IMG/VR virus record: IMGVR_UViG_3300025645_000221
Span: 1 to 34,494 of that record
Length of the DNA: 34,494 nucleotides
Source of the DNA: a virus
Strand: one strand, 5' to 3'
Numbering within the stretch: the first letter of the stretch is position 1; each line of letters starts with the position of its first letter. The notes beneath the pieces were generated by a model. That model was given only the letters and a program-made list of their open reading frames with translations. It was not told the origin of the DNA and searched no databases. A program made the translations under genes and the position numbers. Positions 1-34,494 of the stretch are shown here, piece after piece.

Positions 1-16
1 GCTGTAAAATAATTAG

Positions 17-45
17 TTGCAATCTAGTTGGGTATTCTGTAGAGT
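17..45 (+). promoter_or_regulatory. Weak sigma-70-like promoter candidate
   Basis: TTGCAA (17-22), a 17-base spacer and TAGAGT (40-45) resemble a sigma-70 promoter upstream of the gene at 90. The -35 element is identical to that of the clearer promoter at 1754. The -10 matches only 4 of 6 and lies inside the hairpin at 30-49, so either the promoter or the hairpin may be the real signal. Confidence 0.3.
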
Positions 46-49
46 ACCC
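30..49 (+). terminator. Hairpin between early genes, possible weak terminator or attenuator
   Basis: GGGTATTC, loop TGTA, GAGTACCC form an 8-pair stem with one wobble, followed by TTCT. It lies between the stop of the preceding early gene (bases 10-12) and the start at 90. The T tract is poor, so attenuation or mRNA processing is as likely as termination. A second copy lies at 34418-34437 in the terminal overlap. Confidence 0.45.
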
Positions 50-89
50 TTCTAAATTGAAATTAAACAAGCCCACGGAGGCATTGAGC

Positions 90-317
90 ATGAGAAAATT
101 TGACAAAGATAGCAACACGCGCACCAAGATATTCGGCAAGCGGGACTTTCAGCGAGTGCTTAAGGAACTCAAACAACAAGGCGCGACTGTAGAGAAAAAT
201 GAGGTCGGAGGTTATGACGTTTTGTTTGGTGAAGATATGATTTTACAAGCGATGAACGGCACACATAGTTACTTGGTGCGGATTGATACTGACGAATTGA
301 CAGAGGCGAAGCGATGA
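90..317 (+). CDS. Small early protein, function unknown (75 aa)
   Basis: I do not recognise this protein. It begins MRKFDKDSNTRTKIFGKRDF, is rich in Lys and Arg in its first half and acidic at its end (TDELTEAKR), with no membrane segment and no cysteine. I chose ATG 90 because GGAGG lies at 77-81, eight bases upstream. A TTG start at 57 is possible but has no ribosome site. Its end overlaps the next gene by four bases (ATGA), so it belongs to the early operon of small genes, where host-takeover functions are usual; that role is inferred from position only. Confidence 0.75.
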   Translation: MRKFDKDSNTRTKIFGKRDFQRVLKELKQQGATVEKNEVGGYDVLFGEDMILQAMNGTHSYLVRIDTDELTEAKR

Positions 318-520
318 ACAACGAAAAACTAGCGGAAGAACTGAGAGGCAAGCACGTAGAGGATAGTTTGTTCGATGCCTCTTGTAGATTGGAGCAATTA
401 CGCAAGCGTTGCGATGAGTCCTTACAGGATGATGTGTTCGACTTCGAGCAACGCCTCGACAACCTCCGAGAGGAGATAAAAGATTATGCCCTATGGTTGG
501 GAGAGGAGGGCGAACAGTGA
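314..520 (+). CDS. Small acidic helical early protein, unknown (68 aa)
   Basis: The sequence has no membrane segment and two cysteines. Charged residues follow heptad-like spacing through DSLFDASCRLEQLRKRCDES and FEQRLDNLREEIKDY, which suggests a short coiled coil or helical hairpin. It starts in a four-base ATGA overlap with the gene before, and its stop overlaps the GTG start of the gene after, so translation is probably coupled. No family recognised. Confidence 0.75.
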   Translation: MNNEKLAEELRGKHVEDSLFDASCRLEQLRKRCDESLQDDVFDFEQRLDNLREEIKDYALWLGEEGEQ

Positions 521-693
521 AAGTATTTAATCTAGGAGAACAACTAGCAGACTTGTATCTGGAATGGTTCAACAACTATTCGACCGTGGAAAAGTTCGCA
601 GAGCATTACCAAGTGACGGAGAAGGACGCGGACAATCTGTTAAGCTATGGTAGACGATACCATGCAGAACGAGTTATGAGGTCTAAAAAATGA
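517..693 (+). CDS. Small early protein, possible helix-turn-helix-like fold (58 aa)
   Basis: The protein begins MKVFNLGEQLADLYLEWFNN and continues with two predicted helices around FAEHYQVTEKDADNLLSYGR. Short phage proteins with this pattern (LYLEWFNN...TVEKFAEHY) are, as I recall, common in marine phages without known function, and the pattern is loosely like a helix-turn-helix. I chose GTG 517 because GAGGAGGG lies just upstream (503-510) and it makes a GTGA overlap with the previous stop. An in-frame ATG at 493 would put 24 extra bases inside the preceding gene. Confidence 0.7.
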   Translation: MKVFNLGEQLADLYLEWFNNYSTVEKFAEHYQVTEKDADNLLSYGRRYHAERVMRSKK

Positions 694-839
694 TGTATAC
701 AGTCTGGGTGGGAGGCGTAGAGGTCGCAGATTACTTTGTGAGGCGTGAAGATGCCGAAGATATAGCGGAGGTATGGCGTAACATTGGACACACTGACGTA
801 GCCATTGAGGAGGTTTCCCTTGATTTCTCTTGGACGTAA
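690..839 (+). CDS. Small early protein, unknown (49 aa)
   Basis: The reading frame starts ATGATG in a four-base overlap with the previous stop and encodes MMYTVWVGGVEVADYFVRRE followed by an acidic stretch. The pattern of a short beta hairpin (YTVWVGGVEV) followed by a helix (REDAEDIAEVW) recalls small phage proteins seen beside replication genes, but no function can be given. Its last 20 bases overlap the next gene. Confidence 0.65.
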   Translation: MMYTVWVGGVEVADYFVRREDAEDIAEVWRNIGHTDVAIEEVSLDFSWT

Positions 840-990
840 ACTCTGGCGGCTGTGGGCGTTGTCTCTTGGTGAAAAACTAGGAGACAGCAACAAAGAGGCA
901 GATATAGTTGCACTAATGCGGTCTGCTGTGGTATTATTAAACTTGGTGACGTGCCTGTTTATTATTGCGGGCGTAATCCATAACTGGTAA
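820..990 (+). CDS. Small single-pass membrane protein (56 aa)
   Basis: The protein has a basic amphipathic start (MISLGRKLWRLWALSLG), then one strongly hydrophobic stretch (SAVVLLNLVTCLFIIAGVIH, about residues 35-54) at the C-terminus, so it is probably a single-pass inner membrane protein. I chose TTG 820 because GAGGAGG ends six bases before it. An upstream TTG at 805 overlaps that ribosome site. An early membrane protein could act in superinfection exclusion or host membrane takeover; this is inference. Confidence 0.65.
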   Translation: MISLGRKLWRLWALSLGEKLGDSNKEADIVALMRSAVVLLNLVTCLFIIAGVIHNW

Positions 991-1004
991 TGAGAGGTAA
1001 AAAT

Positions 1005-1226
1005 ATGAGTAAAGACGCGATACAGCAAGCACAGCTTGAAGATTTAGCAGAGAACACGTACAATATGCAACAGTATTTCCAAGAGTTTACAGACATGGAA
1101 CGCGGTGAATATGATGGGGTCAATGGCTTTAACTGTGACCCAGACGGCAACGAATCGTACCAAGAAGGCTACAGGACGGGCTACGAGTACGCACAGAAGA
1201 TAGGAGCATTACAAAATGACAGGTAG
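1005..1226 (+). CDS. Small acidic early protein, unknown (73 aa)
   Basis: I chose ATG 1005 (MSKDAIQQAQLEDLAENTYN) because GAGAGG lies about eight bases upstream; an in-frame ATG at 990 overlaps the previous stop. The C-terminal half has DGNESYQEGYRTGYEYAQ, a Tyr/Gly-rich acidic pattern seen in short phage proteins of unknown role. It overlaps the next gene by 11 bases. Confidence 0.72.
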   Translation: MSKDAIQQAQLEDLAENTYNMQQYFQEFTDMERGEYDGVNGFNCDPDGNESYQEGYRTGYEYAQKIGALQNDR

Positions 1227-1365
1227 AGACTATTGCAGGGTCGATGATGACCCTAGTTACGACTACAGCGATTATGACGAAGGTAAGGGATACTACAAGC
1301 CTTATGATACTAACGATGACTACCACGATGACGACTTAACAGCGAGAGAACTAGACAATGATTAA
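1216..1365 (+). CDS. Asp/Tyr-rich acidic micro-protein (49 aa)
   Basis: Fifteen of the 49 residues are Asp and two are Glu, with many Tyr (for example YDYSDYDEGKGYYKPYD) and a cluster DDYHDDD. The predicted net charge is strongly negative. Such composition is typical of intrinsically disordered proteins and of small DNA-mimic inhibitors (known examples: Ocr, Arn), but no similarity to a known one is visible. It overlaps both neighbours, which supports it as a real gene in the coupled operon. Confidence 0.6.
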   Translation: MTGRDYCRVDDDPSYDYSDYDEGKGYYKPYDTNDDYHDDDLTARELDND

Positions 1366-1564
1366 CACAAAAATATTTGACAGACTATTGACAATTGAAT
1401 TAAGGAATGGCGTAGGGTGTGACCTTGAATTTGTAGACAGCAAAGCTGTATGGGTATACAATCACATCACAGAGGAACACAGCACGATGCCCTTCGAGGG
1501 CGTAGTAATCCTGCTACCGTTCCTATCAATAACCTATGGCAGACCCTATACGGAGGCTGAATAA
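1358..1564 (+). CDS. Small early protein, unknown (68 aa)
   Basis: The predicted fold is mainly beta: LTIELRNGVGCDLEFVDSKA followed by VWVYNHITEEHSTMPFEGVV and a hydrophobic end. The hydrophobic run VVILLPFLSI is short and probably a core strand rather than a membrane segment. The gene starts inside the end of the previous gene (eight-base overlap) and its TAA overlaps the next ATG. No family recognised. Confidence 0.68.
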   Translation: MINTKIFDRLLTIELRNGVGCDLEFVDSKAVWVYNHITEEHSTMPFEGVVILLPFLSITYGRPYTEAE

Positions 1565-1740
1565 TGAGCAGATGCAAAGCGTGTGACGTTATACTGACTG
1601 AAACAGAGCTACGAAGAAAAGACAGGGTGACCGATGAATTTCTTGACCTATGCTCCGAGTGCCATACGGCATCAGAGGAGGCGATAGAAGAGAACTGGTC
1701 AACAGCAGAAGAACGTGATATAATAAGGAGTAACAATTAA
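1564..1740 (+). CDS. Small zinc-ribbon-like protein (58 aa)
   Basis: Two CxxC knuckles, C4-KA-C7 and C30-SE-C33, are spaced as in a treble-clef or zinc-ribbon fold, with the helical acidic C-terminus that follows. Very similar short proteins (MSKCKACD...LC..C) are, as I recall, conserved in marine podoviruses, without known function. It is the last gene of the small-gene cluster; a 147-base regulatory gap follows. Metal binding is likely from the motif; nucleic acid or RNA polymerase binding would be a guess. Confidence 0.75.
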   Translation: MSRCKACDVILTETELRRKDRVTDEFLDLCSECHTASEEAIEENWSTAEERDIIRSNN

Positions 1741-1753
1741 TTTATATAAACAG

Positions 1754-1782
1754 TTGCAACCAACAGTAATACATGATATAAT
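1754..1782 (+). promoter_or_regulatory. Sigma-70-type promoter of the replication operon
   Basis: TTGCAA (1754-1759), a 17-base spacer and a perfect TATAAT (1777-1782) precede the SSB gene. Transcription would start near 1789, leaving a leader of about 100 bases that holds the phased repeats. The -35 matches the E. coli consensus at 4 of 6. This is the only clear promoter between the small-gene cluster and the replication genes. Confidence 0.75.
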
Positions 1783-1793
1783 ATTTATGTAAT

Positions 1794-1864
1794 CTAAAGG
1801 ATACTTAGTTATATATATTAAAATATATCCTAAAGTATCCTTAAGATACTAAAGTAATCTTTAA
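1794..1864 (+). repeat. Phased CTTAAG-like array in the replication leader
   Basis: Related hexamers begin at 1794 (CTAAAG), 1804 (CTTAGT), 1830 (CTAAAG), 1840 (CTTAAG), 1849 (CTAAAG) and 1859 (CTTTAA), mostly 10 bases apart, so they lie on one face of the helix. The array starts about five bases after the predicted transcription start. It also forms inverted repeats: GGATACTTAG (1799-1808) with CTAAAGTATCC (1830-1840) around an AT-rich loop, and AGTATC (1834-1839) with GATACT (1845-1850). The same motif recurs at 32859-32957 and 33108-33163. Operator, origin or RNA element are all possible. Confidence 0.6.
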
Positions 1865-1887
1865 TTAACTATAAAAGGCAAATTACA

Positions 1888-2256
1888 ATGGCAGTATTAG
1901 AAGGTAACGTAGCGTTCGCAAACCTTGACGAACACGAAGAATATCAGGGTCAATCAACAGGTAAGTACTCACTGGTTTTATCATTAGAACCAGAAGATGC
2001 AGATAAACTTGCTGATAAAGGTGTCAAGCTACGAGAGTACGAAGGCACAGCACAGCGTAAGTTTAGCACCAAGTACGAAGTACCGATGTTTGATGCAGAT
2101 GGCAAAGACTTCGTAGGTCGCTTGACCAGAGGCTCTAAGGTGCGGGTTAAGTACGCGGAAGGGAAACCTCACCCAGTACACGGCACGTCAACGTATCTAT
2201 CAGCCATCAAGGTGATTGAACTCGCAGAGGCTACCGAAGGAGGTGGTGACTTCTAA
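1888..2256 (+). CDS. Single-stranded DNA-binding protein, T7 gp2.5-like
   Basis: This 122-residue protein is predicted to coat single-stranded DNA at the replication fork and to recruit the polymerase and primase-helicase. It looks like a compact OB-fold: FANLDEHEEYQGQSTGKYSL, a central beta-rich part and VRVKYAEGKP. It ends in an acidic tail closing with a C-terminal Phe (EATEGGGDF), as in T7 gp2.5 and bacterial SSBs, where that tail contacts partners. It is shorter than T7 gp2.5 (232 aa). It is the first gene after the promoter at 1754 and its stop overlaps the primase-helicase start. The call rests on the tail and gene order more than on a clear motif. Confidence 0.75.
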   Translation: MAVLEGNVAFANLDEHEEYQGQSTGKYSLVLSLEPEDADKLADKGVKLREYEGTAQRKFSTKYEVPMFDADGKDFVGRLTRGSKVRVKYAEGKPHPVHGTSTYLSAIKVIELAEATEGGGDF

Positions 2257-3875
2257 TGACTGACTCGCATTTTGTTAAGCATGAGCCATGCCCTTCGTGT
2301 GGCTCTAAGAACAATCTCGCGAGGTACTCCGATGGGCACGCCGTCTGCTTTACAGGCGGTTGTGACCACTACGAGAGGGCAACAGGCGAGGTTATAGAGA
2401 GTAAACCAAAAGCGAACAGGACATTAGAGATGAACGGAGTAGTAGCATCAATACCCGACAGACGTATATCAGAGGCAACGTGCAAAAAGTTTGGCGTTAC
2501 AGTTGAGTACGATACAGAGGGTCAGATAAGTAAGCACCACTACCCATACTTTGACAAGGACACAGGCGCGCAGACAGGGAACAAGTCACGCATAGTAGGT
2601 AACAAGGCATTCTATGCAAGCGGTACGTTCGACAATGCGGGGCTGTTTGGTCAGCAAGCGTTCAAAGGTGGTGGTAAATACATAACGATTGTAGAAGGAG
2701 AAGCAGACGCTCTAGCAGTGTCAGAGATGTTTGATGGTAAGTGGGCTGTAGTGTCAATACGCTCAGGTGCATCAGGCGCAGTGAAGGACATTAAGCAGAA
2801 CTTGGAATGGCTTGAATCCTTTGATAACGTGGTCATCTGTTTCGACAGTGACAAAGCAGGTCAGGAAGCATCACGCGCGGTGTTGGATTTGTTTACACCG
2901 AACAAGGCGAAGAACGTACAGCTATCTGCAAAGGACGCAGGAGATATGCTCAAGGAGCGTAACGTACAGGGATTCATCAAGGAATGGTGGAATGCTAAGA
3001 CCTATCAACCAGACGGTATCATTGCAGGACTAGATACTTGGGATTCAATCGTAGCACAGGAGGACGTTAAGTCCATACCATACCCGTGGTCGTGCTTGAA
3101 CGATATGACCTTTGGTTTCAGAGAGAAGGAACTTGTAACAATAACCAGTGGTTCTGGTATGGGTAAGTCACAGATTGTCAGAGAGTTGGAACACTACTTA
3201 CTAGGTGCGACTGACGACAACATCGGCATACTCGCATTGGAAGAGGACATACCAAAGACTGCTCTAGGGATTATGAGCATCGAGGCAAACCAGACTCTAC
3301 ATCTGAGCCGCGACTTCAGCAGGGAAGATAAGAAGGTATTTTGGGACAAGACATTAGGTACAGGACGTATCTATATGTTTGACCACTGGGGTTCTACCAA
3401 CGAAGACAACTTACTAAGTCGCATTAGGTATATGGCGAAAGGTCTTGATTGTAAATGGATTATTCTTGACCACTTGAGTATCGTTGTGTCAGACCAAGAG
3501 AATGGTGACGAACGTAAAGCCATCGACAGTATTATGACTAAGCTACGACAGTTAGTGCAGGAGACAGGTGTTGGATTGTTCTTGGTGTCTCACCTACGAA
3601 GACCATCGGGTAAAGCACACGAAGATGGTGGACAGATTAGCTTGGCTGAACTACGTGGCTCTGCCGCAATCGCACAGCTATCGGACATGGTGATTGGTTT
3701 GGAACGTGACCAACAGAACAAAGATGCACAGATACGTAACACAACTACAGTGCGTGTACTTAAGAATAGATATGCAGGATTAACGGGTGCGGCTTGTTAC
3801 CTGTACTATGACAAAGATACTGGTCGTATGATTGAAACATCGTGCCCTGTATCGGACGATAATCAGGAGTTCTAG
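2256..3875 (+). CDS. Primase-helicase (T7 gp4-like)
   Basis: This 539-residue bifunctional enzyme makes primers and unwinds DNA at the fork. The N-terminal zinc-binding domain has C12-PS-C15 and C31/C36. The TOPRIM primase core has E147-G-E149 (VEGEADALA) and D197-S-D199 (CFDSDKAG). The RecA-like DnaB-family helicase has a Walker A GSGMGKS (299-305), catalytic Glu near 329-330, Walker B with D405 (IILDHLS), the sensor H446 (VSHLRRP) and an arginine-finger-like R505 (LKNRYAG). All key residues are present. Length is close to T7 gp4 (566 aa). It overlaps the SSB stop by one base and the polymerase start by one base, an obvious replication operon. Confidence 0.96.
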   Translation: MTDSHFVKHEPCPSCGSKNNLARYSDGHAVCFTGGCDHYERATGEVIESKPKANRTLEMNGVVASIPDRRISEATCKKFGVTVEYDTEGQISKHHYPYFDKDTGAQTGNKSRIVGNKAFYASGTFDNAGLFGQQAFKGGGKYITIVEGEADALAVSEMFDGKWAVVSIRSGASGAVKDIKQNLEWLESFDNVVICFDSDKAGQEASRAVLDLFTPNKAKNVQLSAKDAGDMLKERNVQGFIKEWWNAKTYQPDGIIAGLDTWDSIVAQEDVKSIPYPWSCLNDMTFGFREKELVTITSGSGMGKSQIVRELEHYLLGATDDNIGILALEEDIPKTALGIMSIEANQTLHLSRDFSREDKKVFWDKTLGTGRIYMFDHWGSTNEDNLLSRIRYMAKGLDCKWIILDHLSIVVSDQENGDERKAIDSIMTKLRQLVQETGVGLFLVSHLRRPSGKAHEDGGQISLAELRGSAAIAQLSDMVIGLERDQQNKDAQIRNTTTVRVLKNRYAGLTGAACYLYYDKDTGRMIETSCPVSDDNQEF

Positions 3876-5596
3876 TGAAGAAGATTGTTTTTGATATAGA
3901 AGCTAACGGACTAAAGCCTACAAAGGTTTGGGTAATCGTTGCTTGCGACCTATCGAACCAAGAGACAGTTACGTTCTCAGGTGATACGTTACAGGACTTC
4001 AATGCTTATATCAAAGATGCTGAGGTCATTGGTCACAACATCATTGGCTATGACGTACCAGTTCTTGAACGCTTGTTAGGTACAGACTTTAGTAGTTGTA
4101 AAATTACAGATACATTGGTATTGTCAAGACTTACTGACCCATCACGGGAAGGTGGTCACAGTTTAGATAACTGGGGACAGCGATTAGGTTTCCCTAAAGG
4201 AGAACACAGTGATTGGACTACGTATTCGCAAGACATGGTGGAGTATTGTAAGCAAGACGTGTTGGTTAATGTCAAAGTGTACCACGCGTTACAAGGGGTA
4301 CTGGCTAATTTTAGAAGCGAAAGCATTGACCTTGAACACAGCGTACAGAATATTATTACTCGCCAAACAGAAACAGGATGGTTGTTAGATGAACAACACG
4401 CCTTCCTATTATTAGCAGAATTAAAGGAGAAGAAATATGAACTTGAAGACATGGTACATGAGAAATTCATACCGCTACCTACATATGTTAAACAAGTCAC
4501 CCCGAAGTATAAGAAAAGTGGCGAAGCGTCTGTGGTCGGTCTTAAATTTGCAGGAGAGCAGTGGCGGGATTATGTACAGACGTTCTCGCGCATAGACTAC
4601 CCAGAGTTCAACTTAGGTTCACGTCAGCAGATAGCTAGATACTTGCAGTACTTTGGTTGGAAACCAGAGAAGTTTACAGAGAAGGGTCAAGCTATTGTCG
4701 ATGAGTCTGTACTATCTAAGGTAACTGGTATACCTGAAGCCAATATGATTGCTGAGTACCTAATGGTTCAGAAGCGTATTGCACAGATACAGTCATGGTT
4801 AGATGCTGTTGCAGATGATGGACGTGTACACGGATACGTAAACGCTAACGGAGCAGTGACTGGTCGTATGACACACTCGTCACCCAACCTTGCCCAATGC
4901 CCCAGTTCAAGCGCACCTTATGGCACAGAGTGTCGTGCTTGTTGGACATCACCCAAAGGCTACAAGATTGTAGGTATGGATGCATCGGGACTTGAGTTAC
5001 GTATGTTGGCTCACTACATGAAGGATAAGGACTATACAAATGAAATACTCACTGGAGACATTCATACAGCAAACCAACTTGCTAGTGGTGTTGACACACG
5101 AAGTCAAGCAAAGACTTTCATCTATGCGTTCCTCTATGGAGCAGGGGATGCAAAAATCGGAAGTATCGTTGGAGGAACTGCTAGAGACGGTAGACGACTT
5201 AAGGAGAAGTTCCTTACAAACACGCCATCTCTTAGAGACTTACGAGAAAGAGTTAGTGTGGCATCTCGAAGAGGTTATGTTCTCGGATTGGACGGGCGAA
5301 GGGTCTCAGTACGCTCAGAACACTCAGCACTAAACACTCTGCTACAATCAGCAGGTGCTATCGTTATGAAGAAGGCACTGTGTTTGTTGGACGAGTACGC
5401 TACACTGTGGAACTTAGACTACAAGTTTGTTGGTAACATCCACGATGAGATACAGACAGAGGTTAAAGAGAGTGAGGTAGATACATTCGGTAGGCTTGCT
5501 GTTTCCTGTATGGAAGCGGCAGGTCAACACTTTAACCTTAACTGCCCACTTGCGGGCGAATATCAGACAGGAGATAACTGGAGTGAAACCCACTAA
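3875..5596 (+). CDS. DNA polymerase, family A, with 3'-5' exonuclease
   Basis: The replicative polymerase starts at a GTG overlapping the previous stop. The proofreading domain has Exo I D7-I-E9, Exo II with D60 (GHNIIGYD) and Exo III Y124...D128 (YCKQD). The polymerase domain has motif A with D369 (GMDASGLELR), motif B R409-K413-Y417 followed by YG (RSQAKTFIYAFLYG) and motif C H523-D-E (GNIHDEI). Motif B is nearly identical to T7 polymerase, and the residue equivalent to E. coli Phe762 is Tyr417. At 573 aa it is about 130 residues shorter than T7 gp5, so the thioredoxin-binding insertion is probably missing; no phage processivity factor is evident. Confidence 0.97.
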   Translation: MKKIVFDIEANGLKPTKVWVIVACDLSNQETVTFSGDTLQDFNAYIKDAEVIGHNIIGYDVPVLERLLGTDFSSCKITDTLVLSRLTDPSREGGHSLDNWGQRLGFPKGEHSDWTTYSQDMVEYCKQDVLVNVKVYHALQGVLANFRSESIDLEHSVQNIITRQTETGWLLDEQHAFLLLAELKEKKYELEDMVHEKFIPLPTYVKQVTPKYKKSGEASVVGLKFAGEQWRDYVQTFSRIDYPEFNLGSRQQIARYLQYFGWKPEKFTEKGQAIVDESVLSKVTGIPEANMIAEYLMVQKRIAQIQSWLDAVADDGRVHGYVNANGAVTGRMTHSSPNLAQCPSSSAPYGTECRACWTSPKGYKIVGMDASGLELRMLAHYMKDKDYTNEILTGDIHTANQLASGVDTRSQAKTFIYAFLYGAGDAKIGSIVGGTARDGRRLKEKFLTNTPSLRDLRERVSVASRRGYVLGLDGRRVSVRSEHSALNTLLQSAGAIVMKKALCLLDEYATLWNLDYKFVGNIHDEIQTEVKESEVDTFGRLAVSCMEAAGQHFNLNCPLAGEYQTGDNWSETH

Positions 5597-5996
5597 AGCA
5601 GACAGAAAGAAGTTCGACCTCGACTTACAGTACGGAGAAGTCAGGGAGGATAAGGTAGCTGAGATGCTACAGGACAAGAAGATTGAGGTTAAATCAGAGA
5701 AGGACTTATGGCAGAAGACAGGTAACATCTGCATTGAGTATGAGTCTTGGGGTAAGCCATCAGGCATTGAGGCTACCGAGTCAGACTACTGGTTTCATAA
5801 CCTCTGCATAGGTGACGATGAGTACTGTACATTAGTATTTAAAACACCAGTGTTAAAGAAGATTGTTAACAAGCTAGACACATTTAGAAGCGTATCAGGA
5901 GGAGACCATAACGCAAGCAGGATGCACTTGGTTAACCTTAAAAAGTTATTCTCAAGCGATGTCATTAAGGCATTCAAGGACATAGAAGATGAGTAA
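5583..5996 (+). CDS. Conserved phage protein with PD-(D/E)XK-nuclease-like motif (137 aa)
   Basis: I chose GTG 5583, which overlaps the polymerase by 14 bases and has AGGAG nine bases upstream; a longer in-frame start at 5496 would lie deep in the polymerase gene. The protein has GEVREDKVAEML, then IEVKSE, GNICIEYES and GKPSGIEATESDYW. The order Glu, (D/E)xK and a second acidic strand resembles the PD-(D/E)XK nuclease fold. From memory, this family (..TGN..IE...GKPSGI..T..DYW) is frequent beside phage replication genes without a fixed function. DNA processing is inferred. Confidence 0.7.
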   Translation: MKPTKADRKKFDLDLQYGEVREDKVAEMLQDKKIEVKSEKDLWQKTGNICIEYESWGKPSGIEATESDYWFHNLCIGDDEYCTLVFKTPVLKKIVNKLDTFRSVSGGDHNASRMHLVNLKKLFSSDVIKAFKDIEDE

Positions 5997-6870
5997 AACA
6001 ATACATACATTAGTAGATGATATATACCGACTGATGGAGACAAAAGAGGCAGAAAAATCTGTAGATGTAGAAGCAGAAATTGAGAAGTTCGGTGAGAACA
6101 TGAAGACTCTAATGCGTACCGAGTTCGGACGTAAGCGCATCAGAGACAACCGAACACTGCGCCTGTCAAACATCGGTCGTGACGATAGAGTACTTTGGAA
6201 TGTTGTTAATGGTACTGAGAAGGAAGCTATACAACCTGCAACCTACATTAAGTTTATGTATGGTCACTTGATTGAAGAGATGCTGTTGTTCCTTACACGC
6301 ATGGCAGGACACTCGGTAACTGACGAGCAGAAGGTATGCGAAGTGGAAGGCATCAAGGGACACATGGACTGTAAGATTGATGGTATTGTTATTGATGTTA
6401 AGTCCGCTAGTTCCTTTGGGTTCAAGAAGTTTAAGGATGGTACACTGGCTATGGACGATGCCTTTGGTTATGTTGACCAGATTAAAGCATACGCCCATGC
6501 CTGTGGTGAGACTGAGTTCGGTTGGTTAGCTATGGACAAAGCCAATGGACACCTCGCGGTACTTAAGTACGACTTAGAGGATACTCAAGCACCAATCTAT
6601 AAGTACATTAAGGGGGACATTAAAGAGCGCATACGCCACGTAAAAAAGCTAGTAGGCTTGCCAGAGCCAGAAACCTTCTGTACCGACTCTGTACCAGACG
6701 GAAAATCTGGGAATATAAAATTGGGTATAAAATGCTCGTACTGTCAATACAAAAAGCACTGCTACCCAGAGGTAAGAAAGTTTGCCTATTCATATGGTCC
6801 GAAATTCTTGATAAATGTAGAGTACGAACCAAACGTACAGGAGGTCGAAATTGAGCAAGAAAAGCGGTAA
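5989..6870 (+). CDS. RecB/Cas4-like PD-(D/E)XK exonuclease
   Basis: The 293-residue protein has the RecB-family nuclease signature in order: H93 with nearby E96/E97 (YGHLIEEM), D127 (GHMD), D136-V-K138 (VIDVKS) and Q164...Y168 (QIKAYAH). The C-terminus carries C231 and then C249-x2-C252-x5-C258, the spacing of the C-terminal cysteines of Cas4 and AddB iron-sulfur nucleases; only a possible N-terminal partner (C117 or C128) is seen, so a 4Fe-4S cluster is plausible but unproven. It may play the role of T7 gp6 exonuclease: degrading host DNA, removing primers or recombining phage DNA. It overlaps its neighbours on both sides (8 and 20 bases). Confidence 0.85.
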   Translation: MSKTIHTLVDDIYRLMETKEAEKSVDVEAEIEKFGENMKTLMRTEFGRKRIRDNRTLRLSNIGRDDRVLWNVVNGTEKEAIQPATYIKFMYGHLIEEMLLFLTRMAGHSVTDEQKVCEVEGIKGHMDCKIDGIVIDVKSASSFGFKKFKDGTLAMDDAFGYVDQIKAYAHACGETEFGWLAMDKANGHLAVLKYDLEDTQAPIYKYIKGDIKERIRHVKKLVGLPEPETFCTDSVPDGKSGNIKLGIKCSYCQYKKHCYPEVRKFAYSYGPKFLINVEYEPNVQEVEIEQEKR

Positions 6871-7237
6871 GTTCAGGTCGGCACTGGAGAAAGAGTTTTC
6901 TAAAGAGGTCAAGAGTAAAGGGTTCAAGTACGAACCCTATGGAGTCCCTTACACAGTATACAGGACTTATATGCCAGACTTTGTACACGAAGAAAAGAAA
7001 GTCATGGTGGAGGTAAAAGGTTTCTTTCGTGTAGGAGATACCTTGAAATATAAGTCAATTCGTGATACAATATTAGAAGATGGTTACGAATTAATATTCT
7101 TACTGTCCAATGAACACAAGAAGGTACGTAAGGGCGGTAAGATTACAATGGGTCAGTGGTGTGAGAAGGAAGGCATGAAACACTACACATTGCATACCGC
7201 ACAGGAACTTGTCAAATATGTTGAAGGAAAAGAATAA
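6851..7237 (+). CDS. Endonuclease I, T7 gp3-like Holliday junction resolvase
   Basis: The enzyme resolves four-way junctions before packaging and helps to break down host DNA. It matches T7 endonuclease I along its length: FRSALEKEFSKEVKSKGFKY, the VPY motif, TYMPDF, VEVKG and the end CEKEGMK. The four catalytic residues of the T7 enzyme (E20, D55, E65, K67) align with E13, D43, E54 and K56 here. The start is a TTG inside the end of the preceding gene (20-base overlap) with AGGAGG eight bases or so upstream. At 128 aa it is slightly shorter than T7 gp3 (149 aa). Confidence 0.94.
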   Translation: MSKKSGKFRSALEKEFSKEVKSKGFKYEPYGVPYTVYRTYMPDFVHEEKKVMVEVKGFFRVGDTLKYKSIRDTILEDGYELIFLLSNEHKKVRKGGKITMGQWCEKEGMKHYTLHTAQELVKYVEGKE

Positions 7238-7401
7238 TGTCACATACATTGGAGGAACTCAAGGAAGCAGTAGCAAGGGACTATGATGTGGTACTAGTTG
7301 TCGAAGCATTAGACATCTCAGTTGAGGACTTGCTAGAGGCTTTCGAGGATAGATTAATTAGGAACAGAGACTTATTTACGGAGGATGATTATGAGCATTG
7401 A
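7237..7401 (+). CDS. Small acidic conserved phage protein (54 aa)
   Basis: MSHTLEELKEAVARDYDVVL continues into VVEALDISVEDLLEAFEDRL, two to three short helices with no cysteine or membrane segment. I recall near-identical small proteins (LEELKEAVARDYD...EALDIS.EDLLEAFED) in many marine podoviruses, with no assigned function; the second helix pair looks like a minimal helix-turn-helix. It starts in a TAATG overlap with the endonuclease and overlaps the next gene by 11 bases. Confidence 0.78.
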   Translation: MSHTLEELKEAVARDYDVVLVVEALDISVEDLLEAFEDRLIRNRDLFTEDDYEH

Positions 7402-7726
7402 TGATGCAAGCCCCGCTGACTGGGATAGGCTGAGAGACAAACACCCTGCCCTAGTTAAGAAGTATGAAGACTATCTGGTAAACAACCCAGATGAACAGAC
7501 AGAAGACATGGTTAACCACCCCAAGCACTACGCTTATGGTAGTATAGAATGTATCGAGGCTATTGAAGAGTCAATGACAACAGAGGCATTCAAAGGTTAT
7601 CTCAAGGGCAACACCATGAAGTACCTATGGCGATATGAACGCAAAGGTAAACACGTAGAGGACTTAGAGAAAGCCCAGTGGTATTTAGATAGGCTGACCA
7701 GTGTAGTAACTAAGGAGGTTAGGTAA
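7391..7726 (+). CDS. DUF3310 family protein (111 aa)
   Basis: The C-terminal two thirds match the DUF3310 pattern common in phages: VNHPKHYAYGSIECIEAIEE, then FKGYLKGNTMKYLWRYERKG and DLEKAQWYLDRL. The family is sometimes called nucleotide-kinase-like, but no activity is established. I chose ATG 7391 because GGAGG (7380-7384) is six bases before it, whereas ATG 7385 would touch the ribosome site. It lies between the resolvase and the ribonucleotide reductase, in keeping with a role in nucleotide metabolism or replication. Confidence 0.88.
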   Translation: MSIDDASPADWDRLRDKHPALVKKYEDYLVNNPDEQTEDMVNHPKHYAYGSIECIEAIEESMTTEAFKGYLKGNTMKYLWRYERKGKHVEDLEKAQWYLDRLTSVVTKEVR

Positions 7727-7890
7727 TGAAAGGACAGACGCAGTATGGCAAAGGGTCGGCACAACGACCCACTGACCCCAAGAAGTACGCAGATAACTTT
7801 GATGCTATCTTTGGCAAACTTAATGTCAATGACCACTCAGATGAAGATATAGAGAAAGACAAACTAAAAAATAAGGAAGTTAAGAAATGA
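7726..7890 (+). CDS. Small charged protein, unknown (54 aa)
   Basis: The protein begins MKGQTQYGKGSAQRPTDPKK and ends in a highly charged tail (DEDIEKDKLKNKEVKK). The sequence RPTD...YADNFDAIF is, as far as I recall, found in small phage proteins next to ribonucleotide reductase or DUF3310 genes. It starts in a TAATG overlap and its ATGA overlaps the next gene, so it is translated with both. No function can be given. Confidence 0.72.
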   Translation: MKGQTQYGKGSAQRPTDPKKYADNFDAIFGKLNVNDHSDEDIEKDKLKNKEVKK

Positions 7891-9764
7891 ATCAGTACCA
7901 ACAGTTTATACACAAGTCCCGCTACGCACGTTGGCTACCAGAGGAAGGCAGACGTGAGCGTTGGGATGAGACAGTCAACAGATACGTAGACTTCTGGAAG
8001 GAACGTGGTCAGATAAACGATAAGACAGCACTACAGTTGTTTAACGCTATCCATAACCTAGACGTAATGCCTAGTATGCGTTGTATGATGACAGCGGGTG
8101 AAGCGTTAGACAAGGACAATGTAGCAGGGTTTAACTGTAGCTACTTGCACATTGACTCACCACGTAGCTTCGATGAACTTATGTACGTACTGATGTGTGG
8201 TACAGGCGTAGGGTTCAGTGTTGAACGTAACTTCATTACCAAGCTACCAGTCATCGCTGAGTCATTCCATGAGACTGACAGTACGATTGTAGTAGCAGAC
8301 AGCAAGATTGGTTGGGCTAGTGCATTCCGTGAGTTAATCGCTATGCTGTACGCAGGTAAGATACCTAAGTGGGACGTGAGTAAGGTACGCCCATCGGGTG
8401 CTAGACTCAAGACCTTTGGTGGTCGTGCTAGTGGCGCAGAGCCTCTTGAAGACTTGTTTAACTTCTGCATAGGTATCTTCCAGAAGGCATCAGGACGTAA
8501 GCTAACGAGCATTGAGTGCCACGATGTTGTATGTAAGATTGCAGACATTGTAGTTGTCGGTGGTGTACGTAGGTCAGCATTGATTAGTTTGTCAAACCTA
8601 TCAGACCCACGCATGGCTAAGGCTAAGTCTGGTCAGTGGTGGATGGATGAAGGGCAACGTAGACTGGCTAACAACAGCGTAGCTTACACAGAGAAGCCAG
8701 ACTTTGAGTCATTCCTTACTGAGATGCACACCATGTACGACAGTAAGGCAGGAGAACGTGGTATCTTTAGTCGTGTGGCGGCACAGAAGATAGCCGCTAA
8801 GAACGGGCGTAGAGACCCTGAGCAGGACTTTGGGACTAACCCTTGCTCTGAGATTATCCTACGCAGTAATCAGTTCTGTAACCTATCTGAGGTCGTTATA
8901 CGTGCAGACGATGACCTTGTTAGTCTTAAGAAGAAAGTTGAAGTAGCTTCCATCATCGGAACTCTACAGGCTACCCTGACTGACTTCCGCTACCTACGCA
9001 ATGTATGGAAGAGAAACACAGAAGAAGAAGCACTATTAGGTGTAAGTTTAACTGGGATATGTGACCATTACTTGTTGGGTAAAGATTCGCCTGACCTAGA
9101 TAAGTGGTTGACGGAGATGAAAGATGTTGCAATCAAAACTAATAAAGAGTGGGCTGACAAACTTGGCATTGCTCAGTCTGCGGCTATTACTTGTGTTAAG
9201 CCAAGCGGTACTGTGTCTCAGCTTGTTGATTCTGCTAGTGGCATACATCCCCGTTTTTCTAAGCATTATATCCGTAGAGTGCGTTCAGACAAGAAAGACC
9301 CGCTTGCTCAGTACATGACAGCCGCAGGTTTCCCTGTAGAAGATGACGTAATGAGTAAGTCTTCACTGGTCTTTGGCTTCCCTATCAAGTCACCCGACAA
9401 CAGTACTACAGTAAAGCAGGTGGGTGCAATGGAACAGCTAAAGGTCTGGAAGAAGTACCAAGATTACTGGTGCGAACATAAGCCAAGCATCACTGTTTAT
9501 TATACAGATAGTGAGTTCCTGCAAATAGCACAGTGGATATGGGATAACTTCGATAGTGTCAGTGGTATTAGTTTGTTGCCTGTCAGTGACCATGTGTATC
9601 AGCAAGCCCCTTATGAGGACATAACCGCTGAGAAGTATGAGGAGTTACTAGCGGCTATGCCAGTGGATATTAAGTGGGAAGACTTAGAACACTTCGAGAA
9701 GGAAGATAATACTACAGGTTCGCAAGAACTGGCGTGTGTCGGAGGCGCGTGTGAAATAGCATAG
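7887..9764 (+). CDS. nrdJ: Class II (adenosylcobalamin-dependent) ribonucleotide reductase
   Basis: The enzyme reduces ribonucleotides to deoxyribonucleotides to feed phage replication. The 625-residue chain fits the monomeric class II type (Lactobacillus leichmannii-like). It has C84 (GFNCSY), the active-site loop NPCSE (318-322, radical Cys320 and Glu322), a PSGT substrate loop (439-442) and a C-terminal redox pair C617-x4-C622 (CVGGAC). No separate small subunit, thioredoxin or glutaredoxin gene is seen, as expected for class II. Activity would need adenosylcobalamin from the host, so the host probably makes or takes up B12. It is the last gene of the rightward arm, followed at once by a terminator. 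Confidence 0.96.
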   Translation: MNQYQQFIHKSRYARWLPEEGRRERWDETVNRYVDFWKERGQINDKTALQLFNAIHNLDVMPSMRCMMTAGEALDKDNVAGFNCSYLHIDSPRSFDELMYVLMCGTGVGFSVERNFITKLPVIAESFHETDSTIVVADSKIGWASAFRELIAMLYAGKIPKWDVSKVRPSGARLKTFGGRASGAEPLEDLFNFCIGIFQKASGRKLTSIECHDVVCKIADIVVVGGVRRSALISLSNLSDPRMAKAKSGQWWMDEGQRRLANNSVAYTEKPDFESFLTEMHTMYDSKAGERGIFSRVAAQKIAAKNGRRDPEQDFGTNPCSEIILRSNQFCNLSEVVIRADDDLVSLKKKVEVASIIGTLQATLTDFRYLRNVWKRNTEEEALLGVSLTGICDHYLLGKDSPDLDKWLTEMKDVAIKTNKEWADKLGIAQSAAITCVKPSGTVSQLVDSASGIHPRFSKHYIRRVRSDKKDPLAQYMTAAGFPVEDDVMSKSSLVFGFPIKSPDNSTTVKQVGAMEQLKVWKKYQDYWCEHKPSITVYYTDSEFLQIAQWIWDNFDSVSGISLLPVSDHVYQQAPYEDITAEKYEELLAAMPVDIKWEDLEHFEKEDNTTGSQELACVGGACEIA

Positions 9765-9774
9765 GTAAAACTAA

Positions 9775-9795
9775 GGGGGCGCAATGCCCCCTTTT
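9775..9795. terminator. Terminator between converging arms
   Basis: GGGGGC, loop GCAAT, GCCCCC then TTTT form a compact rho-independent terminator for the rightward arm. The two genes on either side end at 9764 (+) and 9797 (-). In the leftward direction the stem is followed by TTAGTTTT, so it probably works both ways. Confidence 0.88.
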
Positions 9796-9796
9796 G

Positions 9797-11503
9797 TTAT
9801 TCATCATCTCTTAAAGCCGCACCCGTCAGTAAACCACCTGCACCTATAGTCCCTCCTAGCTTCAATTTAGCGTTCCTAGCCCTTTTTCTGTCAGCCGCAG
9901 TAACGGCAGGTTTATAAGTACTTAAAGCCCTTAGAGTGTAATTCAGGTCGCTCTCTCCTTTTAAAGGTTTAACCCCTGTTAGTTTTTCAGTAGCCGACAG
10001 AGCCTCATTAACATTTGCCTGTGTGGCTCTGCTCTTTATTTGAGATTTCTTGTAACCGCCTTTGGGTTTAATAGACGAAACAATTATAGGTTCAGCTGTT
10101 ATCAGCCCCTTACCACCAACAGGGTTTATACCCATAATGTCGTGACCGTCACTTATCATAGTGTACATCTTTTCAGAATTAGGGTCAACGACAACAAAAG
10201 CGTTCATGCCTCCTAGTTCTTTCTGTCTCGATGTAAACGCTTGTTGTGTTACAAGATAACCGTCTGGTTGTTGTATGTCGCCCACGTTACGGGAACTGAC
10301 TACATTACCTGCTTCATCCTTTACTTTAGAAAGTTTAATTACACGCTTATTTAAAAGATTGTTAAAGGTATCTAGCGTTTTCTTTAGCTGTTTATCTTTA
10401 TCAGTAAAGGGTTTGCCCGATGCTTGTTTTGCTCTTGCCGCTAAAAGTTTAGACACGACCTGTGCGGGTTGACCTGTAACACCTGCTTGTTGCATTATTC
10501 TTATATTTGCGTTATCTAAGGTAGAAGAAATTTGCATATACTCCACCATATCTCTTCCGTCTAACTTATCTAAAGGTTCTAATTTGTTAGCTTTTCTATA
10601 GTTGTTTATAGTTTTTAAGTACTTTTCTTTAGAATCCCCGCGCATCATACGAACAACAGTAGACCCTGCACTAGCATCACCTACAGATTCTATAAAACCC
10701 TCGTTGCTTTTGTTGTGTGGGTCTTTTATTTGTATTTCATATTCTGTCTTACTTCCACTCTTGACGTGTGGTCCACCAGTCAAATGGTTTGTTGCTCTTT
10801 GTACAATAGACTCAGGCACTTCTTCAGCGTTTGTTCTTCTAAATCCACTACCTATACCAGACGATATTCTAGCTGTATCCTGAATGGGTATCCTGCTGTC
10901 TAAATAAGAAAGACCAATTACACTTCTTTCTACGGCATTGTCAGCGTCTGGGTTCACTTGTCGATTTATACTAGCCCCTGTCAGTTCAGCGTCCTTACCG
11001 ACTGTTGGTTGTAAACCTTCTTCTAGCTTCCTTTTAGACATTCCTGTTTGTCTTCTACGGGCAACCTCTACAGGGTCTATACTTTCTTTAACAGCAGGAA
11101 CAAAAGACTTACCGTACTCTTTAAGAAAATTAATAGGACCACGAATGGGGTCAGAATAGAATTTGTCAATTAATGTGGGTGTGTTCATAGCTGTTTTATT
11201 CATTAAGCTACCAACACTTTTAGTTATAGGACGTATACCCGCGCCTAACAGGGGAATAGCACCTGCGGTAGCCAACATACCCATGCCAGTCCTTCCTTCT
11301 CCAAAGTAATCTTTAGCCTCCTTAGCAGATATAACCTCACCTGAAACAGGGGCAAGAGAAAGTTGATTGTATGCCAATTCTTCAGCATACGTTTGCCTTT
11401 CCTCTGGTGGCTTGTCTAGCATCTGTTTGGCGTAGTATTGACTAGCCGACTTAGGCTGACTTAAAGAACTCCACGGGCTTTTAGTATCTAAAGCATCACT
11501 CAT
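9797..11503 (-). CDS. Large late protein, probable internal virion or ejection protein (568 aa)
   Basis: This is the last gene of the leftward late operon. The chain has a hydrophobic Gly/Ala stretch near residues 72-92 (GMGMLATAGAIPLLGAGIRP) and another close to the C-terminus (LGGTIGAGGLLTGAAL), with a long hydrophilic middle. Internal hydrophobic patches and position after the tail genes fit proteins ejected with the DNA, as T7 gp14-16 are, but there is no visible sequence match and no enzyme motif. It overlaps the previous gene by eight bases. Confidence 0.7.
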   Translation of the reverse strand: MSDALDTKSPWSSLSQPKSASQYYAKQMLDKPPEERQTYAEELAYNQLSLAPVSGEVISAKEAKDYFGEGRTGMGMLATAGAIPLLGAGIRPITKSVGSLMNKTAMNTPTLIDKFYSDPIRGPINFLKEYGKSFVPAVKESIDPVEVARRRQTGMSKRKLEEGLQPTVGKDAELTGASINRQVNPDADNAVERSVIGLSYLDSRIPIQDTARISSGIGSGFRRTNAEEVPESIVQRATNHLTGGPHVKSGSKTEYEIQIKDPHNKSNEGFIESVGDASAGSTVVRMMRGDSKEKYLKTINNYRKANKLEPLDKLDGRDMVEYMQISSTLDNANIRIMQQAGVTGQPAQVVSKLLAARAKQASGKPFTDKDKQLKKTLDTFNNLLNKRVIKLSKVKDEAGNVVSSRNVGDIQQPDGYLVTQQAFTSRQKELGGMNAFVVVDPNSEKMYTMISDGHDIMGINPVGGKGLITAEPIIVSSIKPKGGYKKSQIKSRATQANVNEALSATEKLTGVKPLKGESDLNYTLRALSTYKPAVTAADRKRARNAKLKLGGTIGAGGLLTGAALRDDE

Positions 11504-13166
11504 CTTCGTCTGCTCCTTCGGGTGCTGTGGGTAGTTTCATTGCCTCCACAAGAACAACACGGTCAGCCTGTATAGCCGCACGCATCTCTTTGCTTAGTTT
11601 ACTGCTTAACAGGTTGTCTGTCTCTCTAAGCGCGGCTGATAGTGCCTTACGAAGCGTAGGGCTGACTGAACCACGATAGATTGCATAGCCTATTGTTCCT
11701 ATACCCGCACCAGATGCTAAGTAAGGCAACGCGCCTAGCATACCTGCGCCACCTACGATACTTGTAGCTAAACCTACAGTAGCTACTTTACCTAACATAG
11801 TCTTGGGAGGTGTAGTCCCTGTCGCTATGTAAAAGTTATCAACTAAACGACCTATCTTTGTGTCAGCCTCTTGTGCGGCTTTGGGCACTAGTCTGTCACT
11901 AGCACGTAGTAACAAATGCTGTTTACGTAGTTTATCTAACACAGCAGTCTCAGGTACAGCATCGGCTACTTTTTTGTTTAGAAAGTCACGTACAGCGCGT
12001 TGTGCCACTGTATATGCATTTTCATTACCGTCAAAGCTCCCTTTACCTTGCTGTTTAGCCCACTTGTCTAAGTCTTTACGTACTTGCATTAGTGATGCAG
12101 GAGACCCATCAGATTTAGCTAACAGTTGTTGTGCTTTGTTAAATATCTTTTTAGCTACTGCCGAGGCATCGCCAACAAGCACAGGATTAGTTTCCTGTAG
12201 GTCATCTACAATGCTTTCTAACTCAGTGTTTAATTCTTTCTTATTTAACTTGACTTTAGATTTACCTAACTGTTTGACCAAAGAGTTGTGAACTTTGTTT
12301 ACCTCGGTGTCCAGTATAACTCTGTTGCCTACTAAACTATTATCAGCACTGACGGGTATACGCTTTAAGATGTTTACCATTTCTTCTTCTTCGTCAGTGG
12401 GATTATAAACATTACGACCTTTATCGTTCTGAGTCATACGTTTAACACGGGCTTCATCATTAGCTTTAGTAGATATAGGCGTAATTAATGTGTATAAGTA
12501 ATCCTTACGCTGTCCTGTTTCTAACTCTCTAGCTTTGTCAAGCTGTTTGTCAGCCATTGTACGGAACATAGTTTTATCAGGAATAGGCTTACGTTTAAAC
12601 GGAGGAGCAAATATTTCAGCTACGTTGACAATACTTTCTACACCCATAGCATCGTTAGGATTTTCTGACTTCCACTGTAGATAGGACTGGTAGCCTTCAC
12701 CAATTGCTTCTAGTCCTTTCTGAACAGTAGGTATTTCACCTAGCTTTTTAACTGCGTCAGTAACACCATCAACAACTTTCTTTTCTACACTGTCAGGGAT
12801 AAACTTGCTGACCTCTCTAGCCGAAAGACTTATACCTGTCCCTACCAAGTCAAGACCAGTACCTAGTCCACCTCTGCCACTTAATGCACTATAAATACCA
12901 CGTTCTCTGTTGGACAACGTACCTGCTTCTTCCTTCTGTTTTAACTCTTCTAAAAACACAGGTAAGTCATCTACTGTTTTACCTGCGTCAGCTAGTACTT
13001 TTCTGTAAGACTCTTCGGAAACAAACTCTTCAGGCTGATAGCCTTGAGACTTATCAAACTCCTCAAGCATACCAGTAAGCTCGGTGACCGCCTGAATGTC
13101 TTGTTGTTGGTCAGCCATTTCTAAAGCGTCAAGCAATTCATCTTTTGTATAATTTTGAATTTGCAT
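11496..13166 (-). CDS. Large late protein, probable internal virion or ejection protein (556 aa)
   Basis: The N-terminal part is acidic and helical (LDALEMADQQQDIQAVTELT). A middle region is rich in coiled-coil-like charge patterns. A long Gly/Ala-rich hydrophobic hairpin (ATVGLATSIVGGAGMLGALP and onward to GTIGYAIYRG) lies in the last quarter, the kind of segment that could insert into the host membrane during DNA ejection. I recognise no catalytic motif. The order with its neighbours matches the ejection-protein block of podoviruses; that is the main basis of the call. Confidence 0.7.
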   Translation of the reverse strand: MQIQNYTKDELLDALEMADQQQDIQAVTELTGMLEEFDKSQGYQPEEFVSEESYRKVLADAGKTVDDLPVFLEELKQKEEAGTLSNRERGIYSALSGRGGLGTGLDLVGTGISLSAREVSKFIPDSVEKKVVDGVTDAVKKLGEIPTVQKGLEAIGEGYQSYLQWKSENPNDAMGVESIVNVAEIFAPPFKRKPIPDKTMFRTMADKQLDKARELETGQRKDYLYTLITPISTKANDEARVKRMTQNDKGRNVYNPTDEEEEMVNILKRIPVSADNSLVGNRVILDTEVNKVHNSLVKQLGKSKVKLNKKELNTELESIVDDLQETNPVLVGDASAVAKKIFNKAQQLLAKSDGSPASLMQVRKDLDKWAKQQGKGSFDGNENAYTVAQRAVRDFLNKKVADAVPETAVLDKLRKQHLLLRASDRLVPKAAQEADTKIGRLVDNFYIATGTTPPKTMLGKVATVGLATSIVGGAGMLGALPYLASGAGIGTIGYAIYRGSVSPTLRKALSAALRETDNLLSSKLSKEMRAAIQADRVVLVEAMKLPTAPEGADEDE

Positions 13167-13175
13167 TATAACTTC

Positions 13176-14552
13176 CTATTGAGGTACTTGTTGAGTTCTT
13201 CTGTTTCTTGCTTGCTCCAGATAAGTCTGAGCCGCTTGTGTCGGTACATAACCTGTAACTGAAGGTTCTGGCATAGGCACAAAGAACGTATCCAATAGAG
13301 CAGAGTCTTCATCTGCACCAACATACTGCTTCATTACTTCTAGGCGTAAGTTACTCTTAGAGATAGCATTCCTAGCTGCTTTTTCTTCAATACGCATAAT
13401 CCGTGCTAAAGTTTCTTTGTTTAGCGTAATTTGCTGACCTGCTACTTCCTTCATAAACTGAACATCTTTATCCGAAATACCAGTACCTGCACCAACGTCT
13501 CCTGAGCCTAACAACGCAAGGACTTGCTTACCTCGTTCAGCCATGAATGTTTGAGTAGCTACTAAAGTATCTTCAACACCCTGTGGTACAATACCTAACT
13601 GTACACCAATACTAGCCATGCCCGCCAAGAAGTTAGCACCTGCCCCAGTAATAATACCTTCTTCCATCAATGAACGAGAGTTAGCGTTAATTCCCAATAC
13701 TTTCTGAGCAGTCAGTGCTTTTTCATTGGCAACAAAGAAGTTATCTGTAGCCTTGTCTTTTAGCTTGCCAGATATTCTATCAGCATCAGTAATTGTTTTA
13801 GTCAACTGTGCGGCTTGTGTCAGACCTAACTCAGAAGGCATAGCCCACTTTTCTGTATCTTTATTGTATACTTTACCCGACTCGTTTACACGGAAGGGTT
13901 TTGCTTTGCCACTAGAATCTGTATAGACTTTAAGTGTTGCTTTTTCGCCTGAAAGTACTTTAAGGAAGTCTTCGTTGCTTAAGGAATCATACTCGCCTCC
14001 TGTTATAGACTCAAGCATAGGTGCTCCTACATCACGTGTTCTTGCTATAGCTATTTTACCCTTACGACCTTGTTTGCTGACAATATTTGCTTCTTGTCCT
14101 TTACGTATGTCCTGTGCGGCTTTTTCTAAACTACCGCCATTTTCCAACAAAGTAGCGGTTTGGTCTAAGCCTAAACTGGTGGCTTGGGAAATCATAGACA
14201 TCCGTCTATTATCGTTTGCTAGTCTTTGTGCAGATTTTTGTGCCTGAGCCACCAATTGTCCTGCTAAAGCAGTCTCACCAGAAGCCTGTAGTTGCGCTAT
14301 AATTTGCTTTTGTTGAGCAGGTTGCATTGTATCAAAGTTACCAAGTAAATCTGCTAGACCTGCCTTACGTTGCTCTTCTGGCGTTCTTCTGTCTCCACCC
14401 ATCATACCACGAACACCACGACCCATACGCTCCATACCGCTGTAAAAAGCATCTGCTTGCATCTGTTGTGGTGTCATCTTTGCTCTAGGGTCAATACCCC
14501 TGCTAGGCTTAGTTGTCAACAAACCCATTATATCTATATTGTTATTAGCCAT
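13176..14552 (-). CDS. Late structural protein, probable internal virion protein (458 aa)
   Basis: The protein is Gln/Ala-rich and mostly helical. The N-terminus has a Gly/Met/Arg stretch (ERMGRGVRGMMGGDRRTPEE). A middle part is rich in helices (LTAQKVLGINANSRSLMEEG), and a moderately hydrophobic segment follows (GAGANFLAGMASIGVQLG). There are no cysteines or enzyme motifs that I can see. Nine bases separate it from the next gene. It sits between the tail-related 333-aa protein and the two large ejection candidates, so it is likely part of the virion. Confidence 0.68.
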   Translation of the reverse strand: MANNNIDIMGLLTTKPSRGIDPRAKMTPQQMQADAFYSGMERMGRGVRGMMGGDRRTPEEQRKAGLADLLGNFDTMQPAQQKQIIAQLQASGETALAGQLVAQAQKSAQRLANDNRRMSMISQATSLGLDQTATLLENGGSLEKAAQDIRKGQEANIVSKQGRKGKIAIARTRDVGAPMLESITGGEYDSLSNEDFLKVLSGEKATLKVYTDSSGKAKPFRVNESGKVYNKDTEKWAMPSELGLTQAAQLTKTITDADRISGKLKDKATDNFFVANEKALTAQKVLGINANSRSLMEEGIITGAGANFLAGMASIGVQLGIVPQGVEDTLVATQTFMAERGKQVLALLGSGDVGAGTGISDKDVQFMKEVAGQQITLNKETLARIMRIEEKAARNAISKSNLRLEVMKQYVGADEDSALLDTFFVPMPEPSVTGYVPTQAAQTYLEQARNRRTQQVPQ

Positions 14553-14567
14553 TTGTATTATCCCCTA

Positions 14568-15569
14568 TTATGCGTAATTGCTGTAATCATTATCTATAAC
14601 TTGACTAGCAGTCCCTACATCTTCGTCAGGGTCTCCGCCTAACCACTCTGGTAAGTACTCATTCCCTAAGTCCTTAATCCACTGAGGAGTAGGAGCATCA
14701 CCACCGCCCATTGAAGCCCACAAACCGTCAGCAGAAGTCGCTCCTGTGCCGAAGACATTATTTATCATGTTTTTTCTCAGCTGTGCTTCATAACCACCTG
14801 CCATTTCTTCACCCTGCATTAACGCTTCAACACCTGACTGATTTAAACCAGAGTACAGACCTAACATTGTTGTCGTTAAGTTGGCAGGAATAGTTGCTAT
14901 ATCACGACCTGTGCCTAGTACATCTAACAGTTGATTTTGAGGTCTATAAGCATCACTAAACATACCAGTACCAATATCAAAGGCTTGTTTTTGCTCACCC
15001 AGTACTTGTTCCCTAGCACCTAAGTTAGCCTTGAGCATAGCCTCTTGTTCTGCTTGTGCTTGTGCTAATAACTCTGGAGAAGAACCACCGTATGCCGCTG
15101 ACTGTACACCCATACGTCCTTGAGACAACATACGCTCTTCTAAGGCTAAACGCTTACGTTGTTCTTCAGGACGTTGTATGGCTCTTAAATCCTCATACAA
15201 AGCCGCTTGTGCTTGTCTAGGGTCGGTTATTGCTTGACCGAACATACTCCCTGCGCCAGTAAACAACTGTGACTGTAGTGCTTGTTCTTCAGGACTAAGT
15301 GACATTGTAAAGCCACCTGTGGAGTCAGTTACTGCTTGACCGCCTGTGGTGGATGCTACAGTAAAAGGTTTGAACTCTGCTTTACTTTCAACATCTGTAG
15401 CTACGCCACTAAGTAAGTCATAACCAAGTTGACCTGCCGCTCGTGCCGCTTCTTCGGCTTCTTTACCTGTGTAATAACCACTTACAGTGTCTGCTAGGTT
15501 CTGACCAAAGCCTGTTAGGTCTTGACCAGAGCCTGTTGGGTTCGGACCGTTTGTTGGTAATGCGCTCAT
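14568..15569 (-). CDS. Late structural protein, unknown (333 aa)
   Basis: The protein is rich in Gly, Gln and Ala. The N-terminus is low-complexity (NPTGSGQDLTGFGQNLADTV). A central helical region is highly charged (LRAIQRPEEQRKRLALEERM, AQAQAEQEAMLKANLGAREQ), and the C-terminus is acidic. From memory, proteins with this LEERM.SQGR.G pattern follow the tail tube genes in marine podoviruses and are found in virions. Exact role unknown. Its start overlaps the previous stop by one base. Confidence 0.68.
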   Translation of the reverse strand: MSALPTNGPNPTGSGQDLTGFGQNLADTVSGYYTGKEAEEAARAAGQLGYDLLSGVATDVESKAEFKPFTVASTTGGQAVTDSTGGFTMSLSPEEQALQSQLFTGAGSMFGQAITDPRQAQAALYEDLRAIQRPEEQRKRLALEERMLSQGRMGVQSAAYGGSSPELLAQAQAEQEAMLKANLGAREQVLGEQKQAFDIGTGMFSDAYRPQNQLLDVLGTGRDIATIPANLTTTMLGLYSGLNQSGVEALMQGEEMAGGYEAQLRKNMINNVFGTGATSADGLWASMGGGDAPTPQWIKDLGNEYLPEWLGGDPDEDVGTASQVIDNDYSNYA

Positions 15570-15823
15570 TAGAACGTACCTCCGTCAATAGTGAAAGTAC
15601 CCGCTATAGTACCTGTTAAAGTTGTAATGCCTGTAATATTGAAGTTTACAGCAGTGCTTGTACCCGTTATTGTTGCATTCTGGCTGTTAGCTTTAGAATT
15701 TACAGCCGTTTTAATAGCATTAAATTCAGAATCAAATTCAGAACCCCTGATTAGTTTATTAGGGTTTCCTGTCGCAAGCCCGTCTTTTGAACTAAATCCT
15801 ACCTGTCTTACATAGTTTGTCAT
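15569..15823 (-). CDS. Short tail-fibre-like protein (84 aa)
   Basis: The pattern GSEFDSEFNAIKTAVNSKAN is typical of the N-terminal anchoring part of phage tail fibres, and the rest (GTSTAVNFNITGITTLTGTI) has the Thr/Gly-rich repeated strands of a fibre shaft. The chain stops after 84 residues, so it would be either a small virion protein or a fibre cut short. It overlaps both neighbours by one base, so there is no sign of recent damage. Confidence 0.7.
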   Translation of the reverse strand: MTNYVRQVGFSSKDGLATGNPNKLIRGSEFDSEFNAIKTAVNSKANSQNATITGTSTAVNFNITGITTLTGTIAGTFTIDGGTF

Positions 15824-17865
15824 TATTTTGCTCTCCCTAATAAAACTTGTACATCTATTCTTTGTATTGAGTAAGGACTACCGTCAATAGTTGCTTTAAG
15901 ACCAATAGTAATTACTTTGCCGTTTCCAGAACCCTGTGTTGCGGGTGTTTGGACTAATAAACCTGAACTGTATTCTGAACCCACATAACCTGTTTCGTTT
16001 AAAGGTGCTGAATATTCTGAAGTAACATATCCCGATGTTTCAGTAGCAGTAAATTTACTGACCTCTCTAATAGCGGGGCTTGAAACACTTACAGTTTGTC
16101 CTATATCGTTGCCCTGAAAAAGAAGAAGACTGTCATTAGCCGTTGCGGTAAAAATATTAGAGTAACCGCCATTTGTTAAAGGACTGGTAGAAACAGAACC
16201 GTTTGAACCAGAAAGGTCATCACCTGTTTTTACTACAAGTCTTCCCCCCGTTCCGTCTGCGGGCGCGTTGTCTACAGTATATGTCAAAACATACTCAGTA
16301 CCTGCTATTAAAAGATTATTGCTAGACGAGTCAATAAGAGTTTTGTAAACTCTGTCTGTTCCTGTTATGGATGCTGAGTTATTTTCATAATTTATTACGC
16401 CAGTGTCAGCCCAGCTTTGGGCAGTAAAAGTAGTAGGACACTTACTAAGAGGTACTGCGCTGAACTCTTTAGCAGTCGGTTCAGCATCTGGCGGCGAAAA
16501 GGGGCGAGATTTTACAGTACTGGGGTCGTAGTCATAGTACCAACTAAGAATTGAGTTTTCCCCTACATTACCAACTACAGATGTTTCAAATTTTTTCAAA
16601 AACTTTAAATTAGAAGGATTCCCAAAATCCATAGGATTGCTTTCATATTCTAAAAAATAAGTTGTTGCAATACCACTTAAATTAGTATCTGTATGTGTAT
16701 CATAAATATAAAAACCACCCAGTCCTGAAATATATAAATTATTTTTACGGTCTAAACAAAAACCATAGGGTTTTAATTGTGACCAAGTAGTTGTTTTTGC
16801 AGAACCGTTGGGAAGACGCTGTTTCAAATCAAAGCAATATACAATGTCTTCATCAGGTATTGACAATAAATAAAAACCATCTTTAGGACTGTACACGGAT
16901 TTTACATCGCCCGTGTTTCTGTCAAGAGACGCTAATAAATCATCACGTATGTTTGAGCTTAAATCTCCAATAGCTACTGATTTTTCTTGTATTGTGCGAC
17001 CTAAACTACGTAAACCGTTAGCTGACAAAAATATAATATCAGAGCCTGTGTTTTGTACAGAATCTCTTTCGATACAACCTATACCTTCAATAACATCTTC
17101 AAGAATCATATTGGCAGGACTTTCTGCTCCTGAATAAATTACTATAGAGTGTCTTCCAAAAATTACTAAAAATCCGTTGTGTGCCGCCAGTGCAACAATT
17201 TCGTCATGTCCTGTGTTCCATACTGTTGTTAAGTCTAAAGAACCTGAAGTACCTCCAGACCATGCGTGACCGTTTAAAAGGTCGGAAAAATAAACCGTTG
17301 CTTTGCTTCCAGTCACATCAGCCGCCCAGACGCGCCCATAAGCCGCTATTGCTTCGTTAGCATAAGGAGCATTCCCAGTAGAGTGAGCGTGCGAAGAAAA
17401 AGGTTCTAACTGGTAAGTCCCTTCATTGTCATACCAAATTAAAGGCTCTTGGTCTCTACTGAAAAAGAAAGCATGGTCTTGAAGGCTAATTATTTTCCAA
17501 TCAGAGGTTGTAATGGTGTGGTCGTTTGGAAAAGTACCTCCGCTTGCTATAGGGTTAGTTAAGTTGTGAGTCTCCCCTCCCAATACGTGAGAATAAACCT
17601 GATTGTTATGAGACAATAAAAAAATATCGTTCCCGTCTGGGTCAATAAACTCAAACGCGCTCACAACGGGAGCAAGCCCAGTAGTAGCGTCAATGCTATC
17701 TATTATTCTTGTTCCCTTTCTAGCCCCTATTCGACCAAATTTATCAATAACGCAGTTGTTTGCTTTCCGAGCAAAAGAAGTATCAATAGATGTTGGAGAG
17801 TCTTGGGTGTTTATGCCCCCAAAACCCGCCGCTTCGATAGATATTGTCTGTAGTTGTTGTGCCAT
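15823..17865 (-). CDS. Tail tube protein B, T7 gp12-like nozzle
   Basis: This 680-residue beta-rich protein begins with the pattern of tail nozzle proteins: GFGGINTQDSPTSIDTSFAR, NCVIDKFGRIGARKG. Blade-like repeats follow (VVSAFEFIDPDGNDIFLLSH, GRVWAAD, LVIFGRHSIVIYSG). It should form the distal tail tube below the gp11-like adaptor, whose gene directly precedes it (overlap of one base). The C-terminal third (SYSPI-like strands, GGRLVVKTGDDLSG) looks like an added carbohydrate-binding-type beta domain, which could touch the receptor; that is an inference. Confidence 0.88.
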   Translation of the reverse strand: MAQQLQTISIEAAGFGGINTQDSPTSIDTSFARKANNCVIDKFGRIGARKGTRIIDSIDATTGLAPVVSAFEFIDPDGNDIFLLSHNNQVYSHVLGGETHNLTNPIASGGTFPNDHTITTSDWKIISLQDHAFFFSRDQEPLIWYDNEGTYQLEPFSSHAHSTGNAPYANEAIAAYGRVWAADVTGSKATVYFSDLLNGHAWSGGTSGSLDLTTVWNTGHDEIVALAAHNGFLVIFGRHSIVIYSGAESPANMILEDVIEGIGCIERDSVQNTGSDIIFLSANGLRSLGRTIQEKSVAIGDLSSNIRDDLLASLDRNTGDVKSVYSPKDGFYLLSIPDEDIVYCFDLKQRLPNGSAKTTTWSQLKPYGFCLDRKNNLYISGLGGFYIYDTHTDTNLSGIATTYFLEYESNPMDFGNPSNLKFLKKFETSVVGNVGENSILSWYYDYDPSTVKSRPFSPPDAEPTAKEFSAVPLSKCPTTFTAQSWADTGVINYENNSASITGTDRVYKTLIDSSSNNLLIAGTEYVLTYTVDNAPADGTGGRLVVKTGDDLSGSNGSVSTSPLTNGGYSNIFTATANDSLLLFQGNDIGQTVSVSSPAIREVSKFTATETSGYVTSEYSAPLNETGYVGSEYSSGLLVQTPATQGSGNGKVITIGLKATIDGSPYSIQRIDVQVLLGRAK

Positions 17866-18536
17866 TATACTGTATACCAGATAGTTTCAGAAGAAGAATG
17901 ACGTGCCGCGTCTAAAGCAATAGCATCAGCTAAAGCAGAGTCAGCTATGTTAAACAATTCTTGAGAAGAACTACCGCCTGTTTCTCCTCGTTCTCTCGCG
18001 GCAAAGGCTACTGCATATTGAATAACGGGAGAAGAAGGCACTAAAATAGGATTAGCGTCCTGAGCCATTACATCTACTCGTGGCTGTACCACGTTAATAT
18101 TTATATCATAAACACCATCAGGGGTAGGGTATAGACGAATATTAGGTTCGTCACTTGCCGATGTTCCGCTGAATGTTTGATAATAAGCAGGAGAGCCTGT
18201 TGTTGGATTCAAATCAAAATTATTAGACCAACCGTCCGATACTTGCCTTAAGAATGCTTTTTGTGTTTGGTTTGTAGCAGTTAGTATCTTAACTCTGCTA
18301 GAAGTGTCTGCTGAATTTGAACCTGTGTTTCTTAAATTATAAGTAGATTGGTCTGCCGTGGTAGAAAAAGAGATAGTTTCTCTTAGATAACTCCAGTCCC
18401 AAGCGTCCTCTACAAGCCTGTTAGAATCGTTAACAAACTCGCCAATCAGCTTGCTGTAGTCATTATCTGTAACCGAGGCTACTTCGTTTTCACGCAGTCT
18501 TCTTAGTACACTGTTTACTAGTTGTAAGTAAGTCAT
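17865..18536 (-). CDS. Tail tube protein A, T7 gp11-like adaptor
   Basis: The 223-residue protein starts MTYLQLVNSVLRRLRENEVA, a characteristic opening of phage gp11-type head-tail adaptor proteins. It goes on through VNDSNRLVEDAWDWSYLRET and the conserved late part (IRLYPTPDG, VVQPRVD, PVIQYAVAFAARERGETG). It joins portal and nozzle. Length is close to T7 gp11 (196 aa), and it lies one base upstream of the gp12-like gene, as usual. Confidence 0.9.
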   Translation of the reverse strand: MTYLQLVNSVLRRLRENEVASVTDNDYSKLIGEFVNDSNRLVEDAWDWSYLRETISFSTTADQSTYNLRNTGSNSADTSSRVKILTATNQTQKAFLRQVSDGWSNNFDLNPTTGSPAYYQTFSGTSASDEPNIRLYPTPDGVYDININVVQPRVDVMAQDANPILVPSSPVIQYAVAFAARERGETGGSSSQELFNIADSALADAIALDAARHSSSETIWYTV

Positions 18537-20551
18537 TATCCGTACCTTCTTCTGTTTGTTGGACTAAGCATTCTTTGTGTAGACTTAATCTCTGTATCAA
18601 ATTTAAATAGTTCTTTACCAAATAAAGACTCTGTAGCCGTTCTTTGTTGTTGTTGTCCCTGACCGCCTAGCATACCTCCAAGTAAGTCGCCCCCTGCTTC
18701 CACCAAATCTCCTAAAGGACTATCAACAGCATCTATAATATCATCAATAGGGTCTATAATGTCTTGACCCACTTCCCCTACAGTTTGTAACACAGGGTCT
18801 ACTACTTCTTCACCAAATGTATCTACGACATCATCAATAGGGTCTATAACCGTATCGTCAAAAGCACGTCCTGCGTCTAAGATGTCATCCTCAACATCCG
18901 ATGTGAAGTCTGAAATAGGCTGTACAGCTTCTTCAACTACATCACCTACCGCCTTTACTCCTTCGTAAACAGGCTTGACTATAGGCTCTACAGCATTTCC
19001 TATTGCTGTTCCTGTCGCAACAACAGCGTCTCCTGCTTTTTCAAGCCACTCAGGAGTTTCAATTTCCCCTATTTGATTTCCAATGTCTGAAAGCACATCA
19101 CCTACAGTATCACCAACACCTGCGACAATCGCATCACCTGCATTTTTCTTAAAGGACTCTTCAACTGATTTTCCCTCAAGACCGTCTAGTGTTGTGTCTA
19201 CGATTATTTTTTGTTGAACCTCTGATAGCTTGTCTAGGGGAATACCTATATCATCAAAGGTTTGTAAAACATCATCAAAAGCAATATCAGAAACTTCGTT
19301 TCCCGCCCATGTCTTTGCCGCCGTTTTGATTACGTCTTCAAGGTCTCCTCCTGATGTGGCTACTTTACCTCCCTGAATAACAGGCGCGATGGGAGGGTAA
19401 AGTATAGACGCTACATCAAGAACAATGCCTATGTTTTTTTCAAAAGTAGACTGTTCGCGGTATACAGGTGCTATATAGCTAAACGCGCCTACCTGTCCAA
19501 CCGTACCGTTTTCTTCTACTAAATTACCCGAAGGTATACGATTAAAAGCCGTTCCTGTATTAAAGTGAACGTCTCCTCCTTTAAAGGCTTCAAACTCTAA
19601 GTTTACGGCAGGGTCTTCTTTAAAATAACTTGCCGCTTTATTTCCTAGTTCTTCTCTTTGCGCTCCAATCATGTAATCACCCATGACTGCTTCTTGTAAA
19701 GCCAATGCTTTATATTCTTCGTGCTTTAAATCAAAACCGTTTTCGCTTTCAAATTTATGATTAGCGGCAAGGTCATCATAATTCTGTATATCCTCTAACG
19801 TATCAAAATTAGGAGCACCTTTATCTATAAGTTTTTGTATGCTTTGTTTTTCTTCATCCGTTGTAGCGTTTTCAAGACTTTTTTGAAGGCTTTGTACATA
19901 ATAGCTGTCTGCGCTGTCTTTAGCGTTTTGAAAATCCGCAGGACGTGAATAATCAATTGTTCCATCTGTACGTGCAAGTCTTTGTTCAGCAGGACTTAGC
20001 CCAGAATAAGCCTCTCCATAATCAAAATCATAAATTAAATTTTTATACTGTTCTTGCTCACCGATATAAATATTAATATCTTGAGGTCCTGATGTTTCTC
20101 CTGATACGAAGTCTTCTTTTATTTCATCGTAAAGACGTTCGTCTCCTTTAGCCTGATTATCTTCATCAAAGTAACTTGTAAGTTTTAGAGAATCGTCTAC
20201 CACTTCGTTGTCAAAAACGGAAAGGTCGCCCCCTCCAGAACTAGCCATTCCCGTGCGCTGTTCATTAAAATAAATCTCTTCTCTTTCTTTTTGAGAAGGC
20301 GTTGTTGCCATTCTTTCAGCAACTCTAATTGCTTCTTGTCTCTTTTCTTCTTTTATTTTTTCTTTTTCTTTTGCAATAGCCGTTAACTGCTCAGGCGTTT
20401 TATACGCTTCAACATTTTCTCTAATACCCGCAGGGCTATAGTTAAGTGAGCCTTGAGCCGCTTCTTGTAACACTTTTAATTCAGCGGCTTTCCTAGCTTC
20501 TTCCGCGTCTTTAGCCGCTTGTTGTTCAGGAGTTAAGAAAAACATACTCAT
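18536..20551 (-). CDS. Large late protein with repeated acidic DPIDD motifs (671 aa)
   Basis: The N-terminus is a charged helix (TPEQQAAKDAEEARKAAELK), probably coiled coil. The middle has a moderately hydrophobic region (NIGIVLDVASILYPPIAPVI). The last quarter is an acidic repeat in which DPIDDVVD, DPVLQTVGE and DPIDDIIDAVD recur at about 30 residues; a 20-base DNA segment is identical at 18740-18759 and 18830-18849. The tail end is Gln/Gly-rich then basic (SPTNRRRYG). No enzyme motif is visible. Position just before tail tube A suggests a virion or ejection protein. Confidence 0.68.
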   Translation of the reverse strand: MSMFFLTPEQQAAKDAEEARKAAELKVLQEAAQGSLNYSPAGIRENVEAYKTPEQLTAIAKEKEKIKEEKRQEAIRVAERMATTPSQKEREEIYFNEQRTGMASSGGGDLSVFDNEVVDDSLKLTSYFDEDNQAKGDERLYDEIKEDFVSGETSGPQDINIYIGEQEQYKNLIYDFDYGEAYSGLSPAEQRLARTDGTIDYSRPADFQNAKDSADSYYVQSLQKSLENATTDEEKQSIQKLIDKGAPNFDTLEDIQNYDDLAANHKFESENGFDLKHEEYKALALQEAVMGDYMIGAQREELGNKAASYFKEDPAVNLEFEAFKGGDVHFNTGTAFNRIPSGNLVEENGTVGQVGAFSYIAPVYREQSTFEKNIGIVLDVASILYPPIAPVIQGGKVATSGGDLEDVIKTAAKTWAGNEVSDIAFDDVLQTFDDIGIPLDKLSEVQQKIIVDTTLDGLEGKSVEESFKKNAGDAIVAGVGDTVGDVLSDIGNQIGEIETPEWLEKAGDAVVATGTAIGNAVEPIVKPVYEGVKAVGDVVEEAVQPISDFTSDVEDDILDAGRAFDDTVIDPIDDVVDTFGEEVVDPVLQTVGEVGQDIIDPIDDIIDAVDSPLGDLVEAGGDLLGGMLGGQGQQQQRTATESLFGKELFKFDTEIKSTQRMLSPTNRRRYG

Positions 20552-20949
20552 TATTTATTCCTCTCTACGCCTTTGGCTTTTTCTATGGTACGCATAGCAC
20601 CTAAGCCAAGCATACCCATAAGTACTGGCATCATGGTAGCCATATCTAGTACAGGGATTTCAATGGTAGAATCGGCAAGAGCAAGCGTAAAATTTGCCAT
20701 CGGGATAAGAATGTACTGACTCGCAAGTCCAATACAACAAGTCCAACCAACAGCAGGTCTCCACCCCGACACAAATAAGCTCTTATGTGCCGCTTCTGTC
20801 TTATTAACTTCAAGTTGCGCTTTCGCAAGCTCCTGCGCGTGCTTTTCAGCCATTGTCGAAAGTTCAAACGCGATAGCATTCTTCTTGTCTTTATCCTCTA
20901 TGAATTTGTCAAGTAGTCCTGTTACTGGTCCGATTAGTTGCTGTAACAT
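20551..20949 (-). CDS. Holin-like protein, 3TM (GTA-type) family
   Basis: The pattern SLFVSGWRPAVGWTCCIGLA near residues 57-76, followed by a second hydrophobic segment (LDMATMMPVLMGMLGLGAMR) and a basic C-terminus, is typical of the 3TM holin family of phages and gene transfer agents. The N-terminal half is an amphipathic charged helix (EKHAQELAKAQLEVNKTEAA). Such proteins make holes in the inner membrane so that the endolysin can reach the wall. It follows a membrane coiled-coil protein by three bases. A second, smaller holin candidate lies at 22785; which one triggers lysis cannot be told. Confidence 0.82.
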   Translation of the reverse strand: MLQQLIGPVTGLLDKFIEDKDKKNAIAFELSTMAEKHAQELAKAQLEVNKTEAAHKSLFVSGWRPAVGWTCCIGLASQYILIPMANFTLALADSTIEIPVLDMATMMPVLMGMLGLGAMRTIEKAKGVERNK

Positions 20950-20952
20950 AGT

Positions 20953-21378
20953 TTACCTCTGTAAGGGACTTGAGTTAAGGTAGTCCATACCCTTCCACAA
21001 ATCCTCGACTTCTTTAGTTAATGTCTTGAACTTTACTTCTGTATCGCCAATGTCATTGATAATAATCTCTGCTGTAGCAACCGTGGCTTTCATAGCTTCA
21101 ATATCGTTAGATAGCTTAGAAACGTCTGTATTTAATTCTAAGAGCTTTTCTTGCTGACTTAGTAGTGTCTCTAGCCTTGTGCCTAAAGTGGCTAGATTCT
21201 CACGTATGGGGCTTATATCGGGTATCTGCTGTGCTTCCACTGCTTCCAGTCTGCTGTACAAACTAGAGGCTGTCCATACGCCACCGCCTATGGTGCTACC
21301 AATACCAAGTACAATAGCAATCCACACGCCTTTAAACGATGTGTCACCTATCTTGAGTTCTGTACTTTCTAAACTCAT
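20953..21378 (-). CDS. Membrane-anchored coiled-coil protein, spanin-like candidate (141 aa)
   Basis: A short N-terminal part is followed by one membrane segment (about residues 17-39, GVWIAIVLGIGSTIGGGVWT). The rest, about 100 residues, is strongly helical with heptads (LATLGTRLETLLSQQEKLLE, VSKLSNDIEAMKATVATAEI). This is the design of an inner-membrane spanin (Rz-like) that links the membranes during lysis. No outer-membrane lipoprotein partner is seen; the nearby secreted proteins lack a lipobox. It overlaps the gene upstream by four bases and sits beside a holin, which supports a lysis role. Confidence 0.68.
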   Translation of the reverse strand: MSLESTELKIGDTSFKGVWIAIVLGIGSTIGGGVWTASSLYSRLEAVEAQQIPDISPIRENLATLGTRLETLLSQQEKLLELNTDVSKLSNDIEAMKATVATAEIIINDIGDTEVKFKTLTKEVEDLWKGMDYLNSSPLQR

Positions 21379-22217
21379 AGTTCAACACATCCTGTACCGT
21401 ACATAAAGCATGAGTAGCCTAAATGAGTCGGTCCTGTTTGAAAGAACTCTGACTCGCTACCTGCGGCTAATACATCAGTCTCGCTTACATATAAGTCTAA
21501 ACCTATATTGTCATTACCATTAAGGTATACAGCCGTTAGGTTACGTGTAGTGTTGTAACCCATAGACACCCACTGTGCGTTAGCATCGTAGAATATATTA
21601 GTCTGTTCCGCTGTAGTGTTAGCATTCTCAATTCCTTGCTCTAGGAATGCTACAGCTTCCTCTGAGTTAGCTACGGCTATGTAGGCTGACGCGTTGTTAG
21701 CGTGAGTCTCAATGTCATCCGTTGACTGGTTAAATGCGTCAACGTCTTTTTGTTCAATCTGTAGGACTTCTACGTTGTCCACTACAAATGTCTGCACTTC
21801 AGCTTCTTGGTCAGGAGTACTAGCTTCTTCTACTTTCTCCGCTACCTGTATTGCTGTGGACATATTTACAACAGCTTCAGTAAACGTATCAATAGCGTTG
21901 TCCATCAGTTCTAGCTCTTCTACAGCCTTGTTCTGTAATACAGCCTTAACGTCACCGTATGGCTGATAGTTAGTAGCAAAGTTAGTTAAGGCAGTGTTGT
22001 AGGCTTGTACCTGTGCTTCCTGTATGTGTGCTGTAGTAGACAAAGTGCCGTCAGATAAAGCGTCACCTTGATGTGCATACTCCATACCTGCGCCCACTAG
22101 GAGAATGCCAGTGTTAATCTGGTCAACTATAGAAGTGCTTGAGTCTAGTAGCGCGTCATATTCACTTGACTGAACTACGGAACTTAGCACTAACAGAGAT
22201 AATAGTATCTTCTTCAT
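21375..22217 (-). CDS. Secreted helical protein of unknown function (280 aa)
   Basis: A clear Sec signal peptide (MKKILLSLLVLSSVVQSS) leads to a mature part that is acidic and mostly helical (VADKVEEAS-like stretches, YDANAQWVSMGY), ending with a Cys pair (SCFMYGTGCVEL) that could form a disulfide. The start has GGAGGAGAGG just upstream (22224-22233). It begins inside the previous gene (56-base overlap in another frame). A secreted protein in the late lysis/fibre region might alter the periplasm or outer membrane. The family is not recognised. Confidence 0.75.
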   Translation of the reverse strand: MKKILLSLLVLSSVVQSSEYDALLDSSTSIVDQINTGILLVGAGMEYAHQGDALSDGTLSTTAHIQEAQVQAYNTALTNFATNYQPYGDVKAVLQNKAVEELELMDNAIDTFTEAVVNMSTAIQVAEKVEEASTPDQEAEVQTFVVDNVEVLQIEQKDVDAFNQSTDDIETHANNASAYIAVANSEEAVAFLEQGIENANTTAEQTNIFYDANAQWVSMGYNTTRNLTAVYLNGNDNIGLDLYVSETDVLAAGSESEFFQTGPTHLGYSCFMYGTGCVEL

Positions 22218-22788
22218 CTGTGTCCTCTCCTCCTATGTTTAATACGTTATTGTACCAATCTTTAGTTTTCTTACTGTAGTCTGGTATGTAAGTCTCTGGT
22301 TGACGTTTCATGACTAACATAGCACGTTTACCTACAACTAGCTTACCGTTGTTTAATATGGGACAGGGTGTTCCTGATACGAACATTGCCTTCCATACTT
22401 CAGTGCTTTGACACATACGAGCTACTGCACTTACCTTCATACCTAAGTCAGCTAGTACCTTAGCGTCCCTACGTCTATTACATTCAGGGTCAACATCATA
22501 AGTACCGCTACTAAACCCTACGCCTACTGTCTGTAATGAACCACCTGTGCCCTTAAGGCAAGTGTCCATACCATTACTCATGTAACTAGGAGTGATTGCA
22601 GAACCTACTGGTATCTCGCTACTGCTTCCTGCTCCGTTATATGTATTACTTACCGAGTCATCTTGTGTATTGTTATTACTATTCGTAGTCGAGTCTTCAC
22701 CATGATAAGTGTTAAGACTACCCTCTTGCGCGTTGTCTCCAAGTGCTACCCAAGACAACATCATTAATAGACAAAATAACTTTCTCAC
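22162..22788 (-). CDS. Secreted Cys-containing protein of unknown function (208 aa)
   Basis: The GTG start gives a Sec signal peptide (MRKLFCLLMMLSWVALG, cleavage probably just before DNAQ), then an Asn/Ser/Thr-rich linker (STTNSNNNTQDDSVSNTYNG). A compact domain follows with four cysteines (MDTC, DPEC, ARMC, GTPC) and the conserved-looking block CNRRRDAKVLADLGMKVSAV. I recall similar signal-peptide proteins in other marine podoviruses, none characterised. It overlaps the 54-aa holin candidate by four bases (GTGA) and the next secreted protein by 56 bases, so the three are likely made together. Confidence 0.78.
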   Translation of the reverse strand: MRKLFCLLMMLSWVALGDNAQEGSLNTYHGEDSTTNSNNNTQDDSVSNTYNGAGSSSEIPVGSAITPSYMSNGMDTCLKGTGGSLQTVGVGFSSGTYDVDPECNRRRDAKVLADLGMKVSAVARMCQSTEVWKAMFVSGTPCPILNNGKLVVGKRAMLVMKRQPETYIPDYSKKTKDWYNNVLNIGGEDTDEEDTIISVSAKFRSSVK

Positions 22789-22949
22789 TTCTTATGTACA
22801 ATCTTCTGTACTGTCTCTGATTCATAGATACGAATACCTAACCAGATAATAGTAAAGATACTAGCAACGGGAGGTAACCAAGCCGCTAGAGACATCACTC
22901 CTGTGGATGCCGCCAGTACGTCTACAGCTTCTTTTGCTTCGTTAGTCAT
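22785..22949 (-). CDS. Small T7-type holin candidate (54 aa)
   Basis: The short protein MTNEAKEAVDVLAASTGVMS continues with a hydrophobic stretch (AAWLPPVASIFTIIWLGIRI, about residues 22-41) and a charged end (VQKIVHKK). This matches the class II holins of T7-like marine phages (TGV...WLPP.ASIFTIIWLGIRI). It would permeabilise the inner membrane at lysis. ATG 22949 is followed downstream by a GTGA overlap with the secreted protein gene. T7 gp17.5 is 67 aa, so the size is fitting. Confidence 0.82.
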   Translation of the reverse strand: MTNEAKEAVDVLAASTGVMSLAAWLPPVASIFTIIWLGIRIYESETVQKIVHKK

Positions 22950-22959
22950 GGTTATTTCC

Positions 22960-23808
22960 CTATGCGTTTTCTAAAGCTGTGACACGAGTTGTTAAGGCAT
23001 CTATTGCTTCTTTCTGGTCTTGTATGGTTTTAAGCATAGGCACAATAAGTTTCTTATAATGTACACCTGCTAAATTATCTCCATTATAAAAAACTAACTC
23101 ATCATTAATAGCCTCTACGTCTTCAGCAATTAGACCATATTCAAGTTCAGAGTTATATGTATCAGCGTATGCTTCTGTTTTAGTACCATCTTCGGCTCTG
23201 GTTGTTTCTAAGTCTCTATAGTTAAAAGAAACGGGGTCTAAGTTGTATACCCAAGATACATCTGTTAGGTCTGTAATGTTTGTTTTGCTTTCTCGTATAG
23301 AAGCTACATAACCGAGTTTGCCTGTGCTTTGAATATATAAATCACGAGTAGAGCCTGACACTGTATCATAGTAAACATCAGGAAAATATACTTCACCTGC
23401 GTCTTCAAAACGGGCAACTTCATTTCCATTAGCCCCGTTTCTTGTGTAAAAATACAAATTAGTATATGCCGCGCTTCCAGTAAAATATGTCGCTGATTTA
23501 CACTGAATACTCCCTACGTCATCATACTGAATAGTACTACCTTGTCCTGCAAATTGTATTTTACCCATAATACCGCCCGTGCCTTGAACAGGCGTTGTGC
23601 TATCGAGTATCAGAGTCGGTACGCTTCTTGCAATAGTAAAATTTTCAGAGGAAGGATTGTTTACAAGCGCGAGGTCAACAACATTACTACTATTGTCTCC
23701 GATAAATATTTTCTTGTCAGCAATGTTTACAGCAAGTTCGCCCTGAGAAAGACTGCTAGGAGTAGCACTGGCTGTTGTACTGTTTTTAGTTTTAATTGTG
23801 GTTGTCAT
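22960..23808 (-). CDS. Tail fibre or spike protein with S74 autocleaving chaperone
   Basis: The N-terminus has the fibre-like pattern ATPSSLSQGELAVNIADKKI. The centre (residues about 50-165) is a variable beta-rich region with FTGSAAYTNLYFYTRNGANG. The C-terminal 115 residues form an intramolecular chaperone of the Peptidase_S74 type: S170 and K175 (ASIRESKTNI) are placed like the endosialidase Ser-Lys cleavage dyad, followed by GLIAEDVEAI, LVFYNGDN, VHYKKLIVPMLK and a coiled coil to the end. The chaperone helps the fibre to trimerise and is then cut off. The variable part probably meets the host receptor. Confidence 0.88.
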   Translation of the reverse strand: MTTTIKTKNSTTASATPSSLSQGELAVNIADKKIFIGDNSSNVVDLALVNNPSSENFTIARSVPTLILDSTTPVQGTGGIMGKIQFAGQGSTIQYDDVGSIQCKSATYFTGSAAYTNLYFYTRNGANGNEVARFEDAGEVYFPDVYYDTVSGSTRDLYIQSTGKLGYVASIRESKTNITDLTDVSWVYNLDPVSFNYRDLETTRAEDGTKTEAYADTYNSELEYGLIAEDVEAINDELVFYNGDNLAGVHYKKLIVPMLKTIQDQKEAIDALTTRVTALENA

Positions 23809-23820
23809 TTATATCACCAA

Positions 23821-24084
23821 TTATACTTTAGTTAAAGAAGCAGACTCTAATGCTTCCTCTATTGAATCGTAGTAGCCGCTATGAAAAACAAATCCTTCTT
23901 CTTTTAAAGTTTCTACATCTGAATTTAAAAGATTGAAAGACGTAGACCAATACGTGTCAGTACCGTCTGTAGCTTCGACAGGAAAATAATCATCAAGATG
24001 AAAGCCTATGTATTTAGCATTGTCTCTTTCTTCGTTTAAGCGAGAGGTAGCGTTTGTTTTGTCACTTACTATTATATATTCCAT
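23821..24084 (-). CDS. Small late protein, unknown (87 aa)
   Basis: I chose ATG 24084 (MEYIIVSDKTNATSRLNEER), one base after the stop of the preceding gene, with GGGAG a few bases upstream. A longer in-frame start at 24111 would overlap that gene. The protein has Trp/Tyr/Phe-rich beta parts (YIGFHLDDYFPVEATDGTDT) and an acidic helix at the end. Similar short proteins lie among fibre genes, so it could be a fibre chaperone or accessory protein; this is a guess from position. Confidence 0.7.
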   Translation of the reverse strand: MEYIIVSDKTNATSRLNEERDNAKYIGFHLDDYFPVEATDGTDTYWSTSFNLLNSDVETLKEEGFVFHSGYYDSIEEALESASLTKV

Positions 24085-24085
24085 A

Positions 24086-25552
24086 CTATACTCCCACTTT
24101 GCCATCAACAATGATAGACATTTGTGATTCTTCTGTTGCAGTCAAAAGCCTTTCAACAAGAACTAATTGATATAAGCCACCCTTAAAGAAATTAGCAGGT
24201 GTGCTTGATATATCACTAGCGGCTATTTGTATGTCAGGGAGAGTTACGAAAAAAGAACTGCTCCCTAAATCACTAGTAGTACTATCTGAATGTCCTTGCG
24301 ACCCTAAAGAAATAGTATTTGAATCCGCGCTAATATCAACCCCTGTAAACACGCTTGCTTTTATAGGAAACGAAAGAGCACCGCCCGCATCTGAAGTAAC
24401 TGTGGTTGTGGTGGAAGACCCTCCTGCAAAATGTTTAAACTCGTTACTGTCTATGTATAAACGACTATTTGAGTTCGTAGCGACATTGCCGTTTTTTGTT
24501 ATGTCAACAATACTTCTTTCCGTTGAACCATAATCAACAGCAACTCCCGCGATTAAACTAACTGAATCAACGAAATTACCATACGTATAGTCACCTGCTG
24601 AAGTGTCTAGTATACCGTATGCGTCAACAGACGCATCACCTTCAAAAGTTAAACAAAACACAGAACCTTCATTAGGCTGTGTTACATTGTACTTGTTTGT
24701 GGTTGTTTGGAAGGTTGTCCGAGAAGAGCCTACTTCAAGCTGAGGTGCTGATAATAAAAATTCTGAAGTTTCTCCACTAAAAGAAGTATAAGAACCAGAA
24801 GAGTCTAAACCAAAGAAAGCAATATTACTATTACCCATGTTTGATACTGTTGTTTTTAACAAATACCAACCGTTTCCTGCGTCTGTAACACTGCTTGAAG
24901 AATGATTAGCCGTTGTTCCTACTAAAGTAAATGTTCCTGCTGAAACATCAAAAAGTACTTGAAGTTGACCAAATAAGAACATTAAATCTGTTACAGGCTG
25001 TGTACCGTTGCCTGTAGGTTTAAAGTAAACACTTAAAGTATGACTTTCGTTATTGTCTGTATTTCGTGTACTAGCCAACCAAGAAAGAAATCCCCCTTCA
25101 TCAGAAGCAGTCTTAAAAATTTTAAAACTATCTGCCGCTGTTTCAGGAGAAGTTGTACTGTCTGTAGTAGAACTGTTTTGGGATGCAAAATGAGTCCATC
25201 CTCTACCACCACCAGCACTAGACGGCGACTGTGTCAGCGTATTGCTGTCTGCAATCCTATTACGAAAACCTGATGTAGGATGTTTAGTGTATCTGGGATA
25301 TGTTCCACCTGCTGACGAAAAAACTAAATTATTACTATTGCCTGATTTGTCATTAATACGTTTTACTAGTTGTGATGGAGTAGTAACTGCCGAAGTACCT
25401 CCCGTATCGGTAAACAATACTGAAGTGTCTGATATATCGTACCAGAAACCGTTTTCACCCGAACTAAATAAATTCAATATAGCAGGAACACCAGAGCCTC
25501 CCGAACCAGAGGTGTTTAGAGTTCCTAATTTGTTTATACCTAAGCCGTACAT
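24086..25552 (-). CDS. Virion surface protein with lectin/CBM-like beta domains (488 aa)
   Basis: The N-terminal segment ENGFWYDISDTSVLFTDTGG, followed by INDKSGNSNNL and PRYTKHP, is a common opening of phage surface or fibre proteins. The middle (NNESHTLSVYFKPTGNGTQP, DAGNGWYLLKTTVSN, LLSAPQLEVGSSRTTF) resembles carbohydrate-binding jelly-roll modules (CBM4/9-like). The C-terminal part looks like a concanavalin-A-type laminin/lectin fold. It probably binds host surface sugars or decorates the capsid. It is Ser/Thr/Gly-rich, without a signal peptide. Four bases separate it from the gene before. Confidence 0.75.
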   Translation of the reverse strand: MYGLGINKLGTLNTSGSGGSGVPAILNLFSSGENGFWYDISDTSVLFTDTGGTSAVTTPSQLVKRINDKSGNSNNLVFSSAGGTYPRYTKHPTSGFRNRIADSNTLTQSPSSAGGGRGWTHFASQNSSTTDSTTSPETAADSFKIFKTASDEGGFLSWLASTRNTDNNESHTLSVYFKPTGNGTQPVTDLMFLFGQLQVLFDVSAGTFTLVGTTANHSSSSVTDAGNGWYLLKTTVSNMGNSNIAFFGLDSSGSYTSFSGETSEFLLSAPQLEVGSSRTTFQTTTNKYNVTQPNEGSVFCLTFEGDASVDAYGILDTSAGDYTYGNFVDSVSLIAGVAVDYGSTERSIVDITKNGNVATNSNSRLYIDSNEFKHFAGGSSTTTTVTSDAGGALSFPIKASVFTGVDISADSNTISLGSQGHSDSTTSDLGSSSFFVTLPDIQIAASDISSTPANFFKGGLYQLVLVERLLTATEESQMSIIVDGKVGV

Positions 25553-25555
25553 GGC

Positions 25556-25858
25556 TTACACCATTTCAGTGATGTATGCAGTACCGCCTGTACTTGCCGC
25601 TCTAAAAGAAATAGTATCGCCTGAATATACGTGTACATATTCAATAGCGTTCTGTGGTAAAAATACTGTAGAGGAACTAGCCGTTCCGTTGATTTCGTAG
25701 TACACAGCTTCTGTAGCTACGATACGTGCTACTCTAGCACTAGAAGATAAAGCGGAAGATGCTGTAGATGCACCTGTAGTTGCGGATACTGTAATTGTTG
25801 TTTCAGGACGTAGTACTTGAATTGGTTTTGAGTTTGCATCTACTGTTAATTTAGACAT
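25556..25858 (-). CDS. Small beta-rich virion protein, decoration candidate (100 aa)
   Basis: The sequence is Ser/Thr/Ala-rich with alternating strand patterns (TITVSATTGASTASSALSSS, VYYEINGTASSSTVFLPQNA, VHVYSGDTISFRAASTGGTA). Proteins of this type occur right after phage capsid genes and are probable head decoration or fibre-associated proteins. It is the first gene after the terminator at 25907, so it must be made by read-through or from a promoter I could not identify. Confidence 0.72.
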   Translation of the reverse strand: MSKLTVDANSKPIQVLRPETTITVSATTGASTASSALSSSARVARIVATEAVYYEINGTASSSTVFLPQNAIEYVHVYSGDTISFRAASTGGTAYITEMV

Positions 25859-25906
25859 AATATTTTCCTATGTTAGGTATAGAAAGGCGTATAGCCCGTA
25901 AAAGAT

Positions 25907-25934
25907 AAAAAAGGGGACTCCCGAAGGAATCCCC
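25907..25934 (-). terminator. Strong intrinsic terminator after the capsid gene
   Basis: On the minus strand, GGGGATTCC, loop TTCG, GGAGTCCCC is followed by six T. The stem has nine pairs with one wobble and the very stable UUCG tetraloop. It starts nine bases after the capsid stop. As in T7 after gene 10, it likely sets the ratio of capsid to downstream tail proteins by partial termination. Confidence 0.93.
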
Positions 25935-25942
25935 GTGTAACA

Positions 25943-26908
25943 TTACGCATTAACCATTAGGTTAAACGCGGCATCGTCACGAAGTACAGCAGTGCCGTAC
26001 AGAGTATCAGCAGTGTAAAGAGAACCTAAGTACTCTTGCTTATACTGAGTCTGTGAACGAACACCTTGTTGCTCTGCAAGAACCATAGCGTCCTTGTGGA
26101 ATAACATAGCTTGTTTAATAGCCCCGCCTTCATCACTACTGCCCGCTGTGTTAGCATCGGCAGTTTCGATAACAGGACAGTTAGAAGAAACAAAGATGTC
26201 GATACCATACAAGTTACCGATTTGACCATTGTTTACAACTTTACCATCTACGAAGTCACTAGAAGAGTAACGGTCGATACCCATGATAGCGTTACGGATT
26301 GATGGTGGTACTACTAGACAACGATTGTCCATAGGTACGTCAGCATCATCCATTTTTTGAATTAACGCACGGAAACCTTCATCGGTAAATACGTCAGTAG
26401 GCAGAATGGTGTCATCCGTGTACTGAGTTAAACCAGTAGTTGCGTCAATGTAGTAAGAACCATCGCCTTCATAAGCGGCATTGTTAGTACCGAAAGATGC
26501 ACCTAGAGCAAACAAGTCAGTATCTACTTGTTTAGCTAGAGCGTAACCTGCGTCACCAGTGTAGAACTGACGAAGTGAAGACAACGCTTGTGCTTCAGTA
26601 ATATCTTCGATTAGACGTGAGTACTCGAAGTGCTTGTCTAGTGTGACTGTTACTTCTGTCTCAGTAGCCGCTTGTAAAGTTACTTGAGTGCTTGCCGCTT
26701 TAGCAGTGGCAACTCCACGGGTAGGCGCAGGAATGTGAATAGTATCACCTTTCTTACCCGTCATGGACATTTTTTTAACTAGCGGTGCTAGTACTAGATT
26801 AGATTGATATGCCGCAACAACCTCGTCACTCCAGATTTCTGGGATAAAAGTTTGTGCAGTTCCGTCAGCTACGCCTGAGCCTGTTACATGATTTGTTCCT
26901 AAACCCAT
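25943..26908 (-). CDS. Major capsid protein (HK97 fold expected)
   Basis: The 321-residue protein has the usual phage capsid order. The N-terminal arm ends at QTFIPEIWSDEVVAAYQSNL. The E-loop/spine region carries GDTIHIPAPTRGVATAKAAS and VTLDKHFEYSRLIEDITEAQ. The A-domain-like end is NLYGIDIFVSSNCP, KDAMVLAEQQGVRSQ and YTADTLYGTAVLRDDAAFNL. It is preceded by scaffold and followed by a strong terminator, as expected for the most abundant late protein. No T7 gp10B-type frameshift extension is possible because the terminator follows at once. Confidence 0.93.
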   Translation of the reverse strand: MGLGTNHVTGSGVADGTAQTFIPEIWSDEVVAAYQSNLVLAPLVKKMSMTGKKGDTIHIPAPTRGVATAKAASTQVTLQAATETEVTVTLDKHFEYSRLIEDITEAQALSSLRQFYTGDAGYALAKQVDTDLFALGASFGTNNAAYEGDGSYYIDATTGLTQYTDDTILPTDVFTDEGFRALIQKMDDADVPMDNRCLVVPPSIRNAIMGIDRYSSSDFVDGKVVNNGQIGNLYGIDIFVSSNCPVIETADANTAGSSDEGGAIKQAMLFHKDAMVLAEQQGVRSQTQYKQEYLGSLYTADTLYGTAVLRDDAAFNLMVNA

Positions 26909-26932
26909 TTTAATTTCTCCAAAATAATAATA

Positions 26933-27718
26933 TTAGTTTCGTACCCTCCCGTCTTTATACGCTTGCATAATCTCATCTGATAGTGCTTGGTATCTGTCTG
27001 GGTCAGTACGCATTAGTTTAATAATGTCTGCGCGTCTGTAGACCTTCTTGGCTCTCTGTTCACCACTACCACGGGCATTACCTGTAGATGCGGATTTAAC
27101 AGATTGCTTTCGTTGTTGTTTCTCATTAGCGGCAGTTTGAGTGACAACCTGTTGACGTTCTTTCCATAGGGAAAATAGTTCGTCAGCGGCATCTACGTCA
27201 TACTGTTGGTCTGCCTGTGCAAAGAGCCGTGTCCTAATCTTCGAAGCCTTAATCCAATCAGCGAACTTAGCGTCCTGCAAGATTCCCTGCATCTCAGGGT
27301 GTTTGGTTTGCAGTGTAGCCATAGCCGTTGACTGTCGGTATTGGTTGCTGATGTTCTCAGCTTCCTTAATCTTCGGGTGATTATTAATTGCTCTTTCGAC
27401 TGCCTTGTCGGGGTCAGAGAAAAAATCTACTTCTTCGTCAGCATTTGTTGCTTGTGTTTCAGTGTCGGTGAGTTGTGTCTGAATGTAGTCATCAACAACT
27501 TTGCGTAAGTCACCCACTTCAGAACTTTGTTTACCTAAGAGTTTTTCAGCCTCTTGGTGCATCCTTACTATCTCGGCTGTGCTCTTTCCTTGATACTTCT
27601 CAGGTACGTCTGCTTCAGGTTCTTCAAGAGTTGCCTCAACTTGAGGTTCTTGTTCTAGCGTTGTGTCAATGTCGTTCTCTTCTACGTCTTCTGGACGCTC
27701 ATCTATTAGTCGTGCCAT
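26933..27718 (-). CDS. Capsid scaffolding protein
   Basis: The 261-residue protein is highly charged and helical: an acidic N-terminus (RLIDERPEDVEENDIDTTLE), then YQGKSTAEIVRMHQEAEKLL, which is a recurring scaffold motif in podoviruses, and long coiled-coil stretches. The C-terminus is basic (RRADIIKLMRTDPDRYQALS...), the part that in scaffolds binds the capsid protein. It lies directly upstream of the capsid gene. Function is inferred from this context and composition. Confidence 0.85.
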   Translation of the reverse strand: MARLIDERPEDVEENDIDTTLEQEPQVEATLEEPEADVPEKYQGKSTAEIVRMHQEAEKLLGKQSSEVGDLRKVVDDYIQTQLTDTETQATNADEEVDFFSDPDKAVERAINNHPKIKEAENISNQYRQSTAMATLQTKHPEMQGILQDAKFADWIKASKIRTRLFAQADQQYDVDAADELFSLWKERQQVVTQTAANEKQQRKQSVKSASTGNARGSGEQRAKKVYRRADIIKLMRTDPDRYQALSDEIMQAYKDGRVRN

Positions 27719-27761
27719 TATTAAACTCCGTGATTTATATCATTATGGAGGTGTATTAAAT

Positions 27762-27793
27762 GTAAGGGTTCTATGGTCAAGAGTTGACCTTAC
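27762..27793 (-). promoter_or_regulatory. Inverted-repeat element upstream of the scaffold gene
   Basis: GGTCAA (27775-27780) and TTGACC (27784-27789) form a six-pair hairpin with a three-base loop. An outer pair GTAAGG (27762-27767) and CCTTAC (27788-27793) can compete with it. No T tract follows, so it is not a typical terminator. mRNA processing, attenuation or an operator before scaffold and capsid are possible. The rest of the 76-base gap holds only the scaffold ribosome site. Confidence 0.45.
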
Positions 27794-27794
27794 G

Positions 27795-28022
27795 TTATAG
27801 TGTTACGCCTTGTTTTCGTTCGTGCTTTACTTGTGACTCTCTTTGTTTAGACCATCTACGGACTTCCTTCCAAGAGTTCTTTTCACGGTTAACTTTTACA
27901 GGTGTAACAATTTTTCTAGCCATTAGTTCACAATCAGGACAATCAACTTCTTCTACGTCCGAGGCTCTAAGAAACTCGTTGACGTGTCCGTTGTCGCATT
28001 GGAAGTCATACATTCGTCTCAT
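27795..28022 (-). CDS. Small zinc-ribbon protein (75 aa)
   Basis: The N-terminal half (MRRMYDFQCDNGHVNEFLRA then VDCPDCELMARKIV) has C9, H13, C28 and C31, a zinc-ribbon pattern like that of small FmdB-type or phage zinc-ribbon proteins. The C-terminal half is basic (SWKEVRRWSKQRESQVKHER). It is linked by a four-base overlap with the gene upstream and lies just before scaffold. Small zinc-ribbon proteins in this place are common in marine podoviruses; their role is not established. Confidence 0.78.
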   Translation of the reverse strand: MRRMYDFQCDNGHVNEFLRASDVEEVDCPDCELMARKIVTPVKVNREKNSWKEVRRWSKQRESQVKHERKQGVTL

Positions 28023-28267
28023 GACTCTATCTCTTGCTCTTCTTGTTGTTCTTTGGCTGATTCTATCTGTGCTTCTAAATTTAGTATATTAGCCATGACT
28101 ACAAGTTGTCCCTTACGAAAGTTAAGGTCTTTGTCGTCTTTACAGGCTTCTACGGAGTTGACCTGCTCTGCACTTCCTTTGATGTCTTCTAATAAGTTCT
28201 TCCAACCGTCTAAACGGAACATCTCTTCAAAGGAACGATAGTACTTCTCAAGTTCTACATCAGTCAT
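28019..28267 (-). CDS. Small acidic helical protein, unknown (82 aa)
   Basis: The protein starts MTDVELEKYYRSFEEMFRLD, followed by WKNLLEDIKG and a long charged coiled-coil end (LEAQIESAKEQQEEQEIES). From memory, proteins with FEEMF...GWK.L..D occur between portal and scaffold in T7-like marine phages. It is the first gene after the promoter at 28339. A virion assembly role is likely from position only. Confidence 0.75.
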   Translation of the reverse strand: MTDVELEKYYRSFEEMFRLDGWKNLLEDIKGSAEQVNSVEACKDDKDLNFRKGQLVVMANILNLEAQIESAKEQQEEQEIES

Positions 28268-28338
28268 CTACTGTTTCTCCTTAATGGACAGCATTAATTA
28301 ATAATTTAAATAACATACTTAATGTATATTATAGTAAT

Positions 28339-28367
28339 ATTATACCATAGTTTACTAAGAAAGTCAA
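28339..28367 (-). promoter_or_regulatory. Strong sigma-70 promoter for scaffold and capsid genes
   Basis: On the minus strand, TTGACT (28362-28367), a 17-base spacer and a perfect TATAAT (28339-28344) give an 11 of 12 match to the consensus. Transcription would start near 28332 and run to the terminator at 25907, a unit holding exactly the 82-aa protein, zinc ribbon, scaffold and major capsid protein. The rest of the gap 28268-28368 is AT-rich with no further gene. Confidence 0.9.
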
Positions 28368-28368
28368 G

Positions 28369-28449
28369 CTATTTCTTAGGTTTTTTCTTAGGTTTCTTCT
28401 TTGGTGGTCTTCCAACCGTACTTCCGTATGTTCCTGTACCTCTAGGCAT
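28369..28449 (-). CDS. Very small basic peptide, Lys/Pro tail (26 aa)
   Basis: The whole product is MPRGTGTYGSTVGRPP followed by a KKKPKKKPKK tail. The ATG has a strong ribosome site GAGGAG at its proper distance. The pattern GTGTYGS.VGRPPKK is one I recall from tiny genes in other marine podoviruses at this place, which argues for a real gene. The tail could bind DNA or RNA; GRP with basic flanks is AT-hook-like. It is 13 bases downstream of another basic protein gene. Confidence 0.72.
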   Translation of the reverse strand: MPRGTGTYGSTVGRPPKKKPKKKPKK

Positions 28450-28462
28450 AGTTATCTCCTCG

Positions 28463-28753
28463 TTACCATTTAACTTTATCAGCCCAATAAGCCGCAGACA
28501 TCTTACCCTTAGCAATGTTCTTAGCGTGTCTAGACTTAAAGGACTTGCGTTTAGCTTTCATCTTAGCGGACTCACCTGCTTTAGGTTTGCCCGCTGTGCT
28601 TGCACCCTGCTCACCAAAGCGTATGGTCTTAATCTTGTCACCTTCCTTAGCCACTACCACATGAGACTTCTTGGCATGACTAGGTGTACGCTTTGGTTTG
28701 TTAAAGCCAGAGACTCCTGCCCTAGCTAGTCTTGGGTCTTTTTTTACTGGCAT
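28463..28753 (-). CDS. Basic phage protein, DUF6321-like (96 aa)
   Basis: The protein is very rich in Lys, Arg and Ala (MPVKKDPRLARAGVSGFNKP, KMKAKRKSFKSRHAKNIAKG) and ends MSAAYWADKVKW. This C-terminal motif is, as I recall, that of DUF6321, a small phage family linked to portal or terminase genes. It could bind DNA in the head or during packaging; function is not established. It starts one codon inside the portal stop. Confidence 0.8.
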   Translation of the reverse strand: MPVKKDPRLARAGVSGFNKPKRTPSHAKKSHVVVAKEGDKIKTIRFGEQGASTAGKPKAGESAKMKAKRKSFKSRHAKNIAKGKMSAAYWADKVKW

Positions 28754-30834
28754 TAGATTTCTCCTTGCGGGATTCCTTGAGGACGCGGAGGTCTGCTTCC
28801 AATGCCGCTAACTTCTGGTCTTGGCTCTGGAATGCCTTGTTCACCTGCTCCAATGCCTCGTTGAATTGACGAGTTGTTATCATTTGCTTTTCCTTGTTGG
28901 GTTTCTTTAACAGCTACTTCACGTTCCTTTAGTAACTGCTCTGATATTTTAAGACGCTTCTGGAACTCTTTGTCGTCCGCATCGCCTGACTTAAGGTTAG
29001 CCGTAACAGCCTTGATACGGTCAATCTCAAGCTCCTGTGGTACAACACTAGCCTCTGCCGCAAGTTTCTGCGCTCTAGCCTGTGACTCAAACGCTTGACC
29101 TTGTAGTGCCGCAGTCTGTGACTTCTGGAACTCCATTTGTGCTTGTTGCATAGCTTGTTGTGCTTGCTGTGCTTCTGGGTTAGGCTGATTAGCTTGTTGC
29201 AACGAAGAGATAAGTTCTTCACGGTTAGACAAGTTCATGTTATCAATGATTGACATAATCAACTGTGAGTACATTGGGTTGTCTTGTTGCATAGTCTGTA
29301 GTAACTGTACAAGCTGTGTAACCTCATACTCACGAGCAATGATACCTAGACTGCTAGAAGTATGGAACTTGTAGTCCGCTACAGGATAACGCTCAGGGTT
29401 AAACTGCATATAACGGTGTGCGGCTTTAGTTACGAATGGAATAAGGAATGATTCTTGGAAGTTAATCAATGTACGCTTATGACGCTTGATGATAGCACCG
29501 AGGCTCATAGAGATGCCTGAAGCTGTAGACTGACCGTTGATAGAGCCAGAGATACCCGCAGAGTCAATAGCACCTGTGGCTGTCTGTACCATCTTTTGTA
29601 GTTCAGCGGCTTGTCCGAAGGTAACTTGACTAACATTACCAAAGTTTAATGGCTGTAGGACTTCAGAAGGGTTGCCGTTGGTTAGGATAGTCTTACCTGC
29701 ACGTACCTCTGCTTTAGCACCTCTAGGCATACGTGTAGCATCAATAGCCATCATTGGGTGGATAGTAAGTGCTAAGGCATCAATTCTAGCGCGTAGTTCT
29801 GCGTCTAACGCCTTTTGAGAGTTATACCCTTTCTCACATACTCCTCGACCCCAGAAACGGCTAGGAACGACATCCCATGGGAATGCAACGACTGGTCTGT
29901 CGCCCATCATGTACGGGTTCTCTTCAGCCTTAAGTAAAGTACCGTCATTAGCAATAACAACGATAGCCTCTACGTAGTATGAATCACTCTCTTCATTAGC
30001 GACTAGTTCTTCTACTTCTGCGTCTTCTTCTAATTCTTCTTGTGCCGCTTTTAATAAATGACGAGGTACTAAACCATAGTACTTAGTTAGACGTACTTTA
30101 TCATCTTCAAATACTGCTAAGTCTTTATCTGGTTCAATGTCAAAGTCTGATGGTGCGTCACCTACGTATACGTCACGATAGACTCCCGATTCCTGTAGTT
30201 GCTCTACAGAGTGCATGGGGACAAACTCATCTACTGCACAACCCAATGCTTCCTCAATGGAAGTAGCTAGTGGGTCAATAAGGAAGTTCTGAGGCATTAC
30301 TGGTCGTAACTTTACGCAAGTCTTATCTACGATGTTGACACCAACTGCTGTTAAGTCTCCGCCCATTACAGGTTGTGTTGCAGGTTGAAACTCTTTCTCT
30401 TCTTCTAATACTACTTCAGCAATACCTGTACCGAATACTGCCGCGTTGATAAGGCACTCAGCTACGCTCTTACGGACTTTATTCTTTTTAAAGTCTTTGT
30501 ACAGGACTTCACGTAACATCGCTATATCACGCTTCTCGTTGTCCGTTACGTCATCCTCAATGTCAAACCACTTGCCACGACCAAAGGTAGCTTCCTCTAG
30601 TTCCGCAACGGATGACTCAACTGCTTGCTGTAGCGCAGGGGAGATAATACGTGAGCGTTCCGAATCTCTAGTCTTGTCCTCTGCCGCCCACTGACCACGC
30701 CATAGGCGATAGTACTCATCAAACTTCTGTGAGTAGTTGGATTCGTAGTGATTACGCCAACCTTGACATTTATCAATGACCCAATCCTCTAGGCTTTGCT
30801 CGAGTGTAAATTCTTCCTTATCTTCTAGTAACAT
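28753..30834 (-). CDS. Portal protein (head-tail connector)
   Basis: The 693-residue portal forms the twelve-fold ring through which DNA is packed and released. Typical segments are WRNHYESNYSQKFDEYYRLW and ISPALQQAVESSVAELEEAT near the N-terminus, CLINAAVFGTGIAEVVLEEE, the wing/stem region with PVVAFPWDVVPSRFWGRGVC, and NGQSTASGISMSLGAIIKRH. The C-terminal part is a Gln/Ala-rich helix (AQQAQQAMQQAQMEFQKSQT), the barrel or crown part as in P22-type portals. It lies two bases from the terminase gene. Confidence 0.93.
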   Translation of the reverse strand: MLLEDKEEFTLEQSLEDWVIDKCQGWRNHYESNYSQKFDEYYRLWRGQWAAEDKTRDSERSRIISPALQQAVESSVAELEEATFGRGKWFDIEDDVTDNEKRDIAMLREVLYKDFKKNKVRKSVAECLINAAVFGTGIAEVVLEEEKEFQPATQPVMGGDLTAVGVNIVDKTCVKLRPVMPQNFLIDPLATSIEEALGCAVDEFVPMHSVEQLQESGVYRDVYVGDAPSDFDIEPDKDLAVFEDDKVRLTKYYGLVPRHLLKAAQEELEEDAEVEELVANEESDSYYVEAIVVIANDGTLLKAEENPYMMGDRPVVAFPWDVVPSRFWGRGVCEKGYNSQKALDAELRARIDALALTIHPMMAIDATRMPRGAKAEVRAGKTILTNGNPSEVLQPLNFGNVSQVTFGQAAELQKMVQTATGAIDSAGISGSINGQSTASGISMSLGAIIKRHKRTLINFQESFLIPFVTKAAHRYMQFNPERYPVADYKFHTSSSLGIIAREYEVTQLVQLLQTMQQDNPMYSQLIMSIIDNMNLSNREELISSLQQANQPNPEAQQAQQAMQQAQMEFQKSQTAALQGQAFESQARAQKLAAEASVVPQELEIDRIKAVTANLKSGDADDKEFQKRLKISEQLLKEREVAVKETQQGKANDNNSSIQRGIGAGEQGIPEPRPEVSGIGSRPPRPQGIPQGEI

Positions 30835-30835
30835 A

Positions 30836-32089
30836 TTAGTACCCTGCGTAAGTATCTAAAAATTCAAATTCTTCTTCCACATAGTCCGAGGTGTAGGCTA
30901 TGTTAGCCAACTGGTCTATGTAAGCGAGTGAGTCAATCAAGTCATCATGTACGTGGTGATTAGGGAATTGGAATAGTTCATCTAGGAACTCTGTATTCCA
31001 AGCACCTTTGTTAAGTGTAATCTTACCGTGTTCAAACCTGCCTTGCAAAGCCCACACGATTCTATCTATCTTCTTTTTGTTACCGTGAGTCAGTTCCTCA
31101 ATACGGAAGAACCTATCATTAGCCTTCATTAAGTCTGAGATGTATGGAAGTACGGCGTTCTTTAACGCTCCTTTCTCAATCCCGACAGATACTGGACGAT
31201 AGTCTCGTACAGCTTCAAAGATTTTACGTGCAGTTTCTTCCACACCCCAACGACCATGAATGATGTCAGCAACGTACCAACCTTCTTCATTTGCTTTAAC
31301 AACCGAGATAGCCGTTTGGTCAAGTCGTTTAGTTTTAGTTGTAACTTTTGCCACATCAGCAAACCCCGCCAAATCGACAGCAATATAATACTGACCACTA
31401 GTGGGTTCTTCTTCAGAAAATTTAACATAGTCTTCTTTAAATAATTCACTGCCCTGCGCCTCGAATGATGCCATGAACTCCTGACGGAAACTAAATGCAG
31501 ACATAGACTTCTTAGCCGCTTCAATCTCTTCAGGGTCTAGTAGTGGATTATCGTAGCTTGTAAAGTGATAGCCTACAAAGGTCTCGTCCTCTGCTACACA
31601 AGCATAGTTATATAAGTCATAGAAGTGATTACGTCCCATTGGCGTACCAATGAACAGTGCATCTCCCTTCTGGTCAGCTAGTGCAGGTCTAAGGATTTGC
31701 TCCCAGACCTCTGGCTTCATATCCGCATACTCATCCATAACAAGGAACTTAAGACTGACACCACGCATGGTTTCTGGTCTATCTGCACCCTTGAGTGCTA
31801 TGGTTGCCCCGTTGACTAGCTTTATTTGTAAGTTATTAACGTGACTAGAGGCTATGACGGGATTACCTATCTCCATCAATACCTGCCACATAATGTCCCT
31901 AGCCTGACCCTGTGTGGGTGCAACGTAGAAGACATGACCCTTATCAGACTGTAAAGCCCTGATGATTAACATCCATGCGGCTAGACGGGACTTGCCTGTA
32001 CGTCTACCTGCGGCTATGACCTTGAATCTAGTTGTGTCCTCAAAGACTTCCTGTTGCCACGGCAGTAACGAAACATTAAGTTCCGTCAC
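30836..32089 (-). CDS. Terminase large subunit (packaging ATPase and nuclease)
   Basis: The motor that translocates and cuts phage DNA has 417 residues. The ATPase domain has Walker A AGRRTGKS (27-34), Walker B FLVMDE (115-120, D119, E120) and the coupling motif FIGTPMG (147-152). The RNase H-like nuclease domain shows D239 (YIAVDLAG), E305 (VGIEKG) and the final HDDLIDSLAY (381-390). All catalytic positions are intact. The chain is shorter than most TerL (T7 gp19 is 586 aa) but complete. The endolysin gene ends directly before it (32090). Confidence 0.96.
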   Translation of the reverse strand: MTELNVSLLPWQQEVFEDTTRFKVIAAGRRTGKSRLAAWMLIIRALQSDKGHVFYVAPTQGQARDIMWQVLMEIGNPVIASSHVNNLQIKLVNGATIALKGADRPETMRGVSLKFLVMDEYADMKPEVWEQILRPALADQKGDALFIGTPMGRNHFYDLYNYACVAEDETFVGYHFTSYDNPLLDPEEIEAAKKSMSAFSFRQEFMASFEAQGSELFKEDYVKFSEEEPTSGQYYIAVDLAGFADVAKVTTKTKRLDQTAISVVKANEEGWYVADIIHGRWGVEETARKIFEAVRDYRPVSVGIEKGALKNAVLPYISDLMKANDRFFRIEELTHGNKKKIDRIVWALQGRFEHGKITLNKGAWNTEFLDELFQFPNHHVHDDLIDSLAYIDQLANIAYTSDYVEEEFEFLDTYAGY

Positions 32090-32452
32090 TTAGTAAGTCC
32101 ACATTACATAAGGGGTTGTATCGTCAGGACTGCGGATATCAACATGGACGAAGCCACGAGCAACTCCCACGCCTGTGAATCCAAGCGCGATAGCCTTCTC
32201 AACGATACGAAACCGTTGGTAGCCGTTAGTGACTTTAATATCCGCGGCAATGCCTTGTGCATGAGTTCCTGTTCCTGCTTTTGCTTTCTTAGCTTCAATT
32301 GGGTGTGTTTTATCTCTATATCCTGACGTAATTACAAAGGGAAAACCACAGGCTTCTCTTAGCTTATCTAGCTTCTCAATGAACTCTTCTTTAATTTCGT
32401 TGTTGCCTGTGTACTGACAAGCAAACTCATCTCTATCAAAGTACTTAGCCAT
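32090..32452 (-). CDS. Peptidase M15-family endolysin
   Basis: This 120-residue zinc peptidase has the M15_3 (D-Ala-D-Ala carboxypeptidase-type) signature: SGYR (43-46), H64-AQGIAA-D71 and H103-V-D105. It should cut the peptide crossbridges of the wall at lysis. It has no signal peptide, so it needs a holin; candidates lie 10 kb away at 20551 and 22785. It is unusual that it sits between the two terminase genes; it overlaps TerS by eight bases. A structural wall-piercing role is an alternative. Confidence 0.92.
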   Translation of the reverse strand: MAKYFDRDEFACQYTGNNEIKEEFIEKLDKLREACGFPFVITSGYRDKTHPIEAKKAKAGTGTHAQGIAADIKVTNGYQRFRIVEKAIALGFTGVGVARGFVHVDIRSPDDTTPYVMWTY

Positions 32453-32849
32453 CTATGATTTCCCCATCGTCTATGACATCCTCTGCATTACCTGACACCA
32501 CTGTAGTCTCTCCTCCAACCCCAGTAATGTTTATCTGTATCGCTGACTTACCCGCGCCCTTGATGACATCATTCTCAAATACAGCTGTGGGTAATATCCT
32601 GTCCATGACTAACTTCCATGCCGCGGCTTGATTCTTATGGTCATCGTTAAGTGCCGCATCGAATATCGAGTCTAGGACTTTACGAGACTTAGGGGATGAC
32701 AACATCCTGCCCTTGTACTCGTTAATGATAGCCGCATCACCCTTCGGGCGACCCCTTGACAAACCAGTAGTGCCTTTTTTTCTTGACACCATGTCTGACT
32801 TCTTAGGTCTGCCCCTTCTCCTTTTCGGAGTAGCTGTATCATTGTCCAT
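32445..32849 (-). CDS. Terminase small subunit-like protein with AT-hook motifs (134 aa)
   Basis: The N-terminus is basic with two RGRP AT-hook cores (RRGRPKKSD at about 11-19, SRGRPKGD at about 31-38), followed by helices (INEYKGRMLSSPKSRKVLDS, NDDHKNQAAAWKLVMDRILP) and a beta-like acidic C-terminus (IQINITGVGGETTVVSG). Gene order before TerL and the DNA-binding N-terminus support a small terminase subunit that recognises the packaging site. The phased repeats at 32859-32957 lie immediately upstream and could be its target. No direct family motif was found. Confidence 0.78.
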   Translation of the reverse strand: MDNDTATPKRRRGRPKKSDMVSRKKGTTGLSRGRPKGDAAIINEYKGRMLSSPKSRKVLDSIFDAALNDDHKNQAAAWKLVMDRILPTAVFENDVIKGAGKSAIQINITGVGGETTVVSGNAEDVIDDGEIIDG

Positions 32850-32858
32850 TGTATTCTC

Positions 32859-32884
32859 CTTAAGTTATCTTAAGTATACTTAGG
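32859..32884 (-). repeat. Phased CTTAAG array overlapping the terS ribosome site
   Basis: CTTAAG at 32859 and 32869 and CTTAGG at 32879 are exactly 10 bases apart. Within it TAAGTATACTTA (32871-32882) is a perfect 12-base palindrome. On the minus strand the final copy reads CTTAAGGAG, so it overlaps the Shine-Dalgarno of terS. Binding here could block translation or transcription of the late operon, or mark a packaging site. Confidence 0.65.
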
Positions 32885-32931
32885 GACGCGTTTAGTATTT
32901 AACTTTAATGATTATTCTTTAATGTAAAATA

Positions 32932-32957
32932 TCTAAGACTACTTAAGTACGCTTAAG
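32932..32957 (-). repeat. Second phased CTTAAG array in the late leader
   Basis: TCTAAG at 32932 (4 of 6), CTTAAG at 32942 and CTTAAG at 32952 follow the same 10-base phase. The array lies about 22 to 47 bases after the predicted start of the late transcript (promoter at 32986-33014), and 48 bases before the other leader array. Confidence 0.6.
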
Positions 32958-32985
32958 GCTTTAAATTAATCTATACTATAAGTAT

Positions 32986-33014
32986 ATTATAGCATATTTA
33001 TAACTAAATGTCAA
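32986..33014 (-). promoter_or_regulatory. Consensus sigma-70 promoter of the late operon
   Basis: On the minus strand TTGACA (33009-33014), a 17-base spacer and TATAAT (32986-32991) match the sigma-70 consensus at every position. It would start a transcript near 32979 reading terS, endolysin, TerL and portal. A perfect consensus is expected to fire at once on infection, so a late operon would need a repressor or other delay; the phased arrays downstream are candidate sites. Confidence 0.93.
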
Positions 33015-33104
33015 GTACTTTATTAGCTTATTTAGACCCGCGAGCCAACTTTTTAGTTCCATAACTAATAGTAATTAAATTGTCCCTTTATATGAATATT
33101 TGTC

Positions 33105-33163
33105 ATACTTAAGTATACATAAGAATACATAAGGAAAACAAATACTTAGGGGATAAACTTAGG
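33105..33163. repeat. Third phased CTTAAG-like array
   Basis: CTTAAG (33108), CATAAG (33118) and CATAAG (33128) are 10 bases apart; CTTAGG follows at 33145 and 33158 out of phase. ATACTTAAGTAT (33105-33116) is a perfect palindrome. The array lies upstream of both promoters, about 330 bases from the rightward -35. Confidence 0.55.
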
Positions 33164-33233
33164 TTAATTCTTTTTATTGAATATTGGCTTTTTTAGTATA
33201 CAGGCGGGTACACCTATGATTAACTCAGGTCAG

Positions 33234-33251
33234 CCCGCCCCCCCGTCCCCC
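33234..33251 (-). other. G-quadruplex motif on the minus strand
   Basis: Read on the minus strand the segment is GGGGGACGGGGGGGCGGG, giving at least four G-triplets with loops of one or two bases, the standard rule for a quadruplex. CCCGCC at its edge can also pair with GGCGGG at 33203-33208. It stands out in an AT-rich intergenic region. Confidence 0.6.
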
Positions 33252-33319
33252 TCAAGCATATCCAAATGGAATACTCAAGGACTATGGGTGACTGGGACAC
33301 CTGAGATAGTCACAAGGAA

Positions 33320-33408
33320 ACTTGACAGTACAGGTGTGAGTGTGCTTGAGGATACCTACAGACCATACCTGAGAAAAACACTTGACAACCAATCCACTGT
33401 GTGATACT
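33320..33408 (+). promoter_or_regulatory. Tandem TTGACA elements, possible early promoters
   Basis: ACTTGACA occurs at 33320-33327 and 33380-33387, each preceded by ACCTGAGA (33299-33306, 33367-33374). The second TTGACA is followed after 15 bases by GATACT (33403-33408) with TGT before it, a possible extended -10. The first lacks a good -10. The doubled arrangement suggests a duplicated promoter or protein site. Confidence 0.35.
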
Positions 33409-33491
33409 CGCGCGTGCGTACGTGTAATAAAGGAAGGGACAAGGTCATTACCTGTGTGCATATAGTTAATTGAGGTCATGCATATAAATCA

Positions 33492-33520
33492 TTGTACAAC
33501 ATAGCAAACTTCTATATAAT
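33492..33520 (+). promoter_or_regulatory. Early rightward promoter
   Basis: TTGTAC (33492-33497), a 17-base spacer and a perfect TATAAT (33515-33520) would start a transcript near 33527, 54 bases before the first early gene. The -35 matches only 3 of 6, so an activator may be used, or the upstream elements at 33320-33408 may contribute. Confidence 0.65.
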
Positions 33521-33580
33521 GAACCCATCAGCGCAAAGAACAGCGCATTAACTAAAACGCACCAAAACAGGGCAAAGACT

Positions 33581-33883
33581 ATGACTAAACGAGACTTATA
33601 CAACCAGTTGAAGCAGGAGCAATACAAGATGGATATGGAAGCTATCAGGTGGCGTATGTGGGCGGTAAAGACATACTGCGAGCAGAGCAGAGAAGAGTTC
33701 AACGCCATTGCAGAACGTGACGAAAACGAAGCGATGGGCGTATACAAGGCGCAAATGGCTCTACTGCCTAAATACAGAGGCAAACTAAACGAGGAATCGT
33801 CTAGACTGCTGAACAAATATCTAGATATGAAACACGAACTCGAAGCTCTACAGAAACAAAAACTACAGAAGGAGGTGGCATAA
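33581..33883 (+). CDS. Coiled-coil early protein, unknown (100 aa)
   Basis: First gene of the rightward arm. The sequence is highly charged and helical throughout (KQEQYKMDMEAIRWRMWAVK, LNKYLDMKHELEALQKQKLQ), so an extended coiled coil is likely. One Cys, no membrane segment. The ATG has only a weak ribosome site (GGGCAAAG). Its stop overlaps the next start by one base, and the AAGGAGG used by that gene lies inside its end. The family is not recognised; early genes at this place often act on the host. Confidence 0.72.
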   Translation: MTKRDLYNQLKQEQYKMDMEAIRWRMWAVKTYCEQSREEFNAIAERDENEAMGVYKAQMALLPKYRGKLNEESSRLLNKYLDMKHELEALQKQKLQKEVA

Positions 33884-34101
33884 TGAAATACTGGCAAACG
33901 ATAGACCCGACAACGGGAGAGGAAATCCGCATTGAGTGGAACGAGGGCGCGACCTTCAATCTACAAACGGCAATAGGCGGACAATGGGTAGATTATCACT
34001 GCTTCACCTGTTACAATATAGAGACAGAACAAGATGCGTTAGAATGCGCCCTTGAGGTTGTCGAACTAGAAGCACAAAAAGACTTGGAGGAGATAGCATG
34101 A
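33883..34101 (+). CDS. Small acidic early protein, unknown (72 aa)
   Basis: The strong ribosome site AAGGAGG sits seven bases before the ATG. The protein begins MKYWQTIDPTTGEEIRIEWN, has one CFTC pair (HCFTCYN), and ends in an acidic helix (ALECALEVVELEAQKDLEEI). The two halves suggest a beta hairpin then a helix. No family is recognised. It overlaps the next gene by four bases (ATGA). Confidence 0.75.
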   Translation: MKYWQTIDPTTGEEIRIEWNEGATFNLQTAIGGQWVDYHCFTCYNIETEQDALECALEVVELEAQKDLEEIA

Positions 34102-34400
34102 GACAGATAGAGAAGGACATAGTTGGAGCATTCATTCGCGGAGAAGATGCGCGCAAAGACAACACAGAGAGCGCAGGAGGTACGTTGTATCTACACGGCA
34201 ACGCCATTGCAAAACACTATGACGGGATAATTTTAGTATCGAACGCGGGTTGGGAAACACGTACCACGCAGAGCAGACTTAATGCCGTGCTACAACTGGC
34301 GGGTAAAGAGGCGCGAGTTTATACCAAGGACTGGTCAATGCATATTGAGCGCAACGGTAACAAGGAGGCAATGTCTAGCAGTTGGTACGCTGTAAAATAA
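34098..34400 (+). CDS. Conserved phage early protein with NAGWxTxTTxxRLN core (100 aa)
   Basis: The central block LYLHGNAIAKHYDGIILVSN then AGWETRTTQSRLNAVL is a pattern I recall from many short phage proteins (hGNxIA...hNxGWxTxTTxxRLN), whose function is unknown. The end (VYTKDWSMHIERNG) completes a compact alpha/beta fold. It lies in the coupled early operon. Its last three codons and stop are repeated at bases 1-12, so the operon continues with the gene at 90. Confidence 0.82.
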   Translation: MRQIEKDIVGAFIRGEDARKDNTESAGGTLYLHGNAIAKHYDGIILVSNAGWETRTTQSRLNAVLQLAGKEARVYTKDWSMHIERNGNKEAMSSSWYAVK

Positions 34401-34494
34401 TTAGTTGCAATCTGGTTGGGTATTCTGTAGAGTACCCTTCTAAATTGAAATTAAACAAGCCCACGGAGGCATTGAGCATGAGAAAATTTGACAA
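34389..34494. repeat. Terminal overlap, right copy
   Basis: Repeats bases 1-106 with one difference (G at 34414 versus A at 26). It includes the hairpin again (34418-34437) and the ribosome site and first codons of the gene at 90, so it should be merged with the left end to give the circular map. Confidence 0.93.

Follow-up and report, generated by a model that had tools for sequence, protein, structure and literature searches.

Phased CTTAAG-type repeats behind the replication and late promoters of an uncultured marine phage family

Introduction

Two major operons of phage HK022 have related elements, the put sites, in their leaders, where these act as structured RNA. In phage 186, the protein Apl has seven sites, spaced 10-11 bp apart, between two promoters, and it binds them cooperatively, bends the DNA, and represses both promoters (PMC7498355). 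The small terminase protein (TerS) of phages SPP1 and SF6 binds ~100 bp of DNA, made of AT runs with GC spacing, that overlaps its own promoter and the start of its gene, with neighboring helix-turn-helix (HTH) motifs separated by about one turn of the helix, and it lowers transcription of the packaging operon (PMC4737164). SF6 TerS selects this DNA mainly by shape, via its HTH motifs (PMC4737164).

Here, we describe arrays of CTTAAG-type words in the leaders of both the replication operon and the late operon of a phage represented by a 34.5-kb virus record (G000), the full 34,494 nucleotides of which are hereafter referred to as the window. A search of the literature did not bring up any description of these arrays. 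Like the sites of Apl and of Xis/Cox-type factors, these words are direct repeats one helix turn apart. Unlike in those systems, the arrays lie downstream of two promoters that are ~3.2 kb apart, their core is CTTAAG, and no Xis-, Cox-, or Apl-like protein was recognized among the small open reading frames (ORFs) scanned with Pfam and PHROGs, a scan that could miss distant forms. As in SPP1 and SF6, an array is found beside terS and its promoter; here, however, the hexamer is conserved including its outer C and G, the window TerS carries GRP motifs and no recognized HTH, and the replication operon has an array of its own. The resemblance to HK022 put is that one phage bears related elements in both major operon leaders, whereas the array described here extends outside the transcript and the late leaders show no RNA-specific folding signal.

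Results

Gene content and relatives of the phage

The rightward genes of the window include that of a Gp2.5-like single-stranded DNA-binding protein (SSB; 1888..2256, + strand; phrog_112, E 3.6e-10), with which the operon begins, and those of a primase-helicase (DnaB/Toprim), a family A DNA polymerase, and a ribonucleotide reductase of the B12 type. The leftward late genes start with a small terminase-like protein (TerS) and TerL. Because no RNA polymerase gene was recognized among the window proteins scanned, the host enzyme probably runs the expression program. Cultured phages are distant, with a primase identity of at most about 50%, mostly partial TerL matches, and a single SSB match at 35%; uncultured relatives are abundant. 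The array-bearing phages are a large, uncultured marine family for which we found no close cultured relative.

We also noted several features of the record itself. The contig end (34391-34494) repeats the start (1-104) over ~104 bp, apart from at least one mismatch (aatctggttgg versus aatctagttgg), which suggests that the genome is circularly permuted or redundant and that these are not true linear ends. The ORF at 34098-34397 matches the Pfam family Kyano_Gp96 (Kyanoviridae Gp96 protein; E 2e-17), and the ORF at 7385-7723 matches DUF3310 (E 4.3e-23), with the gene for the B12-type ribonucleotide reductase downstream, at 7887.

Phased hexamers follow both operon promoters

The first-pass annotation had described six related hexamers at 1794-1864, at spacings of 10, 26, 10, 9, and 10, behind a sigma-70 promoter, and both parts of this description held when we went back to the DNA. 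The promoter scan returned a sigma-70-like promoter at 1754..1782 on the + strand (TTGCAA-17-TATAAT with an extended -10, TG), which is conserved in relatives, and the hexamers and their spacings agreed base for base. With this promoter on one side and the SSB gene on the other, the array reads, on the + strand, CTAAAG (1794..1799), CTTAGT (1804..1809), CTAAAG (1830..1835), a perfect CTTAAG (1840..1845), CTAAAG (1849..1854), and CTTTAA (1859..1864). Four of the six words are within one mismatch of CTTAAG, whereas those at 1804 and 1859 are loose, with two mismatches each. Counting only words with at most one mismatch to CTTAAG and taking dinucleotide shuffles as the chance level, we found two pairs spaced 9-11 bp apart in the replication leader, against 0.025 expected (p 0.0005).

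The same type of word was found to be phased in the late leader, on the minus strand, in line with the earlier proposal that the two operons share a promoter-then-array layout. Here, the promoter scan yielded a perfect TTGACA-17-TATAAT promoter with an extended -10 (32986..33014, - strand), and reading along that strand gave CTTAAG (32952..32957), CTTAAG (32942..32947), CCTAAG (32879..32884), CTTAAG (32869..32874), and a last CTTAAG (32859..32864) that adjoins the TerS ribosome site. By the same count (at most one mismatch to CTTAAG), this leader contains three pairs at 9-11 bp, compared to 0.07 expected, and none of 2000 shuffles matched it. The shuffles thus rule out a chance array in AT-rich DNA. 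A third phased patch (CTTAAG, CATAAG, CATAAG, at 10-bp steps; 33108..33133, no strand assigned) lies upstream of the late promoter and outside the late transcript, with a promoter-like site that faces rightward, at 33493, on its other side. Across the whole window, the only 120-bp stretches with at least two phased pairs were the replication leader, the late leader, and this patch at ~33108-33133.

The phasing is conserved and spans several repeat units

In nearly all the SSB and TerS homologue leaders that we collected, a TATAAT-type promoter is followed by CTTAAG words. Among 21 genomes of the family, the distances between CTWAAG-type words were sharply distributed, with 46 pairs at 10 bp, 15 at 9 bp, and ~5 at other distances, and the 10-bp and 9-bp pairs fell mostly in the replication and late leaders. 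Strict CTWAAG pairs were absent in G002, G003, and G010, where looser variants could be seen by eye. In non-redundant leaders, harmonics appeared at 19-20, 28, and 36-37 bp, i.e., the periodicity spans four units, which favors a DNA array because adjacent hairpins would not give such harmonics. Direct repeats about one helix turn apart are what characterizes a tandem operator of the Apl/Xis type; the mean step of ~9.5 bp is slightly below the B-DNA turn, which counts against the DNA-array reading. Within the hexamer, the outer C and G were as constrained as the TTAA core, and recognition would accordingly be base-specific.

The element is also a near-diagnostic mark of the phage family. A scan of viral contigs with the 16-mer CTTAAGTATACTTAAG found at least 140 places, and among the 140 matches listed, 108 preceded a TerS homologue by no more than 300 nt, 4 were upstream of SSB, 12 belonged to other places in the family, and 16 were unrelated. 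In 257 Gb of bacterial genomes, the same 16-mer gave 35 matches, approximately chance level by our own estimate, and we therefore rejected the idea of a host operator word. The longest array that we saw occupies the first ~180 bases upstream of TerS at L627, where about a dozen near-identical repeats of the CTTTAAAG/CTTTAG type follow one another at ~10-bp steps. Two further variations in SSB leaders deserve mention. The leaders of L467 and L468 differ by one extra 10-bp CTTAAGTACA unit, which suggests the gain or loss of a repeat, and in L515 and L523 part of the leader has apparently been replaced by a ~95-nt G+C-richer segment (GTGGGCAAGGTGGAGTG...GTCGCTCC) for which Rfam had no match at the gathering threshold.

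The two leaders of a genome change together

A shared factor would be hard to reconcile with unlike leaders in relatives, and when we compared the leaders, such dissimilarity did not occur. Across the 19 genomes with both leaders, which represent about nine clades, the replication and late leaders shared on average 13.2 8-mers within the same genome, 11.7 between different members of the same clade, and 7.8 between different clades. In a permutation test, 0 of 20,000 permutations reached the same-genome mean (p<5e-5), with an effective sample that is small because the clades number about nine. In the controls, the difference was 0.25 ± 0.5 with dinucleotide-shuffled leaders and 0.47 with coding DNA from the region that precedes the replication promoter. 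Individual variant words were common to both leaders of a genome as well, namely CTAAGGTATAC in G003, AAGACTCTTAAG in G025, and CTTAAGACACT in G030. Such shared words fit a single protein that reads both leaders, or else copying between the leaders. The CTTTAAAG variant of G001 was dropped as proof of joint switching because its second cluster is largely coding and lies at a contig end, and we drew no joint-switching case from the distant CTTTAAAG pairs in L581, L582, L609, and L643.

The earlier suggestion that one factor could control both operons thus stands in part, as the array is present in both leaders, is conserved, changes its variant words jointly, and has phased pairs upstream of the late promoter. 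It does not extend to every lineage: the divergent G028 (SSB 46%) keeps the array at TerS and has none in its SSB leader, which makes joint control less than universal.

Hairpins overlap the replication leader but do not account for the array

The main alternative is a leader RNA element, in which hairpins or single-stranded CUWAAG words would control antitermination, stability, or translation in both operons. The arm-length hairpin that the repeats had been said to form is real as judged by pairing and fold: GGATACTTAG (1799-1808) pairs with CTAAAGTATCC (1830-1840) with one bulged base, forming a hairpin at 1799..1840 (+ strand; z -4.6) with an AU-rich inner stem, and the replication-leader RNA of the window has a folding energy of -20.2 kcal/mol (z -4.1 to -4.6 versus dinucleotide shuffles). 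In relatives, this hairpin displayed one compensatory change (L051/L053) and one G-U (L047). A possible second hairpin, at the SSB ribosome site (1854..1886, + strand), would pair GTAAT (1854-1858) with ATTAC (1882-1886), such that CTTT faces the SD AAGG (1875-1878). Its closing pair, a single pair, changes from G-C to C-G in L024, L035, L490, and L495 of clade A (window-like phages), and the hairpin is absent from the minimum free energy (MFE) fold of the window. In sister clades, a 3' hairpin of the replication leader occurred with 10 distinct arm pairs, among them GAUAC/GUAUC, GAUCC/GGAUC, GCUAC/GUAGC, and GGUAC/GUACC, with G-U intermediates and a loop 4 to about 28 long. Here, 50 of 50 pairs were standard versus 41.6 upon re-pairing (p 1e-4), where the arms were picked by eye (the right arm being unaligned by MAFFT), which favors pairing. 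The polarity of the sites also runs with transcription, as CTAAAG outnumbered CTTTAG along the transcribed direction by 38 to 12 in replication leaders and by 39 to 18 in late leaders. Such a polarity suits head-to-tail binding; as it also suits an RNA word, the RNA explanation stays alive.

The covarying hairpins can, however, be separated from the array: L332 and L414 have the hairpin without CTTAAG, and a CTTAAG-like site stands separately, upstream of it. We dropped folding energy as a test of DNA versus RNA and used only the sense/antisense comparison because self-complementary words fold well on either strand. In this comparison, which for the late leaders tests strand folding symmetry only, sense (z -2.8) and antisense (z -3.0) folded equally. 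The element is, moreover, not confined to the transcribed leader, since in the 21 genomes we counted 20 phased pairs upstream of the late -35, compared to 0.72 expected. The periodicity over four units likewise speaks against an RNA element, and Rfam covariance models gave 0 matches in the window and six loci, so a known RNA family was rejected. The search for covarying stems that had been proposed for telling RNA from DNA yielded one strongly covarying hairpin of sister clades and a single clade A pair, both in replication leaders; for the late leaders, the evidence is the strand symmetry of their folding. Given the pairs upstream of the late -35 and the strand-symmetric late folding, a DNA operator array fits better, and we consider it unlikely that leader RNA is what the array encodes. 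The RNA alternative of the first-pass annotation is borne out insofar as real hairpins overlap the replication leader; these leave the array itself unexplained. We conclude that both layers exist, the array being the DNA layer and the hairpins that overlap the replication leader the RNA layer.

Candidate binding proteins

Two conserved genes could encode the protein that reads the array. The leading candidate for a shared binder is TerS (32445..32849, - strand), found in 21 of 21 genomes, which has two invariant GRP (AT-hook-like) motifs, weak DUF5681 and AT_hook matches below the cut-off, and no recognized HTH. Its low-confidence structure model (pLDDT 58) shows three helices and a disordered N terminus and was too poor for a structure search, which we therefore dropped. 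TerS is favored by its invariant GRP motifs, by the array in its own leader being the most constant, and by the precedent of SF6/SPP1 TerS. Against it, an AT hook could dispense with the outer C and G of the hexamer; as these are also conserved, a reading by AT hooks alone, of any AT run, was rejected. The second candidate is a 58-aa protein with a C-x2-C ... C-x2-C pattern, whose gene (1564..1740, + strand) lies directly upstream of the replication promoter and is present in 20 of 21 genomes; it had no informative family or sequence match, and its model (pLDDT 74) no significant fold match. An HTH-like ORF at 517-690 was set aside as a regulator, being found in few relatives.

The prominence of terS raises the question of whether the late array is simply a packaging site, i.e., a pac site bound by TerS, with the replication-leader copy as a secondary site or relic of little regulatory role. 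Nowhere is the array as constant as beside terS, including at loci with a TerS identity of only 33-35% (L211, L183, L236), the listed CTTAAGTATACTTAAG matches concentrate in front of TerS, the GRP motifs of TerS are invariant, and in SF6/SPP1, TerS occupies nucleosome-like DNA that spans the promoter and beginning of the terS gene (PMC4737164). This explanation leaves the conserved SSB-leader array of most lineages and the joint change of variant words unaccounted for, and contig ends do not appear to fall consistently at the array, which together make it quite improbable. A replication origin with iterons, where transcription from the promoter would prime replication at the AT-rich phased repeats, would suit repeats directly behind a promoter that heads the SSB, primase-helicase, and DNA polymerase genes, yet it is very hard to credit given a full second copy in the late leader that is the more constant of the two, no recognized initiator gene, and a GC skew that changes sign near 10 kb and again close to 33 kb rather than at 1.8 kb.

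Discussion

On balance, we moderately favor a tandem operator array that is bound cooperatively by one protein, most likely a phage-encoded one for which we can name candidates only, and that acts on both operons. Judging from the arrangement of the sites, the protein would recognize CT(T/A)AAG words at 9-10-bp steps and, through cooperative binding, occupy one face of the DNA in the promoter-proximal leader. Because the late (TerS) leader bears the same array, one protein can act on both operons. The sites start shortly past the -10 and reach into the first ~130 bp, and binding there would block initiation or early elongation. Such binding would probably repress both operons; repression appears likelier than activation as the mode of timing because both promoters, with their extended -10, come close to the consensus. 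The leader RNA hairpins that overlap the array may tune SSB expression separately.

Were TerS, our first candidate, the operator-binding protein, the late array would amount to a pac-like site, and TerS binding would couple packaging to the shut-off of its own operon and of the replication operon. That TerS binds the arrays at its own and the replication leader and shuts off both operons while starting packaging is, in our view, a doubtful proposition. If true, a large group of marine phages would switch from replication to packaging by means of TerS alone, and with TerS as the binder, the timing of this switch would become directly testable. More broadly, the array offers a regulatory element that can be tested in an abundant family of phages whose expression is probably run on host RNA polymerase: at the level of cis-sequence, it ties the replication operon to the late operon, and it singles out two conserved proteins as candidates.
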